From Gemmatirosa kalamazoonensis (GTDB lineage Bacteria; Gemmatimonadota; Gemmatimonadetes; Gemmatimonadales; Gemmatimonadaceae): DNA of 64,000 bases. Position 1 is the first letter of the stretch. Each line of letters opens with the position of its first letter. Below the pieces are notes generated by a model. It had not been told where the DNA came from. It was given only the letters and a program-made list of their open reading frames with translations, and made no database searches. A program made the translations under genes and the position numbers. The stretch lies in contig NZ_CP007128.1 in the NCBI RefSeq assembly GCF_000522985.1, positions 3,828,220-3,892,219 of the forward strand, read 5' to 3'. This document shows positions 1 to 64,000 of the stretch, piece by piece.

Positions 1-715
1 CGTACTCCACGGCCGCGGGGTCGCCGGGGCCGTTCGACAGGAACACGCCGTCCGGCGCCTGTTCCAGCACCTCTTCGGCGGGCGTGTCCGACGGGACCAC
101 GGTGATCGCACAGTCGTGCGCCTCGAACAGGCGCAGGATGTTGCGCTTGATCCCGTAGTCGTAGGCGATGATGCGGTGCTTCGCGCCCGGGTCGCCCCAC
201 GTGTAGCTCTTGCGCGTGGAGACGCGGCTGGCGAGGTCGAGCCCCTCCATCGACGGGCACGCCTCGAGCGCGGCCACCGCGTCCGCCGTCGGCTCCTCGC
301 CCGCACCGACGACACCGCGCATCACGCCCGCGGTGCGCAGGTACTTCGTGAGCCGCCGGGTGTCGACCTCGGTGAGCACGGGGATCGACGCCTCGCCGAG
401 CCAGCCCGGGAGATCGCCGCTCGCCCGCCAGTTCGAGTACGTCGGCGACAGCTCGCGGACGATGACGCCGGCGACGTGCGGCGCCGGCGACTCGGGGTCC
501 TCGGCGTTGACGCCGTAGTTGCCGATCATCGGCGCGGTCATCACCACGATCTGCCCCTCGTAGGACGGATCGGTGAAGACCTCCTGGTACCCGGTCATGT
601 TCGTCGTGAACACGACCTCCGCGACGGTCGGCGTGGCGGGGCCGACCAGCTCCCCAGCGAAACGGGTTCCGTCCTCGAGGAGGAGGAACCCGGGAGCGCT
701 CGTCAGAGTCGTCAC
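1..715 (-). CDS. carA: Carbamoyl-phosphate synthase small subunit (partial, C-terminus off the left edge)
   Basis: Glutaminase subunit of carbamoyl-phosphate synthetase; with CarB it makes carbamoyl phosphate from glutamine, bicarbonate and ATP for pyrimidine and arginine synthesis. About 238 N-terminal residues are visible. The CarA N-terminal domain is clear ([43 protein letters not shown]), followed near the edge by the start of the class I glutamine amidotransferase domain ([28 protein letters not shown]). The catalytic Cys lies beyond the edge. The start is the GTG at 713-715, 10 nt after the secG stop, so it is probably co-transcribed with secG from the promoter at 1219-1248. Confidence 0.95.
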
Positions 716-725
716 CGGCGCGCCG

Positions 726-1166
726 TCAGCGCTGCGGCTTCGGCGCGGTGCCGCCGGCGGGCGGCGTCGTGGCCGGCGGCGTCGTCGGCGCGGCGGGCGC
801 CGTGGCGCCCGGGGCCGGCGTGGCGGGGCCGAGCGGCACCGCCGGGGCGGCGTTGCCCGTGCCGGTCGCCGGCGAGGCCTGCTGCGCCGGCGGCTGCACG
901 GCCTGGTCGAGCACCGAGCGCGGCGTCCGCGTGCGGGCGCCCGCGAGCGCGAGGATCAGCGACAGGCCGATGAAGATGCCGCCCGACCACCAGCTCGCCT
1001 TCGTGAGCAGGTTCCCGGCCTGCCGGCTGCCGATCAGCGCCTCCGCCGTCGACGACGCGCCGCCGAAGTTCGCGGCGAGGCCGCTGCCCTTGCCGGACTG
1101 GAGCAGGACCGCGGCGACCAGGACGAAGCAGTCGAGGACGAGGATGATGAGCAGGAAGGTGTACAT
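726..1166 (-). CDS. secG: SecG, preprotein translocase subunit
   Basis: Small inner-membrane subunit of the SecYEG protein-export channel. The 146-residue product has the SecG layout: a first membrane helix from residue 1 ([20 protein letters not shown]), the conserved [16 protein letters not shown] loop, and a second helix ([15 protein letters not shown]) at about residues 61-75. It then carries an unusually long low-complexity Pro/Ala/Thr tail of about 65 residues, absent from the roughly 75-110 residue SecG of most bacteria; such tails are common in high-GC phyla. ATG start at 1166. A sigma70-type promoter sits 50-80 nt upstream. Confidence 0.93.
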
Positions 1167-1218
1167 CGGCGGTGGGGGCGGTTAGCGGCGCGCGCTCGGT
1201 GAATGCGCGCAAGCTACG

Positions 1219-1248
1219 AATATCGCGAGACTTAGCCGCCCTGGTCAA
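1219..1248 (-). promoter_or_regulatory. Probable sigma70-type promoter for secG-carA
   Basis: In the spacer between tpiA and secG the minus strand reads TTGACC (1243-1248), an 18-bp spacer, then GATATT (1219-1224), followed about 55 nt later by the secG ATG. The -35 matches the consensus at 5 of 6 positions and the -10 at 4 of 6. It suggests that secG-carA is separated transcriptionally from gap-pgk-tpiA. Confidence 0.5.
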
Positions 1249-1266
1249 CCCTCGCCCCGCACCCCG

Positions 1267-2016
1267 TCACTCCTGGCAGATCGCCGCCCAGTTCCCCGCG
1301 TCCAGGCTCGCGCCGCCGACGAGCAGACCGTCCACGTCGGGCGCGGCGAGGAGCAGCCGCGCGTTGCCCCGGTTCACACTGCCGCCGTACAGGATCGGCA
1401 GCACCGCCGCGCGCTCGCCGATCCGCTCGCGCAGGTGACGCCGGATCGCCGCGTGCACCGCCGACGCGTCCTGCGGCGTCGCGGTGCGCCCGGTACCGAT
1501 CGCCCACACCGGCTCGTAGGCGATGAGCATCGTGGCCACGTTCGTCGGCTCGAGGCGCGAGATCCCCGCGTCGAGCTGGCGAAGCACGACCTGCTCGGTC
1601 TGCCCGGCCTCGCGCTCCTCCAGCTTCTCGCCGACGCACAGCATCGGGACGAGACCGGCCTTGCAGACTAGCTCGCACTTCAGCGCGGTCTGCTCGTCCG
1701 TCTCGCCGAAGACGTGGCGCCGCTCGGAGTGGCCGACGAGCACGAGCCGCGCGCCCGCGTCGCGCGCCATCCCCGCCGAGATCTCGCCCGTGAACGCGCC
1801 CGACGCCTCGTGGTGGATGTTCTGCACGCCGAGCACGAACTCGTGGCGGTCGGCCAGGGCCTGCTGCACCGCGGCGAGCGTGATCGACGGCGGGAAGAAC
1901 GCGACGGTGCGGTCGTTGTCGCGCCGGTAGTGCGCGAGGAAGTTGCGCATGAACGCGCGGGCGTCGGTCGGCCCGTGGTTCATCTTCCAGTTCGCGGCGA
2001 GGATCGGCTTCAGCAT
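1267..2016 (-). CDS. tpiA: Triosephosphate isomerase
   Basis: Interconverts dihydroxyacetone phosphate and glyceraldehyde 3-phosphate in cytosolic glycolysis and gluconeogenesis. The 249-residue product has all catalytic landmarks: AANWKMN with Lys11, GHSERR with His96, YEPVWAIGTG with Glu168 and loop 6, and the phosphate-binding YGGSVN. Length is normal for the family. The start is the ATG at 2014-2016, which shares one base with the pgk TGA (TGATG), so translation is coupled to pgk. Third gene of gap-pgk-tpiA. Confidence 0.97.
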   Translation of the reverse strand: MLKPILAANWKMNHGPTDARAFMRNFLAHYRRDNDRTVAFFPPSITLAAVQQALADRHEFVLGVQNIHHEASGAFTGEISAGMARDAGARLVLVGHSERRHVFGETDEQTALKCELVCKAGLVPMLCVGEKLEEREAGQTEQVVLRQLDAGISRLEPTNVATMLIAYEPVWAIGTGRTATPQDASAVHAAIRRHLRERIGERAAVLPILYGGSVNRGNARLLLAAPDVDGLLVGGASLDAGNWAAICQE

Positions 2017-3218
2017 CAGGCGTCCCTCGTGTCGAGCGCCGCGACGCCGGGCAGCACCTTCCCTTCCAGGAACTCCAGGGACGCGCCGCCGCCCGTGGAC
2101 ACGTGGGTGACCCTGTCCTCGAGCCCCGCCTGCGCGATCGCCGCGGCGGAGTCGCCGCCCCCGACGACCGTCGTCGCGCCGGCGGCCGTCGCCTCGGCGA
2201 GCGCGCGCGCGACGCCGAGCGTGCCGGCGTCGAACGGCGGCGTCTCGAACACCCCCATCGGCCCGTTCCACACGACCGTCTTCGCCGCGCGGATCTCCTT
2301 CGCGAACGCGTCCACCGTGCGCGGCCCGACGTCATACATGGCCTGATCGGCGGGCACGGCGTCGCGTGCGACGACGGTCGTGCGGGCGTCGCTCTTCAGC
2401 TCCGGCGCGACGACCGCGTCGACGGGGAGCACGAGCTTGTCGCCCCCCTTCGAGAGCAGCGACTTCGCCATCTCCACGCGGTCGTCCTCGACGAGCGACG
2501 TGCCCGTCTCGAGGCCCATCGCCTTGAAGAACGTGTTCGCCATCGCGCCGCCGATGAGCATGCGGTCGACCTTCGGCAGCAGCTGCTCGATGACGTCGAG
2601 CTTCCCGGAGATCTTCGCGCCGCCGAGGATCGCGACGAACGGACGCTTCGGGTCGGACAGCGCCTGGCCGAGGTACGCGAGCTCCTTCTCCATCAGGAAT
2701 CCCGCGACCGCCGGCCGCAGCAGATGCGCGACCCCTTCGGTCGACGCGTGCGCCCGGTGCGCGGAGCCGAATGCGTCGTTCACGTAGACGTCGCCGAGCC
2801 GCGCGAACGCCTTCGACAGCGCGGGGTCGTTCTTCTCCTCGCCCGGCAGGAATCGCGTGTTCTCCAGCACGACGACCCCACCGGGTTGCAGCCGCTCGGT
2901 GCACTGTACCGCCTCGTCGCCGTCGCTCGCCGGGCAGAACTCCACCTTCGTGCCCGGCATCAGCTCCGCGAGCCGCTCGGCGACGGGCCGCATGGAGTAC
3001 TTCGGATCCGGCGCGGCCTTCGGCCGCCCGAGGTGCGAGAACAGCACGACACGCGCACCGCGCTCGACGAGGTACTGGATGGTGGGCAGCGCGGCGACGA
3101 TGCGCGTGTCGTCGCCCACCTTGCCGCCGTCGAGCGGCACGTTGAAGTCGACGCGGACGAGCGCGCGCTTGCCGCGCAGCTGCTCGTCCGTGAGGTCGCG
3201 AATGGTCTTGGTGGCCAC
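2016..3218 (-). CDS. pgk: Phosphoglycerate kinase
   Basis: Transfers phosphate between 1,3-bisphosphoglycerate and ADP, the first ATP-yielding step of lower glycolysis. The 400-residue product shows the N-terminal substrate-binding signature ([20 protein letters not shown]), SHLGRPK, the basic AHRAHAST segment, the hinge region ([20 protein letters not shown]), and the C-terminal nucleotide loop [11 protein letters not shown] with [13 protein letters not shown]. The likely start is GTG at 3216-3218; no strong Shine-Dalgarno is visible. It lies 10 nt after gap and overlaps tpiA by one base. Confidence 0.97.
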
Positions 3219-3228
3219 GGAGATGTCG

Positions 3229-4344
<1,116 letters not shown>

Positions 4345-5118
4345 TCAAGACCGGGCTCGGCCGAATGTCACGTAGCTGACGATGCGAGCGCCGCCTTCCA
4401 CGAGCGCCGCGGCGCACGCATTGAGTGTCGCGGCGGTGGTGACGACGTCGTCCACGAGAACGACGTGCGCCCCGCGGAGCCGCGGCCGCGCGACGTGCGC
4501 TGCACGGAACGCGCCGGCAACGTTGCGCAAACGGTCTGCCGGTGTCAACCGCGTCTGGCTCGGCGTGGCGCGCACGCGGACGAGCGCGTCGTCCCACACC
4601 GGACAGCCCCACAGCGGCGCGAGCGACGCCGCCAGCAGCGCGCTCTGATTGAAGCCGCGCTCGCGCGCGCGATCGACGGCGAGCGGCACCGGCACGAGCG
4701 CCGCGCGCTCCTCCACGACATCGAGCGGCCACGCGAGCGCCGCCATGCGTCGCGCCATCCCGTCGGCGAGCGCGGTCCAGCCGTCGTACTTCAGCGCGTG
4801 GACGAGCGCACCGCCGGCGCCCTCGGGCACCCAGCAGACCGACCGCACGGCGCGCACGTGCGGCGGCAGCAGGTCGCACCAGCGGCAGCGTCGCGGCCCC
4901 GGCGACCCCGAGGGTACGTCGCGCACCACGAGCGGGTGACCGCAGCGGTCGCACTGCGGAAAGCGGAGCCGTGCCGCGCGCGTCCAGCACGCACCGCACG
5001 CCGGCGAGCTCGAGCCGCGCTCCACCGCGCCGCCGCACGCCACGCAGTGGATCGGCAGGACGAACGCGACGAGCGCGTCGAGGCACGCGGTGCCTAACGA
5101 TCCGGCACGCGCATCCAC
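4345..5118 (-). CDS. comF: ComF-family phosphoribosyltransferase-like protein
   Basis: ComF proteins are needed for natural transformation in competent bacteria, acting in the cytosol with the DNA-uptake machinery. The roughly 257-residue product has the family layout: a double zinc-finger-like N-terminus (CVACGG, CGACW, CDRCGHP, CRWCD), then a PRTase fold with ALKYDG, LVPVPLAVDRARERGFNQS, and the PRPP loop VVLVDDVVTTAATL. The exact start is uncertain. GTG at 5116-5118 is proposed because no ATG lies in frame before the first Cys pair; it overlaps the 3' end of aroE. The GCCTAACG motif near its start also supplies the aroE TAG stop. Confidence 0.85.
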   Translation of the reverse strand: MDARAGSLGTACLDALVAFVLPIHCVACGGAVERGSSSPACGACWTRAARLRFPQCDRCGHPLVVRDVPSGSPGPRRCRWCDLLPPHVRAVRSVCWVPEGAGGALVHALKYDGWTALADGMARRMAALAWPLDVVEERAALVPVPLAVDRARERGFNQSALLAASLAPLWGCPVWDDALVRVRATPSQTRLTPADRLRNVAGAFRAAHVARPRLRGAHVVLVDDVVTTAATLNACAAALVEGGARIVSYVTFGRARS

Positions 5119-5939
5119 TCCGGCCGTCCTCCGACGGCGCCCCACATCGCCTCGCGGTCCGCGGGCACGTCGAACCACCGCTCCTCCGCCAGCGCCGCCT
5201 GCTCGACGAGCATGGGCAGCCCGTCGGCCGCGCGGTGGCCGGCGGCCCGCGCGGCGCGCACCCACTCCGTCTCGCCCGGGCGATACACGAGGTCGAGCAC
5301 CGCCGCGTCGCGCGGCAGCGCATCGATGGGCACCGGCAGCGCGTCGTCGCGCAGCCCCACCGACGTCGCGTTCACGACGAGCGCCGCGCCGTCGAGCGCA
5401 TCGGCGAGCGACGCTTCGCGCGCGGCTCGCGGAAAACGCGACACGAGCGCGTCGGCGCGCTCCGCGGTGCGATTCCACACGCGCGCGTCGCACCGCGGCC
5501 ATCCCTCCACCGCGGCGAGCACGGCGCCGGCGGCGCCCCCCGCGCCGATCACCGCGACGCGCGCCGCGCGCGGCACGTCGTCGAGCAGCGCGCGCACGCT
5601 GGCGTCGAAGCCGCCCACGTCGGTGTTGTGGCCGACGAGCGCGCCGTCCTCGCACCAGAACGTGTTCACGGCGCCGGCGCGCCGCGCGACGTCCGTTAGG
5701 CGCTCGCACCGCGCGGCGACGGCGCCCTTGTGCGGGATCGTGACGTTGCCCGCGGCACGCTCGGCGATCAGCGCGTCGAGCGTCGCGGGCAGCGCGTCGG
5801 GCGGCACGTCGAGCGCGCGGTACTCGACGTCGATCCCCGCCGAGCGCAGCGCCGCGCCGTGGATGGCGGGCGACAGCGTGTGGCCGAGCGGGTGGCCCAG
5901 CAGCACGAGGCGGCTCGGCCAGGCCCGCGCGCGGCTCAT
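5094..5939 (-). CDS. aroE: Shikimate dehydrogenase
   Basis: NADP-dependent reduction of 3-dehydroshikimate to shikimate in aromatic amino-acid synthesis. The 281-residue product has the substrate-binding N-terminus (LLGHPLGHTLSPAIHGAAL), catalytic Lys71 in NVTIPHKG, Asp107 in GHNTDVGGF, the dinucleotide loop VIGAGGAAGAVL, and NATSVGL. WNRTAERAD after the second strand fits NADP binding. The ATG at 5937-5939 overlaps the upstream phosphatase stop as ATGA, so the pair is translationally coupled. Size is normal for the family. Confidence 0.95.
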   Translation of the reverse strand: MSRARAWPSRLVLLGHPLGHTLSPAIHGAALRSAGIDVEYRALDVPPDALPATLDALIAERAAGNVTIPHKGAVAARCERLTDVARRAGAVNTFWCEDGALVGHNTDVGGFDASVRALLDDVPRAARVAVIGAGGAAGAVLAAVEGWPRCDARVWNRTAERADALVSRFPRAAREASLADALDGAALVVNATSVGLRDDALPVPIDALPRDAAVLDLVYRPGETEWVRAARAAGHRAADGLPMLVEQAALAEERWFDVPADREAMWGAVGGRPEWMRVPDR

Positions 5940-6415
5940 TCGGCCTGCGGTCCGCCCGACGCGCTCTGCGGCACGAGGCGGTCGAACGCGCGGCGGATCT
6001 CGCGCTCGAGCTCCTCGTACGTCGCGCGGTACGTCTCCAGGTCGCCGCCGAACGGATCGCTCACCGCGCGCGCGCTCGCGCCGTACGACGCGAAGTCGGT
6101 GAGGAGGAACGCCTTTCCCTCGCCGCCCAGCTCGCGCACGCGCTGCAGGTGCTGCGGCGACATCGCGAGCACGATCTCGGCGTCCGCGACGAGCTCGCGC
6201 GTGAGTGGCTGCGACCGATGGGCGCCGAGGTCGGTGCCGCGCTCCATGCCGACGAGCAGCGCGCCGTCCGACGCCGTCGCGCCCTCGTACGCGCCGGTGC
6301 CGGCGCTCGCCACGACGACGTCGGCGAGCCCGCGCTCCTCGGCCACCTGCCGCGCGATCGCCTCCGCCATCGGGCTGCGGCAGGTGTTGCCCGTGCAGAC
6401 GAACAGCATGCGCAT
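5936..6415 (-). CDS. Low-molecular-weight protein-tyrosine phosphatase family protein
   Basis: Cytosolic phosphatase of the LMW-PTP/arsenate reductase fold. The 159-residue product begins MRMLFVCTGNTCRSPMAEAI, the P-loop C-X5-R-S with Cys7 and Arg13. The general-acid Asp lies in the DPFGGDLETY segment near residue 125. Position after a Sua5/YwlC-type gene matches the common ywlC-ywlE order, where YwlE is a protein-arginine phosphatase, but specificity cannot be read here. Start ATG at 6413-6415 has GGAGG four bases upstream; the second ATG at 6409 is possible. Overlaps aroE by four bases. Confidence 0.88.
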   Translation of the reverse strand: MRMLFVCTGNTCRSPMAEAIARQVAEERGLADVVVASAGTGAYEGATASDGALLVGMERGTDLGAHRSQPLTRELVADAEIVLAMSPQHLQRVRELGGEGKAFLLTDFASYGASARAVSDPFGGDLETYRATYEELEREIRRAFDRLVPQSASGGPQAE

Positions 6416-6426
6416 GCGGCCTCCGC

Positions 6427-7131
6427 TCACACGTCCCCCACGAGGTCGGGTGCGCTCTCGCGCAGCAGCGTCGCCGGGATCGCCCCGGGCCGGATGACGC
6501 GTGGCACGCGGCCCGTGCAGTCGACGACCGTCGACGGCTCCGAGGGCGGGATGCGGCCGCCGTCGAGCACCCGCAGCTTGCCGCGCACGATCGCATCGCC
6601 CCACTGCGCGACGATCTCCGCCGCCGACATGGCCGGCGGCACGCCCGGACGGTTCGCGCTCGTCGACGTGATCGGCTCCCCGTACGCGCGAATCAGCCGC
6701 GTGAGCCCGTCGTGCGGCGTCCAGCGCACCGCCACGCCGCCCTCGGGGCCGCGCAGGCGCCGCGGGACGCGCCGCTCGCCACCGGGGAGCACGAGCGTGA
6801 GCGGCCCGGGCCAGTGCCGTGCCGCGAGCCGTGCGGCGCTCGGCGTGATGTGCAGGCCGAACCGCTCGATCATGTCGCTGCCCGATACGAGCAGCAGGAA
6901 CGGCTTCGCCGGCGGTCGCGACTTGAGCCGCACGAGCGACTCCACCGAGTCGTGGTCGACCGCGCCGCCGAAGCCATAGACGGTCTCCGTGGGATAGGCG
7001 AGCACGCCGCCGGCGTGGAGGTGCGCGATCGTCTCGCGCAGCGACGCCTCGATCTCCTCGGCCGACCAGAACGGCACGGCGCTCGGGGCGGCGATCACGG
7101 GCGACTCCTCACGGGCGATCCAGGAATGCAT
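6427..7131 (-). CDS. tsaC: L-threonylcarbamoyladenylate synthase (Sua5/YrdC/YwlC family)
   Basis: Makes threonylcarbamoyl-AMP from threonine, bicarbonate and ATP, the first step of the t6A37 modification of ANN-decoding tRNAs. The 234-residue product is a YrdC domain without the Sua5 C-terminal domain. Motifs include GVLAYPTETVYGFGG, the KSRPPAKPFLLLVSG basic patch, WPGPLTLVLPG, and SANRPG preceded by ITSTS. ATG at 7131; an N-terminal stretch of about 20 residues precedes the domain. It ends 11 nt before the phosphatase gene, as in a ywlC-ywlE pair. Confidence 0.92.
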   Translation of the reverse strand: MHSWIAREESPVIAAPSAVPFWSAEEIEASLRETIAHLHAGGVLAYPTETVYGFGGAVDHDSVESLVRLKSRPPAKPFLLLVSGSDMIERFGLHITPSAARLAARHWPGPLTLVLPGGERRVPRRLRGPEGGVAVRWTPHDGLTRLIRAYGEPITSTSANRPGVPPAMSAAEIVAQWGDAIVRGKLRVLDGGRIPPSEPSTVVDCTGRVPRVIRPGAIPATLLRESAPDLVGDV

Positions 7132-7137
7132 GGGGGT

Positions 7138-7926
7138 TCATTCCTGAAGGATGCTCAACGCCTCGGCGCGCGCAAAGTCCGACTCGTCGGTGATCTTCAG
7201 CGCGCGCTCGCTTCCGCGCACCACGCGCACCGGGATGCCGAGCCACTCGCAGAGGCCCGCGTCGTCGGTGAACGTGCGCTGCGCGCGGCGCGCCTCGCCG
7301 TGCGCCCGCATGATGAGGTCGCGCGGAAACCCCTGCGGTGTCTGGATCCGCCACAGCCGCGCCCGGTCGACGGTGCGCGCGACCGTGCCGTCGTCGGCGA
7401 CCTCCTTCAGCGTGTCGACGACCGGCAGCGCGGGCACGACGGCGTGGCCGTCGCGCGCCGACGCGACGACGCGCTCGATCATGTCGTCCGGCACGAGCGG
7501 GCGCGCGGCGTCATGGATGAGCACCGTGCGCACCTCGTCCGGCATGTCCTCCAGCCCGTTCGCGACGCTCTCGCTGCGCTCCCGGCCGCCCACCGATACG
7601 AGCAGCCGATCGATGTCGCACTGGAACAGCCACGGCGGCGGATCGGCGGCGTGCGACTTCGGCAGCACGACGACGACGAGCGCGACGTCGGGACGCGCCA
7701 TGAACGTCTGCACGCTGTGGAGCAGCATCGGCCGGCCGGCGACCCAGCGAAACTGCTTCAGCTCCTCGCCGCCCACGCGGGTGCCGCGTCCCGCCGCGAC
7801 GATCACCACGCCGACGTCACGCGGGGCGCCGTCGTGGGTGCGCGGCTCGGCGCCGGGCCGCGACGTGATCGCGGGCGGCGGCACGACGCGCCGCGGTGGG
7901 ATGGTGCCGCCTAACGGATCGGTCAT
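7138..7926 (-). CDS. ispD: 2-C-methyl-D-erythritol 4-phosphate cytidylyltransferase
   Basis: Third enzyme of the MEP isoprenoid pathway: joins CTP and MEP to give CDP-ME. The product has the nucleotidyltransferase signature VGVVIVAAGRGTRVGG with the KQF lysine, VSVGGRERSESVANGL, LIHDAARPLVP and TPQGFPRDLI. At 262 residues it is about 30 longer than E. coli IspD because of a Pro/Arg-rich N-terminal extension. ATG at 7924-7926 overlaps the radA stop (ATGA), which supports this start. IspF is not next to it. Confidence 0.95.
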   Translation of the reverse strand: MTDPLGGTIPPRRVVPPPAITSRPGAEPRTHDGAPRDVGVVIVAAGRGTRVGGEELKQFRWVAGRPMLLHSVQTFMARPDVALVVVVLPKSHAADPPPWLFQCDIDRLLVSVGGRERSESVANGLEDMPDEVRTVLIHDAARPLVPDDMIERVVASARDGHAVVPALPVVDTLKEVADDGTVARTVDRARLWRIQTPQGFPRDLIMRAHGEARRAQRTFTDDAGLCEWLGIPVRVVRGSERALKITDESDFARAEALSILQE

Positions 7927-9329
7927 CCGCCGAACACGCGCTCGAACAGCTCGCGCACGGTGCGCACGCCGACGGCGCGGATGTCGCGCGGTCCGCGCTT
8001 CGGCACGCCGCGCTCCGCGACGTAGGCGGTCGTCATCCCCATCTTCGCCGCTTCGGCGAGGCGCCGCTCGGTCTGCGACACGGGGCGGATCTCGCCGCCT
8101 AACCCCACCTCGCCGATGAACGCCGCCTCGTGCGGGAGCGGGCGGTCGTACACGCTCGACGCGAGCGCCGCGGCGACCGCGAGGTCGCCGGCCGGCTCCT
8201 GCAGCCGCATGCCACCGACGACGTTCAGGAACACGTCGAGCTGCGAGAAGTTGAGTCCCGCGCGCTTGTCGAGCACCGCGAGCAGCAGCGCGAGCCGGCG
8301 GCCGTCGTAGCCGGTGGCGACGCGCTGTGGCGTGCCGTATCCCGCCTTCGCGGCGAGCGCCTGGATCTCGACGAGCACCGGCCGCGTTCCTTCGAGCAGC
8401 GCCGTCACCGCGCTCCCCGAGGCGGTGTTCGTGCGGTCGCCGAGGAAGAGCTCCGACGGGTTCTCGACGGCGACGAGGCCGCCCTCCGTCATGCGAAACA
8501 CACCGATCTCGTCGACGGAGCCGAAGCGGTTCTTCGTCGCGCGCAGCACGCGGTGATCGAGCGTGCTCTCGCCCTCGAAGTAGAGCACCGTGTCGACGAT
8601 GTGCTCGAGCGTCTTTGGTCCCGCGATGCCCCCGCCCTTCGTGACGTGCCCGACGACGAACGTCGCGGTGCCCGTCTCCTTCGCGAAGCGCATGAGGCGC
8701 GCGGCGCACTCGCGCACCTGCCCGACGTTGCCCGGCGCACCCTCGAGGTCCTGCGTGAACACGGTCTGGATGGAGTCGACGATCATGACGTCGGGCTGCT
8801 GCGCCGCGCCGGTCGCGATGACGGTCTCCAGCAGCGTCTCGCTGAGCAGCGACACGTCGCCCGCGCTCTCGGCCATGCGATCGGCGCGCAGCTTCACCTG
8901 CAGCGGCGACTCCTCGCCGGAGACGTAGAGCGCGCGCTGGCCGAGCGCCTGCACGCGCGCCGCGATCTGGAGGAGCAGCGTGGACTTGCCGATCCCCGGC
9001 TCGCCGCCGACGAGCACCATGGATCCCGGCACGATGCCGCCGCCGAGCACGAAGTCGAACTCGCCGAGGCCCGTGCGCCAGCGCCTCGCCTCGGAGCCGC
9101 TGACGTCGCGCAGGCGGGGCGTGACGGCGACGTTGCCGCCTTCGGCCATCGACGAGTGTCCGCCCATGCGGCGCGCGGCGCCGCCGCCCTTCGCCGCCAC
9201 CGGCTTCGGGGCGGCCATCTCCTCGACGAGCGTGTTCCATTCGCCGCACGTGTCGCAGCGCCCCTGCCACTTCGCGTACTCGGCGCCGCACTCCGTGCAG
9301 CGGTACACGGTCTTGGTCTTCGTCGCCAT
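7923..9329 (-). CDS. radA: DNA repair protein RadA/Sms
   Basis: Branch-migration helicase/ATPase of homologous recombination; in competent species it also helps integrate taken-up DNA. The 468-residue product has the N-terminal C4 zinc finger (CTECGAEYAKWQGRCDTCG), Walker A GGEPGIGKSTLLLQ, Walker B-like VMIVDSIQT, the RadA-specific KNRFG motif, and a C-terminal Lon-protease-like domain (residues about 290-455) with GLGGEIRPVSQ. Start at 9329 places the zinc finger at residue 10. Co-occurrence with comF and a DNA-motif bias is noted under findings. It overlaps ispD by four bases. Confidence 0.96.
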   Translation of the reverse strand: MATKTKTVYRCTECGAEYAKWQGRCDTCGEWNTLVEEMAAPKPVAAKGGGAARRMGGHSSMAEGGNVAVTPRLRDVSGSEARRWRTGLGEFDFVLGGGIVPGSMVLVGGEPGIGKSTLLLQIAARVQALGQRALYVSGEESPLQVKLRADRMAESAGDVSLLSETLLETVIATGAAQQPDVMIVDSIQTVFTQDLEGAPGNVGQVRECAARLMRFAKETGTATFVVGHVTKGGGIAGPKTLEHIVDTVLYFEGESTLDHRVLRATKNRFGSVDEIGVFRMTEGGLVAVENPSELFLGDRTNTASGSAVTALLEGTRPVLVEIQALAAKAGYGTPQRVATGYDGRRLALLLAVLDKRAGLNFSQLDVFLNVVGGMRLQEPAGDLAVAAALASSVYDRPLPHEAAFIGEVGLGGEIRPVSQTERRLAEAAKMGMTTAYVAERGVPKRGPRDIRAVGVRTVRELFERVFGG

Positions 9330-9416
9330 GCCTCAAGATACCCCGAGGACGGCCCGAAGGTACACCGTAGGAACGCGAGGGGTGCTGGGAGAACGCGTGA
9401 GAATGAAGCGCCCGCC

Positions 9417-12053
9417 CTACTCGCCTCCGCCCTGCCAGGCCCCGCGCGCCACGCTCTCGAAGCGCGTGTACTGCTTGTGGAAGTACAGCGGCACCGACCC
9501 GATCGGGCCGTTGCGCTGCTTGCCGATGATCACCTCGGCCTTCCCCTCGATCGACGGGTCCTTGAGCTGGCCGTTCTCGCGCTCCGCGTAGACCTCCTCG
9601 CGGAACAGGAACATGATGAGGTCCGCGTCCTGCTCGATGGCGCCGGACTCGCGGAGGTCGGAGAGCACCGGGCGTCCCTTCTCCGAGCCCGCGCGCTGCT
9701 CGACGGCGCGCGAGAGCTGCGACAGCGCGACCACGGGGACGCTCAGCTCCTTCGCGAGCGCCTTGAGACCGCGCGAGATCGTGCTGACCTCCTGCTGCCG
9801 GTTCTCCATGCCGTTAGGCACGGTCATCAGCTGCAGGTAGTCCACCACGACGAGGTCGAGGCCGTGGTCGGCCTTCAGGCGCCGCGCCTTCGAGCGCATC
9901 TCCATGATCGAGATGCCGGGCGTGTCGTCGATGAACACCGGCGCGTGCGACAGGATGCCCGCCGCGCGCGCGAGCCGCGGGAAGTCGTCGTCGCGCAGGC
10001 GGCCCTTGCGCAGGGTCTGCGCGTCGATGCGCGCCTCGCTCGTGAGCATGCGCTGCACGAGCGAGTCCTTCGACATCTCGAGGGAGAAGAACGCGACGGT
10101 CTTCCGCTCGGTGATCGCGACGTGCTGGGCGATGTTGAGCGTGAACGCGGTGTTGTGCACGCACACGTCGTTCGCCACGAAATTGTGCGTGTCGGGGATC
10201 GTGAGGTCGTAGACCTGCTTCTCGCCGACCGACTCGATCGAGACGATCTCGTCCCAGTAGACGTCGCCCGCCGACAGCTCGCGCAGCTCGTCGTCGTGGA
10301 GCGCGAGCGCGAGCGCCGCGAGCCGCTCGCGCGTGGGAGCGCGAACGCCCGCGTGGACGTTGCTGGTCCCGCGCAGTCCCGCACGTCGCGCGAGCGACGC
10401 CCAGCTCTCGCGGCCCTTCGAGACGGCGATCCGGTCCCACACTTCCACCGGGACGAGGTCGCGGTTCGTCTGGTATCGCCGCCCATCGATGGCGGACACC
10501 GCGGCCGCGAGTGCCTCCTCCTTTCCGAAGATCCCGATCTCGCCAGCGAAGGTGCGGATCGCGCGCGCGTCGGTGATGTCGAGCTGCCACGCGCTGCGCC
10601 GCTCGTCGCCGTACTTCACCGCGCGCCGCCGCAGCGCCGCCACGACGCCGAAGCGGAGCAGCACGTGCTGCAGCTGATGCGCGAGCCGCTCGCTCACGGT
10701 CGAGTAGCCGAGCTGCGCCTGGCCGCTCGCGAGCACGGTCGCCCAGCCGTCCGTCGCGAACAGGCGGTTCACGAACAGTGCGAGCTGCTCGCGCGGCAGC
10801 GTGAAGACCGCCGCCGGGATGTGCTTCTCGTGCGCGCCGCAGCCCCATAGCCCGAGCGTCCTGAGCCAGCGCGTGAGCGCGCGCGGCGGTCGCACGTCCT
10901 CCGTCACCTGCACGCCGCCGAACTCGCGCGACGCGTCTCGAAAGTCGGCGAGCACGCGCTCGTCAGTGTTCGTGAAGCGCGGCGTCGTACCGGTCAGGCA
11001 GCCGTCGCCGAGCAGGTAGCCCAGCAGCCGGACCTCGGCGTCGCGCATCGATCGGTCGCCGAACACCGCGAGCTCGCGCGGCACCGCGATGCGCGTCCCG
11101 ACCGCGAGCTCGGCGAGCGGCCGCCACCCGTCCACCGTGCGGAACGGGTGCGTGATCGTCGTCTCGACGCTGCGGCCGAGCCGGGTGGTGACGCGGAACA
11201 CGGGCTTCACTCCGTCGTCGAAGCCGGCGCTCGGCTCCGTGAAGCGGAGGCGCCAATCGTCGCCTAACGTGAGCAGCCGCGCCTCGCCGGCGCGATAGAT
11301 CTCCTCGATCGTTCGCACGCTGCCGTCGGCGAGCACGATCTCCGTGTCGTGCGCGACGCACTTCCCCATCGACGGTCTCGCCGCGACGATCACGAGATCC
11401 GCCGGCTGGAACCCCGACGTCATCTCGTCGAGATCCTTGAACCCGCTCGGCACGCCGGTGATCGAGGTGCCGCTCTTGCTCTGCGCCTCGATGCGCTCCA
11501 TCGCGGGCCAGAGCAGCTCCTTGATGCGCGTGAAGCCGCGCGTGTCCTTCGCCTGCGCGATCTGGAAGATCTTCGACTCGGCCTCGTCGAGCAGCTCGCC
11601 CGCGAATCGCTGTCCCTCGAACGCCTCGCCGACGATGCTCGTCGAGACCTCGATGAGCCGCCGCAGCAGCGCCTTCTCGCGGACGATCTTCGCGTGGTAC
11701 TCCACGTTGCCCGACGTCGGCACGACGTCGAACAGGTAGCCGAGGTACTCCTTGCCGCCGCTGGCCTCCAGTTCGCCGCGGCGCATCAGCTCCTCGGAGA
11801 GCGTCAGCGGGTCGACGACCTCGCCGCGCTCGGTGACGGCCACCATCGCCCGGAAGATCCGGCGGTGCCCCTCCCGGTAGAACATCGTGTCGTCCACGTG
11901 CTCGGCGGCGCGCATGATCGCGTCCTGGTCGAGCAGCATGGCGCCGAGGACCGCCTGCTCGGCGTCCTCCGAGTAGGGGGGCCGCCGGTCCTTGTACGGA
12001 TCAACCCGGAGGCTGCTGGGCGCGATCGAGTATTCGACGGGCGAGTTTGACAT
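9417..12053 (-). CDS. dnaB: Replicative DNA helicase DnaB containing an intein
   Basis: Hexameric helicase that unwinds DNA at the replication fork. The precursor has 878 residues, of which 232-634 are an intein; the spliced helicase would be 475 residues, normal for DnaB. The N-terminal domain (PPYSEDAEQAVLGAMLLD) is followed by the RecA-like ATPase. Walker A, ARPSMGK/TAFTLN, is split by the intein just after the catalytic Lys. Walker B is LDLVVVDYLQLM, and SRAVEQRAG plus LSDLRESGAIEQDAD follow. ATG at 12053 lies inside the 3' end of the upstream uracil-DNA glycosylase gene (53-bp overlap), and no better start is seen. It ends the yicC-dnaB run. Confidence 0.97.
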   Translation of the reverse strand: MSNSPVEYSIAPSSLRVDPYKDRRPPYSEDAEQAVLGAMLLDQDAIMRAAEHVDDTMFYREGHRRIFRAMVAVTERGEVVDPLTLSEELMRRGELEASGGKEYLGYLFDVVPTSGNVEYHAKIVREKALLRRLIEVSTSIVGEAFEGQRFAGELLDEAESKIFQIAQAKDTRGFTRIKELLWPAMERIEAQSKSGTSITGVPSGFKDLDEMTSGFQPADLVIVAARPSMGKCVAHDTEIVLADGSVRTIEEIYRAGEARLLTLGDDWRLRFTEPSAGFDDGVKPVFRVTTRLGRSVETTITHPFRTVDGWRPLAELAVGTRIAVPRELAVFGDRSMRDAEVRLLGYLLGDGCLTGTTPRFTNTDERVLADFRDASREFGGVQVTEDVRPPRALTRWLRTLGLWGCGAHEKHIPAAVFTLPREQLALFVNRLFATDGWATVLASGQAQLGYSTVSERLAHQLQHVLLRFGVVAALRRRAVKYGDERRSAWQLDITDARAIRTFAGEIGIFGKEEALAAAVSAIDGRRYQTNRDLVPVEVWDRIAVSKGRESWASLARRAGLRGTSNVHAGVRAPTRERLAALALALHDDELRELSAGDVYWDEIVSIESVGEKQVYDLTIPDTHNFVANDVCVHNTAFTLNIAQHVAITERKTVAFFSLEMSKDSLVQRMLTSEARIDAQTLRKGRLRDDDFPRLARAAGILSHAPVFIDDTPGISIMEMRSKARRLKADHGLDLVVVDYLQLMTVPNGMENRQQEVSTISRGLKALAKELSVPVVALSQLSRAVEQRAGSEKGRPVLSDLRESGAIEQDADLIMFLFREEVYAERENGQLKDPSIEGKAEVIIGKQRNGPIGSVPLYFHKQYTRFESVARGAWQGGGE
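10152..11360 (-). other. DnaB intein with LAGLIDADG homing endonuclease
   Basis: A 403-residue in-frame insertion at the Walker A lysine of DnaB. Block A is CVAHDTEIVLADGSV with the N-terminal nucleophile Cys232. Block B has TTITHPFRTVDGW with the conserved TxxH. The two LAGLIDADG helices are LLGYLLGDG and FVNRLFATDGW. Block F is VYDLTIPDTHNFVANDV and block G ends VHN, so the terminal Asn634 precedes the +1 extein Thr. The penultimate His is present. All splicing residues look intact. Its base composition and its TTA-GGC codon pair (11262-11268) match the host, suggesting long residence rather than recent arrival. Confidence 0.95.
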
Positions 12054-13050
12054 CTTCCCAGGTGGGACGCTTCCAGGCTTCGTTCCGCAGGAGCGCGGCG
12101 GGATGATACGTCGCGACGAGCGGGATCCCGTGGTAGCGATGCACCTGGCCTCGCAGCTTCGTGATCCCGAGCTTCGTGCCGAGGAGCGTCTGCGCTGCGA
12201 AGTTGCCGACGGTGAGGATCACCTTCGGCCGGATCAGCTCGAGCTGACGAACGAGGTAGGGAGAGCACGCCTCGACCTCGTTCTCCTCCGGGTTGCGGTT
12301 CCCCGGCGGCCGGTGCTTCAGAACGTTGCAGATGAACACGTCCTCCCGGCTCAAACTAATGGCCGCCAGGATCTTGGTAAGGAGCTGTCCGGCCGCCCCC
12401 ACGAACGCGAGCCCGGACGCGTCCTCGTCCCCCCCCGGCGCCTCGCCGACGACCACGAGGTCGGCGTTCGGGTTCCCCTGGCCGGGGACCGGGTTCTTCG
12501 CCGTCCGGTAGAGCGGACAGCGTGTGCAGCCGGCGACGGTCTGGGCGATGTCGTCCAGCGTCGCGAGATGGTCCATGGGGCCGCCGAACAGCCCCGCCAT
12601 CGACTCGCCGACGACGATGCCCGTCGGCGCATCGACCCCGTCGATCCGCCAGCGCGAGGCGTCCGGACGAGCGACCGGCGTCGGCGCCGCCTCCGGCACG
12701 CCGGTCGGCGTGGCCGCGGCGCCCGGCGCGGGACTCGGCGCCATCCCTTCGTTCGGCTGCTCCGCGGCCCGCGGCGGGACGTCGGCCGCGCGCAGCGTCG
12801 CGCGCCAGTCGCCGGCGGCGGCCGCCGCCTCGTCGATCGCCGGCGGCTCGGGAGCGGCAGCCGGCGGAGTGTGGGGCGGCGCGGGTGCGGGAGCCGGCGG
12901 CGGAGCGGGTCGATCCGCGGCGGCGCCGCGTGCGCCGAGCACCGACATGACCTCGTCGACGCTCATGCCGTCGAGCACCAGCTCGCTCTCGCCGAGCTCC
13001 TTGCGTTGCTCCAGGTAGCGCCGCAGCGCCTCGCGGGCCTCTCGCGACAT
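12001..13050 (-). CDS. Type-4 uracil-DNA glycosylase (iron-sulfur)
   Basis: Removes uracil arising from cytosine deamination. The C-terminal ~210 residues form a family-4 UDG: CTRCPLYRT supplies two of the four Fe-S cysteines, VVVGEAPGGDEDASGLAFVG and AGQLL form the active-site region, FICNVLKHRPPGNRNP and a Cys at VEACSPYL follow, and ATYHPAALLR carries the C-terminal His. A Pro/Ala-rich linker at about residues 45-130 joins an N-terminal helix (REALRRYLEQRKELGESELV). At 349 residues it is longer than the usual ~200 because of this extension. It ends inside the dnaB coding start. Confidence 0.92.
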   Translation of the reverse strand: MSREAREALRRYLEQRKELGESELVLDGMSVDEVMSVLGARGAAADRPAPPPAPAPAPPHTPPAAAPEPPAIDEAAAAAGDWRATLRAADVPPRAAEQPNEGMAPSPAPGAAATPTGVPEAAPTPVARPDASRWRIDGVDAPTGIVVGESMAGLFGGPMDHLATLDDIAQTVAGCTRCPLYRTAKNPVPGQGNPNADLVVVGEAPGGDEDASGLAFVGAAGQLLTKILAAISLSREDVFICNVLKHRPPGNRNPEENEVEACSPYLVRQLELIRPKVILTVGNFAAQTLLGTKLGITKLRGQVHRYHGIPLVATYHPAALLRNEAWKRPTWEDVKLARRILDRAQQPPG

Positions 13051-13058
13051 GGCCGTCG

Positions 13059-14291
13059 TCAGTCTCCAGCGGCGAGCGAAGCGTCGGCGTCGGAGCCGCG
13101 CAGCAGCGCCTCGACGCGGTCGAGGATCGCGTCGGCGACGTCGCGCTTCGGCAGCAGCGTCAGCGCCTCCTCCGCGTCGCGCGACACGAACGTCACGCGG
13201 TTGGTCTCCACGCCGAACCCGGCGCCGGGCTCGGTCGCGTCGTTCAGGACGATCAGGTCCACGCCCTTGCTCGCCAGCTTCGCGCGCGCGTTAGGCAGCG
13301 CGTCGTGCGTCTCCAGCGCGAAGCCGACGATCACCGCGCCCGGCCGCCGGCGCGCACGCGTGGACGCGAGGATGTCCGCCGTCGGCTCCAGCTCGATCGC
13401 ACGCGCGCCGGCGCCGCGCTTGATCTTCGCCTCGGCGACGCGCGCCGGCCGGAAGTCCGACGGCGCGGCGGCCATCACGAGCGCGTCCGCGTTAGGCAGC
13501 TCGCCGGCGACCGCGTCGGCCATCTCCTGCGTCGACTCCACCCGCAGCACGCGAACGCCGGCGGGCGTCGGCACGGCGAGCGGGCCGGCGATCAGCGTCA
13601 CGTCGGCGCCGCGCCGCCATGCCGCGTCCGCGATCGCGACGCCCATCCGTCCGCTGCTGTGGTTGGAGATGAAGCGCACCGGGTCGATCGCCTCGCGCGT
13701 GGGCCCCGCGGTCACGAGCACGCGCTTGCCGGCGAGCGCCGCGCGCGGCTCCAGCTGCCGCGCGACGTGCGCGAGGATCGTCTCCGGCTCGGGCATGCGG
13801 CCCGGCCCACTTCCCTCGCCCGCGGCGAGCGGGCCCTCGTCCGGGTCGAGCACGGTGTAGCCGAGCGCGCGCGCGCGCTCGGCGTTGGCGCGCACCTGCT
13901 GATGCGCCCACATGCGGTCGTTCATCGCCGGTACGAGCAGCACCGGCGCCGTCGTGGCGAGCAGACACGCCGAGAGCAGGTCGTCGGCATGGCCGTGCAC
14001 GGCGCGCGCGAGGAAGTCCGCCGTGCACGGCGCGACCACGACCGCCTCCGCCGCGCGCGCGAGCTTGATGTGGTCCAGAGCGCGCCCCACGCCCAACAGA
14101 TCCACATGCACGGGCCGGCCGGTGAGCGCCTCGAGCGTGACCGCGCCGACGAACTCGGTCGCGGCGCGCGTCATCACGACGTCGACGACCGCGCCACCCT
14201 GCGACAGCAGCCGAGCGAGCCACGCCGCCTTGTACGCGGCGATGCCCCCGGTGATGCCTAACAGGACGCGGCGGCCGTCGAACGGGCGCAT
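13059..14291 (-). CDS. coaBC: Bifunctional phosphopantothenoylcysteine decarboxylase/synthase
   Basis: Two consecutive steps of coenzyme A synthesis: CoaB joins 4'-phosphopantothenate and cysteine using CTP, and flavin-dependent CoaC decarboxylates the product. The 410-residue protein begins with the CoaC half (GRRVLLGITGGIAAYKA, APCTADFLA, PAMNDRMW) and continues with the CoaB half from about residue 190 (KRVLVTAGPTREAIDPVRF, SNHSSGRMG, DFRPARVAEAKIKR with the conserved Lys). ATG at 14289-14291 was preferred over an upstream in-frame start because it directly precedes the flavoprotein fold. Confidence 0.96.
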   Translation of the reverse strand: MRPFDGRRVLLGITGGIAAYKAAWLARLLSQGGAVVDVVMTRAATEFVGAVTLEALTGRPVHVDLLGVGRALDHIKLARAAEAVVVAPCTADFLARAVHGHADDLLSACLLATTAPVLLVPAMNDRMWAHQQVRANAERARALGYTVLDPDEGPLAAGEGSGPGRMPEPETILAHVARQLEPRAALAGKRVLVTAGPTREAIDPVRFISNHSSGRMGVAIADAAWRRGADVTLIAGPLAVPTPAGVRVLRVESTQEMADAVAGELPNADALVMAAAPSDFRPARVAEAKIKRGAGARAIELEPTADILASTRARRRPGAVIVGFALETHDALPNARAKLASKGVDLIVLNDATEPGAGFGVETNRVTFVSRDAEEALTLLPKRDVADAILDRVEALLRGSDADASLAAGD

Positions 14292-14294
14292 TAC

Positions 14295-14400
14295 TTCGAG
14301 GGCAAGAGGGCAGGAGGGCACCAGGGCCGGAGGGGCTGAGAGGCGATAGCTCCTGCCCTCGCGCGTTTCGCGCGCGCCCTCCTGCCCTCCTGCCCTGGAA
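14295..14400. repeat. Long inverted repeat with 8-bp repeat arms, rpoZ-coaBC spacer
   Basis: Two 25-bp arms (14295-14319 and 14376-14400) are inverted copies with about 23 of 25 matches. Each is made of tandem AGGGCAGG-type octamers. The interior holds further partial copies and a small GCGCG-TTT-CGCGC hairpin. In transcription direction the structure starts one base after the rpoZ TAA and ends four bases before the coaBC ATG. It belongs to the stop-anchored hairpin set described under findings. Confidence 0.8.
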
Positions 14401-14401
14401 C

Positions 14402-14614
14402 TTACTCGCCGCCGCGCCGCCGCGGGACGATGCGGTAGTCGAGATGGTCGCTCGAGAGCTCCTCGAGGGCGCGCGTCGTGAGCTTCTTCTCCCCCGACCG
14501 GCCCGGGACGCGCGGGAACTCGTTCAGCACGCGCGCGTACTTCGCCGCCACCAGCACGGCCAGGTACTTGTTCGTCGGCTCCTTCGCGATGTCCTTCGGC
14601 GTGAAGACCTGCAT
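14402..14614 (-). CDS. rpoZ: RNA polymerase omega subunit
   Basis: Small RNA polymerase subunit that helps assemble and stabilise the beta' subunit. The 70-residue product has the family core MQVFTPKDIAKEPTNKYLAV, then VAAKYARVLNE and KLTTRALEEL. It lies 2 nt downstream of gmk, and gmk-rpoZ-coaBC order is widely conserved, which supports the identification despite the small size. ATG at 14612-14614. Confidence 0.92.
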   Translation of the reverse strand: MQVFTPKDIAKEPTNKYLAVLVAAKYARVLNEFPRVPGRSGEKKLTTRALEELSSDHLDYRIVPRRRGGE

Positions 14615-14616
14615 GA

Positions 14617-15264
14617 TCAGCTCACTGATGTGTGGTGGTCGAGCCGCTGCCCCAGCTCGGAGAGCAGCTCGGCGATCTGGGCGTCGAGCGCGTGAATGCG
14701 ATCCCGCCGCGCGCTCTCGGCGTCGATGATGGACCCCACCTGCCGCACCGCGGTGTCGAGGTCCTCGTTGATGATGACGTAGTCGTACTCGTGCACGGCC
14801 GCGATCTCGTCGCGCGCGTTGCGCAGCCGCCGCGCGATCGACTCCGCGCTGTCGGTCGACCGCGCGGACAGCCGCTCGTACAGCACGCGCGCGTTCGGCG
14901 GCAGCACGAACACCAGCACCGACTCGGGAAACGCCGCGGCGAACTTGCGGGCGCCCTGCGGGTCGATGTCCATGATCACATGCCGCCCCGTGTCGAGCAC
15001 GCGCTTCACCTCGCTCCGCAGCGTGCCGTACAGGTTCCCGTGCACCTCGGCGTACTCGGCGAACTCGCCGCGGTCGATGCGCGCGAGGAACTCCTCGACG
15101 GGCATGAAGTGATAGTCGACGCCGTTCTGCTCGCGGCCGCGCGGCGCGCGCGTCGTGCACGACACCGAATACCCCACGTCGCCCCGTTCGGCGAGCAGTC
15201 GGCGCGCGATGGTCGTCTTGCCGCCGCCGGACGGCGACGAGAGGATCAGCGGGAACGGCTTCAC
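14617..15264 (-). CDS. gmk: Guanylate kinase
   Basis: Phosphorylates GMP to GDP. The 215-residue product has the P-loop ILSSPSGGGKTTIARRL, the GMP-binding SCTTRAPRGREQNGVDYHF, the MDIDPQGARK loop, and LEAD-equivalent residues in the RLSARSTDSAESIARRL lid. The start is GTG at 15262-15264, overlapping the yicC TGA as GTGA. Part of yicC-gmk-rpoZ-coaBC, a common bacterial cluster. Confidence 0.96.
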   Translation of the reverse strand: MKPFPLILSSPSGGGKTTIARRLLAERGDVGYSVSCTTRAPRGREQNGVDYHFMPVEEFLARIDRGEFAEYAEVHGNLYGTLRSEVKRVLDTGRHVIMDIDPQGARKFAAAFPESVLVFVLPPNARVLYERLSARSTDSAESIARRLRNARDEIAAVHEYDYVIINEDLDTAVRQVGSIIDAESARRDRIHALDAQIAELLSELGQRLDHHTSVS

Positions 15265-16145
15265 TCGACGTTCTCCACCTGCTCGCGCACCCGCTCCAGC
15301 TCCTCCTTCACGAGCACGACGTCGTGCAGCATGGGCGCGTCGTTCGCCTTGCTGCCGGTGGTGTTCGCCTCGCGCAGCATCTCCTGCAGGAGGAAGCCGA
15401 GCCGCTTCCCCACCGGCTCGGCGGTGCCGTCGGTGAGCGCGGCGCGGAACGCGGCGACGTGCATGCGGAAGCGGTCGATCTCCTCGCTCACGTCGAGCCG
15501 GTCGGCGAGGATCGCCAGCTCCTGCGCGACGCGCTGCTCGTCCACGGCGATGCCCGCGGCCAGCTCGCGCACGTTCGTCCGCAGTCGCTCGCGCTGCTCG
15601 GCCAGGCGCGCCGGCGCGCGCTCGGCGATGCGGGCGTACGCCGCCTCCAACGTCGCGATCCGATCGAGCAGCACCGAGGCCACGCGCGCCCCTTCCTCGC
15701 GCCGCGTCGCATCGAGCGCGGTCGTCGCCTGCTCGACGATCGCCAGCAGCTCCGGCGCGGTCCCTTCGGGCTCGTCGGCGCCGCCCTCGGTGCGAAGCAC
15801 GTCCGGCAGGCGGAGCACCGTCGCGACGTCGATCGTGCGGTCCAGGCCGTGCCGGTCGGCGAGCGCGCGGAGCTGCGTGACGTAGCCCGCGAAGCGCTCC
15901 TCGTCCACGACGGCGGCCGTCCGGGTCTCGGGGTCGCGATCGGCGCGGGCGAACAGCGTGACGTGCCCGCGGGCCACGCGCTGGCGCAGCAGCTCGCGCA
16001 CCTCGCCCTCCCAGCGGCCGAGCGACGACGGCAGCTTGATCGACGGGTTGAAGAACCGGTGGTTCACCGTCCGCAGCTCGACGCTCACGCGCAGGGTGCC
16101 CACTCGGCCTTCCGCGGCCCCGAATCCGGTCATGCTCCGTATCAT
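15261..16145 (-). CDS. yicC: YicC family endoribonuclease
   Basis: YicC proteins are endoribonucleases implicated in RNA turnover in E. coli and B. subtilis. The 294-residue product begins with the diagnostic MIRSMTGFG and has SVELRTVNHRFF, a central helical region (residues about 80-210), and the DUF1732-type C-terminus GKRLGFLLQEMLREANTTG followed by SKANDAPM. ATG at 16143-16145. It is the first gene of a run reaching dnaB, and a strong promoter sits just upstream. Confidence 0.93.
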   Translation of the reverse strand: MIRSMTGFGAAEGRVGTLRVSVELRTVNHRFFNPSIKLPSSLGRWEGEVRELLRQRVARGHVTLFARADRDPETRTAAVVDEERFAGYVTQLRALADRHGLDRTIDVATVLRLPDVLRTEGGADEPEGTAPELLAIVEQATTALDATRREEGARVASVLLDRIATLEAAYARIAERAPARLAEQRERLRTNVRELAAGIAVDEQRVAQELAILADRLDVSEEIDRFRMHVAAFRAALTDGTAEPVGKRLGFLLQEMLREANTTGSKANDAPMLHDVVLVKEELERVREQVENVE

Positions 16146-16157
16146 GGCGAGCCGGGT

Positions 16158-16186
16158 AAGTTATTGAGCCGCAACGATCTCGTCAA
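16158..16186 (-). promoter_or_regulatory. Strong sigma70-type promoter upstream of yicC
   Basis: The minus strand reads TTGACG (16181-16186), an exactly 17-bp spacer, then TAACTT (16158-16163), 12 nt before the yicC ATG. Expected transcription start is near 16151, giving a very short leader. It lies between the receptor-like gene stop and yicC and probably drives yicC-gmk-rpoZ-coaBC and perhaps the glycosylase and dnaB genes. Confidence 0.6.
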
Positions 16187-16206
16187 TGCGACCCGGTGCG
16201 CCGCGG

Positions 16207-18450
16207 TCAGTTCCAGAACGTCCACCGCACGCCGTAGTAGTTGATCGGACCGGGCATCCGCAGCCCCGGCACGACCTCGTACGGGCGGTTGAGCGCGTTG
16301 CGCAGCTGGTAGCTCAGCACCCCGCTCTGGATGCGGATCTCGAGCTGCAGGGTGAGCACGTTCGCCGCCGGCGCGCACACTTCGAGGTCGCACAGCAGCG
16401 CCCCCTCGGTGTTCGGCGCTGGGGTGATCGGGAAGCGCACGCGGCTCCGGTACTCGTCGATGGCGGCGAACTTGAAGCCGAAGTTGCCGCTCGGGAACCG
16501 GCCGAGCCAGTTCGTGAGCACGCCGACCTCGCTCCGGAGCTGGAGCTGCGGGCGGTAGGCCCCGCCCGCCTGGCTCCACGCCAGGCCCCCGAGGTCCACG
16601 TAGACGTCCTTCCACACCGGACCGCGGGCGCCGAACGTCACGCCGGTCGCTGCCGTGGAATCGGCGGCGGCGATGGCCCGCTCGCAGCCGCCGGCCGGCA
16701 GCGTGAGACAGCCATAGGTGCGGAGCGGCGGCACCGTGTCGGCGCCGCGTCGCACGACGCCGCCGCTGAGCCACATCCGGCCGAGTCGGAGCGCCGCCTC
16801 CAGGCGGAGCGTCGTGGCGCCCTTGCTCGACGCGACCGTGTCGACGGCCGTGCCGGTGTCGTGCGGCGCCAGGCCGGGAAGCGTCCGCGACTCGCGGCTG
16901 GCGGAGCCGAGCAGCGAGAACCACGGCAACGGCGAGAGCCGCGCCGACACGTCGACGCGCGAGGCGCGCCAGGGCGGCAGGGCGACGCCGCCCGGGACGT
17001 CCGTCGTCTTCGTGATGACCGAGTCGACCGTCCCACCCTCGACCCGCCGCTGCTGGATGCGGCGATGCACCCGCGGCACGAGCGCGGAGTCCACCACGAG
17101 GCCACCCACGGCGCCCTTCTCGCCGAACACCGAGACGGAGAACAGCCGCGAGTCGTACGACGCGCGCACCGCCGGCGAGTTCAGCATCTCGCCGGCGACC
17201 GTGCGCAGGCGATCGGTGGCCGAGAGCCGAACGCCGCCGAGCCTGTAGCCACCGGTGAGCACGTACTGACGGCGCGAGAACGTGCTGTCGGCACGCAAGG
17301 TGTCTACCGAGACGACCACGTTCACCGGCGGTGTCGGCGCGAACGTCGTGTCGAGCGAGAGGAGCGCAGTCGTGGCGAGGCGCTGGCTCGCGGCGTTCGC
17401 GATCGCCTGCAGCCATGGCCCTCGCCCGTCCGGGTCCCCGTACGCGATGCGCAGCTGCGTGTCGTTTCGCCGCGACTCGAAGTTCGGCAGCACTTCCTGC
17501 TGATCCTCGAAGCGCAGCGTCGGATCGCGGCTGCGGTCGAGGCGATTCAACGTGGCGTCGACGCTCCACAGGCCGCGTGCCCAACCGACGCGGGCGAGCG
17601 CGTCGAGCACCGTGCCGCCGCCGCCGACGCGGCGGTTGCGCGACCCGGTGCCGAACTGCTGCACGCCGACCTGCGCGTCGAAGCCGCTGCCGAAGCGACG
17701 GCCGTAGAAGAAGCGATAGAGGTTCGTGTCCTCGTCGCCGGTGAACGCGTCGACGCGCGTGTACGGCGTCGTGTTGCGCACCGTCCACGTGCGGAGATGC
17801 ACGCGCAGCTCGCCCGCGGCACGCTCGATCGTCACCTCGTCGATGTTCGCGAGCTGGATGTCGCCGACGTCGCGCACGCCCCCGGCCCGCGGATCGAGCG
17901 CGTCGAGCTCCACGCCGTCGCGGAACACGCGCACGCGCGTCGCGTCGCCGAGGTACGCGGCCGTCTGCGCGGACGCGATCCAGCCGGAGCGGAACATCGT
18001 CACGCCCGGGACGCGCTCCAGCAGGTCGGAGAGGTTGATCGCGCCGGTGGTCAGCACGGAGTCGCGCGTCCACCGGTACAGCGGCCCGACGCCGATGTCG
18101 TTAGGCACCTCGGCGCGGGCGATGGGCGCCTGGATGCTGTCGCGGCGCACCCGCGTCTTCAGCGTGTCGGGCACGCCGCGCACCGAGTCGATGCCGGCGC
18201 GCCGCGTGGTATCGACGGCGGCCGGCGCGGCGACGGTCACCGAGTCGCGCTTCGTGCGCACCGTGTCGGGCCTCGCCGGACGCCGCAGCGTGTCGCCGGG
18301 CTGCTGCGGGCGGCGCACCGTGTCGGCGGGCACCGGCGGCTGCGGCCGCGTGGGCTGGGCGACGAGCCCGACGGCGATGATCACCTGCAAAACGGCCCCG
18401 GCCACGAGGCCGAGGCCGGAGCGTGCGAGTCGTGCGAACGTGCCCGTCAG
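16207..18450 (-). CDS. TonB-dependent-receptor-like outer-membrane protein
   Basis: Predicted outer-membrane barrel with an N-terminal plug. From the proposed start it has about 747 residues: a signal peptide (ARSGLGLVAGAVLQVIIAVG), a proline/arginine-rich periplasmic stretch repeating D-T-V/L-R-R units (about residues 30-105), a plug with INLSDLLERVPGV, and a long barrel ending in alternating aromatic strands (YGVRWTFWN at the end). No obvious TonB box is visible and the substrate is unknown. No ATG or GTG fits; a CTG at 18448-18450 lies 5 nt after GGGAGG and overlaps the pepA TGA, so it is taken as the start with caution. Confidence 0.72.
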   Translation of the reverse strand: MTGTFARLARSGLGLVAGAVLQVIIAVGLVAQPTRPQPPVPADTVRRPQQPGDTLRRPARPDTVRTKRDSVTVAAPAAVDTTRRAGIDSVRGVPDTLKTRVRRDSIQAPIARAEVPNDIGVGPLYRWTRDSVLTTGAINLSDLLERVPGVTMFRSGWIASAQTAAYLGDATRVRVFRDGVELDALDPRAGGVRDVGDIQLANIDEVTIERAAGELRVHLRTWTVRNTTPYTRVDAFTGDEDTNLYRFFYGRRFGSGFDAQVGVQQFGTGSRNRRVGGGGTVLDALARVGWARGLWSVDATLNRLDRSRDPTLRFEDQQEVLPNFESRRNDTQLRIAYGDPDGRGPWLQAIANAASQRLATTALLSLDTTFAPTPPVNVVVSVDTLRADSTFSRRQYVLTGGYRLGGVRLSATDRLRTVAGEMLNSPAVRASYDSRLFSVSVFGEKGAVGGLVVDSALVPRVHRRIQQRRVEGGTVDSVITKTTDVPGGVALPPWRASRVDVSARLSPLPWFSLLGSASRESRTLPGLAPHDTGTAVDTVASSKGATTLRLEAALRLGRMWLSGGVVRRGADTVPPLRTYGCLTLPAGGCERAIAAADSTAATGVTFGARGPVWKDVYVDLGGLAWSQAGGAYRPQLQLRSEVGVLTNWLGRFPSGNFGFKFAAIDEYRSRVRFPITPAPNTEGALLCDLEVCAPAANVLTLQLEIRIQSGVLSYQLRNALNRPYEVVPGLRMPGPINYYGVRWTFWN

Positions 18451-19916
18451 CGCACCCTCCCGCGCACGAACTCCACGAACGTGCCGGTGGGCGTCCCCGT
18501 GGGTCCCTTCGGCAGCGCGACGAGGTCCGATTCCGAGTACGCCGTGCCCGCGACGTCGAGGTGCACCCACGGGTAGTCGGTGAACTCACGGAGGAACCAC
18601 CCGGCGGTGATGGAGCCCGCGGCGCGGCCGCCGGTGTTCTTGATGTCGGCGACGTCGGACTTGATCTGCTCGCGGTACTCGTCCCAGAGCGGCAGCTCCC
18701 AACCCGGCTCCGACGCGCGGCGGCCGGCGGCGAGCACCTCCTGCACGAGCCCCGCATCCGACCCCATCACGCCGACGGCGTTGTGGCCCAACGCGATCAC
18801 GATCGCGCCGGTGAGCGTCGCGGCGTCGATGACGGCCGTCGGCTCGAAGCGCTTCACGTACGCGAGGCAGTCCGCGAGCACCAGCCGCCCCTCGGCGTCG
18901 GTGTTGATGATCTCGATCGTCTTCCCCGTCGACGCGCGCACGACGTCGCCCGGCTTCACCGCGGTGCCGCTCGGCATGTTCGTCGTCGCGCCGATCACGC
19001 CGACGACGTTCACGGGCAGCTTCATGCGCGCGATCGCCTCGATGGCGCCGAGCACGCCCGCGGCCCCGCACATGTCGAACTTCATCCACTCCATCCGCTC
19101 GGCCGGCTTGATCGAGATGCCGCCCGTGTCGAAGCAGAGTCCCTTCCCGACGAGCGCGACCGGCTTCGCGTCGCCGGCGCCGCGGTACTGGAGCGTGACG
19201 AGCTTCGGGTCTTCGGGCGTCGCCTGCGCGACGCACAGGAACGAGCCCATCCCCTCCTTCTCCATCTCGGCCCGGCCCATTGCCGACGCGGTCACGCTGT
19301 CGAAGCGCGACGCGATGTCGTTCGCCGTCTCCACGAACGTGTCGGGTGTGCAGACGTTGCCCGGCATCATCGCGAGCCGACGCGCGACCGCGTAGCCGTG
19401 CGCGAGCGCGATGCCGTCGTCGAGCCCGCGCTGCGCCGCGCGGTCGGCGAGGATCGTCGCCCGCTCGAGTGTCGCGCGCCGCTCGCTCTCCGGCGGCTGC
19501 GTCTGCATGTCGGTGTAGCGCCAGGCGCCCATGTCGAGCCCCACGGCGATGCTCTCGACCGCGCGCGCGTCGGCGTCGGGGGCGACGAACGCGAGCTCGC
19601 TCACGCCGATCTTGCTCGCGAAGCGCGCGGCGATCGACGCGGCGCGCCGCAGCGCGACGGCGCGGTCCGTCGCCTTGCCGGTGCCGACGAGCAGCACGCG
19701 CTGCACGCCGCGCTCGCCGCCGCCGAGGTGCAGCGACTCGTCGCGGCCGCCGCGAAAGTCGCGGCGGGCCAGCGCGCGCCCGACGACGCCGTGCAGCGTG
19801 CCGTCGAGCTCCGTCAGTGTCGCGGGGAGCGGCTCGTCGGCGCCGAGCGCGACGACGAGCAGCGGGGTGTCGAGCGCGTTAGGCGCGGCCTGCGAGAGCG
19901 ACAGCGTCAGCGGCAT
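18447..19916 (-). CDS. pepA: Leucyl aminopeptidase (M17)
   Basis: Cytosolic dinuclear-metal aminopeptidase that removes N-terminal residues and turns over peptides. The 489-residue protein has the M17 catalytic half from about residue 230: LVGKGLCFDTGGISIKP with the metal-binding Lys and Asp, MKFDMCGAAGVLGAI, GATTNMPSGTAVKPGDV, and the family signature NTDAEGRL. PVNVVGVIGA and GAIVIALGHNAVGVM are also typical. The N-terminal regulatory half is less conserved. ATG at 19914-19916, 37 nt after icd. Confidence 0.96.
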   Translation of the reverse strand: MPLTLSLSQAAPNALDTPLLVVALGADEPLPATLTELDGTLHGVVGRALARRDFRGGRDESLHLGGGERGVQRVLLVGTGKATDRAVALRRAASIAARFASKIGVSELAFVAPDADARAVESIAVGLDMGAWRYTDMQTQPPESERRATLERATILADRAAQRGLDDGIALAHGYAVARRLAMMPGNVCTPDTFVETANDIASRFDSVTASAMGRAEMEKEGMGSFLCVAQATPEDPKLVTLQYRGAGDAKPVALVGKGLCFDTGGISIKPAERMEWMKFDMCGAAGVLGAIEAIARMKLPVNVVGVIGATTNMPSGTAVKPGDVVRASTGKTIEIINTDAEGRLVLADCLAYVKRFEPTAVIDAATLTGAIVIALGHNAVGVMGSDAGLVQEVLAAGRRASEPGWELPLWDEYREQIKSDVADIKNTGGRAAGSITAGWFLREFTDYPWVHLDVAGTAYSESDLVALPKGPTGTPTGTFVEFVRGRVR

Positions 19917-19953
19917 GGGAGTGTGCGGAAGAAGGTCGCGGCGTGGCGCGAAG

Positions 19954-21183
<1,230 letters not shown>

Positions 21184-24129
21184 GATCGACTCGTATACGG
21201 AACGGGCGGGCGGCGCTCGTGGCGCGCCCGCCGGAATGGAAGACCCGACGTGCAGACGTCGGCGCCCGCTCACCGGCGCGACGCGCCGGAGCGGCCGGAA
21301 ACCTAGCGGGCTGGCCACGGCGGCGGCAAGCGAACGCGGGACGTCCGTTTCGCCGCGTTCCGTCCGCGTGGCCGTGCGCCGCTCGTCGACCTGCTGGCCG
21401 TCGCGATGGCTGTCGCGCGCCCCCGCGCCGGCGGCCGGGGACGTGATGATCTCCTCGCCCGCGCTCGGCGCGAGGATCTGCACCTCTCGGCGCCGCGGCA
21501 CGAGGCCGAACGCGACCGCGCGGGTCTCGCCGGCGGCGATGGTGAGCTCTACGCGTTCGGGCTCGAACCGGTACTGCGTGGGCACGTTGTCGCCGCGTAC
21601 GCTGGCCACCCACCGGCCGGGCGGCACCTCGCCGAAGTCCACCGTGCCGTCGGCGCGGCTGGTCGCGGTGAGCGTGCCGTGCTCGCCCGCGAGCTCCACC
21701 GTCAGCTCCTCCACACCGCCGGCGTCGACGAGCGAGTCGGTGCCGCCGCCGAGCGCCGTGCGCGCGGAGCTGAAGCGCCGGATCACCGCCGAGACGCGCG
21801 CCCCGCGCGACACCATCACGCGGAACGCCGCGCCGCCGCGCGACGCGCCGTCGACGACCACGACGCGGTCGCCGAACGCGAGCGCCCCGCCGCGCGCCGC
21901 CGTCGTGCCGAGCGCCACCGGGTACGTGCCCGGCGCGAGATCCGGGAATGCGACGCGTCCGTCGTCGTCGGTGACCGCCACGGCGTCGCCGACCCGGATC
22001 AGCGCGCGCGACAGCCCGCGTCCGGACGCCGCGTCCACCACGCGGCCGTGCGCTCCCTGTGCGCGGCGGCCGCCGCCGAACGGCAGAGCGATCGCGCGCG
22101 CGTACTCGAAGAACACGTCGGTGCGGCCGGCGGCGAGCGTTCGCTGGATGCCGGGCTGCGGCACGCGCCGCACGCGCACGCTGAGCGCGCCGCCGCGCGC
22201 GAGCCGGTGCTCGAGCGTCGCGTCGCCGCTCAGCGCCCACGCATCGACGTCGCCGCGCGTGCGGACGCCGAGCGCCGCGATGCTCAGCGTCGACGCGAAC
22301 GGCAGCGGCATCGCGCCGTTCACGCCGGCCACCGCCGTCGCTGGTGCGAGCCGGAGGACCGAACGCCCATCGTTCACGTCGGCGAACGCGCCGATGCGCA
22401 TCCCGCCGACGGTCGACACGTCCACGCTGGCGCTCATCGCGCGAAAGCGACCGCCCGCGTCCGCCACCACGTCGTGCACGACGCCCGTCTCGCCGGCGAG
22501 CGACAGCGACACGGGCCCGACGCTCTGCGACGCGCGTACGCGCGCGGCGTTCTGCCACGCGTCGATCAGTCGATCGCCGAAGCGCTCGCGGCGCGCGTCG
22601 CGCTCGAGTCCGACCGTCACGCGCTCGAGCAGCGTCGTCGACAGTCCGGCGAACGCGAGCCGCTGCGAGAAGACGGTCGGCATGCGCGTCGACGCGTCGA
22701 CGTCCTGACGGCTCGCGTTCGCCGCGATGCGTACCGCGGACGCCAGTCGCAGCGACGTACCGACGTAGTCGGAGCGCGTCCCCTGCTGCGGCCCCGCGAA
22801 CGTCGTCGGCGCGGCGCGATGCGACGCGTCGTACGTGAAGCGTCCGGCCCCGCCGGACAGCCGCGCGTCGACCGCGTGCGAGACGCCCTGCGGCCCGCTG
22901 CTCCCTGCCAGCTCGACGTCGAGCGACGGCGCGCGCGCGCCGCCGGCGGCGAACGTGGCGCTCGCGACGTGCCCCGGCGTGTAGCCGCCGACGCGGTTCA
23001 GGACGTTGAGGCCGACCGCCGCGCCGGCAGGCGTGTGCGCGCGCACGAACGCAGCGACCTCGCCGCCCGCCTCCGGCGTCCACCGCGCGTGCTGCGCGAA
23101 GCCGCCGACGTCGAGCGACGCGGCGGTATGCTCGACGCCGGCGCCGAAGCCCGGCACGCCGGAGCTGGTGAGCGGCGAGAGCCCGTAGAGCTGATCGCCG
23201 ACGCGCGCCCGCAGGTCGTTCGTGCGCACCGTGACGCGGTACTCGTCGCGCTGCTCGAACGGCGAGAACGCGCTCGGGCCTCCGGGCGCCGGCGCCCGCA
23301 GCAGGAAGTCGACGTTCGCGCTGCCGGTCACCATGCCCGTGCCCGACAGCTCCGCGGGCGACATGCCGACGCTGCCGGCGCGCAGCCGGAGTTGCGCGGG
23401 CAGCGTGGAGGCCGTCGCCGCGGCGCCGCCGAGCCGCGCGACCACCGTGACCTGCGCGCTCGCCGTGGCGCGCGTCGAGTCACCGCCGTCGACCGTGAGC
23501 TCGACGAGATCGTCCCGGCCGCGTGGCTCGCCGCGCACGCCGCGCACGTCCACCGCCACCTCGCGTGACGCGTTAGGCGGCAGCTCGAGCGCGCCCTGCA
23601 CCCTCGCCGTGGCGCCGCCGCTCACCGTCGCGCGCAGCGCCACGTGCGCGGGCACGTTCCCGCGATTCGCGACGCGGAAGCGCACCTCGTAACGCTGGCT
23701 CGCCAGCGCGTACTCGGGCGCCAGCGCGAGCGCGACGCTCACCGCGCGCCGCTCCGCGACGTCGACGCGCAGCGTGTCGCGGACGACGGCGCCGTCCGGC
23801 AGCGCGAGGGACAGCGCGACCGCATACCGTCCGGCGACGGCGTCGTCCGGCACCGAGACGCCGACGATCCACGTGTCCGACTCCCCCGGCGCGAGCGTCG
23901 CGTCGCCCGCACCGAGCACCAGCCGCCAGGCCGCCGGCGGCGCGACGCGCTCCGCGAACCGCACCGAGTCCGCGCCCCCGTTCCGCACGGTGAGCGCAGC
24001 CGTCACCGTCGCGCCGGGAGCGACGTGCCGCACCGTCGTGTCGCGCGCGCGCAGCGAGACGGTGCTTTGCCCGCGGAGCGGCGACGCGAGCGCGACACCG
24101 GCGACCGCCGCGAGCGCGAGCGGCTTCAT
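21184..24129 (-). CDS. Usher-like outer-membrane protein of a putative chaperone-usher-like locus (no own stop)
   Basis: Large exported protein of about 960-980 residues. A signal peptide ([20 protein letters not shown]) precedes two to three Ig-like/NEW3-type domains (about residues 25-240). A predicted barrel follows (about 260-700), with alternating strands and segments such as [20 protein letters not shown]. Two carboxypeptidase-regulatory-like domains close it ([36 protein letters not shown]). This resembles the barrel-plus-C-terminal-domain plan of pilus ushers, but family membership is inferred, not matched. Its frame has no stop before icd; G/C-ending codons persist to about 21330 and then weaken. 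Start ATG at 24127-24129; a GTG at 24171 is an alternative. Confidence 0.6.
21205..21232 (-). terminator. GC-rich hairpin between the usher-like gene and icd
   Basis: Arms at 21205-21216 and 21222-21232 pair over 11 bp with one bulge around a 5-nt loop, about 22 nt before the icd ATG. There is no clear T-tract. It lies where the usher-like gene should end and may be a terminator or attenuator, supporting separate expression of the two domains despite the open frame. Confidence 0.35.
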
Positions 24130-24178
24130 GCGACCAACGACGCGTTGCGCGGGAGTGGACGGTCCGCGCACGGCTCGA

Positions 24179-25006
24179 TCAGAGCTTCAGCTTGTAGGGC
24201 ACGGCGTACACCGCCTCGTCGCCGGTGTCGGCGAACAGGACGACCTTGTACGCGCCCGCCGGCAGTCGCCCGAGCTCGAAGCGCTGCTTCAGCGAGGTCC
24301 CTGGATACAGCAGCCCGCGGTCCTGCTGCTTGCGCACCACCAGTGCGCCGCTCTCGTCGTACAGCTCCATCCACAGCACGGGGCGGTACGCGCGCGAGCC
24401 GTCGTTGCGCACGACCAGCTCGAGCGCGCGCGTGCTGTCGCGCTGCTCCTCCGCCCGCAGCCCGGTGAAGCTCACCCGGCGCGAGCCGCCGCTGACGTGC
24501 GTCGCCACCTGCACGGCGTAGCGCACGACGGCGCCGACGCCGACCTGTCCGCGGCCGGGCGCCGGCGCGGCGTTAGGCGTGTTGGGCACGCCCTCCACCA
24601 TCACCGTGCTCCAGTACGTGCCGGCGAGCGTGTCGCCGGGCGGCACGGCGACGACGTACGTCAGCCCGACGTCGGCTCCCGGCGGCACGACGAGCTGGCT
24701 GGTGCTCGGCGTCACCCATCGCGCGTTGGACCGCACGGTCGACCCCGGGGCGTCGAAGTGTGACGTGCCGTCGGCGAAGAACTGGTAGTCCGTCTGATAG
24801 ATGCGCACCGCCTGCGGCTGCGCCGACGAGTTCAGCACGCGGATGGTGCCCACGTAGCTCTCGCCGGGCGCCGCGGCGCGCTCCTGCACCGTGCTGGTCA
24901 CGACGGCGATCTGCGCCCGGGCGCTGGACGCGCCGCCCGCCGACGCCACGGCGACGAGCAGCGCGGCCGGAACGCGCATTGAGAGAGCATGCATCGAGCG
25001 GGGCAT
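24179..25006 (-). CDS. PapD-like periplasmic chaperone
   Basis: Predicted periplasmic chaperone that would hold pilin-like subunits before export. The 275-residue product has an N-terminal signal peptide ([21 protein letters not shown]) and two Ig-like domains. The first matches the fimbrial-chaperone pattern of short strands with [25 protein letters not shown] and [20 protein letters not shown]. The second (about residues 150-275) has [20 protein letters not shown] and [20 protein letters not shown]. It is followed 49 nt later by the usher-like gene and preceded 12 nt earlier by a subunit gene. The family call rests on strand pattern and context rather than on a diagnostic motif. Confidence 0.65.
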
Positions 25007-25018
25007 CGTGGGATGCGA

Positions 25019-25477
25019 TCAGAGGAGGCGGAACGAGAGCGACGCGGAGCTCGCGGCGATCGCGCCCGCGGCGGACGTGGCGGACAGGCGGTGCGTGATG
25101 GTGAGGGTACCGCTCTTGTTCTTCGGGATCGACGACGTGAGGTCCGCGTACGACGTCGACATGGTCACGAGGCCGTTCGACGTCGCTCCGCTCGGCGCCG
25201 TGACCGACACCTCGAGCGTCACCCCGGCCGGCAGCGCGGCGGCCAGCTTCGCCTGCAGCGTCAGGGCGCTGCCGTTGCCGATCGTGAACGCGAGCGTCGT
25301 CGTCGACACGCTCACCGACGTCGGCGCGGAGCCGGCGACGGCCGTCGACACCCGCAGCGTCGGCGTGCCGCTCGGGGTCAGCGACTGCGCATCGAGCCGC
25401 TGCACGCTGCCTAACGAGATGAGGGCGACGAGCGCGAGAGCCGCTCGCGTGCCGTGGAGAGCCGAGTGCCGCACCAC
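25019..25477 (-). CDS. Pilin-like secreted subunit B
   Basis: A 152-residue exported protein with signal peptide (AALALVALISLGSVQRLDA) and a small all-beta mature domain rich in Ser, Thr and Ala, with no cysteines. It is a paralogue of the gene just upstream: both share TAxAGSAPTxV, the P-[AS]-GVTL-x-x-S segment followed by AP-x-GA-x-S, and SLSAT/RLSAT then AAG near the C-terminus. It ends in a short strand (SASLSFRLL). The start is GTG at 25475-25477. It sits 22 nt after subunit A and 12 nt before the chaperone-like gene. Likely a surface-fibre subunit; no known pilin family was recognised. Confidence 0.6.
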   Translation of the reverse strand: MVRHSALHGTRAALALVALISLGSVQRLDAQSLTPSGTPTLRVSTAVAGSAPTSVSVSTTTLAFTIGNGSALTLQAKLAAALPAGVTLEVSVTAPSGATSNGLVTMSTSYADLTSSIPKNKSGTLTITHRLSATSAAGAIAASSASLSFRLL

Positions 25478-25499
25478 GCGGTGTCCTGCTCGTGGCGGC

Positions 25500-25997
25500 T
25501 CAGGTTCCGCCGGTGATCGTGTACGTCACCGTTCGCGACGTCGCGGTCACCACGCCCGCGGCGGCCGTCGCCGAGAGCGAGTACGTCACCGAGAGCCCCG
25601 ACTGGTTCAGCTTCGTGATGCCGGTGACGAGGTCCACGGCCACGGTGCCTAACGTCTGCGCACCGGCGCTCGCCGCGCCGGCCGGGGCGCCGAGGCTCGC
25701 CGTCAACGTGACACCCGACGGCATCGCGCTGCCGATGGACGCCGTGATCTTCGCGCCGGTCTGGTTGCACGTGACGGCCCACGTCGTGGACGACGACGTC
25801 ACGGCGGTCGGCGCGCTCCCCGCGGTGGCCGTCGTCACGTTCAGCGTGACCGACGGGGCCGACACCGAGATCTGATTGATCGCGTCGACCTGAAAGTTGA
25901 CGGTCTGGCTCGCGGTCTGTGCCGCCGCCGAGCGCACCGCCGACAGGGCGATCGCGACGAGGACGCCTCGGATCCACGTGCGAGGCTGCATCGACAT
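25500..25997 (-). CDS. Pilin-like secreted subunit A
   Basis: A 165-residue exported protein with signal peptide (VLVAIALSAVRSAAAQ) and a beta-rich, Ser/Thr/Ala-rich mature part. It opens with a polar strand (SQTVNFQVDAINQISVS) and ends in TVTYTITGG, the kind of terminal beta strand used for donor-strand exchange in chaperone-usher pili. A single Cys (WAVTCNQTG) cannot form an internal disulfide. It is first in the subunit A - subunit B - chaperone - usher order. ATG at 25995-25997; no clear Shine-Dalgarno is visible. Function is inferred from context. Confidence 0.6.
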   Translation of the reverse strand: MSMQPRTWIRGVLVAIALSAVRSAAAQTASQTVNFQVDAINQISVSAPSVTLNVTTATAGSAPTAVTSSSTTWAVTCNQTGAKITASIGSAMPSGVTLTASLGAPAGAASAGAQTLGTVAVDLVTGITKLNQSGLSVTYSLSATAAAGVVTATSRTVTYTITGGT

Positions 25998-26075
25998 TGG
26001 TGGGAACCCGTGTGAGCGCTCGACCGGAGCGCGACGGACGTGCCGTACGGGCTTGCTGTGTCGGAGGACGTGCGT

Positions 26076-26104
26076 CTTATGAGATCGTCACGAACGCGTC
26101 AGAA
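26076..26104 (-). promoter_or_regulatory. Candidate promoter for the pilus-like operon
   Basis: The minus strand reads TTCTGA (26099-26104), a 17-bp spacer, then CATAAG (26076-26081), about 78 nt before the subunit A start. Both boxes are imperfect. It is the best candidate between the tRNA terminator and the first subunit gene. Confidence 0.35.
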
Positions 26105-26144
26105 CTTGAGCGACCCGTGGAGCCCCTCGTTTCACGGGGACATG

Positions 26145-26177
26145 CGAAAAGCCCCGGTCACCATCGTGACCGGGGCC
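26145..26177 (-). terminator. Intrinsic terminator after tRNA-Leu
   Basis: A perfect 11-bp stem (arms 26151-26161 and 26166-26176, GCCCCGGTCAC with its complement) and a 4-nt loop are followed on the minus strand by TTTTC. It begins three bases past the tRNA discriminator base, so it terminates the tRNA transcript and isolates it from the pilus-like operon. Confidence 0.9.
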
Positions 26178-26178
26178 A

Positions 26179-26261
26179 TGCCGGGGACGGGACTCGAACC
26201 CGTATGCCCTTGCGGACAGAGGTTTTTGAGACCTCCGCGTATACCATTCCGCCACCCCGGC
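26179..26261 (-). tRNA. tRNA-Leu (anticodon CAA)
   Basis: An 83-nt class II tRNA. The acceptor stem GCCGGGG pairs with CCCCGGC, followed by discriminator A; CCA is not encoded. The anticodon stem GAGGT/ACCTC encloses the loop CTCAAAA, giving anticodon CAA, which reads UUG. A variable arm and the T arm with GGTTCGAGTCC complete the leucine pattern. It has its own promoter and terminator. Confidence 0.95.
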
Positions 26262-26301
26262 GCGTCGCCGCACCGCGTCAGCGGCCGCGCCTTCGCGTCG
26301 G

Positions 26302-26330
26302 AAGCTACTCCGCGGTCCGAGCGGCCTCAA
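26302..26330 (-). promoter_or_regulatory. Promoter of tRNA-Leu
   Basis: The minus strand reads TTGAGG (26325-26330), a 17-bp spacer, then TAGCTT (26302-26307), about 40 nt before the tRNA 5' end. Confidence 0.55.
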
Positions 26331-26345
26331 CGCCCAGCGTGAGCG

Positions 26346-26861
26346 TCAGGGCAGCGGCCGGTCCCGCTGGGCGGCGCGCTGCTGCCGCAGCTGCTGCGCG
26401 GCGCGGAACGCCCGCTCCTGCATCGCCAGGAACTGGGCGCGCTGATACGGCGTGAGGAACGCGGCGAGGTCGCGCTGCTCGTCGGAGAGGAGCTGGATCC
26501 GCTGCTGCTGCAGCCGGAGCAGCGTGTCGAGGTGCTGCGCGATCAGACGCTGGTCGGCGGAGTCGCCAGCCGCCGTGGCCTGCCGCAGCGCGCGTCGCGT
26601 CTCGCGCTCGCGCGCCATGAGCTGCTGGCGCTGCGCGGCGAACCGCCCCGTCGTCTCGCGCAGCCGCGTCGCCTGATCGCTCGTGAGGCCGAGGCGACGC
26701 TGCACCACGCGCGCGAGCTGCTCCATCGCCGGCCGCGGTCCGGCGCCCGCCGGCGCTCGGCCGGGTGCGCGCGGCGGTTGGGCGTTGGCGCTCGCCGCGG
26801 TGGCCACGACGGCGGCCGCGAGCGCGATGCGCCGCACGAGTCGACGCGCGTCGCGCATCAT
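26346..26861 (-). CDS. Spy/CpxP-like periplasmic protein with LTxxQ motifs
   Basis: A 171-residue exported helical protein: signal peptide (RRIALAAAVVATAASANAQ), a short proline-rich linker, then an all-helical, Gln/Arg-rich domain with two LTxxQ-type motifs (LTSDQATRL at about residue 59, LTPYQRAQF at about 136). Spy/CpxP proteins are periplasmic chaperones or stress sensors. It overlaps the anti-sigma gene stop by four bases (ATGA), so it is the third gene of an ECF sigma operon and may take part in sensing envelope stress. Confidence 0.8.
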   Translation of the reverse strand: MMRDARRLVRRIALAAAVVATAASANAQPPRAPGRAPAGAGPRPAMEQLARVVQRRLGLTSDQATRLRETTGRFAAQRQQLMARERETRRALRQATAAGDSADQRLIAQHLDTLLRLQQQRIQLLSDEQRDLAAFLTPYQRAQFLAMQERAFRAAQQLRQQRAAQRDRPLP

Positions 26862-27544
26862 CGCGCGCCTCCGGGCGTCACGACGTTAGGCGTCGGCGCC
26901 GGGTCGGCCGGCAGCGTGCCCCCCTCATCGTCGATCGCCGCGATCACCGCCGCCAGCTCGGCGTCCGACAGATCCGCGAACGACGCACCGAGCGGCGCGG
27001 CCGGCTCGACCGACGCGACCGTGAGCGGCGCGGGGCTCGGCGACGCGGTGCTCGCGCGCGGAGCGGGCGTCGTCACCGTGTCGGCGGAGGGCGCCGCGGG
27101 CGTCGTCGGCGCGGCCACCGGCGCCTGGGCGATCTGCCCGACCGACGGCGCGGGCCGATCCGCGGTGCCGCGCGACAGGACCACCGCGCCCGCCCCGGTG
27201 GCGACGACGAACAGCGCGGCCGCGGCGCGGAGGCGCGTCGTGGCCCACCGCGGGCGCGACGCGCCACGCGCGCTGTGCGCGATCGGCTGTGCGCCCTCGT
27301 CCGTCACGAGACGGAGCGTCGGCGCGCTGGCGAGCTGCGCGTGCACGGCGCGGGCGATCGCGGCGGTGTCGATGCGCGGCGTGGCGGCGACGAGCCCATC
27401 GCGCGTCGTCCGCAGCCACGCGAGCTCGGCCCGGCAGTCTTCGCACGCGCTCACGTGCGACAGAACGCGCTCGCGCTCGTCCGCCGCCAGCCGCTCGTGC
27501 AGCAGGTCCGGCAGCCGCTCCACGATGTTCTCGCACTCACGCAT
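26858..27544 (-). CDS. Anti-sigma factor with zf-HC2 zinc finger
   Basis: Membrane-anchored partner expected to sequester the ECF sigma factor encoded just upstream. The 228-residue product has the HX3CX2C motif (HVSACEDC) at about residues 30-37 within a helical N-terminal domain, one membrane segment (AAALFVVATGAGAVVL, about 108-123), and a periplasmic Pro/Ala/Thr-rich tail. ATG at 27542-27544 has GGAG seven bases upstream and overlaps the sigma gene by eight bases; a TTG six bases earlier is an alternative. Confidence 0.88.
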   Translation of the reverse strand: MRECENIVERLPDLLHERLAADERERVLSHVSACEDCRAELAWLRTTRDGLVAATPRIDTAAIARAVHAQLASAPTLRLVTDEGAQPIAHSARGASRPRWATTRLRAAAALFVVATGAGAVVLSRGTADRPAPSVGQIAQAPVAAPTTPAAPSADTVTTPAPRASTASPSPAPLTVASVEPAAPLGASFADLSDAELAAVIAAIDDEGGTLPADPAPTPNVVTPGGAR

Positions 27545-28091
27545 CGACAAACTCCTTCATCGCCCGCATGGCGTTGTGATAGTGCACGCGCGCCGCGCCT
27601 TCCGTCGTGCCCGCGATCTCCGCGATCTCCTTGTACGACCGCCCCTCGGCTACCCGCAGAACGAAGACCTCCCGCTGGAGCGGCGACAGGCGATCGAGGG
27701 CCCGCTGCAGTCGCTGTTGCGTCTCTTCCGCCACCACGTGATCGAGCGCCGTGTGCTCGGTCGCCGCGTCCGCCTCGCCCCCCTCGAATCGCGCGTGCCG
27801 TCGGGCCAGCGATCGTCGCCGGTCGAGGATCAGCCGCCGCTCGATCGTGAACAGCCACGTCCGCAGCGAGCTCTCCGCGCGAAACGACTCCAGCGCCCCG
27901 AACGCGCGCACGAACGTGTCCTGCACCAGCTCCTCGACGTCGTCCCGCTCGCCGAGGCTGACCGCGAACCGGGCCAGCGCCGGCGCGTGCCGCGCCACGA
28001 GCTCGGTCGCTGCGCGCTCGTCCCCCGCCCGGTATCGCTCCAGGAGCCGAACGTCGTCGTCCGCGTCGTGGTTCTGAAGCGCCTCGGTCAT
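27537..28091 (-). CDS. ECF-type RNA polymerase sigma factor
   Basis: Alternative sigma factor of 184 residues. Region 2 is seen in the HAPALARFAVSLGERDDVEE and LVQDTFVRAFGALESF segments with SSLRTWLFTIERRLILD; region 4 is LSPLQREVFVLRVAEGRSY and EIAEIAGTTEGAARVHYHN. ATG at 28089-28091 was chosen because the region-2 helices begin soon after; an upstream in-frame ATG would add 19 residues. Operon order is sigma, anti-sigma, Spy-like protein. The target regulon is not visible in this window. Confidence 0.93.
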   Translation of the reverse strand: MTEALQNHDADDDVRLLERYRAGDERAATELVARHAPALARFAVSLGERDDVEELVQDTFVRAFGALESFRAESSLRTWLFTIERRLILDRRRSLARRHARFEGGEADAATEHTALDHVVAEETQQRLQRALDRLSPLQREVFVLRVAEGRSYKEIAEIAGTTEGAARVHYHNAMRAMKEFVDA

Positions 28092-28183
28092 CGGTCGTGG
28101 AGGTAGACGCAGGGGTGCGGGGAACGTTAACGTGCCGCCCCCTTCCACCCGGCACCCCGACCACCCGGCACACCGAGCGCCGC
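28092..28183. other. Divergent spacer between ECF sigma and gdpD
   Basis: This 92-bp region must hold promoters for both directions. The one notable element is the 8-bp palindrome CGTTAACG at 28125-28132 inside GGAACGTTAACG, possibly part of an ECF autoregulatory promoter (GGAAC-type -35). No convincing -10 partner was found at the right spacing. Confidence 0.3.
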
Positions 28184-28888
28184 ATGTCCGGCCGGCCCGA
28201 GATCATCGCCCATCGCGGGCTGCCCCGCGAGCACCCCGAGAACTCGCTCCCGGGCTTCCGTTCCGCGCTCGCCCTGGAGGTCGACGGCATCGAGCTCGAC
28301 GTGCACCTCACGGCCGACGGCGTGCCGGTCGTCCATCACGATCCCCACCTCGGCCGCCCGTCGGTCCCGGACAGTCCGCTGCTGGGCCGGCCGATCGCGG
28401 CGCTGACCCGCGCCGAGCTCGCGGCGCACGTGCTGGCGCCCGGCGTCGGCGTTCCGACGCTCGACGAGGTGCTGGAGCTTGTCGACGGCCGCGCGACGGT
28501 CTACGTGGAGGTGAAGGCGGCCGCCGCCGAAGCGGTGGTGGCCGGGCGACTGGCCGGGTGCGAGGCGTGGACGGCGGTGCACTCGTTCGACCATCGCGTG
28601 CCGTACCGCGTCCGCGGGCACCTGCCCTCGCTCCCGGTCGGCGTGCTGTCGACCAGCTATCTGCTCGACAACGTCGGCGCCATGCGCGCGGTCGGCGCGC
28701 GCGACCTGTGGCAGCACTGGGGGATGATCGACGAGGCGCTGGTTGCCGAGGTGCACCGCGCGGGCGGCCGCGTCATCGCGTGGACCGCGAACGACCGCGA
28801 CGCCATGGAGGCGCTCACCCGACTCGGCGTCGACGGGATCTGCACGGACGTCTCGCGGCTCGCGCGCGAGGTGATCGGCGCGCGGTGA
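28184..28888 (+). CDS. Glycerophosphodiester phosphodiesterase family protein
   Basis: Hydrolyses glycerophosphodiesters to glycerol 3-phosphate and an alcohol. The 234-residue TIM-barrel product has the GDPD landmarks: IIAHRGLPREHPENS with His10 and the EN pair, GIELDVHLTADGVPVVHHD with the metal-binding Glu and Asp and second His, and YVEVKA. AWTANDRDAMEALTRLGVDG near the end is typical of the family. No signal peptide is seen, so it is probably cytosolic. ATG at 28184-28186 was chosen because it directly precedes the domain. Confidence 0.93.
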   Translation: MSGRPEIIAHRGLPREHPENSLPGFRSALALEVDGIELDVHLTADGVPVVHHDPHLGRPSVPDSPLLGRPIAALTRAELAAHVLAPGVGVPTLDEVLELVDGRATVYVEVKAAAAEAVVAGRLAGCEAWTAVHSFDHRVPYRVRGHLPSLPVGVLSTSYLLDNVGAMRAVGARDLWQHWGMIDEALVAEVHRAGGRVIAWTANDRDAMEALTRLGVDGICTDVSRLAREVIGAR

Positions 28889-28896
28889 GGGGTGCG

Positions 28897-28916
28897 CGAG
28901 CCGCCATCGCGGCTCG
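28897..28916 (+). terminator. Hairpin after gdpD
   Basis: A perfect 8-bp stem (CGAGCCGC with its complement) with a CATC tetraloop starts eight bases after the gdpD stop. It lacks a T-tract, so it may be a Rho-assisted terminator or simply a 3'-end structure. Confidence 0.4.
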
Positions 28917-29026
28917 TCCCCCGGCGCTACATTGCGCGCGCGCCGCGGGGCCGACCGCCCGCGGCCGCGACCACGACTCGTCGGCGCACGACGGCCGGCG
29001 CACCACCCCGGAGGGACCCCCGCGCG

Positions 29027-30538
29027 ATGCGCACCTCACTCCCCGCCCCGGCCCTCGCGCTCGGGGCCCTGCTCGCCTCCGCCTGCGCGCCGCGGACGCC
29101 CGCGCAGACGCCTGCACAGACGCCGTCGCCGGAGCCCGCGGCCGGCCCCGCGCCTAACGCGGCGCCCGGCGCGCCTAACGCCTCGACCACCGCGTCGGGT
29201 GCCCGGACGCCGCCGGGCGACGGCGCGCTGTCGCTGCCTAACGCCGACCCGTTCCCGAGCACGTACCGGCCGTTCCCGTCGCGGCCGACGGTGATCCGCA
29301 ACGTCACCATCCTCACCGCCGCCGGCCCGACGATCCGCGGCGGCGCGGTGCTGCTGCGCGACGGGAAGATCGCGGCCGTGGGACCCAGCGTCGACGCACC
29401 CGCCGACGCCGTGGTGATCGACGGCGCTGGCAAGTACCTGACGCCGGGGATCATCGACGACCATTCGCACATCGGTGCGGGCGCGGCGCCCGCCGGCTCC
29501 GGCACGCAGACCGACGACGTGAACGAGGCGACGAACCCGGTCACGGCGAACGTGTGGGTCGAGCACTCGGTGTGGCCGCAGGACGCGCAGTTCCCGCGCA
29601 CGCTCGCCGGCGGCGTCACCACCATCCAGGTGCTCCCCGGCTCGGCGAACCTCATCGGCGGACGCAGCGTGGTGCTGAAGGTCGTGCCGTCACGCTCCGT
29701 GCAGGGGATGAAGTTCCCCGGCGCGAAGTACGGGCTGAAGATGGCGTGCGGCGAGAACCCCAAGCGCGTCTACGCGAACCGCGGCCCGTCGACCCGCATG
29801 GGCAACGTCGCCGGGTATCGCGCCGCGTGGATCCAGGCGGAGGCTTACCGTCGGCGATGGGACGCGTGGCTCGCCGGCAACCGGCAGGGCGACCCGCCGG
29901 CGCGCGATCTGGGGCTCGAGACGCTGGCCGAGGTGCTGCGCGGCAACATCCTCGTGCACAACCACTGCTATCGCGCCGACGAGATGATGCAGATGATCGA
30001 CATCGCGCACGAGTTCGGGTACAAGATCCGCTCGTTCCACCACGGCGTGGAGGCGTACAAGATCGCCGACGTGCTCGCGCGCGAGGGGATCAGCGCGTCG
30101 CTGTGGGCCGACTGGGGCGCGTTCAAGCTCGAGGCGGCCGACGCCGTGCGGCCGAACATCCCGCTCGTCGACGCGGCCGGCGCGCGCGCCATCGTGCACT
30201 CCGACGACGCGTCGGGCGAGCAGCGGCTCAATCAGGAGGCCGCGAAGGCGATGGCGGCCGGCCGCGCGATCGGTCTCAACGTCACCGACGACATGGCCAT
30301 CAAGTGGCTCACCATCAACCCGGCGTGGGCCCTCGGCATCGACGACCGCGTCGGCTCCATCGAGGCCGGCAAGAACGCGGACGTCGTGCTGTGGTCGGGG
30401 AGCCCGTTCAGCGTGTACAGCAAGCCGGAGAAGGTGTGGATCGACGGCGCCATGATGTTCGACCGGCTCGACCCGCGTCAGCAGTGGCGCACCGATTTCG
30501 AGCTCGGCTACGTGCCGACGATGGCGGGAGGGCGCTGA
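29027..30538 (+). CDS. Amidohydrolase-family lipoprotein
   Basis: Predicted metal-dependent hydrolase of the imidazolonepropionase-like amidohydrolase group, anchored in the envelope. The 503-residue product starts with a lipoprotein signal (ALALGALLASAC, lipobox LASAC, lipidated Cys at about residue 20) and a Pro/Ala linker. The barrel has the first metal pair in DDHSHIG, further ligands in HNHCY, FHHGVEA and HSDD, and a composite beta-sandwich (DGKIAAVGPS; GSIEAGKNADVVLWSG). Substrate is unknown. ATG at 29027 has CGGAGGG upstream. It is 2 nt from a second, degenerate paralogue. Confidence 0.88.
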   Translation: MRTSLPAPALALGALLASACAPRTPAQTPAQTPSPEPAAGPAPNAAPGAPNASTTASGARTPPGDGALSLPNADPFPSTYRPFPSRPTVIRNVTILTAAGPTIRGGAVLLRDGKIAAVGPSVDAPADAVVIDGAGKYLTPGIIDDHSHIGAGAAPAGSGTQTDDVNEATNPVTANVWVEHSVWPQDAQFPRTLAGGVTTIQVLPGSANLIGGRSVVLKVVPSRSVQGMKFPGAKYGLKMACGENPKRVYANRGPSTRMGNVAGYRAAWIQAEAYRRRWDAWLAGNRQGDPPARDLGLETLAEVLRGNILVHNHCYRADEMMQMIDIAHEFGYKIRSFHHGVEAYKIADVLAREGISASLWADWGAFKLEAADAVRPNIPLVDAAGARAIVHSDDASGEQRLNQEAAKAMAAGRAIGLNVTDDMAIKWLTINPAWALGIDDRVGSIEAGKNADVVLWSGSPFSVYSKPEKVWIDGAMMFDRLDPRQQWRTDFELGYVPTMAGGR

Positions 30539-30540
30539 CG

Positions 30541-31833
30541 ATGCCTAACGCAACTCGTCGGACCTCCCGCGCGATCGCGCTCGCCACGCTGCTCGCCGCG
30601 TCGCCGTTAGGCGCGCAGACCGTCGCCATCACCGGCGCGACGATCCACCCGGTGAGCGGCCCGCGCATCGAGAACGGCACGATCGTCATCACGAACGGAA
30701 AGATCGCCGCCGTCGGCGCGAACGTCGCCGTACCGGCCGGCGCGCAGCGCATCGATGCCGCTGGTAAGGTCGTCACGCCGGGCCTCATCAACTCCGGGAC
30801 GCAGCTCGGCCTCGTCGACATCGGCGCGAACGGCGACACGCGCGACGTGAACGCGCGCGGCCGCGACCAGATCGCCGCGGCCTTCACGATCTGGGAGGGG
30901 CTCAACCCCGCGAACGTGCTCATCCCGCCGGCCCGCGCGGACGGCATCACGAGCGTCGTCGTGGCGCCGGGGAACGGGCTGATCGCCGGACAGGCCGCGT
31001 TCGTGGACCTCGTCGGCACCACTGTCACCGAGATGGTGCGCAAGGCACCCGTCGGCATGGTGGCGCAGGTCGGCAGCGCGGCCGGCGCCGGGGTCGGCGC
31101 CCGGGGCGAGCTGCTCCTCAAGCTCCGCGAGCTGCTCGGCGACGCCCGCGACTACCGACGGCGGCGCGCGCAGTTCGAGTCGAACCAGACCCGGACGTAC
31201 CTCGCGAGCCGCGCCGATCTCGAGGCGCTCCAGCCGGTGCTCGCCGGCACCGAGCCGCTCATCGTGCAGGCCGACCGCGCGAGCGACATCCAAGCGGTGC
31301 TGCGGCTCGGCCGCGAGTTCGGCCTGCGGCTCGTGATCGCCGGCGGCGCCGAGGCCTGGGAGGTGGCGCAGGACCTCGCGGCGGCGAAGGTGCCGGTGCT
31401 CACCGGCGCCATGAACAACATCCCGGACTCGTTCGCGTCGCTCGGCCAGCGGCAGGAGAACGCCGGGCTGCTCGCGAAGGCAGGGGTGAACGTCGCGCTC
31501 GTCGGCAACGCCGGGGGCGGCGACGAGGAGCTGTTCAACGTCCGCAACGTCCGCTACGAGGCGGGCAACGCGGTGTCGTACGGCATGGCGTGGGAGCAGG
31601 CGCTCCGCGCCGTGACGCTCACCCCAGCGGAGATCTTCGGCGTCGCCGACCGGGTCGGCGCGCTGAAGGCCGGGATGGACGCGAACCTCGTCGTGTGGAG
31701 CGGCGACCCGTTCGAGTTCGCCACGCGCGCCGAGCACGTCTTCATCCGCGGCGTCGAGCACAGCGAGCCGACGCGGCAGGACCTGCTCATCCAGCGCTAC
31801 CGGACCGTGCCGCCGAGCTACTATCGGCCATAG
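30541..31833 (+). CDS. Amidohydrolase-like protein lacking metal ligands
   Basis: A 430-residue exported paralogue of the preceding gene, with signal peptide (AIALATLLAASPLGAQ). The amidohydrolase fold is recognisable (ITNGKIAAVGANVAVPAG at the start; GALKAGMDANLVVWSGDPFE at the end). Where the active family has HxH after the TPG motif, this protein reads TPGLINSGTQLGLVDI; the later positions are VQADRAS, VIAGGAEAW and LVGNAGG, also without His or Asp ligands. It therefore looks catalytically inactive and may be a partner or regulatory subunit of the upstream enzyme. The two genes are 2 nt apart. Confidence 0.85.
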   Translation: MPNATRRTSRAIALATLLAASPLGAQTVAITGATIHPVSGPRIENGTIVITNGKIAAVGANVAVPAGAQRIDAAGKVVTPGLINSGTQLGLVDIGANGDTRDVNARGRDQIAAAFTIWEGLNPANVLIPPARADGITSVVVAPGNGLIAGQAAFVDLVGTTVTEMVRKAPVGMVAQVGSAAGAGVGARGELLLKLRELLGDARDYRRRRAQFESNQTRTYLASRADLEALQPVLAGTEPLIVQADRASDIQAVLRLGREFGLRLVIAGGAEAWEVAQDLAAAKVPVLTGAMNNIPDSFASLGQRQENAGLLAKAGVNVALVGNAGGGDEELFNVRNVRYEAGNAVSYGMAWEQALRAVTLTPAEIFGVADRVGALKAGMDANLVVWSGDPFEFATRAEHVFIRGVEHSEPTRQDLLIQRYRTVPPSYYRP

Positions 31834-31835
31834 TC

Positions 31836-31917
31836 GTCGCACGCGGAGCCGCGGAGAACGCGGAGCACACCAAATGCTTTCGGTGTGTTCCGCGTTCTCC
31901 GCGTCTCCGCGTGCGAC
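31836..31917. repeat. Long hairpin between convergent genes
   Basis: Two 36-bp arms (31836-31871 and 31882-31917) match at 34 of 36 positions around a 10-nt loop. Each arm contains three CGCGGAG-type repeats. It starts 2 nt after the amidohydrolase-like stop on the plus strand and 3 nt after the stop of the minus-strand gene at 31921, so it could act as a bidirectional terminator. It belongs to the stop-anchored hairpin set. Confidence 0.85.
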
Positions 31918-31920
31918 TCG

Positions 31921-32322
31921 TCAGGTCGGGCCGGTATCGGTCGGCGAGACCGTGTCGGCGGACGGGGGCGGCTCGCTCGGCGGCGTGGTACCCGAGGCGG
32001 CGGAGCTCTCCGTGTCGGCGGGTCCCTCCTCGGGGTAGCCGGCCTTGCGTCGGCCCTGGATATCGTCGAGCTGCGTCTCGAGCTTCGTCGCCTCGGCCTC
32101 GTGGCGGGCGAGCGTGGCGCTGAGCCGCTCGTAGGCCTGGGCATCGAGATCGGAGCCGCCAGTGCGGGCGCGGAACAGCGCGTAGCCGAGCGCCTGCGCG
32201 GCTCGGTCGGCGTGCTGCCGGGCGCGGAACGCTTCCAGACGCACGCGGCCCTCGTCCAGCGCATCCTGCGCCGCGCGTCCCGCGCGGTCGAGCTCCTGCT
32301 TCACCTTGTCCCAGAGCGGCAT
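31921..32322 (-). CDS. Hypothetical coiled-coil protein
   Basis: A 133-residue soluble protein with no recognised family. The first ~95 residues are strongly helical and charged (WDKVKQELDRAGRAAQDALD; LSATLARHEAEATKLETQLD), consistent with a coiled coil. The last ~40 are Pro/Ser/Thr/Glu-rich and probably disordered. No signal peptide or membrane helix is seen. The start at 32322 places the helical region at the N-terminus. It follows rpmA but is separated from it by a terminator, so it probably has its own promoter. Confidence 0.7.
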   Translation of the reverse strand: MPLWDKVKQELDRAGRAAQDALDEGRVRLEAFRARQHADRAAQALGYALFRARTGGSDLDAQAYERLSATLARHEAEATKLETQLDDIQGRRKAGYPEEGPADTESSAASGTTPPSEPPPSADTVSPTDTGPT

Positions 32323-32392
32323 CGATCGCCTCGCGTTGGTGTGGTCGCCCCCCTTACGCGCAAACCGGACGCCGGGTTGCGCCGCGCGCCCC

Positions 32393-32427
32393 GAAAACGA
32401 CGAAGCCCCCGCAGATGCGGAGGCTTC
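32393..32427 (-). terminator. Intrinsic terminator after rpmA
   Basis: On the minus strand a 12-bp stem with one mismatch (arms 32402-32413 and 32416-32427, GAAGCC outer pairs) is followed by GTCGTTTTC. It starts 24 nt after the rpmA stop and ends the rplU-rpmA transcript. Confidence 0.75.
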
Positions 32428-32451
32428 TCATCGACCCGGAGCGGGCGTGTG

Positions 32452-32763
32452 TCAGGCGACCGCCTGCTCCGCCGCCGCGCTCTGCTCGACCATGACGGGA
32501 GCCGGCTGCTCGGCGGGATAGACGCTGACGCGCTGACGCGACTTGTCCTTGTGCTCGAACTTCACCACGCCGTCGATGAGCGCGTAGATCGTGTAGTCCC
32601 GGCCCAGTCCGACGTTCTTGCCCGGGTGGAACACCGTGCCGACCTGGCGCACGATGATGTTACCGGCGATGACCTTCTCGCCGCCGAACTTCTTGATGCC
32701 GCGGAACTTCGGATTCGAGTCGCGCCCGTTCTTCGAGGAGCCGACTCCCTTCTTATGTGCCAT
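32452..32763 (-). CDS. rpmA: 50S ribosomal protein L27
   Basis: Large-subunit protein whose N-terminus reaches the peptidyl-transferase centre. The 103-residue product has the family core [33 protein letters not shown] and [17 protein letters not shown]. There is no N-terminal cleavage extension of the Firmicutes type. A ~18-residue Ala/Glu/Val-rich C-terminal tail extends beyond the usual 85 residues. It follows rplU at 15 nt and ends at an intrinsic terminator. Confidence 0.97.
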
Positions 32764-32778
32764 GGTGGTAGCTCCCCG

Positions 32779-33096
32779 TCAGCCGAGCGTGATGTCCTTG
32801 ATGCGGACTTCGGTGTAGCCCTGCCGGTGCCCCTGCTTGCGGGCGTAGTTCTTCCGGCGCTTGAACTTGAAGACGACGATCTTGTCGCCGAGGCCGTGCT
32901 TCACGATCTCGCCCGTCACCTTCGCGCCGGAGAGCGTGGGAACGCCGAGGCGCACGTTGTCGCCGTCGGAGCCGAGCAGCACGTCGGAGAACTCCACGGT
33001 CGTCCCCGCCTCGCCCTGGAGGCTGGGAATGCGGAGCGTCTTACCCGGCTCGGCGCGGAACTGCTTGCCGCCGGAGCGGAAGATGGCGTAAGGCAT
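32779..33096 (-). CDS. rplU: 50S ribosomal protein L21
   Basis: Large-subunit ribosomal protein binding 23S rRNA. The 105-residue product has the family pattern [33 protein letters not shown], and the C-terminal basic signature [20 protein letters not shown]. Length is normal. It is transcribed with rpmA from the strong promoter at 33132-33160. Confidence 0.97.
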
Positions 33097-33131
33097 GTGA
33101 AGGACCTGGATGTGGGGCGTGACAGCCTAGA

Positions 33132-33160
33132 ATCATATCCAGCCACGACTTAGGAGTCAA
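33132..33160 (-). promoter_or_regulatory. Strong sigma70 promoter for rplU-rpmA
   Basis: TTGACT (33155-33160), an exactly 17-bp spacer and TATGAT (33132-33137) on the minus strand, 35 nt before the rplU start. Both boxes match the consensus at 5 of 6 positions, the best promoter in the window. It sits 10 nt after the rng stop. Confidence 0.8.
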
Positions 33161-33170
33161 CCGACCCCAT

Positions 33171-34724
33171 TCACGCGACGGCGTACTGCTGCGTCACGTC
33201 GCGCCCCGCGCCCTTCACGACCAACTTGAACTCGTCGGGCTTAAGCAGCGGATCGTCGCGCAGCTCCAACGAGAAGCCCACGGACTTCTCGAGCTTCCGC
33301 AGCAGGTCCTGCTCCTCCGTGAGGACGTGGAGCGCCGTCTCCGGGTGCAGCCGCACGACCAGGTTCTCCTTGCGGCCGTCCGACGCCATGCGGCGCACCG
33401 ACCGCTCCATCCGCCGCAGGATCGTCTCCGGCGTGAACACGCGGCCAGTGCCGGCACACGTGGGGCACGGCTCGGTCATGTTCTGCAGGTGGCTCTGCCG
33501 TACGCGCTGCCGGGTCATCTCCACGAGGCCGAGCTCGCTCACCGCGAACGCCTTCGTGCGGGCCCGGTCGCGGGAGAGGTGCATCCGGAGCTCCTGGAGC
33601 ACCCGGTCGCGGTTCGCCTGCACCTCCATGTCGATGAAGTCGCAGACGATGATGCCGCCCACGTCGCGCAGCCGGAGCTGCCGGGCGATCTCCCGGGCGG
33701 CCTCGGTGTTCGTCTTCAGGCTGGTCTTCTCGGGGTCCTTCTTGCCGACGAACCGCCCCGAGTTCACGTCGATGGACACGAGCGCCTCGGTCTGCTCGAT
33801 GATCAGGTAGCCACCCGACGGCAGGTCGCAGCGGCGCTTGAACAGGTCGCGGATCTCGGTCTCGATCTCGTACTTGTCGAACAGCGGGGTCGACTCCTCG
33901 TAGAGCTTCACCCGGTTGCCGAGCTCGGGCGCGATCCCGTTCAGGTACTCCAGGATCTCCCCGTGCACCTGCCGCGAGTCGACGACGAGCGACTCGACCT
34001 TGTCGCTGAACAGGTCGCGCATGAGCCCGCGCGTCATGTTCGTCTCGCGGTGGATGAGCGCCGGGGCGCGCATGAAGCGCTTCTTCCGCACGATGCGCTT
34101 CCAGGTGTTCATGAGCGTCTCCAGCTCGCGCCGGAACGTCTCCTGGGTCGCGTCCTCGCTCACCGTGCGGACGATGACACCGCCGGCGTCGTCCGGGAGC
34201 ACGGCGCCGACCAGCTCCTTCAGGCGGCGGCGCTCCTCCCGGTCGGAGATCTTCCGGCTCACGCCGACCCGGGACGCGGACGGCATGTAGACGATGAACC
34301 GGCCGGCGAGGGAGATCTGCGCGGTGACCCGCGGCCCCTTCGTGGAGATCGGCTCCTTGGAGACCTGGACGAGCAGGTCCTGGCCCTTCTTCAGGACCTC
34401 CTCGATGGACGGCGCGGCGGCCCGTCGCTTGGACGCGCGGCTCGACGACTCGTCGGAGTCGTCGTCGTCGTCCGGCTCTTCCGGGTCCCCGCCCTCGTCG
34501 TACACGAGGTCCGAGGCGTGGAGGAAGGCGGCCTTCTCGGTGCCGATGTTGACGAAGGCGGCCTGGATGCCCGGCAGCACCGCCTCGACCTTGCCGAGGT
34601 AGATGTCGCCGACCATGCGGCGACTGTCCGGACGCTCAACCAGCAGCTCGACGAGCTGGTCGTCCTCCAGGATGGCGACGCGGGTCTCCCGCGCGCCGGC
34701 GTTGATGAGAATGTCTCGCTTCAT
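33171..34724 (-). CDS. rng: Ribonuclease E/G family protein
   Basis: Single-strand-specific endoribonuclease for rRNA and mRNA processing. The roughly 517-residue product has the S1 domain at the N-terminus (MVGDIYLGKVEAVLPGIQAA, FVNIG), the catalytic DNase I-like region (VSIDVNSGRFVGKK; IIVCDFIDME with the metal-binding Asp residues), the zinc-link CPTCAGTG, and a small C-terminal domain. There is no long RNase E-type scaffold, so it is RNase G-like. An acidic insertion (about residues 75-110, with DDDDDSDE) interrupts the S1 domain. ATG at 34722-34724; a GTG one codon earlier is also possible. Confidence 0.94.
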   Translation of the reverse strand: MKRDILINAGARETRVAILEDDQLVELLVERPDSRRMVGDIYLGKVEAVLPGIQAAFVNIGTEKAAFLHASDLVYDEGGDPEEPDDDDDSDESSSRASKRRAAAPSIEEVLKKGQDLLVQVSKEPISTKGPRVTAQISLAGRFIVYMPSASRVGVSRKISDREERRRLKELVGAVLPDDAGGVIVRTVSEDATQETFRRELETLMNTWKRIVRKKRFMRAPALIHRETNMTRGLMRDLFSDKVESLVVDSRQVHGEILEYLNGIAPELGNRVKLYEESTPLFDKYEIETEIRDLFKRRCDLPSGGYLIIEQTEALVSIDVNSGRFVGKKDPEKTSLKTNTEAAREIARQLRLRDVGGIIVCDFIDMEVQANRDRVLQELRMHLSRDRARTKAFAVSELGLVEMTRQRVRQSHLQNMTEPCPTCAGTGRVFTPETILRRMERSVRRMASDGRKENLVVRLHPETALHVLTEEQDLLRKLEKSVGFSLELRDDPLLKPDEFKLVVKGAGRDVTQQYAVA

Positions 34725-35197
34725 CACGACGCACCCCGCGCGGGCGCCGCGGCGACTCGGCGCGGCTTGCGGCGGGATGGCTCGTAGAGGTGGGGGCGCC
34801 CGGCGATCCAGCCTCGTGCTGGGTCGCGGCGCGGCATTCGGTGGACCACCGCCGGTCCGCCTCGCTCGTCCACGCGGGTCCCGCCGGGGCGGTCGACCGC
34901 GGCTCGCTCACGCCAGACCGGCGGAACGAGTGCGGGCGCCCCGAATGAACGCGGGGGTACGTGCGAGCGAGTGCGTGCATCGCGTGCGGAGGGGTGGCGG
35001 CGCGCCCGGCAGGTCCTTCGCTTCCTTCAGGATGACCCGAGCCGGCGCGGGTGGCGGGCAGCGCTCCGGAGTCGCTCGGCGCGCGCCGCTCATGGCACGT
35101 GGAACCCGTGCCTGGGGACAACGTTACGGCAGCCCCGTGCCCACCGCAACGAATGCGCCGTGCAACACCCGTCACTCGGCGCGATTCCTCGCGTCGC
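34725..35197. other. Noncoding spacer of 473 bp upstream of rng
   Basis: No convincing gene is seen on either strand. The region should hold the rng promoter and the 3' end of the methyltransferase-like gene. Its only distinctive element is a short repeat-like stretch at about 35005-35041 (see separate entry). Composition is less biased than in coding DNA. Confidence 0.5.
35005..35041 (-). repeat. Short dispersed element ('KEAKDL' type)
   Basis: The minus strand translates to RVILKEAKDLPG in one frame. From memory, near-identical strings (VILSEAKDLL and variants) recur as spurious peptides across many high-GC genomes, which marks a short dispersed intergenic repeat rather than a gene. Only one copy was noticed in this window, so the repeat status rests on recall. 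Confidence 0.4.
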
Positions 35198-35752
35198 TCA
35201 GAACCCCCGAACCATCCGGAAGTACAGCCACGCCATCGCGACGACGTAGACGAGCCCCGCCTGCCACTCGCGATGGCGCAGATAGAGGCCGAGGTCGAAC
35301 GGGCTCGCCTCGCCCTCGTTGCCGTCGCGCCAGGGCAGCGGACGCGGCACGAAGCTCGGGACGTGGCGCGCCCACTCGGCGTACGCGTCGGGATAGAGCG
35401 CGCTGACATGCTCGCGTTCCCGGCGAATGGTCGGCCCGTACACCATCGCCCAGAACACGGCCACCGCGATCAGGAACCACGGGCTCGCGATGAGCGCGAA
35501 CCCGCACGCGATGAGGAAGCTCCCGAAGTACAGCGGGTTGCGCGTGTGCGCGTACGGGCCGGTCGTCGCCAGCCGGTCGTTCTTCACGATGTGACCCGCG
35601 GCCCAGGCGCGGATCAGGACCCCCACGAGCGCGATGGCCCCGCCGAGCACCAGGGTGGTCGGCCGCGGCCGAGCGAAGAACAGATACAGCCCGGCGACGA
35701 CGAACCCGATCGGGACGCGCCACTTCTGGACCCAGACGCCACGCTCGCTCAA
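35198..35752 (-). CDS. Isoprenylcysteine carboxyl methyltransferase-like membrane protein
   Basis: A 184-residue inner-membrane protein of the ICMT/PEMT-like methyltransferase superfamily. There are four to five membrane segments (VPIGFVVAGLYLFFA; TLVLGGAIALVGVLIRAWAA; GSFLIACGFALIASPWFLIA). The family motif GPYAHTRNPLYFG lies between them, and REREHVSALYPDAYAEWARH with VPSFVPR is the usual SAM-binding C-terminal signature. Substrate is unknown in bacteria. The proposed start is TTG at 35750-35752, which overlaps the acyl-CoA dehydrogenase stop; no ATG or GTG fits. Confidence 0.82.
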   Translation of the reverse strand: MSERGVWVQKWRVPIGFVVAGLYLFFARPRPTTLVLGGAIALVGVLIRAWAAGHIVKNDRLATTGPYAHTRNPLYFGSFLIACGFALIASPWFLIAVAVFWAMVYGPTIRREREHVSALYPDAYAEWARHVPSFVPRPLPWRDGNEGEASPFDLGLYLRHREWQAGLVYVVAMAWLYFRMVRGF

Positions 35753-36966
35753 TCGGCGAGCTCCCGCAGCAGGTGCCGCGAGATGACGAGGCGCTGGACC
35801 TCGCTCGTCCCCTCGCCGATCTCGCAGATCTTCGCGTCGCGCATCATCCGCTCGACCGGATAGTCCTTCGTGTACCCGTAGCCGCCGTGGATCTGGATGG
35901 CCTTCAGCGTCGCGCGCATCGACAGCTCGGAGCAGAACAGCTTCGCCATCGCCGCCTCCTTGCCGAACGGACGCCCTTCCTGCGCGAGACGCGTGGCGGC
36001 GAACAGCAGGTGCTTCCCGGCCTCGATCTCGGTAGCCATGTCGGCGAGCGGGAACGACACGCCCTGGAAGTTCACGATGGCCTGCCCGAACTGCTTGCGC
36101 TCCGTGCTGTAGCGCAGCGACGCCTCGAACGCGCCCTCGGCCAGGCCGAGCGACAGCGCGGCAATGCCGATGCGCCCCGAGTCGAGCGTGCGCATGAAGT
36201 TGATGAAGCCGAGCCCCTCCTCGCCGAGCAGGTTCTCCTCGGGCACCTCGACGTCCTCGAAGATCAGCTCCGCCGTGTCGGACGCGCGCCACCCGAGCTT
36301 GTCCTCCTTCTTGCCGGCGCGGAACCCGGGGAGCGGCCGCAGCGAGTCGTCGTGGCCGATGCCGACGCGGCGCGCCGCGTCGAGGTCCGACGTCTCCTTC
36401 GTCAGGATGAATGAACTGATCCCTTTCGTGCCCTTGCCCGGGTCGGTCACCGCGGTGACGACGAAGATCTCGCCGACGGAGCCGTGGGTGATGAACCGCT
36501 TCGTGCCGTTCAGGACGTAGTGGCCGTTCTTCCGCACGGCGCGGGTGCGCGTGCCGCCCGCGTCGCTGCCCGCGTCCGGCTCGGTCAGCCCGAACCCGCC
36601 GAGCACCTTGCCGCTCGCGAGGAGCGGCACGAAGCGACGCCGCTGCTCGGGCGTGCCGAAGTAGACGATCGGCGACGTGCCGAGCGTCGTGTGCGCGGAG
36701 ATGGTGATGGCGTGGGACGCGTCGACCTTTGCCATCTCGTAGATGGCGATGATGTAGCTCGTGAGATCGAAGCCGGCCCCGCCGAGCTCCTCGGACCACG
36801 GGATGCCGAGGAGTCCGAGCTCCCCCATGCGGCGCACGTTCTCCCACGGGAACTTCGCTTCCTCGTCGAAGTGCGCGGCCACCGGCGCGACCTCGGTCTG
36901 CGCGAACGCGCGGACCATCTCGCGCACGGCGTGGTGCTGCTCGGTGAAGTACAGGGTGTCGTCCAT
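35749..36966 (-). CDS. Acyl-CoA dehydrogenase
   Basis: FAD-dependent alpha,beta-dehydrogenation of an acyl-CoA. The 405-residue product has the N-terminal helical domain, GGFGLTEPDAGSDAGGTRTR (first family signature), a beta domain, and the C-terminal signature YTKDYPVERMMRDAKICEIG followed by EGTSEVQR, where the Glu is the expected catalytic base. Length and motifs fit short/medium-chain or branched-chain enzymes; the exact substrate cannot be read. ATG at 36966. A long hairpin separates it from recQ upstream in the same direction. Confidence 0.93.
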   Translation of the reverse strand: MDDTLYFTEQHHAVREMVRAFAQTEVAPVAAHFDEEAKFPWENVRRMGELGLLGIPWSEELGGAGFDLTSYIIAIYEMAKVDASHAITISAHTTLGTSPIVYFGTPEQRRRFVPLLASGKVLGGFGLTEPDAGSDAGGTRTRAVRKNGHYVLNGTKRFITHGSVGEIFVVTAVTDPGKGTKGISSFILTKETSDLDAARRVGIGHDDSLRPLPGFRAGKKEDKLGWRASDTAELIFEDVEVPEENLLGEEGLGFINFMRTLDSGRIGIAALSLGLAEGAFEASLRYSTERKQFGQAIVNFQGVSFPLADMATEIEAGKHLLFAATRLAQEGRPFGKEAAMAKLFCSELSMRATLKAIQIHGGYGYTKDYPVERMMRDAKICEIGEGTSEVQRLVISRHLLRELAD

Positions 36967-36980
36967 GCCGGAAAGCTAAT

Positions 36981-37108
36981 CGGGACTCGGGACTCGGGAC
37001 TCGGGACTCGGGGCGGAGGGCACTCGCTCCGCTCGTGCCTTCACGAAAGAAAGCGAGCGCAGCGAGCCATCCTCCCCGAGTCCCGAGTCCCGAGTCCCGG
37101 GTCCCGAC
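36981..37108. repeat. Nested long hairpin with heptamer arms, recQ-acd spacer
   Basis: The left arm (36981-37019) holds four tandem CGGGACT heptamers and the right arm (37071-37108) their inverted copies, matching over about 38 bp with a few mismatches. Between them is a second inverted repeat, CTCGCTCCGCTCG against CGAGCGCAGCGAG, with one mismatch, so the whole is a nested hairpin. The outer arm abuts the recQ TAG stop at 37108-37110. Confidence 0.85.
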
Positions 37109-39213
37109 TAAGCAGCGTCGACCGAAGCGGCGTTGCGGATCGCGTCGAGGAAGCGCTCGCCGTACTTCTCGAGCTTCGCCGGGCCGACGCCGCGGATGGC
37201 GCTCATCGCGGCGAGCGTGCGCGGACGGCGCACCGCGAGCTCCGCCAGCGTGCGGTCGGGGAACACCACGTACGCGGGCACTTGCTCGGCACGCGCGATC
37301 TCGCTGCGCAGCGCGCGCAGCCCGGCGAACAGCCCGGCATCCTCCGGCCCGACAGCCAGCTCCGCCGGGTCCTCGCGCTGGGCGGCGGCCTTCTGCAGCC
37401 GCTCCGTGCGGTCGGCGCGCGTGCCACCCGACGGCTTGCGCGCGCGCGTCGACGCGGCGACGGGCTCGTTCAGCTCGTGCTTGATGCCGAGGCAGTTGTC
37501 GCAGCCGCCGCAGTTCATGGCCGTCTTGCCGGCGGCCGCGTCGCCGAAGTAGCGCAGCACGAACTGACGGCGGCACCCGGTGTGGTAGGCATACCGCTGC
37601 ATCGCGTCGAGCTTCGACATCTCGGCGCGGCGGCGTCGGTCGAGCTGCGTCCAGTCGATCGGGAAACGCGCGAGCGGGCGACGCGGATCGGTGAGGCGCG
37701 TGCCGCCGCCGGCGCGCTCGAACTCGACGAACTGGCGCGACTGCAGATCCTCGAGCAGCGGCATGGCGCCCATGCCGCCGCCGAAGCCCGGCGGCAGCCC
37801 GTCGAGATCGATCACGGCGCCGGTCTCGAGCTGCTTGCCGGCGACGCGCCAGAGCGCGCGCAGCAGCTCGCGCCCCTGGTTGTAGTCGCCCGACAGCTCG
37901 CGCTTGATGCGCTCGGGCGTCGCGAGGAGCCTGACGGACACCCGCGACATGGACTCGTTCTCGCTCCGCAGCGCCTCGCCCTGCGACAGCACGCGGAGCG
38001 CGCTCTCCACCTCGCGCGCGCTCACCTTCCCCGGCAGCGCGAGCGCGATGTCCTGCGGCCCCGCGGTGACGAGGCCCGCGCGGTCGGCGTCGCGCTGCAG
38101 CCGGCCGTAGACCTGCTCGACCAGCGTCCGCTCCGGGTACGAGCCCTTGATGAAGAACTCGTGCGTGAAGCGGTCGGGGAACGAGTGCAGCAGGAACACC
38201 TCGGACGGATTGCCGTCGCGTCCGGCGCGTCCGGCCTCCTGATAGTACGCCTCCAGCGAGCCGGGCATCGCGTGGTGCACGACGAGGCGCACGTTCGGCT
38301 TGTCGATGCCCATGCCGAACGCGTTCGTCGCCACGATCGCGCGCACGTCCTCGTTCATGAACGCGTCCTGCACCTCGTGGCGGTGCGCGTCGTCGAGACC
38401 CGCGTGGTACGCGACGCTCGCCACCTTCGCGCGCTGCAACGTGGCCTGCACGCGCTCCACCGACTTGCGCGTGGCGGCGTAGACGATCGCCTGCCCGGGA
38501 TTGCGGTCGAGCACCTGCACGAGGCCCGCGTCCTTCTCGGCGTCGTTCTTCACCGCGAGCACGTGATAGTGCAGGTTGCGCCGGTCGAAGCCCGTGACGA
38601 TGCGCTCGGGATCGCGCAGGTGCAGCTGCAGCGCGATGTCGTCGCGCACCTCGGGCGTCGCCGTCGCGGTGAGCGCGATCGTGACGGGATCGCCGAGCCG
38701 CTCGCGCACGGAGCGCATGCGCAGATAGCTCGGCCGGAAGTCGTGCCCCCACTCGCTGATGCAGTGCGCTTCGTCGACGGCGAGCAGCGAGACGCCCATC
38801 TCGCGCAGGCGGTCCGCGGTGTTGCCGAAGTCGAACCGCTCGGGGGCGACGTAGAGCAGCTTGAGGTCACCACGCGCGGCACGTTGGAATCGCTCGTTCG
38901 CCTGCGACGACGTGAGCGTGCTGTTCACGAACGCCGCCGGCAGGCCGCGCGCGGTGAGCGCGTCGACCTGGTCCTTCATGAGCGAGATCAGCGGCGAGAC
39001 GACGACGGTGAGGCCCGGCAGCAGCAGCGCCGGCACCTGATAGCAGAGCGACTTGCCGCCGCCCGTTGGCATGATGACGAGCGTGTCGCGGCCGGCGAAC
39101 ACGGCCTCGATCGCGCGCTCCTGTCCGAGTCGGAAGCTCTCGTAGCCGAAGCTGCGGCGCAGGACGCGGCGCGCGTCGGCGAGGGTGGGCGTGGTCACGG
39201 CGAGCGTCTCCAT
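37108..39213 (-). CDS. recQ: ATP-dependent DNA helicase RecQ
   Basis: 3'-5' helicase of recombination and replication-fork repair. The 701-residue product has motif I PTGGGKS (residues 49-55), the DEAH box (147-150) followed by CISEWGHDFRPSYL, TATATPEV, and the domain-2 motifs YYQEAGRAGRDG. The RecQ-CT zinc site has cysteines in GCRRQF and NCGGCDNC (about 510-535). A winged helix and a C-terminal HRDC domain (about 620-695, FPDRTLAELAVRRPRTLAAM) complete the E. coli-type layout. ATG at 39211-39213 is preferred; a few in-frame codons lie upstream. Confidence 0.97.
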   Translation of the reverse strand: METLAVTTPTLADARRVLRRSFGYESFRLGQERAIEAVFAGRDTLVIMPTGGGKSLCYQVPALLLPGLTVVVSPLISLMKDQVDALTARGLPAAFVNSTLTSSQANERFQRAARGDLKLLYVAPERFDFGNTADRLREMGVSLLAVDEAHCISEWGHDFRPSYLRMRSVRERLGDPVTIALTATATPEVRDDIALQLHLRDPERIVTGFDRRNLHYHVLAVKNDAEKDAGLVQVLDRNPGQAIVYAATRKSVERVQATLQRAKVASVAYHAGLDDAHRHEVQDAFMNEDVRAIVATNAFGMGIDKPNVRLVVHHAMPGSLEAYYQEAGRAGRDGNPSEVFLLHSFPDRFTHEFFIKGSYPERTLVEQVYGRLQRDADRAGLVTAGPQDIALALPGKVSAREVESALRVLSQGEALRSENESMSRVSVRLLATPERIKRELSGDYNQGRELLRALWRVAGKQLETGAVIDLDGLPPGFGGGMGAMPLLEDLQSRQFVEFERAGGGTRLTDPRRPLARFPIDWTQLDRRRRAEMSKLDAMQRYAYHTGCRRQFVLRYFGDAAAGKTAMNCGGCDNCLGIKHELNEPVAASTRARKPSGGTRADRTERLQKAAAQREDPAELAVGPEDAGLFAGLRALRSEIARAEQVPAYVVFPDRTLAELAVRRPRTLAAMSAIRGVGPAKLEKYGERFLDAIRNAASVDAA

Positions 39214-39294
39214 GACGCACACGATACGCCGACGGCCGCCGGCGCGCGCATCATTCCGACGCGGACGTGCACCGCGCGCCGCACGCGAGCCACC

Positions 39295-41802
39295 TCAGAC
39301 CGCGCGCGCGAAGTGTCCGCGCGTGAACTCGCCGCCGAGGGCTGCCCGCACCGCCGCCGTGTCCGGCCGCGTGCCGGCGTCGAGCGCGTCGAGCGCCGCG
39401 CGGAAACCGGCGACGATGTCGCGCACGGGATCGCCGGCGACGTTGAACACGAGCTGGTAGCCGCGCAGCCCGGCGCGCCACAGGCGCGGCAGATACTCCG
39501 AGCCGTCGACCGGCCGCGAGTGGAGCAGCCGGTTGCGGCACGCGTAGTCGGTGGCGACGGGGAACGTGTAGCCCGCCGGATCGGTGAGCTCGACGTTCGT
39601 GTGGTGCTTCACGCAGAGGTCGCGGCACGTCGTCGCGACGCGGTCGTGCGCGGCCGACAGCACGCAGTGTTCGATGGTCATCCCCTCGGGGCGCCCGTAG
39701 ACGAACACGTCGAACCGCTCGCCGTCCCACGGCGCCGCGAGCTGTGCCATCTCGTCGCCGGTGAGCTCGACCGAGAGCGTGACGCGGCGCGCGCCCAGCC
39801 GGAACAGCTCCGCGGCGGTGTGCTGGTTGAAGCAGTTCACCGCGTAGTCGGCGACGACGTCGCGCCCACCGCCCCCGAGCTCGGCGACGAGGCCGAGGTG
39901 GCCGGAGAGCACGGGCAGGTCGAGCGCGAGCCACTTGTCGAGCAGCCTGCGCTCCTCGGGGCGGACGATCGTCGGCGTGCGGAGGCGGAGGGCGATCCCC
40001 CGCGCGCGCAGCTCGTCGGCGAGCGCGCGGACGCGCGTCACCGGCGGCATGGGGTGGCGGAGGAACGGATCGAGCACGATCTCGGTCGCGCCGCCGGCCG
40101 CAGCCTCACGAGCCTGGTCTACGGTGTAGGCGACGGCGCGGAGGTCGAACGAGCGCGGAACGGCGACGCTCTCGACGGCGATCGGCTCCGCGGCGACGCG
40201 GACGCGGCCGACCGCGGCAGCGATCGCCTCGCTCCGCTCGGCGCGGCGGGCCTGGTCGGCCCAGTCGCGCTGCACGAGGAGCTGGTCGACGGCGTCCTGG
40301 CGGAGGCGATTCAGCTCGCGCACGGGGATGAACAGGCCCGCCCCGAGTCCGCGGTCGTCGATCGCGCCGAGCGCGAACGGCGACTCGCCGAGGCGGCCGA
40401 GCTGCTCGCGCAGCTGCGTCTGGTCGAGCGCTCGCTTGGACGCCGGCGCCAGCGGGACCTCGCTGCGCGCCGTGACGACGTCGTCGCCCGCCGTGAACAC
40501 CGCCTTCAGCGCGCCGCCGGCGTGGCCGAACACGCGCACGTCGAGGCGCGTCTTGCGGCCCTTGAGCGCGACGGGAAGCGCGGCGTAGCTCTTCCGGGCG
40601 CGCTCGAGCAGCGCCGCCTCCGACGTGCGCATGACGCGCCAGCCGGCGGGCACACGCACGCGCGACGCGACCGCCTGCCGCGTGACGCCACCGCGAGTGC
40701 CTAACGAACGCACCTCGCTGACGGCGAATCCGGTGCTCGTGCCGGCAGTGCCTAACGGCGGCTCGAACCCGAGGCCGTCGCCGACGGACACCGGCGACGA
40801 CAGCTCGAGCAGGAGGTCGTTCCCCTCCCGGCCGACGACGACGCCGAGCTCCACGCCGTGGTTATCCGGATGGTCGCGCGTGATGTACTCGCGCCCCGCG
40901 CGGCCACCGTACATGCCGCCGGTGAACCCGCGGCTGTAGATCTGCACGAGCGGCTGCACTTCCTCCGGACCGGGCGACGTCCACGCGCCGCGCCCGAGCG
41001 CGTCGAGCCAGTCGCGATAGCTCTTCGTGACCGTGGCGACGTACTCCGGCTTCTTCTTGCGCCCCTCGATCTTCAGGCAGCCGACGCCGATCTCGGCCAG
41101 CTCGCCGAGGTGGTCGTGCGCGGCGAGGTCCTTCGTCGAGATGAGATAGCCGCGGTCGAGCTCCGCGCCGGTGGTGGCGTCGGTGAGGACGTAGTCCTTG
41201 CGGCAGCTCTGCGCGCAGGAGCCGCGGTTCGCGGAGCGCTCGGAGATCATCCCGGACATGTAGCACTGCCCGGAGTACGAGATGCAGAGCGCGCCGTGCA
41301 CGAACGTCTCGAGCCCGAGGTCGGGCACCGCGTCGCGGATGGCGCGCACGTCGGCGAGCGTGTTCTCCCGCGCGAGGACGACGCGCTCGACGCCGAGCTG
41401 CTGCATGACGCGGGCGCCGCTCACGTCGTGCACGGTCATCTGGGTCGACCCATGGATCTCGAGCTGCGGGTAGACCTGCCGGATGAGCCGGACGATGCCG
41501 AGGTCCTGGACGATGGCCGCGTCGATGCCGCGGTCGATGCACTCGCCGAGGTACTCGAGCGCGTCGGCGAGCTCCTGCGGCTTGATGAGCACGTTGAAGG
41601 TCAGGTAGACCTTCGTCCCCCGGGCGTGCGCGGTGGCGCAGGCCTGCTCGAGCTCGTCGAGGCTCAGCTGCGCGCCGTCGTCGCGGGCGTTGAAGCGGCT
41701 GGCGCCGAGGTAGACGGCGTCGGCGCCGTTCGCGACGGCGGCCCGGACGGCGTCGAGCGAGCCGGCCGGGGCGAGGAGCTCGGGGATTGGATGCTGAGCC
41801 AT
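39295..41802 (-). CDS. U32 family protein (RlhA-like), double barrel
   Basis: U32 proteins include the tRNA/rRNA hydroxylation factors TrhP and RlhA; RlhA (YdcP) makes 5-hydroxycytidine in 23S rRNA. This 835-residue protein has the N-terminal barrel with the U32 signature ETFVHGALCISYSGQCYMS (165-183) and candidate Fe-S cysteines at 173, 180, 196 and 200. A DUF3656-like middle follows, then a second U32-like barrel from about residue 540 (CFNQHTAAELF; VYGRPEGMTIEHC; DLCVKHHTN). That is longer than E. coli RlhA (about 650) but matches the long double-barrel members of the family. ATG at 41800-41802. Confidence 0.85.
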   Translation of the reverse strand: MAQHPIPELLAPAGSLDAVRAAVANGADAVYLGASRFNARDDGAQLSLDELEQACATAHARGTKVYLTFNVLIKPQELADALEYLGECIDRGIDAAIVQDLGIVRLIRQVYPQLEIHGSTQMTVHDVSGARVMQQLGVERVVLARENTLADVRAIRDAVPDLGLETFVHGALCISYSGQCYMSGMISERSANRGSCAQSCRKDYVLTDATTGAELDRGYLISTKDLAAHDHLGELAEIGVGCLKIEGRKKKPEYVATVTKSYRDWLDALGRGAWTSPGPEEVQPLVQIYSRGFTGGMYGGRAGREYITRDHPDNHGVELGVVVGREGNDLLLELSSPVSVGDGLGFEPPLGTAGTSTGFAVSEVRSLGTRGGVTRQAVASRVRVPAGWRVMRTSEAALLERARKSYAALPVALKGRKTRLDVRVFGHAGGALKAVFTAGDDVVTARSEVPLAPASKRALDQTQLREQLGRLGESPFALGAIDDRGLGAGLFIPVRELNRLRQDAVDQLLVQRDWADQARRAERSEAIAAAVGRVRVAAEPIAVESVAVPRSFDLRAVAYTVDQAREAAAGGATEIVLDPFLRHPMPPVTRVRALADELRARGIALRLRTPTIVRPEERRLLDKWLALDLPVLSGHLGLVAELGGGGRDVVADYAVNCFNQHTAAELFRLGARRVTLSVELTGDEMAQLAAPWDGERFDVFVYGRPEGMTIEHCVLSAAHDRVATTCRDLCVKHHTNVELTDPAGYTFPVATDYACRNRLLHSRPVDGSEYLPRLWRAGLRGYQLVFNVAGDPVRDIVAGFRAALDALDAGTRPDTAAVRAALGGEFTRGHFARAV

Positions 41803-41950
41803 AAGCTCAGAAATATAAACGACTTAAGTGGACTTCGGTACCTGCTCGGGTGGGCGATCAGGTCGAAGGCGAGCACTTCTGAGGATCCGACGGCGATCGG
41901 AAAGATCGCGGGATCTCTTCATCGCTCCTGGATCCTCATGAGTACTCGCC
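41803..41950 (-). promoter_or_regulatory. AT-rich upstream region of the U32 gene
   Basis: Just upstream of the U32 start the minus strand carries TATATT (41812-41817), 9 nt before the ATG, inside the most AT-rich stretch of the window. It looks like a -10 box for a leaderless or near-leaderless transcript; no good -35 was found. A 9-bp inverted repeat (TGAGGATCC, near 41879 and 41933) brackets the rest of the spacer. Confidence 0.35.
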
Positions 41951-42130
41951 TCAGTCCTCGTCGTTTCCGCGCCGCGGGCGATTCGGGTAGATGAACCGCA
42001 GCAGCACCGCCGCCGCGAGCAATCCGATCGCGACCCAGCGGAGCCAGTCCTGACCGGTCCACATCGAGCCGGCGAACAGGATGCCGGCGATGAGCGCGAG
42101 CGCGAGCTTGGCGCGTGTCGGTCCGTCCAT
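41951..42130 (-). CDS. Small membrane protein
   Basis: A 59-residue protein with two predicted membrane helices (KLALALIAGILFAGSMW and WVAIGLLAAAVLLRFIY) and a charged C-terminus (PNRPRRGNDED). No family is recognised. It follows the AtuA-like small gene by 5 nt and is probably the last gene of the acyl-CoA/B12 run. The coding call rests on the clean hydrophobic pattern, the codon bias and tight spacing. Confidence 0.65.
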   Translation of the reverse strand: MDGPTRAKLALALIAGILFAGSMWTGQDWLRWVAIGLLAAAVLLRFIYPNRPRRGNDED

Positions 42131-42135
42131 CGTCG

Positions 42136-42507
42136 TCAGGCCGCCCCGGCGGCCGGAAGTCCGAGCCGCTCCGCTTCGTCGGCCGGCACGTGGAGCACCA
42201 TGCGCAGCAGCGCGGTCGAGTAGACCTTCCCCTGCGCGTCTGTCTTGAGCGAAAGCGTGCCGCCGCCGTCGAGCGCGCCGTGCAGCAGGAAGTTCAGCGC
42301 GTTCAGGTTCGGCAGCTCGAAGCGCTCCACCGGGCCGTCGATCATGCCGCGGAAGTGCCCGGCGACGCGCTCCACCGTCAGCTCGCGGGCGAGCAGGTCG
42401 TACCACTCGGGCCTGAGCGCGATGACGCCGACGTTCGCGGTGTCGCCCTTGTCGCCGGAGCGGGCGTGGGCGACGTCGACGAGGCGCACGTTCACGCGGT
42501 CGCTCAC
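42136..42507 (-). CDS. AtuA C-terminal-domain-like protein
   Basis: A 123-residue protein resembling the small C-terminal domain of AtuA/DUF1446-type proteins, here encoded separately. Visible conserved stretches are [38 protein letters not shown] and [20 protein letters not shown]. The GTG at 42505-42507 overlaps the stop of the larger AtuA gene (GTGA), so the two are almost certainly co-translated and form one functional unit. Biochemical role is unknown. Confidence 0.82.
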
Positions 42508-43874
42508 GAGAGCACCTCCACCTTCGTCTGCACGACGCGCTTGTCGACGAGCGCCGGCCAGTACGCGACGATCTCCTCGACCTTCGGCCGGCCGCCCGCG
42601 AAGCCGGTCACGCTCGGCGGGCCGTTCAGCACGAGCGGCGCGATCTCGCGCGTGAACCGTTCCACGGCCGCGCGGTCGGGTCCGCGCACGCCGACGCGGA
42701 GCTGCACTTCGGGGAGATCGGGCGGCGCGTCGCCGGCGAGCGGTCCGTGCGTCGCCGACGCGCCGACGAACTCCGTCAGGATGTGATCGAACTTCAGGCC
42801 CAGCCGATCGAGCCGCTCGCGCAGCACGCGGTCGGCGAGTCGCGCCTTCTCGAGCGCGTCGGGCCATGCGTAGACGAGCGTGCCGACGGCCTTGAAGCCC
42901 GCGCGGTAGGCGATCGACACCTTCAGCTTGTCCGTGGCCGGCCGCCCCTCGATGCCGAAGACGCGCACGCGGTTCTCGCCGTCCGGCGCGAGGCAGATGC
43001 TGGAGAAGTCGGCGACGACGTCGGGCGTGATGTACGACTTCGGGTCGCCCATCTCGTACACGAGCTGCTCGGTGACGCTGTGCACGTCGATGCGGCCGCC
43101 GGTGTTCGGGTGCTTCGTGACGACGAAGGTGCCGTCGGCGCGCGCCTCCACGATCGGGTAGCCGACGTCGCCGAGATCGGGGATGCTGCGCCAGTCGTAG
43201 AGGCAGTTGCCGCCCGAGCACTGCGCGCCGCACTCGATGATGTGGCCGGCGATGATACCCGCCGCGAGCCGATTCCAGTCGTCGCCCGCCCAGCCGAACT
43301 CGTAGCGCAGCGGCGCCATGGTGAGCGCGGTGTCCGTGGAGCGCCCCGTCACCACGATCTGCGCGCCCCTGCCTAACGCTTCGACGATGGGCACGGAGCC
43401 GATGTACGCGTTCGCGGACAGGACGCGGTCGCGGACGGTGTCGAGCGCCTCGCCGGTGTCCATGTTCGAGAGCGCGTGCCCCTGCGCGATCAGCTCGTCG
43501 AGGCGCGGCAGGAGGTCGTCGCCGGTCACGACGCCGACCTTCACGCGACCGCGGACGCCGTGCTTGTCCGCGACGCCGAGCACCGCTTCGGCGCAGGCGG
43601 GCGGGTTGACGCCGCCGGCGTTCGCGATCACCCGGACGCCGCGCTCCACGACGGCGGGCAGCACGCCGTCGATCGCACCCACGAAGTCGCGCGCGTAGCC
43701 CATGCGCGGATCCCGCTCCTTCTGCTTTTGCAGGATCGACATCGTGACCTCGGCCAGGTAGTCGAGCATCAGGTAGTCGACCGGGCCGCGCTCGACCTGC
43801 TGGCGCGGCGCCTCGAGCGAGTCGCCCCAGAAGCCCTGGCCGCTCGCGACGCGCACGACGTCTCTGTTAGGCAT
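42504..43874 (-). CDS. AtuA family protein (DUF1446)
   Basis: Large domain of the AtuA family, named for acyclic terpene utilisation in Pseudomonas but found widely beside acyl-CoA carboxylases. The 456-residue product shows [71 protein letters not shown] and [13 protein letters not shown]. No catalytic activity is established for the family. Start ATG at 43872-43874 shares one base with the carboxyltransferase stop (TGATG). Together with the next gene it may act on a branched or terpenoid acyl-CoA, but propionate or leucine catabolism is equally compatible. Confidence 0.88.
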
Positions 43875-45496
43875 CAGATCCCCGCAGGTAGTACGAACGC
43901 GCCCAGATGTGGGCCCGCGTTCTGGAGCGCGGCGCGCAGCGCGGTCGCGAGCACGTGCCGTGTCTCCTCCGGATGCACGATGGCGTCGACGTACCCGCGC
44001 GCCGCGGCGAACTTCGCGTCGAGCTGGTGCTCGTAGTCGGCGCGCATCTCCTCGACGGCCTCCGCGACGTCGTCGGGCAGCGGCTTGCCCGCCTGCTTCG
44101 CCTTCTCGATCGCCGGGCCGTGCACCGCGCTCACCGCGCTCTCGCCCTCCATCACGCCCATGCGGCCGGTGGGCCACGAGAAGATGAAGTCGGGATCGAA
44201 GCCCTGCCCCGCCATCGCGTAGTAGCCAGCGCCCGACGCGTGGTTCACGGTGAGCACCAGCTTCGGCACGCGCGCCGTCGCCATCGCCTCGACGAAACGT
44301 GCACCCGCCCGGATGATCCCCTCGTGCTCGGCGTCTGGGCCGACCATGAAGCCGGAGACGTCCTGCACGAACAGCAGCGGGATGCCCTGCCGGTCGCAGC
44401 GGTCGATGTAGAACGCGACCTTCTCCGCGCTCTCGGCGTAGACGATGCCGCCGAAGCGCGGGCGCTCGCCGGGGCGTCCCTTCACGAGGCCGCGCTGGTT
44501 CGCGATGACCCCGACCGGGATGCCCTCGACGCGCGCGTCGGCGCAGATCATCTCCTTCGCGAGGTTCCCCTGGAACTCATCGAGCGAGCCGCCGTCGACG
44601 AGCGCGCGCAGCACGGTGTGCATGTCGTACGACATGCGGTGGTCGACGGGGAGCAGGTCGTACAGCGCGTCGGCGGCGTACTTGCCGTCGCCCGGATGGT
44701 CGGCCACGCGCGACTCGTGCACGACGCGCCGCGGCGCGGGGAGCCGCTCCACGAGGTCGCGGAGCTTCGCGAGGCACGCGTCGTCGTCGTCCACCGCGTA
44801 GTGCGCGACGCCGCTGATCTCGGTGTGCGTGACGGCGCCGCCCAACGTCTCGTTGTCGATCGTCTGCCCGGTGGCGCCCTTCACGAGGTTCGCGCCGCCG
44901 AGGCCCATGAACGACGTGCCCTTCACCATGAGGATCACGTCGGAGAGCGCGGGCAGGTACGCGCCGCCGGCGATGCACGGTCCCATCACGGCGGCGAGCT
45001 GCGGCACCTTGAGGTAGCGCCGCATGATGGAGTTGTAGTAGAAGATGCGCGCCGCGCCGTACTGCCCCGGGAAGACGCCGCCCTGGTACGGCAGGTTCAC
45101 GCCCGCGGAGTCGACGAGGTAGATGATCGGGATGCGACAGCGCATCGCGATCTCCTGCGCGCGCAGGATCTTCCGGATCGTCTCCGGCCACCACGACCCG
45201 GCCTTCACCGTCGCGTCGTTCGCGACGACGACGACCTCGCGGCCGTGCACCTCGGCCAGCCCCGTGACGACGCCGGCGCCGGGCGCCTGGCCGTCGTACT
45301 GGTCGTACGCGACGAGCAGCCCGATCTCGAGAAACGGCGTGCCAGGGTCGCACAGCCGCTCGACGCGCTCGCGCGCGGTGAGCTTTCCCTGCTTGTGCTG
45401 TCGCTCGATCTTGTCGGGTCCACCGCCCTCGCGCAGCCGGGCCTCGAGCGCGCGGACCTCGTCCCCCAGCTCGCGGAGCCGCGTCGCCGTGCTCAC
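43874..45496 (-). CDS. Acyl-CoA carboxylase carboxyltransferase (beta) subunit
   Basis: Biotin-dependent carboxyltransferase of the propionyl-/methylcrotonyl-/geranyl-CoA carboxylase type. The 540-residue product has the N-terminal crotonase-like domain ([59 protein letters not shown]) and the C-terminal half ([40 protein letters not shown]). YQGGVFPG is reminiscent of methylcrotonyl- and geranyl-CoA carboxylases. No biotin carboxylase subunit is in the window, so it must be encoded elsewhere. Start GTG at 45494-45496 overlaps the B12-binding gene stop. Confidence 0.92.
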
Positions 45497-45909
45497 GCGC
45501 GCTGGTGCTCCTGCTGCTCGGCGAACCAGCGCTTGATGTAGTCCACCAGGTCGCTGGTCGGGGTGCCCGGGCCGAACAGCTTCCCGACGCCCATGGCGTG
45601 CAGCGCGTCCATGTCCTCCTTCGGGATGATGCCGCCGCCGGTGATGAGGACGTCGTCGCGCCCCTGCTCGCGCAGCAGCTCCTGCACGCGCGGGAACAGC
45701 GTCATGTGCGCGCCGCTGAGGATGGAGAGGCCGACGACGTCGACATCCTCCTGCACGGCGGCGGTGGCGATCATCTCCGGCGTCTGATGGAGCCCGGTGT
45801 AGATGACCTCCATGCCGGCGTCGCGCAGCGCCGCCGCGACGACCTTCGCGCCGCGGTCGTGGCCGTCGAGGCCGGGCTTCGCGACGAGTACTCGAATGGG
45901 GCGATCCAT
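45493..45909 (-). CDS. Methylmalonyl-CoA mutase, B12-binding small subunit
   Basis: Cobalamin-binding component of a split acyl-CoA mutase. The 138-residue product is a single B12-binding fold: the base-off/His-on motif DGHDRG with Asp15, His17 and Gly20, LSILSGAH, and LITGGGIIP near residue 90. It lacks the mutase barrel, which is encoded by the 46757-48442 gene, as in archaeal-type split mutases. Located 10 nt after the methyltransferase gene and overlapping the carboxyltransferase gene. Confidence 0.93.
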
Positions 45910-45919
45910 GACGATGAAG

Positions 45920-46672
45920 TTAGTCGGTCTTCCGGGCGACGAGCAGCATCTCGCTCGACGCCCGTCGCAGCGGCCGGTCGCGCCATCCGTCGAACGCCTG
46001 CTCGACGATGAGCCCCTGCGCCGCGCACAGCTCCGCCAGACGCGTGGCCGTGTAGAGACGGATGCGGTGCTCGCGCTCCCCGCGCGCCTTCTTCCCCTCC
46101 CACGTCGTGCGGATGGTCATCACGCCGGAGAGCGGGTCGAAGGACCGCTCGTGGCCGATCAACGTGCCGTCGTCGCTCCGCCACCAGTCGCGGTCGAGGA
46201 ACTTCGCCATCACGCCGTCGCGACTCCCGCCGTGCCACACGAGCACTCCGTCCGGCTTCAGCACGCGCGCGAACTCGGCGATCACGCGCGCGTCGTCGTT
46301 CGGGTCGAGAAAGAAGCCGAACGACGTGAACAGGTTGAGCACCGCGTCGAAGCGTCCGGCCCACCGCGCGGGCAGCTTGCGCATGTCGCCGCGCGTGTAG
46401 CGCAGCGTCTTGCCCGTGCCGCGCCGGCGCGCGATCGCGAGCAGGTCCTCGGAGTAATCGAGGCCGTCGACGTCGAAGCCGGTCTCGGCGAGCAGGTGCG
46501 CGTGACGCCCCTGGCCGCACGGGCAATCGAGGACGCGCGAGCCGGACGGCAGGCCTAACAGCTCCAGCAGCCGCGCGACCTCCTGCCGGTCACGCTCGAG
46601 CGTGAACAGCGGCTGGTACTCGCGCAGGTACTGCGCGTCGAAGTACGACGCCCACCACTCCGAACTCGACAT
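45920..46672 (-). CDS. Class I SAM-dependent methyltransferase
   Basis: A 250-residue soluble methyltransferase. Motif I is [19 protein letters not shown] (about residues 48-66), followed by [14 protein letters not shown] (acidic loop), RGDMRKLP and [12 protein letters not shown]. The C-terminal half is a mixed beta domain without a recognised substrate signature. It lies inside the mutase cluster, between the mutase large and small subunits, but nothing in the sequence links it chemically to them. ATG at 46670-46672; the GGAG upstream comes from the edge of the adjoining hairpin repeat. Confidence 0.88.
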
Positions 46673-46675
46673 GGC

Positions 46676-46755
46676 TCCTCTACGCTCCACGCTCCACGCT
46701 CCACGCTCGGCGTGGTCGCGAGAGACGCCGAGCGTGGAGCGTGGAGCGCGGAGCG
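46676..46755. repeat. Long hairpin with heptamer arms, copy 1
   Basis: Arms 46683-46712 and 46726-46755 (30 bp each) match at 29 of 30 positions and consist of tandem CTCCACG heptamers. The structure starts one base after the mcmA large-subunit TGA and ends just before the methyltransferase start. A 35-bp block (46676-46710) is identical to the corresponding block of the copy at 48458-48492. Confidence 0.9.
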
Positions 46756-46756
46756 T

Positions 46757-48442
<1,686 letters not shown>

Positions 48443-48457
48443 CTCACCGCCTTGGTT

Positions 48458-48541
48458 TCCTCTACGCTCCACGCTCCACGCTCCACGCTCGGCTTCCACG
48501 CGCGATCACGTCGAGCGTGGCGCGTGGAGCGTGGAGCGTGC
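48458..48541. repeat. Long hairpin with heptamer arms, copy 2
   Basis: Arms 48465-48492 and about 48511-48539 match at 26 of 28 positions and consist of the same CTCCACG heptamers as copy 1. A 35-bp block is identical between the two copies. This copy overlaps the 3' end of meaB and supplies its last codons and stop. Confidence 0.9.
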
Positions 48542-49642
48542 GATCAACCCTGCACTTCGTTCGAGCAGCTCGTCGGCGACGCCGAACGGCGTCAGCGTGC
48601 CACTCTCCAGTGCCGCGAGCCGCTCGTCGAGCCACGCCATGGTCCCGGTATCGGCCCACAGGCGCGATCGCACCTTCTGCTCCACGACCTCGACGACACG
48701 CTCGCGGAGCCGCGCCCGCCTGCGACTCCTAAGCTCGCCGCTCGCCTCAAGATAGCGGAAGTGGCGGTCGAGCGCGCCGAGCACCTCGACGATCCCCTCC
48801 CCCTTCGCGGCGACGCTCTGCAGCACCGGCGGCACCCAGCGCTCCGGGTGATCGGCGCTCGCCGCGGCGCGCGCGGCCCGCGCGGGGTTCATCGCCTGGC
48901 GCGTCGCCTCGCGTTCCTCGGCCGACAGGGCCTTGAGGTCCACGCCGTGGTGCGCGGGGACGTTGCGCATCGCCGCGCCGCCGCGGAGGCCGAGCATCAG
49001 CTCGATGTCGTTGCGGAGCCGATCGGCGCCGGGGCGGTCGGCCTTGTTCACCACGAATACGTCGGCGATCTCCATCACGCCGGCCTTCAGCGTCTGGATC
49101 GAGTCGCCGCTCTCCGGCACGAGCACGACGAGCGTGGTGTCGCTCGCGCGCGCGACATCGAGCTCGCTCTGTCCCACGCCGACGGTCTCGATGAGGATGA
49201 AGTCGATGCCGAATCCATCGAGCACGTCGCACACCTCGCGCGTCGCCGAGGCGATGCCGCCGAGCGAGCCGCGCGTCGCCATGGAGCGAATGAACACGCC
49301 GGGGTCGAGCGCGACGGACTCCATGCGGATCCGGTCGCCGAGCAGCGCGCCGCCCGTGAACGGCGACGTCGGATCGACGGCGACGATGCCGACGGTGTGG
49401 CCCTGGTCGCGCAGGAGGCGCGCGAGCGCCGTCGTCATGGTGCTCTTCCCCGCGCCCGGCGGCCCGGTGAGGCCCACGCGCCGCGCCCTGCCTAACGACG
49501 GGTGAAGCGCGGCGAGCAGCCGGTCGAATCCGGGGCGGTGGTTCTCGACGACGCTCACGGCGCGGGCGAGCGCGGCCTTCTTGCCGTCGCGGAAGTCGTC
49601 GAGCAGTCGGGCGATCGGGTCGGAGGCGCGGGCGAGCGTCAC
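48506..49642 (-). CDS. meaB: MeaB-like GTPase (methylmalonyl-CoA mutase chaperone)
   Basis: G-protein chaperone that protects and reloads adenosylcobalamin on methylmalonyl-CoA mutase. The 378-residue product has GLTGPPGAGKSTMTTAL (Walker A), VGIVAVDPTSPFTGGALLGD (switch I), FILIETVGVGQSE (Walker B/switch II), and NKADRPGA for guanine recognition. A C-terminal dimerisation helix region follows. Its last ~10 residues ([11 protein letters not shown]) are encoded by the hairpin repeat, so the native C-terminus has been replaced or extended. GTG at 49640-49642 overlaps the upstream CBS gene stop. Confidence 0.94.
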   Translation of the reverse strand: MTLARASDPIARLLDDFRDGKKAALARAVSVVENHRPGFDRLLAALHPSLGRARRVGLTGPPGAGKSTMTTALARLLRDQGHTVGIVAVDPTSPFTGGALLGDRIRMESVALDPGVFIRSMATRGSLGGIASATREVCDVLDGFGIDFILIETVGVGQSELDVARASDTTLVVLVPESGDSIQTLKAGVMEIADVFVVNKADRPGADRLRNDIELMLGLRGGAAMRNVPAHHGVDLKALSAEEREATRQAMNPARAARAAASADHPERWVPPVLQSVAAKGEGIVEVLGALDRHFRYLEASGELRSRRRARLRERVVEVVEQKVRSRLWADTGTMAWLDERLAALESGTLTPFGVADELLERSAGLIARSTLHAPRST

Positions 49643-50634
49643 GTCGTGGAGGCGCGAGGGGCGGTGTCGGGCTCGTCGTGCTCGTCGCGGATGTCGCCGA
49701 CCAGCTCCTCGAGCAGATCCTCGAGCGTCACGATCCCCTGCGTGCTCGCCTCCGCGCCCACCGGCGCGGCGGGGTCGCGCACGACGGCGATGTGGCGTCG
49801 CGTGCGCAGCATGGAGAACAGCAGCTCGTTGCACGGCGTGTCCAGCGTCGCCGTCGCGACCGGGCGCACGGGCGGCCACTCGTCGCCGCCGGACTTCAGC
49901 ACGTCGAACGCGTGCACCATGCCGACGACGCAGTCGAGCGAGCCGTCGATCACCGGCACGCGGCTGTACTTCGAGCCCGCGATGCGGTGCGCGATCATGT
50001 CCGGCGGTTCCTGCACGTCGACCGCGAACATCTCGTCGCGCGGCGTCATCACGTCGCGCGCGCGCTTCTCGCCGAACTGCACGACGCCGGTGATGATTGC
50101 GATTTCCTGCGACTCGCCCACGCCCTCGCGCGCGCCCTCGCGCAGCAGCTCCTCGATGTCGCTCCGCGCGACCTCCGCGAGCGGCTGCGGGCGCCGCTCG
50201 CAGAACGGCCGCGCGAGCAGGCCGCCCACCCAGCGGAGCGGCGTCACCACGACGTCCACGACGCGCAGCAGCGGCACGAGCAGCGGCACGAGCGCGGCGG
50301 GCCATCGCCGGCCGATGGCGCGCGGCAGCAGCTGGCCGACGGCGAGGATCACGAGCGCGAGGACGATCGCGCGCCAGACCACCTGCAGCGTCGTGCGCTC
50401 CCCCGCGCCGACCGCGGCACCGGCGAGGAACACGGCGAGCGCGATGCCGGTGCCGGCGGACACGAGCAGCCGCTGCGGGCGATCGAGATAGAGCTCGGCG
50501 AGCGTCGCGCCCGACAGCCGCCGCTCCACCCAGTGGCGCAGCCAGATGCGGCTCACCGAGCGTACGGCGATCGCCGCGGCGGTGAGCGTGCCGACGACGA
50601 GCGACGTGAGGAGCGCGATGAACGAAAGCCTCAC
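49639..50634 (-). CDS. CBS-domain membrane protein (HlyC/CorC family), short form
   Basis: Inner-membrane protein of the CorC/CNNM-like family, linked to Mg/Co transport. The 331-residue product has a membrane region (RLSFIALLTSLVVGTLTAAA; LLVSAGTGIALAVFLAGAAV; RAIVLALVILAVGQLLPRAI), then a CBS pair with RDVMTPRDEMFAVDV, YSRVPVIDGS and GIVTLEDLLEELVGDIRDE. The CorC_HlyC C-terminal domain is missing, unlike the neighbouring paralogue. GTG at 50632-50634 overlaps the paralogue's stop. Tandem arrangement suggests the two work together. Confidence 0.88.
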   Translation of the reverse strand: MRLSFIALLTSLVVGTLTAAAIAVRSVSRIWLRHWVERRLSGATLAELYLDRPQRLLVSAGTGIALAVFLAGAAVGAGERTTLQVVWRAIVLALVILAVGQLLPRAIGRRWPAALVPLLVPLLRVVDVVVTPLRWVGGLLARPFCERRPQPLAEVARSDIEELLREGAREGVGESQEIAIITGVVQFGEKRARDVMTPRDEMFAVDVQEPPDMIAHRIAGSKYSRVPVIDGSLDCVVGMVHAFDVLKSGGDEWPPVRPVATATLDTPCNELLFSMLRTRRHIAVVRDPAAPVGAEASTQGIVTLEDLLEELVGDIRDEHDEPDTAPRASTT

Positions 50635-51878
50635 GACGCCCCTTCCGCGCTCGGGTCGCCGCCGGCGTGCGTCGCGGGCTCCGGCTCCAGCCGCTCGAGG
50701 TACACGCGCAGCACCTTCCGTCGCACGACGCGCTCGACGACGATGCGGAACCCGTCGACGGTGAGCCGTTCGCCGGCGCGCGGCACGCGGCCGAGCAGCT
50801 CGTACACCAGGCCGCCCACCGTGTCGACGTCCTCGTGCTCGAACGAGTGGCCGGTGACGTCGGACAGCTCGTCGAGCGTGACGCGCCCGGACACCCAGAA
50901 CTTGTTCGGCCCCTCGACCTCCACCGCGCGCTCGTCGTCGTCGTACTCGTCGCGGATGTCGCCGACGATCTCCTCGAGCACGTCCTCGATGGTGATGAGC
51001 CCCGCGGTGCCGCCGTACTCGTCGGCGACGATGGCGATGTGCGTCTCGCTCGTGCGGAAGTCGCGGAGCTGCTCGTCGATGCGCTTCGTGGGCGGCACGA
51101 AGTGCGCGGGGCGCACGAGCGACGTCCAGCCCGCGGCCGGCTCCTCGCCCGCGATGACGTTCGGCAGCAGGTCCTTCGCGTAGAGGATGCCCACGATCTC
51201 GTCGAGCGTGTCCTCGTACACCGGGAGGCGTGAGTGCTCGGAGCTGCGCACGCGGTCGATCACCTCCGACCACGGCGTCTCGCGCTCCACGCCGACGATG
51301 TCGACGCGCGGCACCATGACCTCGCGCACGACGGTCTCGCCGAGCGAGAAGACGCCGGCGAGGATCGACTGCTCCTCCGACGAGACGTCCGCCTCGGACG
51401 CGATGACCTCGCGGAACTGCTCGGCGGTCTCCTCGCGCGACGACTCGTCCGCGGGCGCCGGCGGCAGCGCGCGCAGCAGCGCTTCGTCGAGCCGGGCGTT
51501 CAGCGCGAGCACCGGAGCGAGCACCATCTCGGTCGCCCGGGCGAGCGGCATCAGCCGACGCGCCGCGCTCGCGCCGAGCGCGTCGCCGATCTCGCGCGCC
51601 GCCGCCTCGGACACGACGACGACGAGCGCACCGGCGACGAGCGCGAGCGCGATCGCCACGCCAGCGGTCCGCTCGTGCAGCACGAGGGCGCGCGCGGCGG
51701 CCGCGCCGGTGAGCAGCTGCGCGAGCACGCGCGCGAACGCGAGCGCCCGGTGCGTGCGCGCGTGCGCCGAGGCGTCGGCCGCCTCCGCGTCGTGCTCCGA
51801 GGCGAGCAGCGCGGCGTCGACCAGCACGAACAGGAACGCGGCGGCGATGCCGAGCAGCACGGCGATGGTGGAGCTCAT
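50631..51878 (-). CDS. CBS-domain membrane protein (HlyC/CorC family), full length
   Basis: A 415-residue member of the CorC/HlyC family: a DUF21-like membrane part (IAVLLGIAAAFLFVLVDAAL; AIALALVAGALVVVVSEAAA), a CBS pair (VREVMVPRVDIVGVERETPW; HSRLPVYEDTLDEIVGILYA; GLITIEDVLEEIVGDIRDEY) and the C-terminal CorC_HlyC domain (FWVSGRVTLDELSDVTG; DTVGGLVYELLGRVPRAGE). It follows ybeY with an ATGA overlap; the phoH-pgpH-ybeY-corC neighbourhood is common in bacteria. Confidence 0.92.
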   Translation of the reverse strand: MSSTIAVLLGIAAAFLFVLVDAALLASEHDAEAADASAHARTHRALAFARVLAQLLTGAAAARALVLHERTAGVAIALALVAGALVVVVSEAAAREIGDALGASAARRLMPLARATEMVLAPVLALNARLDEALLRALPPAPADESSREETAEQFREVIASEADVSSEEQSILAGVFSLGETVVREVMVPRVDIVGVERETPWSEVIDRVRSSEHSRLPVYEDTLDEIVGILYAKDLLPNVIAGEEPAAGWTSLVRPAHFVPPTKRIDEQLRDFRTSETHIAIVADEYGGTAGLITIEDVLEEIVGDIRDEYDDDERAVEVEGPNKFWVSGRVTLDELSDVTGHSFEHEDVDTVGGLVYELLGRVPRAGERLTVDGFRIVVERVVRRKVLRVYLERLEPEPATHAGGDPSAEGAS

Positions 51879-52333
51879 CGGACCGCCTCCCGCGCGTTCC
51901 ACAGACGGTCCAGCAATCGCTCCTGGCGCCGCCACATCGGCGACGTCGTGCGCGCCTCGTCCTCCGGGTGCTCGTGGCCGAGCGCGTGCAGCACGCCGTG
52001 CACGACGAGCCGCGCGATCTCCTCGCGCACGCCGATGCCGGCGCGCGCCGCGTTCTCGCGCGCGACATCGGGCGCGATGTAGATGTCGCCCGCCACCGGC
52101 GCTCCGGGTACCGCCGGCGGCAGCTCGAACGTGATGATGTCCGTCGGGCCGCGGTGGCGGAGGTGTGTCCAGTTCAGCGCCGCCATCCGCTCGACGGCGA
52201 CGAACGTGATCGACAGCTCGGCGGCGCGCACGCGCTCCGCGCGCAGCACGTCGCGCGCGAGCTGCGCCACACGCTCGCGTGCCACCGGCGAGCGTACGCC
52301 GTCCGTCGCCACGTCCACGTGTACGTCGGTCAC
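51875..52333 (-). CDS. ybeY: Endoribonuclease YbeY (rRNA maturation factor)
   Basis: Zinc-dependent endoribonuclease needed for 16S rRNA 3' maturation and ribosome quality control. The 152-residue product has the diagnostic metal site VVHGVLHALGHEHPED (H-X3-H-X5-H pattern) at about residues 110-125 and the upstream LNWTHLRHRGPTDIITFELP segment. Start GTG at 52331-52333 overlaps the HD-domain gene stop. Length is normal for the family. Confidence 0.94.
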   Translation of the reverse strand: MTDVHVDVATDGVRSPVARERVAQLARDVLRAERVRAAELSITFVAVERMAALNWTHLRHRGPTDIITFELPPAVPGAPVAGDIYIAPDVARENAARAGIGVREEIARLVVHGVLHALGHEHPEDEARTTSPMWRRQERLLDRLWNAREAVR

Positions 52334-54570
52334 GCCGGCGCCGTCTCTGCGTTCACCGCGCCCGTCGTCCCGACGCCGCCTGCCGCCGTCGGGTACTCGA
52401 TGCGGTTGTGGTGCATGCCCAGCAGCACGCGCACGAACTGCTCCTTCACCAGCTCGATCTGCCGCAGCGTGAGGGGTGCGTCGCGGAGCTGTCCCTGCTC
52501 CATGCGCTGCCGCACCACGTGCTCCACGAGCTCGCGGATCTTCTGCGGCGTCGGATCCGGGAGCGCGCGCGCCGACGCCTCCACGCCGTCGGCGAGCATG
52601 AGCACCGCCGTCTCCGCGGTCTGCGGGATGGGGCCCGGGTACGCGTACTCGCCCGCGTTCGGCAGCGCGTCGCCGCGCTCGCGCGCCTTCTCCATGAAGT
52701 AGCCGATGCGTCCCGTACCGTGATGCTCCACGATGAACGCGCGCAGCGGCTTCGGGAGCTTGATCTCGTCGGCGAGCTCGAGCCCCTCCTTCACGTGGTT
52801 CTTGATGATCGACGCGCTCGTGTTCGGCTTCAGCTTGTCGTGTGGGTTGCGGCCGCGCGCCTGGTTCTCCACGAAGAACTGCGGCTTCTTCAGCTTTCCG
52901 ATGTCGTGGTAGTACGTGCCCACGCGCGCCAGCAGCCCGTTCGCGCCGATCGCGTTGCACGCCTGCTCGGCGAGGTTCGCCGTGGCGATCGTGTGCGCAT
53001 ATGTGCCGGGCGCCTCGAGCGACAGCCGCTGCATGAGCGGGCGGTTGAGGTCCGACCACTCGAGCAGCCGCAGGTAGGTCACGGTGCCGGTGAACTCCTC
53101 GGCCGGCGGCATGAGCCCCATCGCGAGCGCCACGGAGACCACGGCGCCGAGCGTGCCGAAACCGACCATGAGCCCCAGCTCGCGCCACGTCCAGCCGAGC
53201 GTGAGGCCGAGCGCGAGCGCGGCGAGCGCGTAGCCGGCGGCGACGATGAGCATCGACAGGTACGCCTGGTTGCGCCGCCGCACCGTCTGTACGCTGACCG
53301 CCGCCGCCACGCCGCCGACGAGCAGGATGAACAGCGCGTTCGTGCCGCGGAACGGACCCTGGCTGCCGACGAGCACCGCGAGCACCATCGCCGCGATGAG
53401 GCTGATGCGCGGGTCGAACAGGATGCTGAGCATGACCGCGGCGAGCGCCACGGGCACGATCTCCGGCCGCGGCGTCGGCATGCGCGCGACCAGCGCGGCC
53501 GTGCCGAGCACCAGGGCGAACTCCAGCGCGAACAGCAGCACGACGCGCATCTGCGCGTAGAGCTGCGGCCGGAACAGCAGCAGCGTGACGCCGAAGACGA
53601 CGAGGATGATGAGGTTGTGCAGCACCGAGCCGACGACGCGCGCCGCGGCGCGGGTGGACGAGACCTCGGTGCCGCCGCGCAGCTGCGTCGCGTCGCGCAG
53701 CGCGCGCATCTTGTCGTTCGCCTCGCGCCCCACCACCTCGTGCGCGCCGACGATCTTCTCGCCCGCGCGCACGAAGTAGCGGTCGCGCTCCACCGCGATC
53801 GCCGCGGCCTCGCGCATGCGGTCGGTCGCCGCGCGGTCGGCGACGAGCGTCGGGCGGAAGAAACCGCTCAGCAGCTTCACGTACAGCGCGTCGCCGACGT
53901 CGTTCGTCGGATCGGGATGGGCGCGCCGCGCGCGGGCCAGCAGGCTCGCGAACGTCATCACGCTGTCGGCCGGCACGATCGTCGTGTGACCGCCCTGCGC
54001 GATCGCGACCTGGCCGCGCGCGTCGGTGAGCGCCGTCGTCGACGCCACGCCGCCCGGGAGCCAGCGATCGAGCACGCGCTGCACGGCCTCGATCTGCGCG
54101 CGACGGCGCGTCGGCGCGTGCAGGTACGCGATCTCGGCCGGCGTGAGGCGGATCCCCACCTGGCTCGCCGCCGCGGCGACCGCCGGCCCGGCCGCGGTGC
54201 CCGCGGCGCCGTAGGCCTGCTCGAGCACGCGCGCGAACGCCGCGAGCTGCGTGCGCGACGTGTCGAGCGCCGCGGGCACGAGGTCGAGCACGAGCGGCTC
54301 GGCGCGGCGCGCGGCGTCCCGCTCCCCCTGCAGCTGCGCGTCCGTCTTCGGCACGCGGAACGCGAACGGCGCGATGACGTTCTCCGGGGCCACGGCGCCC
54401 ACCTCGTACAGCGGCAGCTCGACGGCCGGCGCAAGCGGGAACAGCAGGAACGCCCCGATCGCGAGCGCGAGCGCGATCGCCAGCCGCGCGCCGTGCGCGC
54501 CCAGCGTGCCTAACGTTCGACTTCGACCGCCGTCGTCACCCGACGGCTCGGCCTGGCCCCACGTACCCAC
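52330..54570 (-). CDS. 7TMR-HD family phosphohydrolase (PgpH-like)
   Basis: Membrane HD-domain protein of the family whose Listeria member PgpH degrades c-di-AMP. The 746-residue product has an N-terminal membrane anchor (LAIALALAIGAFLLFPLAPA), a periplasmic 7TMR-HDED-type domain (about residues 60-290), seven membrane helices (about 300-500, for example AALVARMPTPRPEIVPVALA), and a cytosolic HD domain with THTIATANLAEQ-like and YYHDIGKLKKPQFFVENQ motifs and HHGTGRIGYF. Substrate is inferred from the family only. GTG at 54568-54570, 2 nt after phoH. Confidence 0.92.
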   Translation of the reverse strand: MGTWGQAEPSGDDGGRSRTLGTLGAHGARLAIALALAIGAFLLFPLAPAVELPLYEVGAVAPENVIAPFAFRVPKTDAQLQGERDAARRAEPLVLDLVPAALDTSRTQLAAFARVLEQAYGAAGTAAGPAVAAAASQVGIRLTPAEIAYLHAPTRRRAQIEAVQRVLDRWLPGGVASTTALTDARGQVAIAQGGHTTIVPADSVMTFASLLARARRAHPDPTNDVGDALYVKLLSGFFRPTLVADRAATDRMREAAAIAVERDRYFVRAGEKIVGAHEVVGREANDKMRALRDATQLRGGTEVSSTRAAARVVGSVLHNLIILVVFGVTLLLFRPQLYAQMRVVLLFALEFALVLGTAALVARMPTPRPEIVPVALAAVMLSILFDPRISLIAAMVLAVLVGSQGPFRGTNALFILLVGGVAAAVSVQTVRRRNQAYLSMLIVAAGYALAALALGLTLGWTWRELGLMVGFGTLGAVVSVALAMGLMPPAEEFTGTVTYLRLLEWSDLNRPLMQRLSLEAPGTYAHTIATANLAEQACNAIGANGLLARVGTYYHDIGKLKKPQFFVENQARGRNPHDKLKPNTSASIIKNHVKEGLELADEIKLPKPLRAFIVEHHGTGRIGYFMEKARERGDALPNAGEYAYPGPIPQTAETAVLMLADGVEASARALPDPTPQKIRELVEHVVRQRMEQGQLRDAPLTLRQIELVKEQFVRVLLGMHHNRIEYPTAAGGVGTTGAVNAETAPA

Positions 54571-54572
54571 GG

Positions 54573-55534
54573 TCAGTCTCCCGCGTCGTCCGCGTACGCC
54601 CTGATGATGTCCCGCACGAGCCGGTGGCGCACGACGTCGGCATCGGTGAAGTAGTGGAACGCGATCCCCTCGATGTCGGTGAGGATGCGCTCGACCTGCA
54701 TCAGCCCCGAGTCGGAGCGGTTCGGAAGGTCGATCTGCGTCTTGTCCCCCGTGATGACGATCTTCGAGTTCACGCCGAGTCGCGTGAGGAACATCTTCAT
54801 CTGGAGGTTCGTCGCGTTCTGCGCCTCGTCGAGGATGACGAACGCATCGCCGAGCGTGCGGCCGCGCATGAAGGCGAGCGGCGCGATCTCGATGGTGCGC
54901 GTCTCGAGCGCTTTCGCCACCCGTTCGGGCGGCATCATCTCGTCGAGCGCGTCGTACAGCGGCCGCAGGTAGGGATCGACCTTCGCCTGCATGTCGCCGG
55001 GGAGGAAGCCGAGGCTCTCGCCCGCTTCCACGGCCGGCCGCGCGAGCACGATGCGGCGCACGCGCTTGCGCACGAGCGCATCGACCGCCATCGCGACGGC
55101 GAGGTACGTCTTGCCCGTGCCCGCCGGGCCAATGCCGATCACGATGTCGTTCTCGGCGATCTTCTGCATGTACTCCGCCTGGCCCGACGTCTTCGCCTGG
55201 ATGACGCGCCGCACGCCGGGGAGTGCGAGGCGGCTCGCGTCGGCGGGCCCGCTGGCGCCGTCGCCGTCGCGCCCCGTGTCGAGGCTCAGGCGCAGCACGT
55301 CGTCGGGCGTGATGAGACCGCCCTGCCGCGCCAGCTCGATGAGCCCACGCGCCAGCTCGGCCGCGCGCGCCAGCGACTCCGCGTTGGGCGCCGAGATCGT
55401 CAGCGTGTCGCCGCGCATCGTGACGCGCGCGCCCGTGATCCGCGCGAGCTCGTTCAGGTTCGCGTCGTTGACGCCCGCCAGCGAGAGCTGATCGGCGCCC
55501 TCGGTCGAGAGCCGTTGCGTGCCGCCGTCTTCCG

Positions 55535-55538
<4 letters not shown>
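54573..55538 (-). CDS. phoH: PhoH-like ATPase
   Basis: Cytosolic P-loop ATPase, possibly an RNA helicase partner of YbeY. The 321-residue product has an N-terminal KH-like segment (LNELARITGARVTMRGDTLT), then the PhoH domain with GIGPAGTGKTYLAVAMAVDA (Walker A), IVLARPAVEAGESLGFLPGD, and FVILDEAQNATNLQMKMFLT (Walker B). Start GTG at 55536-55538 has a good AGGAGGGG Shine-Dalgarno and overlaps the aspS stop. First of phoH-pgpH-ybeY-corC. Confidence 0.94.
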
Positions 55539-57361
<1,823 letters not shown>

Positions 57362-57661
57362 GAGTGTCGGGACGCGCGACGAGTGAGCGCGGCCGCAGCG
57401 GCGGCCGGGGCGAGGGGGCGCGACGGAAGCATCCACGTCGCGCGAGGAGGCCAGCGGGGGTGGCGGTCGGCGCCGTCCGCTGGTCGAGAGGGCGCGTCGC
57501 TCACGCGCCGGCGGGTCGCGCAGTCAGCGCGGACGGCCGCTCAGAGGGACGTGCACGGGTATTTCGCGATCGCATACGAGAGGTGGGAATGTAAGGCCCG
57601 GGCCGGGCCCGGGGTAGCGGCGCGCTTGCATCGCCGGAGCCCGTCGGATAGTCTCAAGTCG
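57362..57661. other. Divergent 300-bp spacer between aspS and an outer-membrane protein gene
   Basis: No gene is seen. The region should carry the aspS promoter, not identified with confidence, and the plus-strand promoter at 57626-57654. A strongly palindromic GC block (GGCCCGGGCCGGGCCCGGGG) lies at about 57594-57613. Confidence 0.5.
57626..57654 (+). promoter_or_regulatory. Candidate promoter of the outer-membrane protein gene
   Basis: TTGCAT (57626-57631), a 17-bp spacer and TAGTCT (57649-57654), ending 7 nt before the ATG at 57662. The predicted transcript would start at or within a base or two of the start codon, so the mRNA would be leaderless, unless the second ATG at 57671 is used. 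Confidence 0.45.
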
Positions 57662-58600
57662 ATGCGCCACATGCTCTTCGCCGCCTCGTTCGGGGCCGCT
57701 CTGTGCCTCCGGACGGTGCCGGTGAACGCGCAAAGCGTGCCGTCCGGGAGCCCCGTTCCGGGGCGCGCCCTGCTCGACTTCCCACTCGGCACGGTCGGCG
57801 AGATCCCCGCGCTGTCGAACGCCGGCGGCGGCGGCCTGTTCAACCCGGCGGCGATCCTGCCCCTGCACCCGGTGCGGCTCAGTGCGGCCGTCGCGGCGCT
57901 CAGCGCGACCGAGACGCGCGGCGTGGACGGCCAGGTGGGCACCGTCGTCGCGACCCGCGGGCTCACCGCGTTCGGCGTCGGGCTCGCGCGCATGAGCGTC
58001 GGCGGCCTCGATCGCACGGGCGACAGCGACCCCACGGTGCTCGGCTCCATCCCATACTACACGTCGGTCGCCTCGCTGCTCGCCGCGCACCGATTCGGTG
58101 GCGCCGCCAAGCGCCGGCTCGTGGTCGGCGCGGCGGCGCGATATCGCTCGGGGACGTCCGACACGGTCACGGCGAGCACCGGCGCGCTCGACTTCGGCGT
58201 GATGGCCGACCACCTCGGCGGGCATCTCGACCTGCGGGTCGCCGCGGCGACGTACCTGCTGCGGCCGTTCAACCAGGGCATCGAGCGCCCGGGGCTGCAC
58301 CTCGGCGCCGACGCGCGGGTCGCCGGCCCGGACGATGCGCAGGAGGTGCGCATGGGGCTCGCGACCGACGTCACGCGGGGCGCGACGCGCGAGACGGGGC
58401 TCTACGCGAGCGGCCGGTGGCGCTTCGCGGAGGCGCGCGCGGCGGTCGCGAAGGCGAACGACTTCCAGAGCTCGCAGACGCGCACGCGGCTCGGGGTCGC
58501 GTTCCGCGGAACGCGCTTCGCGGTAGGAGTCGCGCACGAGGGGAGCGACCCCGGGTTCGGCTCCATCTGGCAGTTCTCCTTCAGCACGCAGATCCGATGA
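57662..58600 (+). CDS. Putative outer-membrane protein
   Basis: A 312-residue exported protein of unknown function. A signal peptide (MLFAASFGAALCLRTVPVNA) is followed by a mature part rich in short amphipathic strands and Gly/Ala turns (RLVVGAAARYRSGTSDT; TGLYASGRWRFAEARAAVAK; RTRLGVAFRGTRFAVGVAHE) and a C-terminal strand ending WQFSFSTQIR, consistent with a beta barrel. The NAGGGGLFNPAAI segment near the mature N-terminus recalls FadL/PorV-like proteins, a weak link. It is followed by rlmN at 13 nt. Confidence 0.72.
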   Translation: MRHMLFAASFGAALCLRTVPVNAQSVPSGSPVPGRALLDFPLGTVGEIPALSNAGGGGLFNPAAILPLHPVRLSAAVAALSATETRGVDGQVGTVVATRGLTAFGVGLARMSVGGLDRTGDSDPTVLGSIPYYTSVASLLAAHRFGGAAKRRLVVGAAARYRSGTSDTVTASTGALDFGVMADHLGGHLDLRVAAATYLLRPFNQGIERPGLHLGADARVAGPDDAQEVRMGLATDVTRGATRETGLYASGRWRFAEARAAVAKANDFQSSQTRTRLGVAFRGTRFAVGVAHEGSDPGFGSIWQFSFSTQIR

Positions 58601-58613
58601 GGCACGGGACGCG

Positions 58614-59789
58614 ATGAGCGTCGAGCTACCGATGTTCGACGGTGGGTCGGAGGCGGACGGCGCCGCGGCGTCGCGTCCGCGGGGCGTGCCCATCCCGACG
58701 CACGGCCCGGGCGGTCGGTTCAACCTGCTGAACCTCGCGCCCGCCGAGGCCGAGCGCGTCGTCGCGGAGTTCCTGCGCGAGCGCGGGCACCCCGCGTACC
58801 GCGCGCGCCAGATCGTGCCGCGCCTGTGGGAGCGGCCGGTGCGCGCGTTCGACGAGATCACCGACCTGCCGAAGGCGCTGCGCGCGGAGCTCGACGAGCA
58901 CTTCGAGCTGCCACGGCTGGAGTGCACGGCGCGTCAGCGATCGAGCGACGGCACGCAGAAGTTCCTGTTCCGGCTCACCGACGGGCAGGCCGTGGAGACG
59001 GTCGCCATCCCCGACGCGGACCGCCTCACGTTCTGCATCTCGTCGCAGGCGGGATGTGCGCTGAAGTGCTCGTTCTGCGCGACGGGCGTGATGGGCTTCG
59101 CGCGCAACCTGCAGCCGTTCGAGATCGCGGGACAGGTGCGCGAGCTCGCGCTGCTCGATCCGCCGCTCGTCGCGACGAACATCGTGTTCATGGGCATGGG
59201 CGAGCCGCTCATGAACTGGAAGGCGGTCGACCGTGTGCTGTCGATCCTGAACGACCCGAAGGGGTTCGGCATCGGCGCGCGGCACATCACGGTGTCGACG
59301 GTCGGCGTGCTGCCGGGCATCGTCGCGCTGGGCGAGCGCCCGGAGCAGTTCCGCCTCGCACTGTCGATCCACGCGCCTAACGACGCGCTGCGCGCGACGC
59401 TCATGCCGGTGAACACGAAGTACCCGCTCGCCGAGGTGATCGCGGCGGCGAAGGAGTTCGATCGCCGCGTGACGTTCGAGTACGTGATGCTCGGCGGGGT
59501 CAACGACCGGCTCGAGCACGCGCGCGAGCTGGCGGCGCTCGCCCTGGACTGCCGCGCGTTCGTGAACCTGATCCCGCTGCACCCGGGCGGCGCGGTGGGA
59601 TTCGTGCCGACGCCGGCGAACGAGATCGACCGCTTCGCGCGCGAGCTGCGCGAGCGCGGCGTGGAGGTGGCGGTGCGCAAGAGCCGCGGCGTGGACATCG
59701 CCGCCGCGTGCGGGCAGCTACGGGTCGAGCGTCTCGGCCGGCGGGCGCCACGAACGGCCGACCAGCACGGTGAGATCCAGGTAGCGTGA
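58614..59789 (+). CDS. rlmN: 23S rRNA (A2503-C2)/tRNA (A37-C2) methyltransferase RlmN
   Basis: Radical-SAM enzyme that methylates C2 of A2503 in 23S rRNA and A37 in some tRNAs. The 391-residue product has the CX3CX2C cluster motif CALKCSFC, GFARNLQPFEIAGQV, NIVFMGMGEPLMNWKAV, HITVSTVGVLPGI and LALSIHAPNDALR. The methyl-carrying cysteine lies in VDIAAACGQL near the C-terminus. Length is normal apart from a ~35-residue N-terminal extension and a short tail; the last 72 bp overlap the convergent LytR_C gene. ATG at 58614. Confidence 0.96.
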   Translation: MSVELPMFDGGSEADGAAASRPRGVPIPTHGPGGRFNLLNLAPAEAERVVAEFLRERGHPAYRARQIVPRLWERPVRAFDEITDLPKALRAELDEHFELPRLECTARQRSSDGTQKFLFRLTDGQAVETVAIPDADRLTFCISSQAGCALKCSFCATGVMGFARNLQPFEIAGQVRELALLDPPLVATNIVFMGMGEPLMNWKAVDRVLSILNDPKGFGIGARHITVSTVGVLPGIVALGERPEQFRLALSIHAPNDALRATLMPVNTKYPLAEVIAAAKEFDRRVTFEYVMLGGVNDRLEHARELAALALDCRAFVNLIPLHPGGAVGFVPTPANEIDRFARELRERGVEVAVRKSRGVDIAAACGQLRVERLGRRAPRTADQHGEIQVA

Positions 59790-60176
59790 GCTGTCGGGGC
59801 GCGACTCCACGCGCGCCCCGCCCATCGCCTTCGCCGCGCGGCGCGCCCAGTCGGGGTGGCCGCTGCGATCGAGCACCAGCGAGCTGTCGATTCGGTCGCG
59901 CGTGGTGCCGATCTCCACGACGTCGAACCCGCGGTCGCGCAGCCAGCGTGTCGCCCGGCGCGCGAGGCCGTTGATCGTCGTCGCGTTCACGACCTGCACG
60001 CGCACGCGCACCCCGCTCGGCGCACGGGCCGTGGAGTCGTCGGGGATCTTCGGCGCCGGCGGTGTGGTGTCGGCGCGGGTCGCGCGCGACGCCTCGCGCT
60101 TGGTCCAGCGCGACGCGGTGCCCCACGCGAGCACGCCGAGCAGCAGCAGGGCGAGGATCCAGCGGCCGATCTTCAT
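59718..60176 (-). CDS. LytR C-terminal-domain protein
   Basis: A 152-residue envelope protein with one N-terminal membrane anchor (RWILALLLLGVLAWGTA), a short Pro/Ser/Thr linker, and a LytR_C domain (VRVRVQVVNATTINGLARRA; WLRDRGFDVVEIGTTRDRID; YLDLTVLVGRSWR near the end). In many bacteria such a gene lies directly after yqeK, as here, and before rsfS; rsfS is absent, and instead the gene converges on and overlaps rlmN. Function is unknown. ATG at 60174-60176. Confidence 0.85.
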   Translation of the reverse strand: MKIGRWILALLLLGVLAWGTASRWTKREASRATRADTTPPAPKIPDDSTARAPSGVRVRVQVVNATTINGLARRATRWLRDRGFDVVEIGTTRDRIDSSLVLDRSGHPDWARRAAKAMGGARVESRPDSSRYLDLTVLVGRSWRPPAETLDP

Positions 60177-60186
60177 CGCGTCGCGC

Positions 60187-61176
60187 TCAGCGCACGGAGT
60201 TCCAGAAGCTCGCCGTCTCGGGGAAGATCTCGAGCCCCTCGCGCAGCGACCACTCGATCCGCATGCGCACGACCTGGCGCAGCACGCCGTCGAAGTCGCG
60301 ACCGACGAGCGCGGCGAGGAACGCGCGGTCGGTCGCCGCGAACTTCCGCCCCGGCTCGAGGAAGTCGGCGACGTAGAGCGCGCGCCCCACGCGTCCCCAC
60401 CGCGCCGACCCGATGGTGTGCCACCGCACCGCGTCGAGCACCTCGGTGCGCGTCTCCCCTTCGCGCTCGAGCATCACCGCCGCCGCGGGACCGTGCAGCA
60501 GCTCCGTGGGCGACTCGTGGTCGCCGGTGAGGTCCCGCAGCAGCGCCTCGGGCGCATCGCGCAGCGCGTCGTGCCAGGCGCCCGCGTCGCGCATGGCCGC
60601 GGCCTCGCCCTCGTCGCATGCGATGACCGGCGCCCACTGCGCGAGCAGTGTGGTCACTCGCTTGATGTGCGCGAGGCGCTTCTCGCCGACCTGCGCCCAC
60701 GCGGGGAGCGCGAGGTGCACGTCGTGGGACGTCGTCGGACGGCTGTTGGTGTCGGTCACGGAATCGGATCCTAACGCGGCGAGCTCGCGACGCCACCAGT
60801 CGCGCGACGCGATGCCGGGGTGCGGCAGCGTGAGACGCAGCGTGCTGATGGCGCGCTCGCCGTACCTCACGATGTCGCAGTCGAGCGGACGCGGCCCCCA
60901 CCGCACCTCGCGCCGGCGGTCGCGCCCCGCGCGACGCTCGACGTCGTGCAGCGCATCGAGCAGCGCCTCGGGCCCGAGCGAGGTCTCGACGAGCAGCATC
61001 TGGTTCAGGAACGGCCCCTGTTCCACCGGACCGTGTGGAGCGGTCTCCTCGACGTCGGTGGCGGCGACGACGCGCGTGTCCGGGAGTCGCGCGATCTCGT
61101 CGCGCGCGAACGCGAGGTGGGCCGCGCGGTCGCCGAGGTTGGAGCCGAGCGCCACGTAGGCCTGCTCCACGCTCAC
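60187..61176 (-). CDS. FolK-YqeK fusion: HPPK and HD-domain nucleotidase
   Basis: Two enzymes in one 329-residue frame. Residues about 1-150 are FolK (6-hydroxymethyl-7,8-dihydropterin pyrophosphokinase, folate synthesis): QAYVALGSNLGDRAAHLAFA, GPFLNQMLLVETSL, and the signature RRREVRWGPRPLDCDI. Residues about 165-329 are an HD domain of the YqeK type (diadenosine-tetraphosphate hydrolase): KRLAHIKRVTTLLA, GAWHDALRD, ELLHGPAAAVML, VRWHTIGS and ALYVADFLEPGRK, with all metal ligands present. No stop or frame change is seen between the two. GTG at 61174-61176 overlaps folB. Confidence 0.9.
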   Translation of the reverse strand: MSVEQAYVALGSNLGDRAAHLAFARDEIARLPDTRVVAATDVEETAPHGPVEQGPFLNQMLLVETSLGPEALLDALHDVERRAGRDRRREVRWGPRPLDCDIVRYGERAISTLRLTLPHPGIASRDWWRRELAALGSDSVTDTNSRPTTSHDVHLALPAWAQVGEKRLAHIKRVTTLLAQWAPVIACDEGEAAAMRDAGAWHDALRDAPEALLRDLTGDHESPTELLHGPAAAVMLEREGETRTEVLDAVRWHTIGSARWGRVGRALYVADFLEPGRKFAATDRAFLAALVGRDFDGVLRQVVRMRIEWSLREGLEIFPETASFWNSVR

Positions 61177-61529
61177 GACGCGCGCTCGCGCTCCAGCACG
61201 ACCTCGGCGTGGTCCAGCGGCGCACCGAGCGGCACGTGCGGCTTGCGCACCGCGATGCGCGCGCGCGCCACGCCGTCGAGCGCGAGCGCGCCGTCGCACA
61301 CGTCGTGCGCGAAGTCCTCGAGGTACCGGATCTCCGCGCCACGAACGCGCGCCGACACGACGTCGTGCAGCGCGCGGTAGTCGAGCAGCGGCGCCGCCCG
61401 CGACGCGTCGTCGCGCCACACCGTGATGTCGACCTCCAGCGGCTGCGCGATCTCGCGCTCGTGCGGCAGGATGCCGACGAGCGCGTGAAAGCGGAGGCCG
61501 CGCAGCGAGACGGCGAGCGAGTCGCCCAT
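61173..61529 (-). CDS. folB: Dihydroneopterin aldolase
   Basis: Cleaves 7,8-dihydroneopterin to 6-hydroxymethyl-7,8-dihydropterin, the substrate of the adjacent FolK. The 118-residue product has the family layout: LRGLRFHALVGILPHEREIA with the substrate-binding Glu, DYRALHDVVSARV, YLEDFAHDVCDGAL, and the C-terminal catalytic-type lysine in IAVRKPHVPLG. ATG at 61527-61529. It overlaps the folK-yqeK gene by four bases, so two successive folate steps are translated together. Confidence 0.93.
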   Translation of the reverse strand: MGDSLAVSLRGLRFHALVGILPHEREIAQPLEVDITVWRDDASRAAPLLDYRALHDVVSARVRGAEIRYLEDFAHDVCDGALALDGVARARIAVRKPHVPLGAPLDHAEVVLERERAS

Positions 61530-61539
61530 CGCGCGCCGG

Positions 61540-62418
61540 TCAGCCGTCGAGCGCGGTGCGCATGTCGCGCACGAGCGTGAGCGCGCGCTCCACGCTCTCA
61601 CCCGCCGCGCGCACGAGGGCGCTGCCGACCGCGATGCCGTCGGCGAGCTTGCCCACCTCGGCGGCCTGCTCCGGGCGCGAGATGCCGAAGCCGACGCAGA
61701 TCGGCAGCGTCGTCGCGCCGCGCAGCCGCTCGATCGTCGCGGGCAGCGTCGCCGGCATCGTGCTCCGCTCGCCCGTCACGCCGAGTCGGCTGATGAGGTA
61801 CACGAAGCCCGAGCCGTGGCGCGCGATCTCCGCCATGCGATCGGCCGGCGTCGTCGGCGCGACCAGGCGCACGAACGCGAGCGAGCCGCCGCCGAGCCAC
61901 GCCTCACGCTCCGGGTCCGCGCCGACCGGAAGGTCCGTCACGAGCACGCCGTCCAGGCCTGCGTCGACCGCGCGCTGCAGCACGTCGCCGCCCGAGGCGA
62001 TGAGCGGGTTGAGGTACGTGAACAGCACGGACGGGATGCGCGGCTTCACGCGTGCGACCAGGTCGAGCGTGCCGTCGAGCGTCATGCCCGCCTCGAGCGC
62101 GATCTGCGACGAGCGCTGGATCACCGGGCCGTCGGCCAGCGGGTCGGAGAACGGCACCCCGACCTCGACGATGTCGGCGCCGGCGTCGGCGAGACCGGCG
62201 AGCAGCTCCGCCGAGCGCGCGGCGTCGGGATGGCCGGCCGTGATGTACGCGACGAGCGCCTTGCGACCACTCGCGCGCAGGCTCGCGAACTTCTCGTCGA
62301 TCGCGTTCGTGCGCGCGAAGCCGTTAGGCGTCACGAGCATGCGTGCTTCGATGCCCACCTCCAATCGCTCGCCGCCGCCGGTCAGCTCGTCGCCCGGTGT
62401 GCCGGAAGTCGCGGTCAT
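61540..62418 (-). CDS. trpA: Tryptophan synthase alpha subunit
   Basis: Cleaves indole-3-glycerol phosphate to indole, which channels to TrpB. The 292-residue product has the alpha barrel with [40 protein letters not shown] (catalytic Asp/Glu region), [25 protein letters not shown] and [14 protein letters not shown]. The first ~40 residues are an extension relative to the usual ~265; internal Met27 is an alternative start. ATG at 62416-62418 overlaps the trpB stop (ATGA). Confidence 0.95.
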
Positions 62419-63644
62419 CGGCCGTTCTCCGTATCGATGTCGGGCAGGTCGCCCATCTCGCTCACCTGCGCGACGTCCTTGTCGCCGCGGCCGCTCAGGC
62501 AGATCAGCACCGGCTCGTCCGACTTCCACCGCCCGCACTGCTGCTCCACCCACGCGATCGCGTGCGACGTCTCGAGCGCGGGGATGATCCCCTCGAGTCG
62601 GCTCAGCAGCGTGAAGCCGCGCAGCGCGTCGGCATCGGTGACGGCGACGTACTCGGCGCGCTTGCTGTCCTTCAGGAACGAGTGCTCGGGGCCGACGCCC
62701 GGGTAGTCGAGCCCCGCCGAGATCGAGTGGGCCGGATGCACCTGACCGCCGGCGTCCTGCAGCAGGTAGCTCAGCGAGCCATGCAGCACACCGGGCGTGC
62801 CGCGGGTGAGCGACGCGGAGTGGCGCTCCGAGTCGAGCCCCTCGCCCGCCGCCTCGACCCCGACCAGCTCGACGTCGCGGTCGTCGACGAAGCCGGCGAA
62901 GATCCCCATCGCGTTCGACCCACCGCCGACGCACGCGACGACCGTCTGCGGCAGCCGCCCCGCGCGCTCGAGCATCTGCGCGCGCGCCTCGCGCCCGATC
63001 GTCGCCTGGAACTCGCGCACCATGCGCGGATACGGCGCCGGGCCGACCACGGAGCCGATGATGTAGTGGCTCGTGTCGACGTTCGTCACCCAGTCGCGGA
63101 TCGCCTCGCTCGTCGCGTCCTTCAGCGTGCGCGTGCCGCTCGTCACCGGCTCGACGGTCGCGCCCATGAGCCGCATGCGCCACACGTTCAGCGCCTGCCG
63201 CCGCATGTCCTCCTCGCCCATGTAGACGACGCACTCGAGGCCGTAGCGCGCGCACACCGTGGCCGTGGCGACGCCGTGCTGCCCCGCGCCCGTCTCGGCG
63301 ATGATGCGCTTCTTCCCCATGCGCTGCGCGAGCAGCACCTGGCCCACCGTGTTGTTGATCTTGTGCGCGCCCGTGTGGTTCAGATCCTCGCGCTTGAGCC
63401 ACACCGGTGCGCCCACGCGCGCGCCGAGTCGCGGCGCCGCGGTGAGCGGCGACGGCCGGCCGACGTAGTTGCGCAGCATGTCGTCGAGGTCCGCGCGGAA
63501 CGCGGGATCGCGCAATGCGGCGTCGAGCGCCGCCTCCAGCTCGTCGAGCGCGGGGACGAGCGTCTCGGGCACGTACCGGCCCCCGAAGGCGCCGAAGCGA
63601 TCGTTAGGCGCGGCGGCCGTGGCCGCGTCGATGGGCGTCGTCAC
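62415..63644 (-). CDS. trpB: Tryptophan synthase beta subunit
   Basis: PLP enzyme condensing indole and serine to tryptophan. The 409-residue product has [19 protein letters not shown], the PLP-lysine motif [42 protein letters not shown] (phosphate loop) and LSGRGDKDV. It is the canonical TrpB1, not TrpB2. GTG at 63642-63644 is chosen because it gives the normal N-terminus; it lies 7 nt after trpF. Order is trpF-trpB-trpA. Confidence 0.97.
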
Positions 63645-63651
63645 TGCGAGC

Positions 63652-64000
63652 TCACTGAGATGGTGTACCGGGCTGCGTGCGCGGCGCGACCGCCGCGGCG
63701 CCCTGTGCGAACGCGCGCATGAGCGCGTGGTCCTTCTGCCCCGGCGCCTCTTCCACCCCCGACGACACGTCGACGACGTCGGGGTGCATCGCCTCGGCGG
63801 CACGCGTGACGTTCCCCGGCGTGAGCCCGCCCGCGAGCACGAGCCGCGTCGCGCCACGTACCGCAGCGGCCGCGTCGTGCAGCGCGAGCCAGTCCAGCGC
63901 CACGCCCGTGCCGCCGAGCTTTCCGTTGACCTTCGCGTCGAGCACCACCGCATCGGCGGCGGCGAACAGCTCGGCCGCGTTAGGCGGCAGCGCGGCGCCC
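63652..64000 (-). CDS. trpF: Phosphoribosylanthranilate isomerase (partial, N-terminus off the right edge)
   Basis: Amadori rearrangement of phosphoribosylanthranilate in tryptophan synthesis. Only the C-terminal ~115 residues are present. They include [36 protein letters not shown] (the phosphate-binding strand with catalytic region), and [20 protein letters not shown], the TrpF-typical end. The N-terminal catalytic Cys is outside the window. It precedes trpB at 7 nt, the usual trpF-trpB-trpA order. Confidence 0.92.

Follow-up and report, generated by a model that had tools for sequence, protein, structure and literature searches.

A conserved four-gene operon of Gemmatirosa kalamazoonensis resembling a divergent, plug-less chaperone-usher pathway

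The genome of Gemmatirosa kalamazoonensis comprises 7.48 Mb on four contigs, and the window analysed here, a stretch of 64,000 nucleotides, lies within the 5.31 Mb contig. A four-gene operon is located on the minus strand of this window (25997-21400), in which the genes for two small subunits (subunit 1 and subunit 2), a chaperone and a large barrel protein follow each other with intergenic spacings of about 22, 12 and 50 bases. Each of the four gene products has a signal-peptide-like start. The operon is preceded by a gene for tRNA-Leu and followed by icd, which encodes NADP isocitrate dehydrogenase; the tRNA-Leu (caa) gene (26179-26261) is found directly upstream on the same strand. A search for promoter and terminator consensus sequences between positions 21100 and 26300 gave no match. 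An earlier reading of the DNA from its letters, hereafter the sequence-only reading, had claimed these four genes in an order and with short spacings of the chaperone-usher type. All four could be confirmed on the minus strand, and the order and spacings were borne out, the same order recurring across phyla. A chance run of open reading frames was considered and rejected because the gene order is conserved, its recurrence across phyla being far beyond chance. NCBIfam holds no names for the chaperone, the subunits or the barrel protein, and one annotated record of such an operon carries labels such as 'hypothetical' and 'carboxypeptidase regulatory-like'.

Subunit 1 (165 amino acids, 25500..25997, minus strand) is the proposed main polymerising subunit, in which a signal peptide is followed by an N-terminal extension and a single beta domain. 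Its extension, TASQTVNFQVDAINQISV (25863..25916, minus strand), is a putative donor strand with a strictly alternating hydrophobic pattern: among 27 relatives, alignment columns 60, 62 and 64 are hydrophobic in 85-100%, and the columns between them in 4%. Subunit 2 (152 amino acids, 25019..25477, minus strand) is a paralogue that lacks the extension and may serve as tip or starter; it is predicted to form a 7-strand beta domain (pLDDT mostly 84-97). The A-type subunit profile, which includes subunit 1 among its sequences, covers subunit 1 over its full length (positions 1-185) and aligns subunit 2 only from position 36. Both proteins are predicted to be secreted and share 38% identity, with one Cys in subunit 1 and none in subunit 2. 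Neither has a Pfam match above cut-off or a WxL-domain match, subunit 1 matches nothing in NCBIfam and nothing in the PDB by sequence, and no solved relative turned up when the subunit profiles were searched against the sequences of the PDB. The description of two paralogous secreted subunits without a Cys pair and outside any recognised pilin family holds.

In nearly all complete loci of this kind, extension-bearing and extension-less subunits occur together, the exceptions in the stretch examined being L067, L068 and L069. The type without an extension is a paralogue resembling subunit 2 in Gemmatimonadota, which matches the A profile from about position 40, and belongs to a different family (B) outside this phylum. 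This pairing suggests a polymerising pilin and a tip, the two kinds of subunit that a tip-bearing fibre would require. At two loci (L029, 11739-12374; L059, 8084-8689), the barrel gene is followed downstream by additional A-type subunit genes in the opposite orientation.

The third gene (24179..25006, minus strand) encodes a periplasmic chaperone with the two-domain fold of PapD. In the AlphaFold model, two Ig-like domains are placed in the PapD arrangement with a pLDDT mostly above 90, and the sequence runs no further than the final strand of the second domain and has no C-terminal transmembrane helix. Fold comparison of this model gave Z scores of 17.2 for the WxL-interacting protein (WxLIP) of E. 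faecium, 13.3 for CfaA and about 12 for Caf1M, FimC and CsuC. Profile-profile alignment using hhalign linked the protein to PapD-type chaperones including FimC (99.1%, E 1e-18), and the chaperone profile matches PF00345-positive Gemmatimonadota proteins (E 3.5e-17), which exceed the PapD_N cut-off with 53.1 and 47.5 bits. The window chaperone by itself matches neither PF00345 nor any other Pfam model above cut-off. The chaperone is thus a member of the PapD superfamily and, as judged from its sequence, a remote homologue of the chaperones of chaperone-usher systems. This agrees with the PapD-like two-domain chaperone of the sequence-only reading, and a missing PapD fold, which had been named as evidence against that reading, was not observed in the predicted model. 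When a profile of 25 chaperones was searched against the PDB, the E. faecium WxLIP was the sole significant match (E 1.8e-10); an earlier profile built from Gemmatimonadota only had given chance matches. The Pfam WxLIP domains PF06030/PF11797 are present in 5 of the 25 chaperones, the window protein not being one of these. The closest solved relative, in sequence and in fold, is therefore the Gram-positive WxLIP.

Column conservation among the 25 chaperones points to a segment of 17 residues (24494..24544, minus strand) as the proposed G1 donor strand, the first part of which is unpaired in the model. The strand is partly alternating, with an invariant Arg157 and a near-invariant Gln161. The carboxylate anchor of the classical PapD/FimC chaperones, Arg8/Lys112, is not kept in these 25 proteins: Arg8 is not conserved, and Lys112 aligns to Gln161, which is Gln in 24 of them, with the invariant Arg157 four residues before. 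As the chaperone lies in the reading frame of subunit 2, behind a TGA, the read-through fusion of both was folded. In the resulting model, which is based on a 36-row alignment, both parts fold well (mean pLDDT 88.8), but the G1 donor segment is unpaired, at a pTM of 0.62.

The last gene encodes a predicted usher-like outer-membrane protein of about 910 amino acids up to its conserved end (21400..24129, minus strand), which was analysed by a 28-row alignment, a predicted model and its reading frame. The model comprises 890 residues (pLDDT 83.6, pTM 0.54) and consists of two N-terminal Ig-like domains, a beta barrel and two C-terminal domains. The N-terminal Ig-like domains (23440..24069, minus strand; model strands 4-210) stand where ushers have their N-terminal domain, and the first one is a NEW3 domain (PF10633, 27.0 bits, above cut-off), as had been claimed for the region ahead of the barrel. 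The barrel (22078..23409, minus strand) has 26 DSSP strands at residues 221-664 with a pLDDT mostly above 85. It lacks a plug domain, since its longest loop in the model has 17 residues and none of 27 relatives has an insertion of more than 20 residues there. The C-terminal part (21490..22077, minus strand) is formed by two beta domains that correspond in position to CTD1 and CTD2 of ushers and resemble CarboxypepD_reg and SpaA with weaker Pfam scores near the cut-off. The predicted structure thereby bears out a barrel followed by two C-terminal domains, and the possibility that a barrel of ~24 strands would be missing did not materialise in the model.

The top match of the large protein in Foldseek is FimD (3rfz, E 1.3e-12), and FimD and PapC are well represented among the best matches. 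Over the whole chain, TM-scores remain low (0.2-0.3), since the domains are placed differently or with uncertainty. Using VIA, the single best match was MtrB (6r2q_B, Z 20.9), the barrels of FimD and PapC reached Z 18.5-18.6, and TonB-dependent receptors Z 14-18. The full ushers FimD 9fy9 and 9bog align to residues 221-857 and 215-857 of the model, that is, to the barrel and both C-terminal domains, and among the matches listed only ushers also align both C-terminal domains. The family profile searches that the sequence-only reading had proposed gave a divided result: the link to PapD was found, and the link to ushers was not, with none of the 28 barrel-protein members matching the Pfam models Usher (PF00577) or PapC_N. 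One weak CooC_C match (E 0.0059) was detected among these 28 proteins, and hhalign against an usher profile gave no signal (3.7%), the template profile being thin with two sequences. PF00577 and PF00345 have no match in the whole genome and hardly any in the phylum. Of the defining features of ushers, the Pfam match and the plug are missing, and the barrel and C-terminal domains are present by prediction, which leaves the large protein a putative member of this family at best.

The region given by the sequence-only reading begins at 21184, a coordinate that is not the natural end of the large protein. The frame contains no in-frame stop before icd, which starts with ATG at 21183. In relatives, a conserved RRxV motif is followed by about 15-50 further residues, or by more, and codon-position periodicity fades from about 21430, is lost to about 21200 and returns inside icd. 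A conserved end near 21400 was therefore assigned. That the frame is open into icd may stem from an error in the sequencing, from a frameshift or from a genuine fusion of the frames; if the frame shifted by one base near the G-run at about 21420, it would meet a stop at 21305.

The chaperone is present in 20 of 99 relatives, and whole-genome counts, which cover the Gemmatimonadota, revealed profile matches in 57 of 395 genomes, about 22 of them strong. Among the named genomes scanned, 32 chaperone loci were found, in Gemmatimonadota, Bacteroidota, Verrucomicrobiota, Elusimicrobiota, Synergistota, Bipolaricaulota and Spirochaetota as well as in a Firmicutes bin, Rhodothermales and purple sulfur bacteria. 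The chaperone family thus spans about ten phyla. Individual phylum labels may be wrong because several loci come from metagenome bins; the cross-phylum spread is carried by named isolates with the operon, which belong to Thiocapsa, Thiococcus, Sphingobacterium, Chryseobacterium and Deinococcus. In Deinococcus deserti, the operon is located on plasmid 2 (L114), the annotation of which names the chaperone a 'FimB/Mfa2 family fimbrial subunit'. The barrel gene lies directly downstream of the chaperone gene in all 31 loci whose contig continues. Although the barrel-protein profile A2 was built from Gemmatimonadota sequences only, it detects the gene following the chaperone in Bacteroidota, Verrucomicrobiota, Elusimicrobiota, Synergistota, Spirochaetota, Bipolaricaulota and Chromatiaceae, with E values outside Gemmatimonadota mostly between 1e-38 and 1e-112. 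The sequence-only reading had suggested looking for the same gene order in related genomes, and it does recur, in many distantly related bacteria.

Several known systems share parts of this architecture. The archaic and alternative chaperone-usher pathways, such as Csu and CFA/I, also combine a PapD-fold chaperone, small beta-domain subunits and an usher-fold barrel with two C-terminal domains in the order subunit-chaperone-usher, and CfaA is the nearest pilus chaperone. In contrast to these pathways, the operon described here has no usher Pfam match and no plug, its barrel protein starts with NEW3/Ig domains, its subunits are unrelated by sequence, and it is found in many phyla; archaic systems have been reported from Proteobacteria, Cyanobacteria and Deinococcus-Thermus (PMC4654587). 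The ushers FimD and PapC agree with the large protein in predicted barrel size and in the order barrel-CTD1-CTD2 but differ from it in having the usher N-terminal domain and the plug, and sequence similarity to them was not detected. A second kind of operon in other Gemmatimonadota (L030, L038, L039, L044, L120) encodes DUF4402-type pilins, a chaperone remotely related to that of the window and an usher-like protein. Its general gene content is the same; however, the scanned pilins match DUF4402, and the ushers appear by eye to have a plug-like segment. The best, still weak PF00577 match among these loci was found for the usher of L120 (genome G077). PF00345-positive chaperones are encoded at two more loci, L117 and L118, and L118, a possible intermediate, also has a gene for a small secreted protein and one for a barrel protein that the profile of the window family matches.

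Taken as a whole, the operon probably works like a chaperone-usher pathway, namely a divergent, plug-less one that would use donor-strand exchange. The subunits would cross the inner membrane via their signal peptides, and the periplasmic chaperone would complete the open beta sandwich of each subunit with its G1 strand, as suggested by its homology to PapD chaperones and WxLIP and by the conserved alternating hydrophobic residues. Chaperone-subunit pairs may then dock at the barrel protein, probably on its N-terminal Ig or C-terminal domains. Going by the recurring pair of subunits, subunit 2, which lacks the extension, would start the chain as the tip, and subunit 1 would polymerise, with the N-terminal extension of each copy entering the subunit ahead of it; the fibre would leave the cell through the plug-less barrel of 24-26 strands. 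This reading is built on the gene order and its conservation, the predicted folds of chaperone and barrel protein and the remote homology of the chaperone, and the alternating donor-strand patterns in the subunit extension and in chaperone G1 also speak for it. Counted against it are the missing usher sequence similarity and plug, a nearest solved chaperone relative that is a Gram-positive surface protein and not a pilus chaperone, the donor strand that is unpaired in the fusion model and the loss of the Arg8/Lys112 pair. The divergent surface-fibre system of the sequence-only reading has been strengthened by the cross-phylum gene order and the paired subunit types; the fibre itself, like the chaperone-subunit complex, is something we infer.

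The relationship to WxLIP could also be taken at face value. In the WxL surface system of Gram-positive bacteria, a WxLIP strand is predicted to insert into the WxL partner and complete its sandwich (PMC10599100), which is the same principle as donor-strand complementation. A WxLIP-type chaperone might accordingly stay on single subunits, with the barrel displaying or anchoring the complex without polymerisation; the homology of the chaperone to WxLIP and the WxLIP Pfam domains of its relatives favour this. However, the window chaperone ends at its second domain and has no C-terminal membrane helix, unlike WxLIP, the alternating N-terminal extensions of the subunits fit polymerisation, and an usher-fold barrel is always adjacent, which leaves such a complex rather unlikely. 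It is less probable still, and indeed improbable, that the barrel serves as a transporter or an adhesin of the outer membrane, functionally unrelated to the ushers, which it would resemble only through a common large-barrel fold, with the small proteins and the chaperone as its secreted partners. MtrB as the best VIA match, the TonB-dependent receptors behind it and the missing usher sequence signal would fit this explanation, but the alignment of both C-terminal domains with FimD and the usher-like context of the operon with its PapD-fold chaperone and pilin-like subunits speak against it.

No published description of the operon was found in the literature searched, mostly papers available without subscription, which included work on DUF4402/COG1470, chaperone-usher systems outside the Proteobacteria and Acinetobacter Fil, and the link between chaperone-usher assembly and the WxL system was not made in the literature found. 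We consider the chances about even that the operon represents a separate plug-less chaperone-usher class in about ten phyla and that its chaperone and the WxL-interacting proteins of Gram-positive bacteria have a common ancestor; donor-strand chaperoning would then extend across single- and double-membrane bacteria. If this is true, Gemmatimonadota, Bacteroidota, Verrucomicrobiota, Elusimicrobiota, Deinococcota and others would possess a surface-fibre secretion class that has no name in curated family models and is missed by usher models. An usher would then be able to function although it has no plug and docks its substrates by another domain, and chaperone-usher assembly in diderm bacteria would be tied to the WxL system of Gram-positive bacteria.
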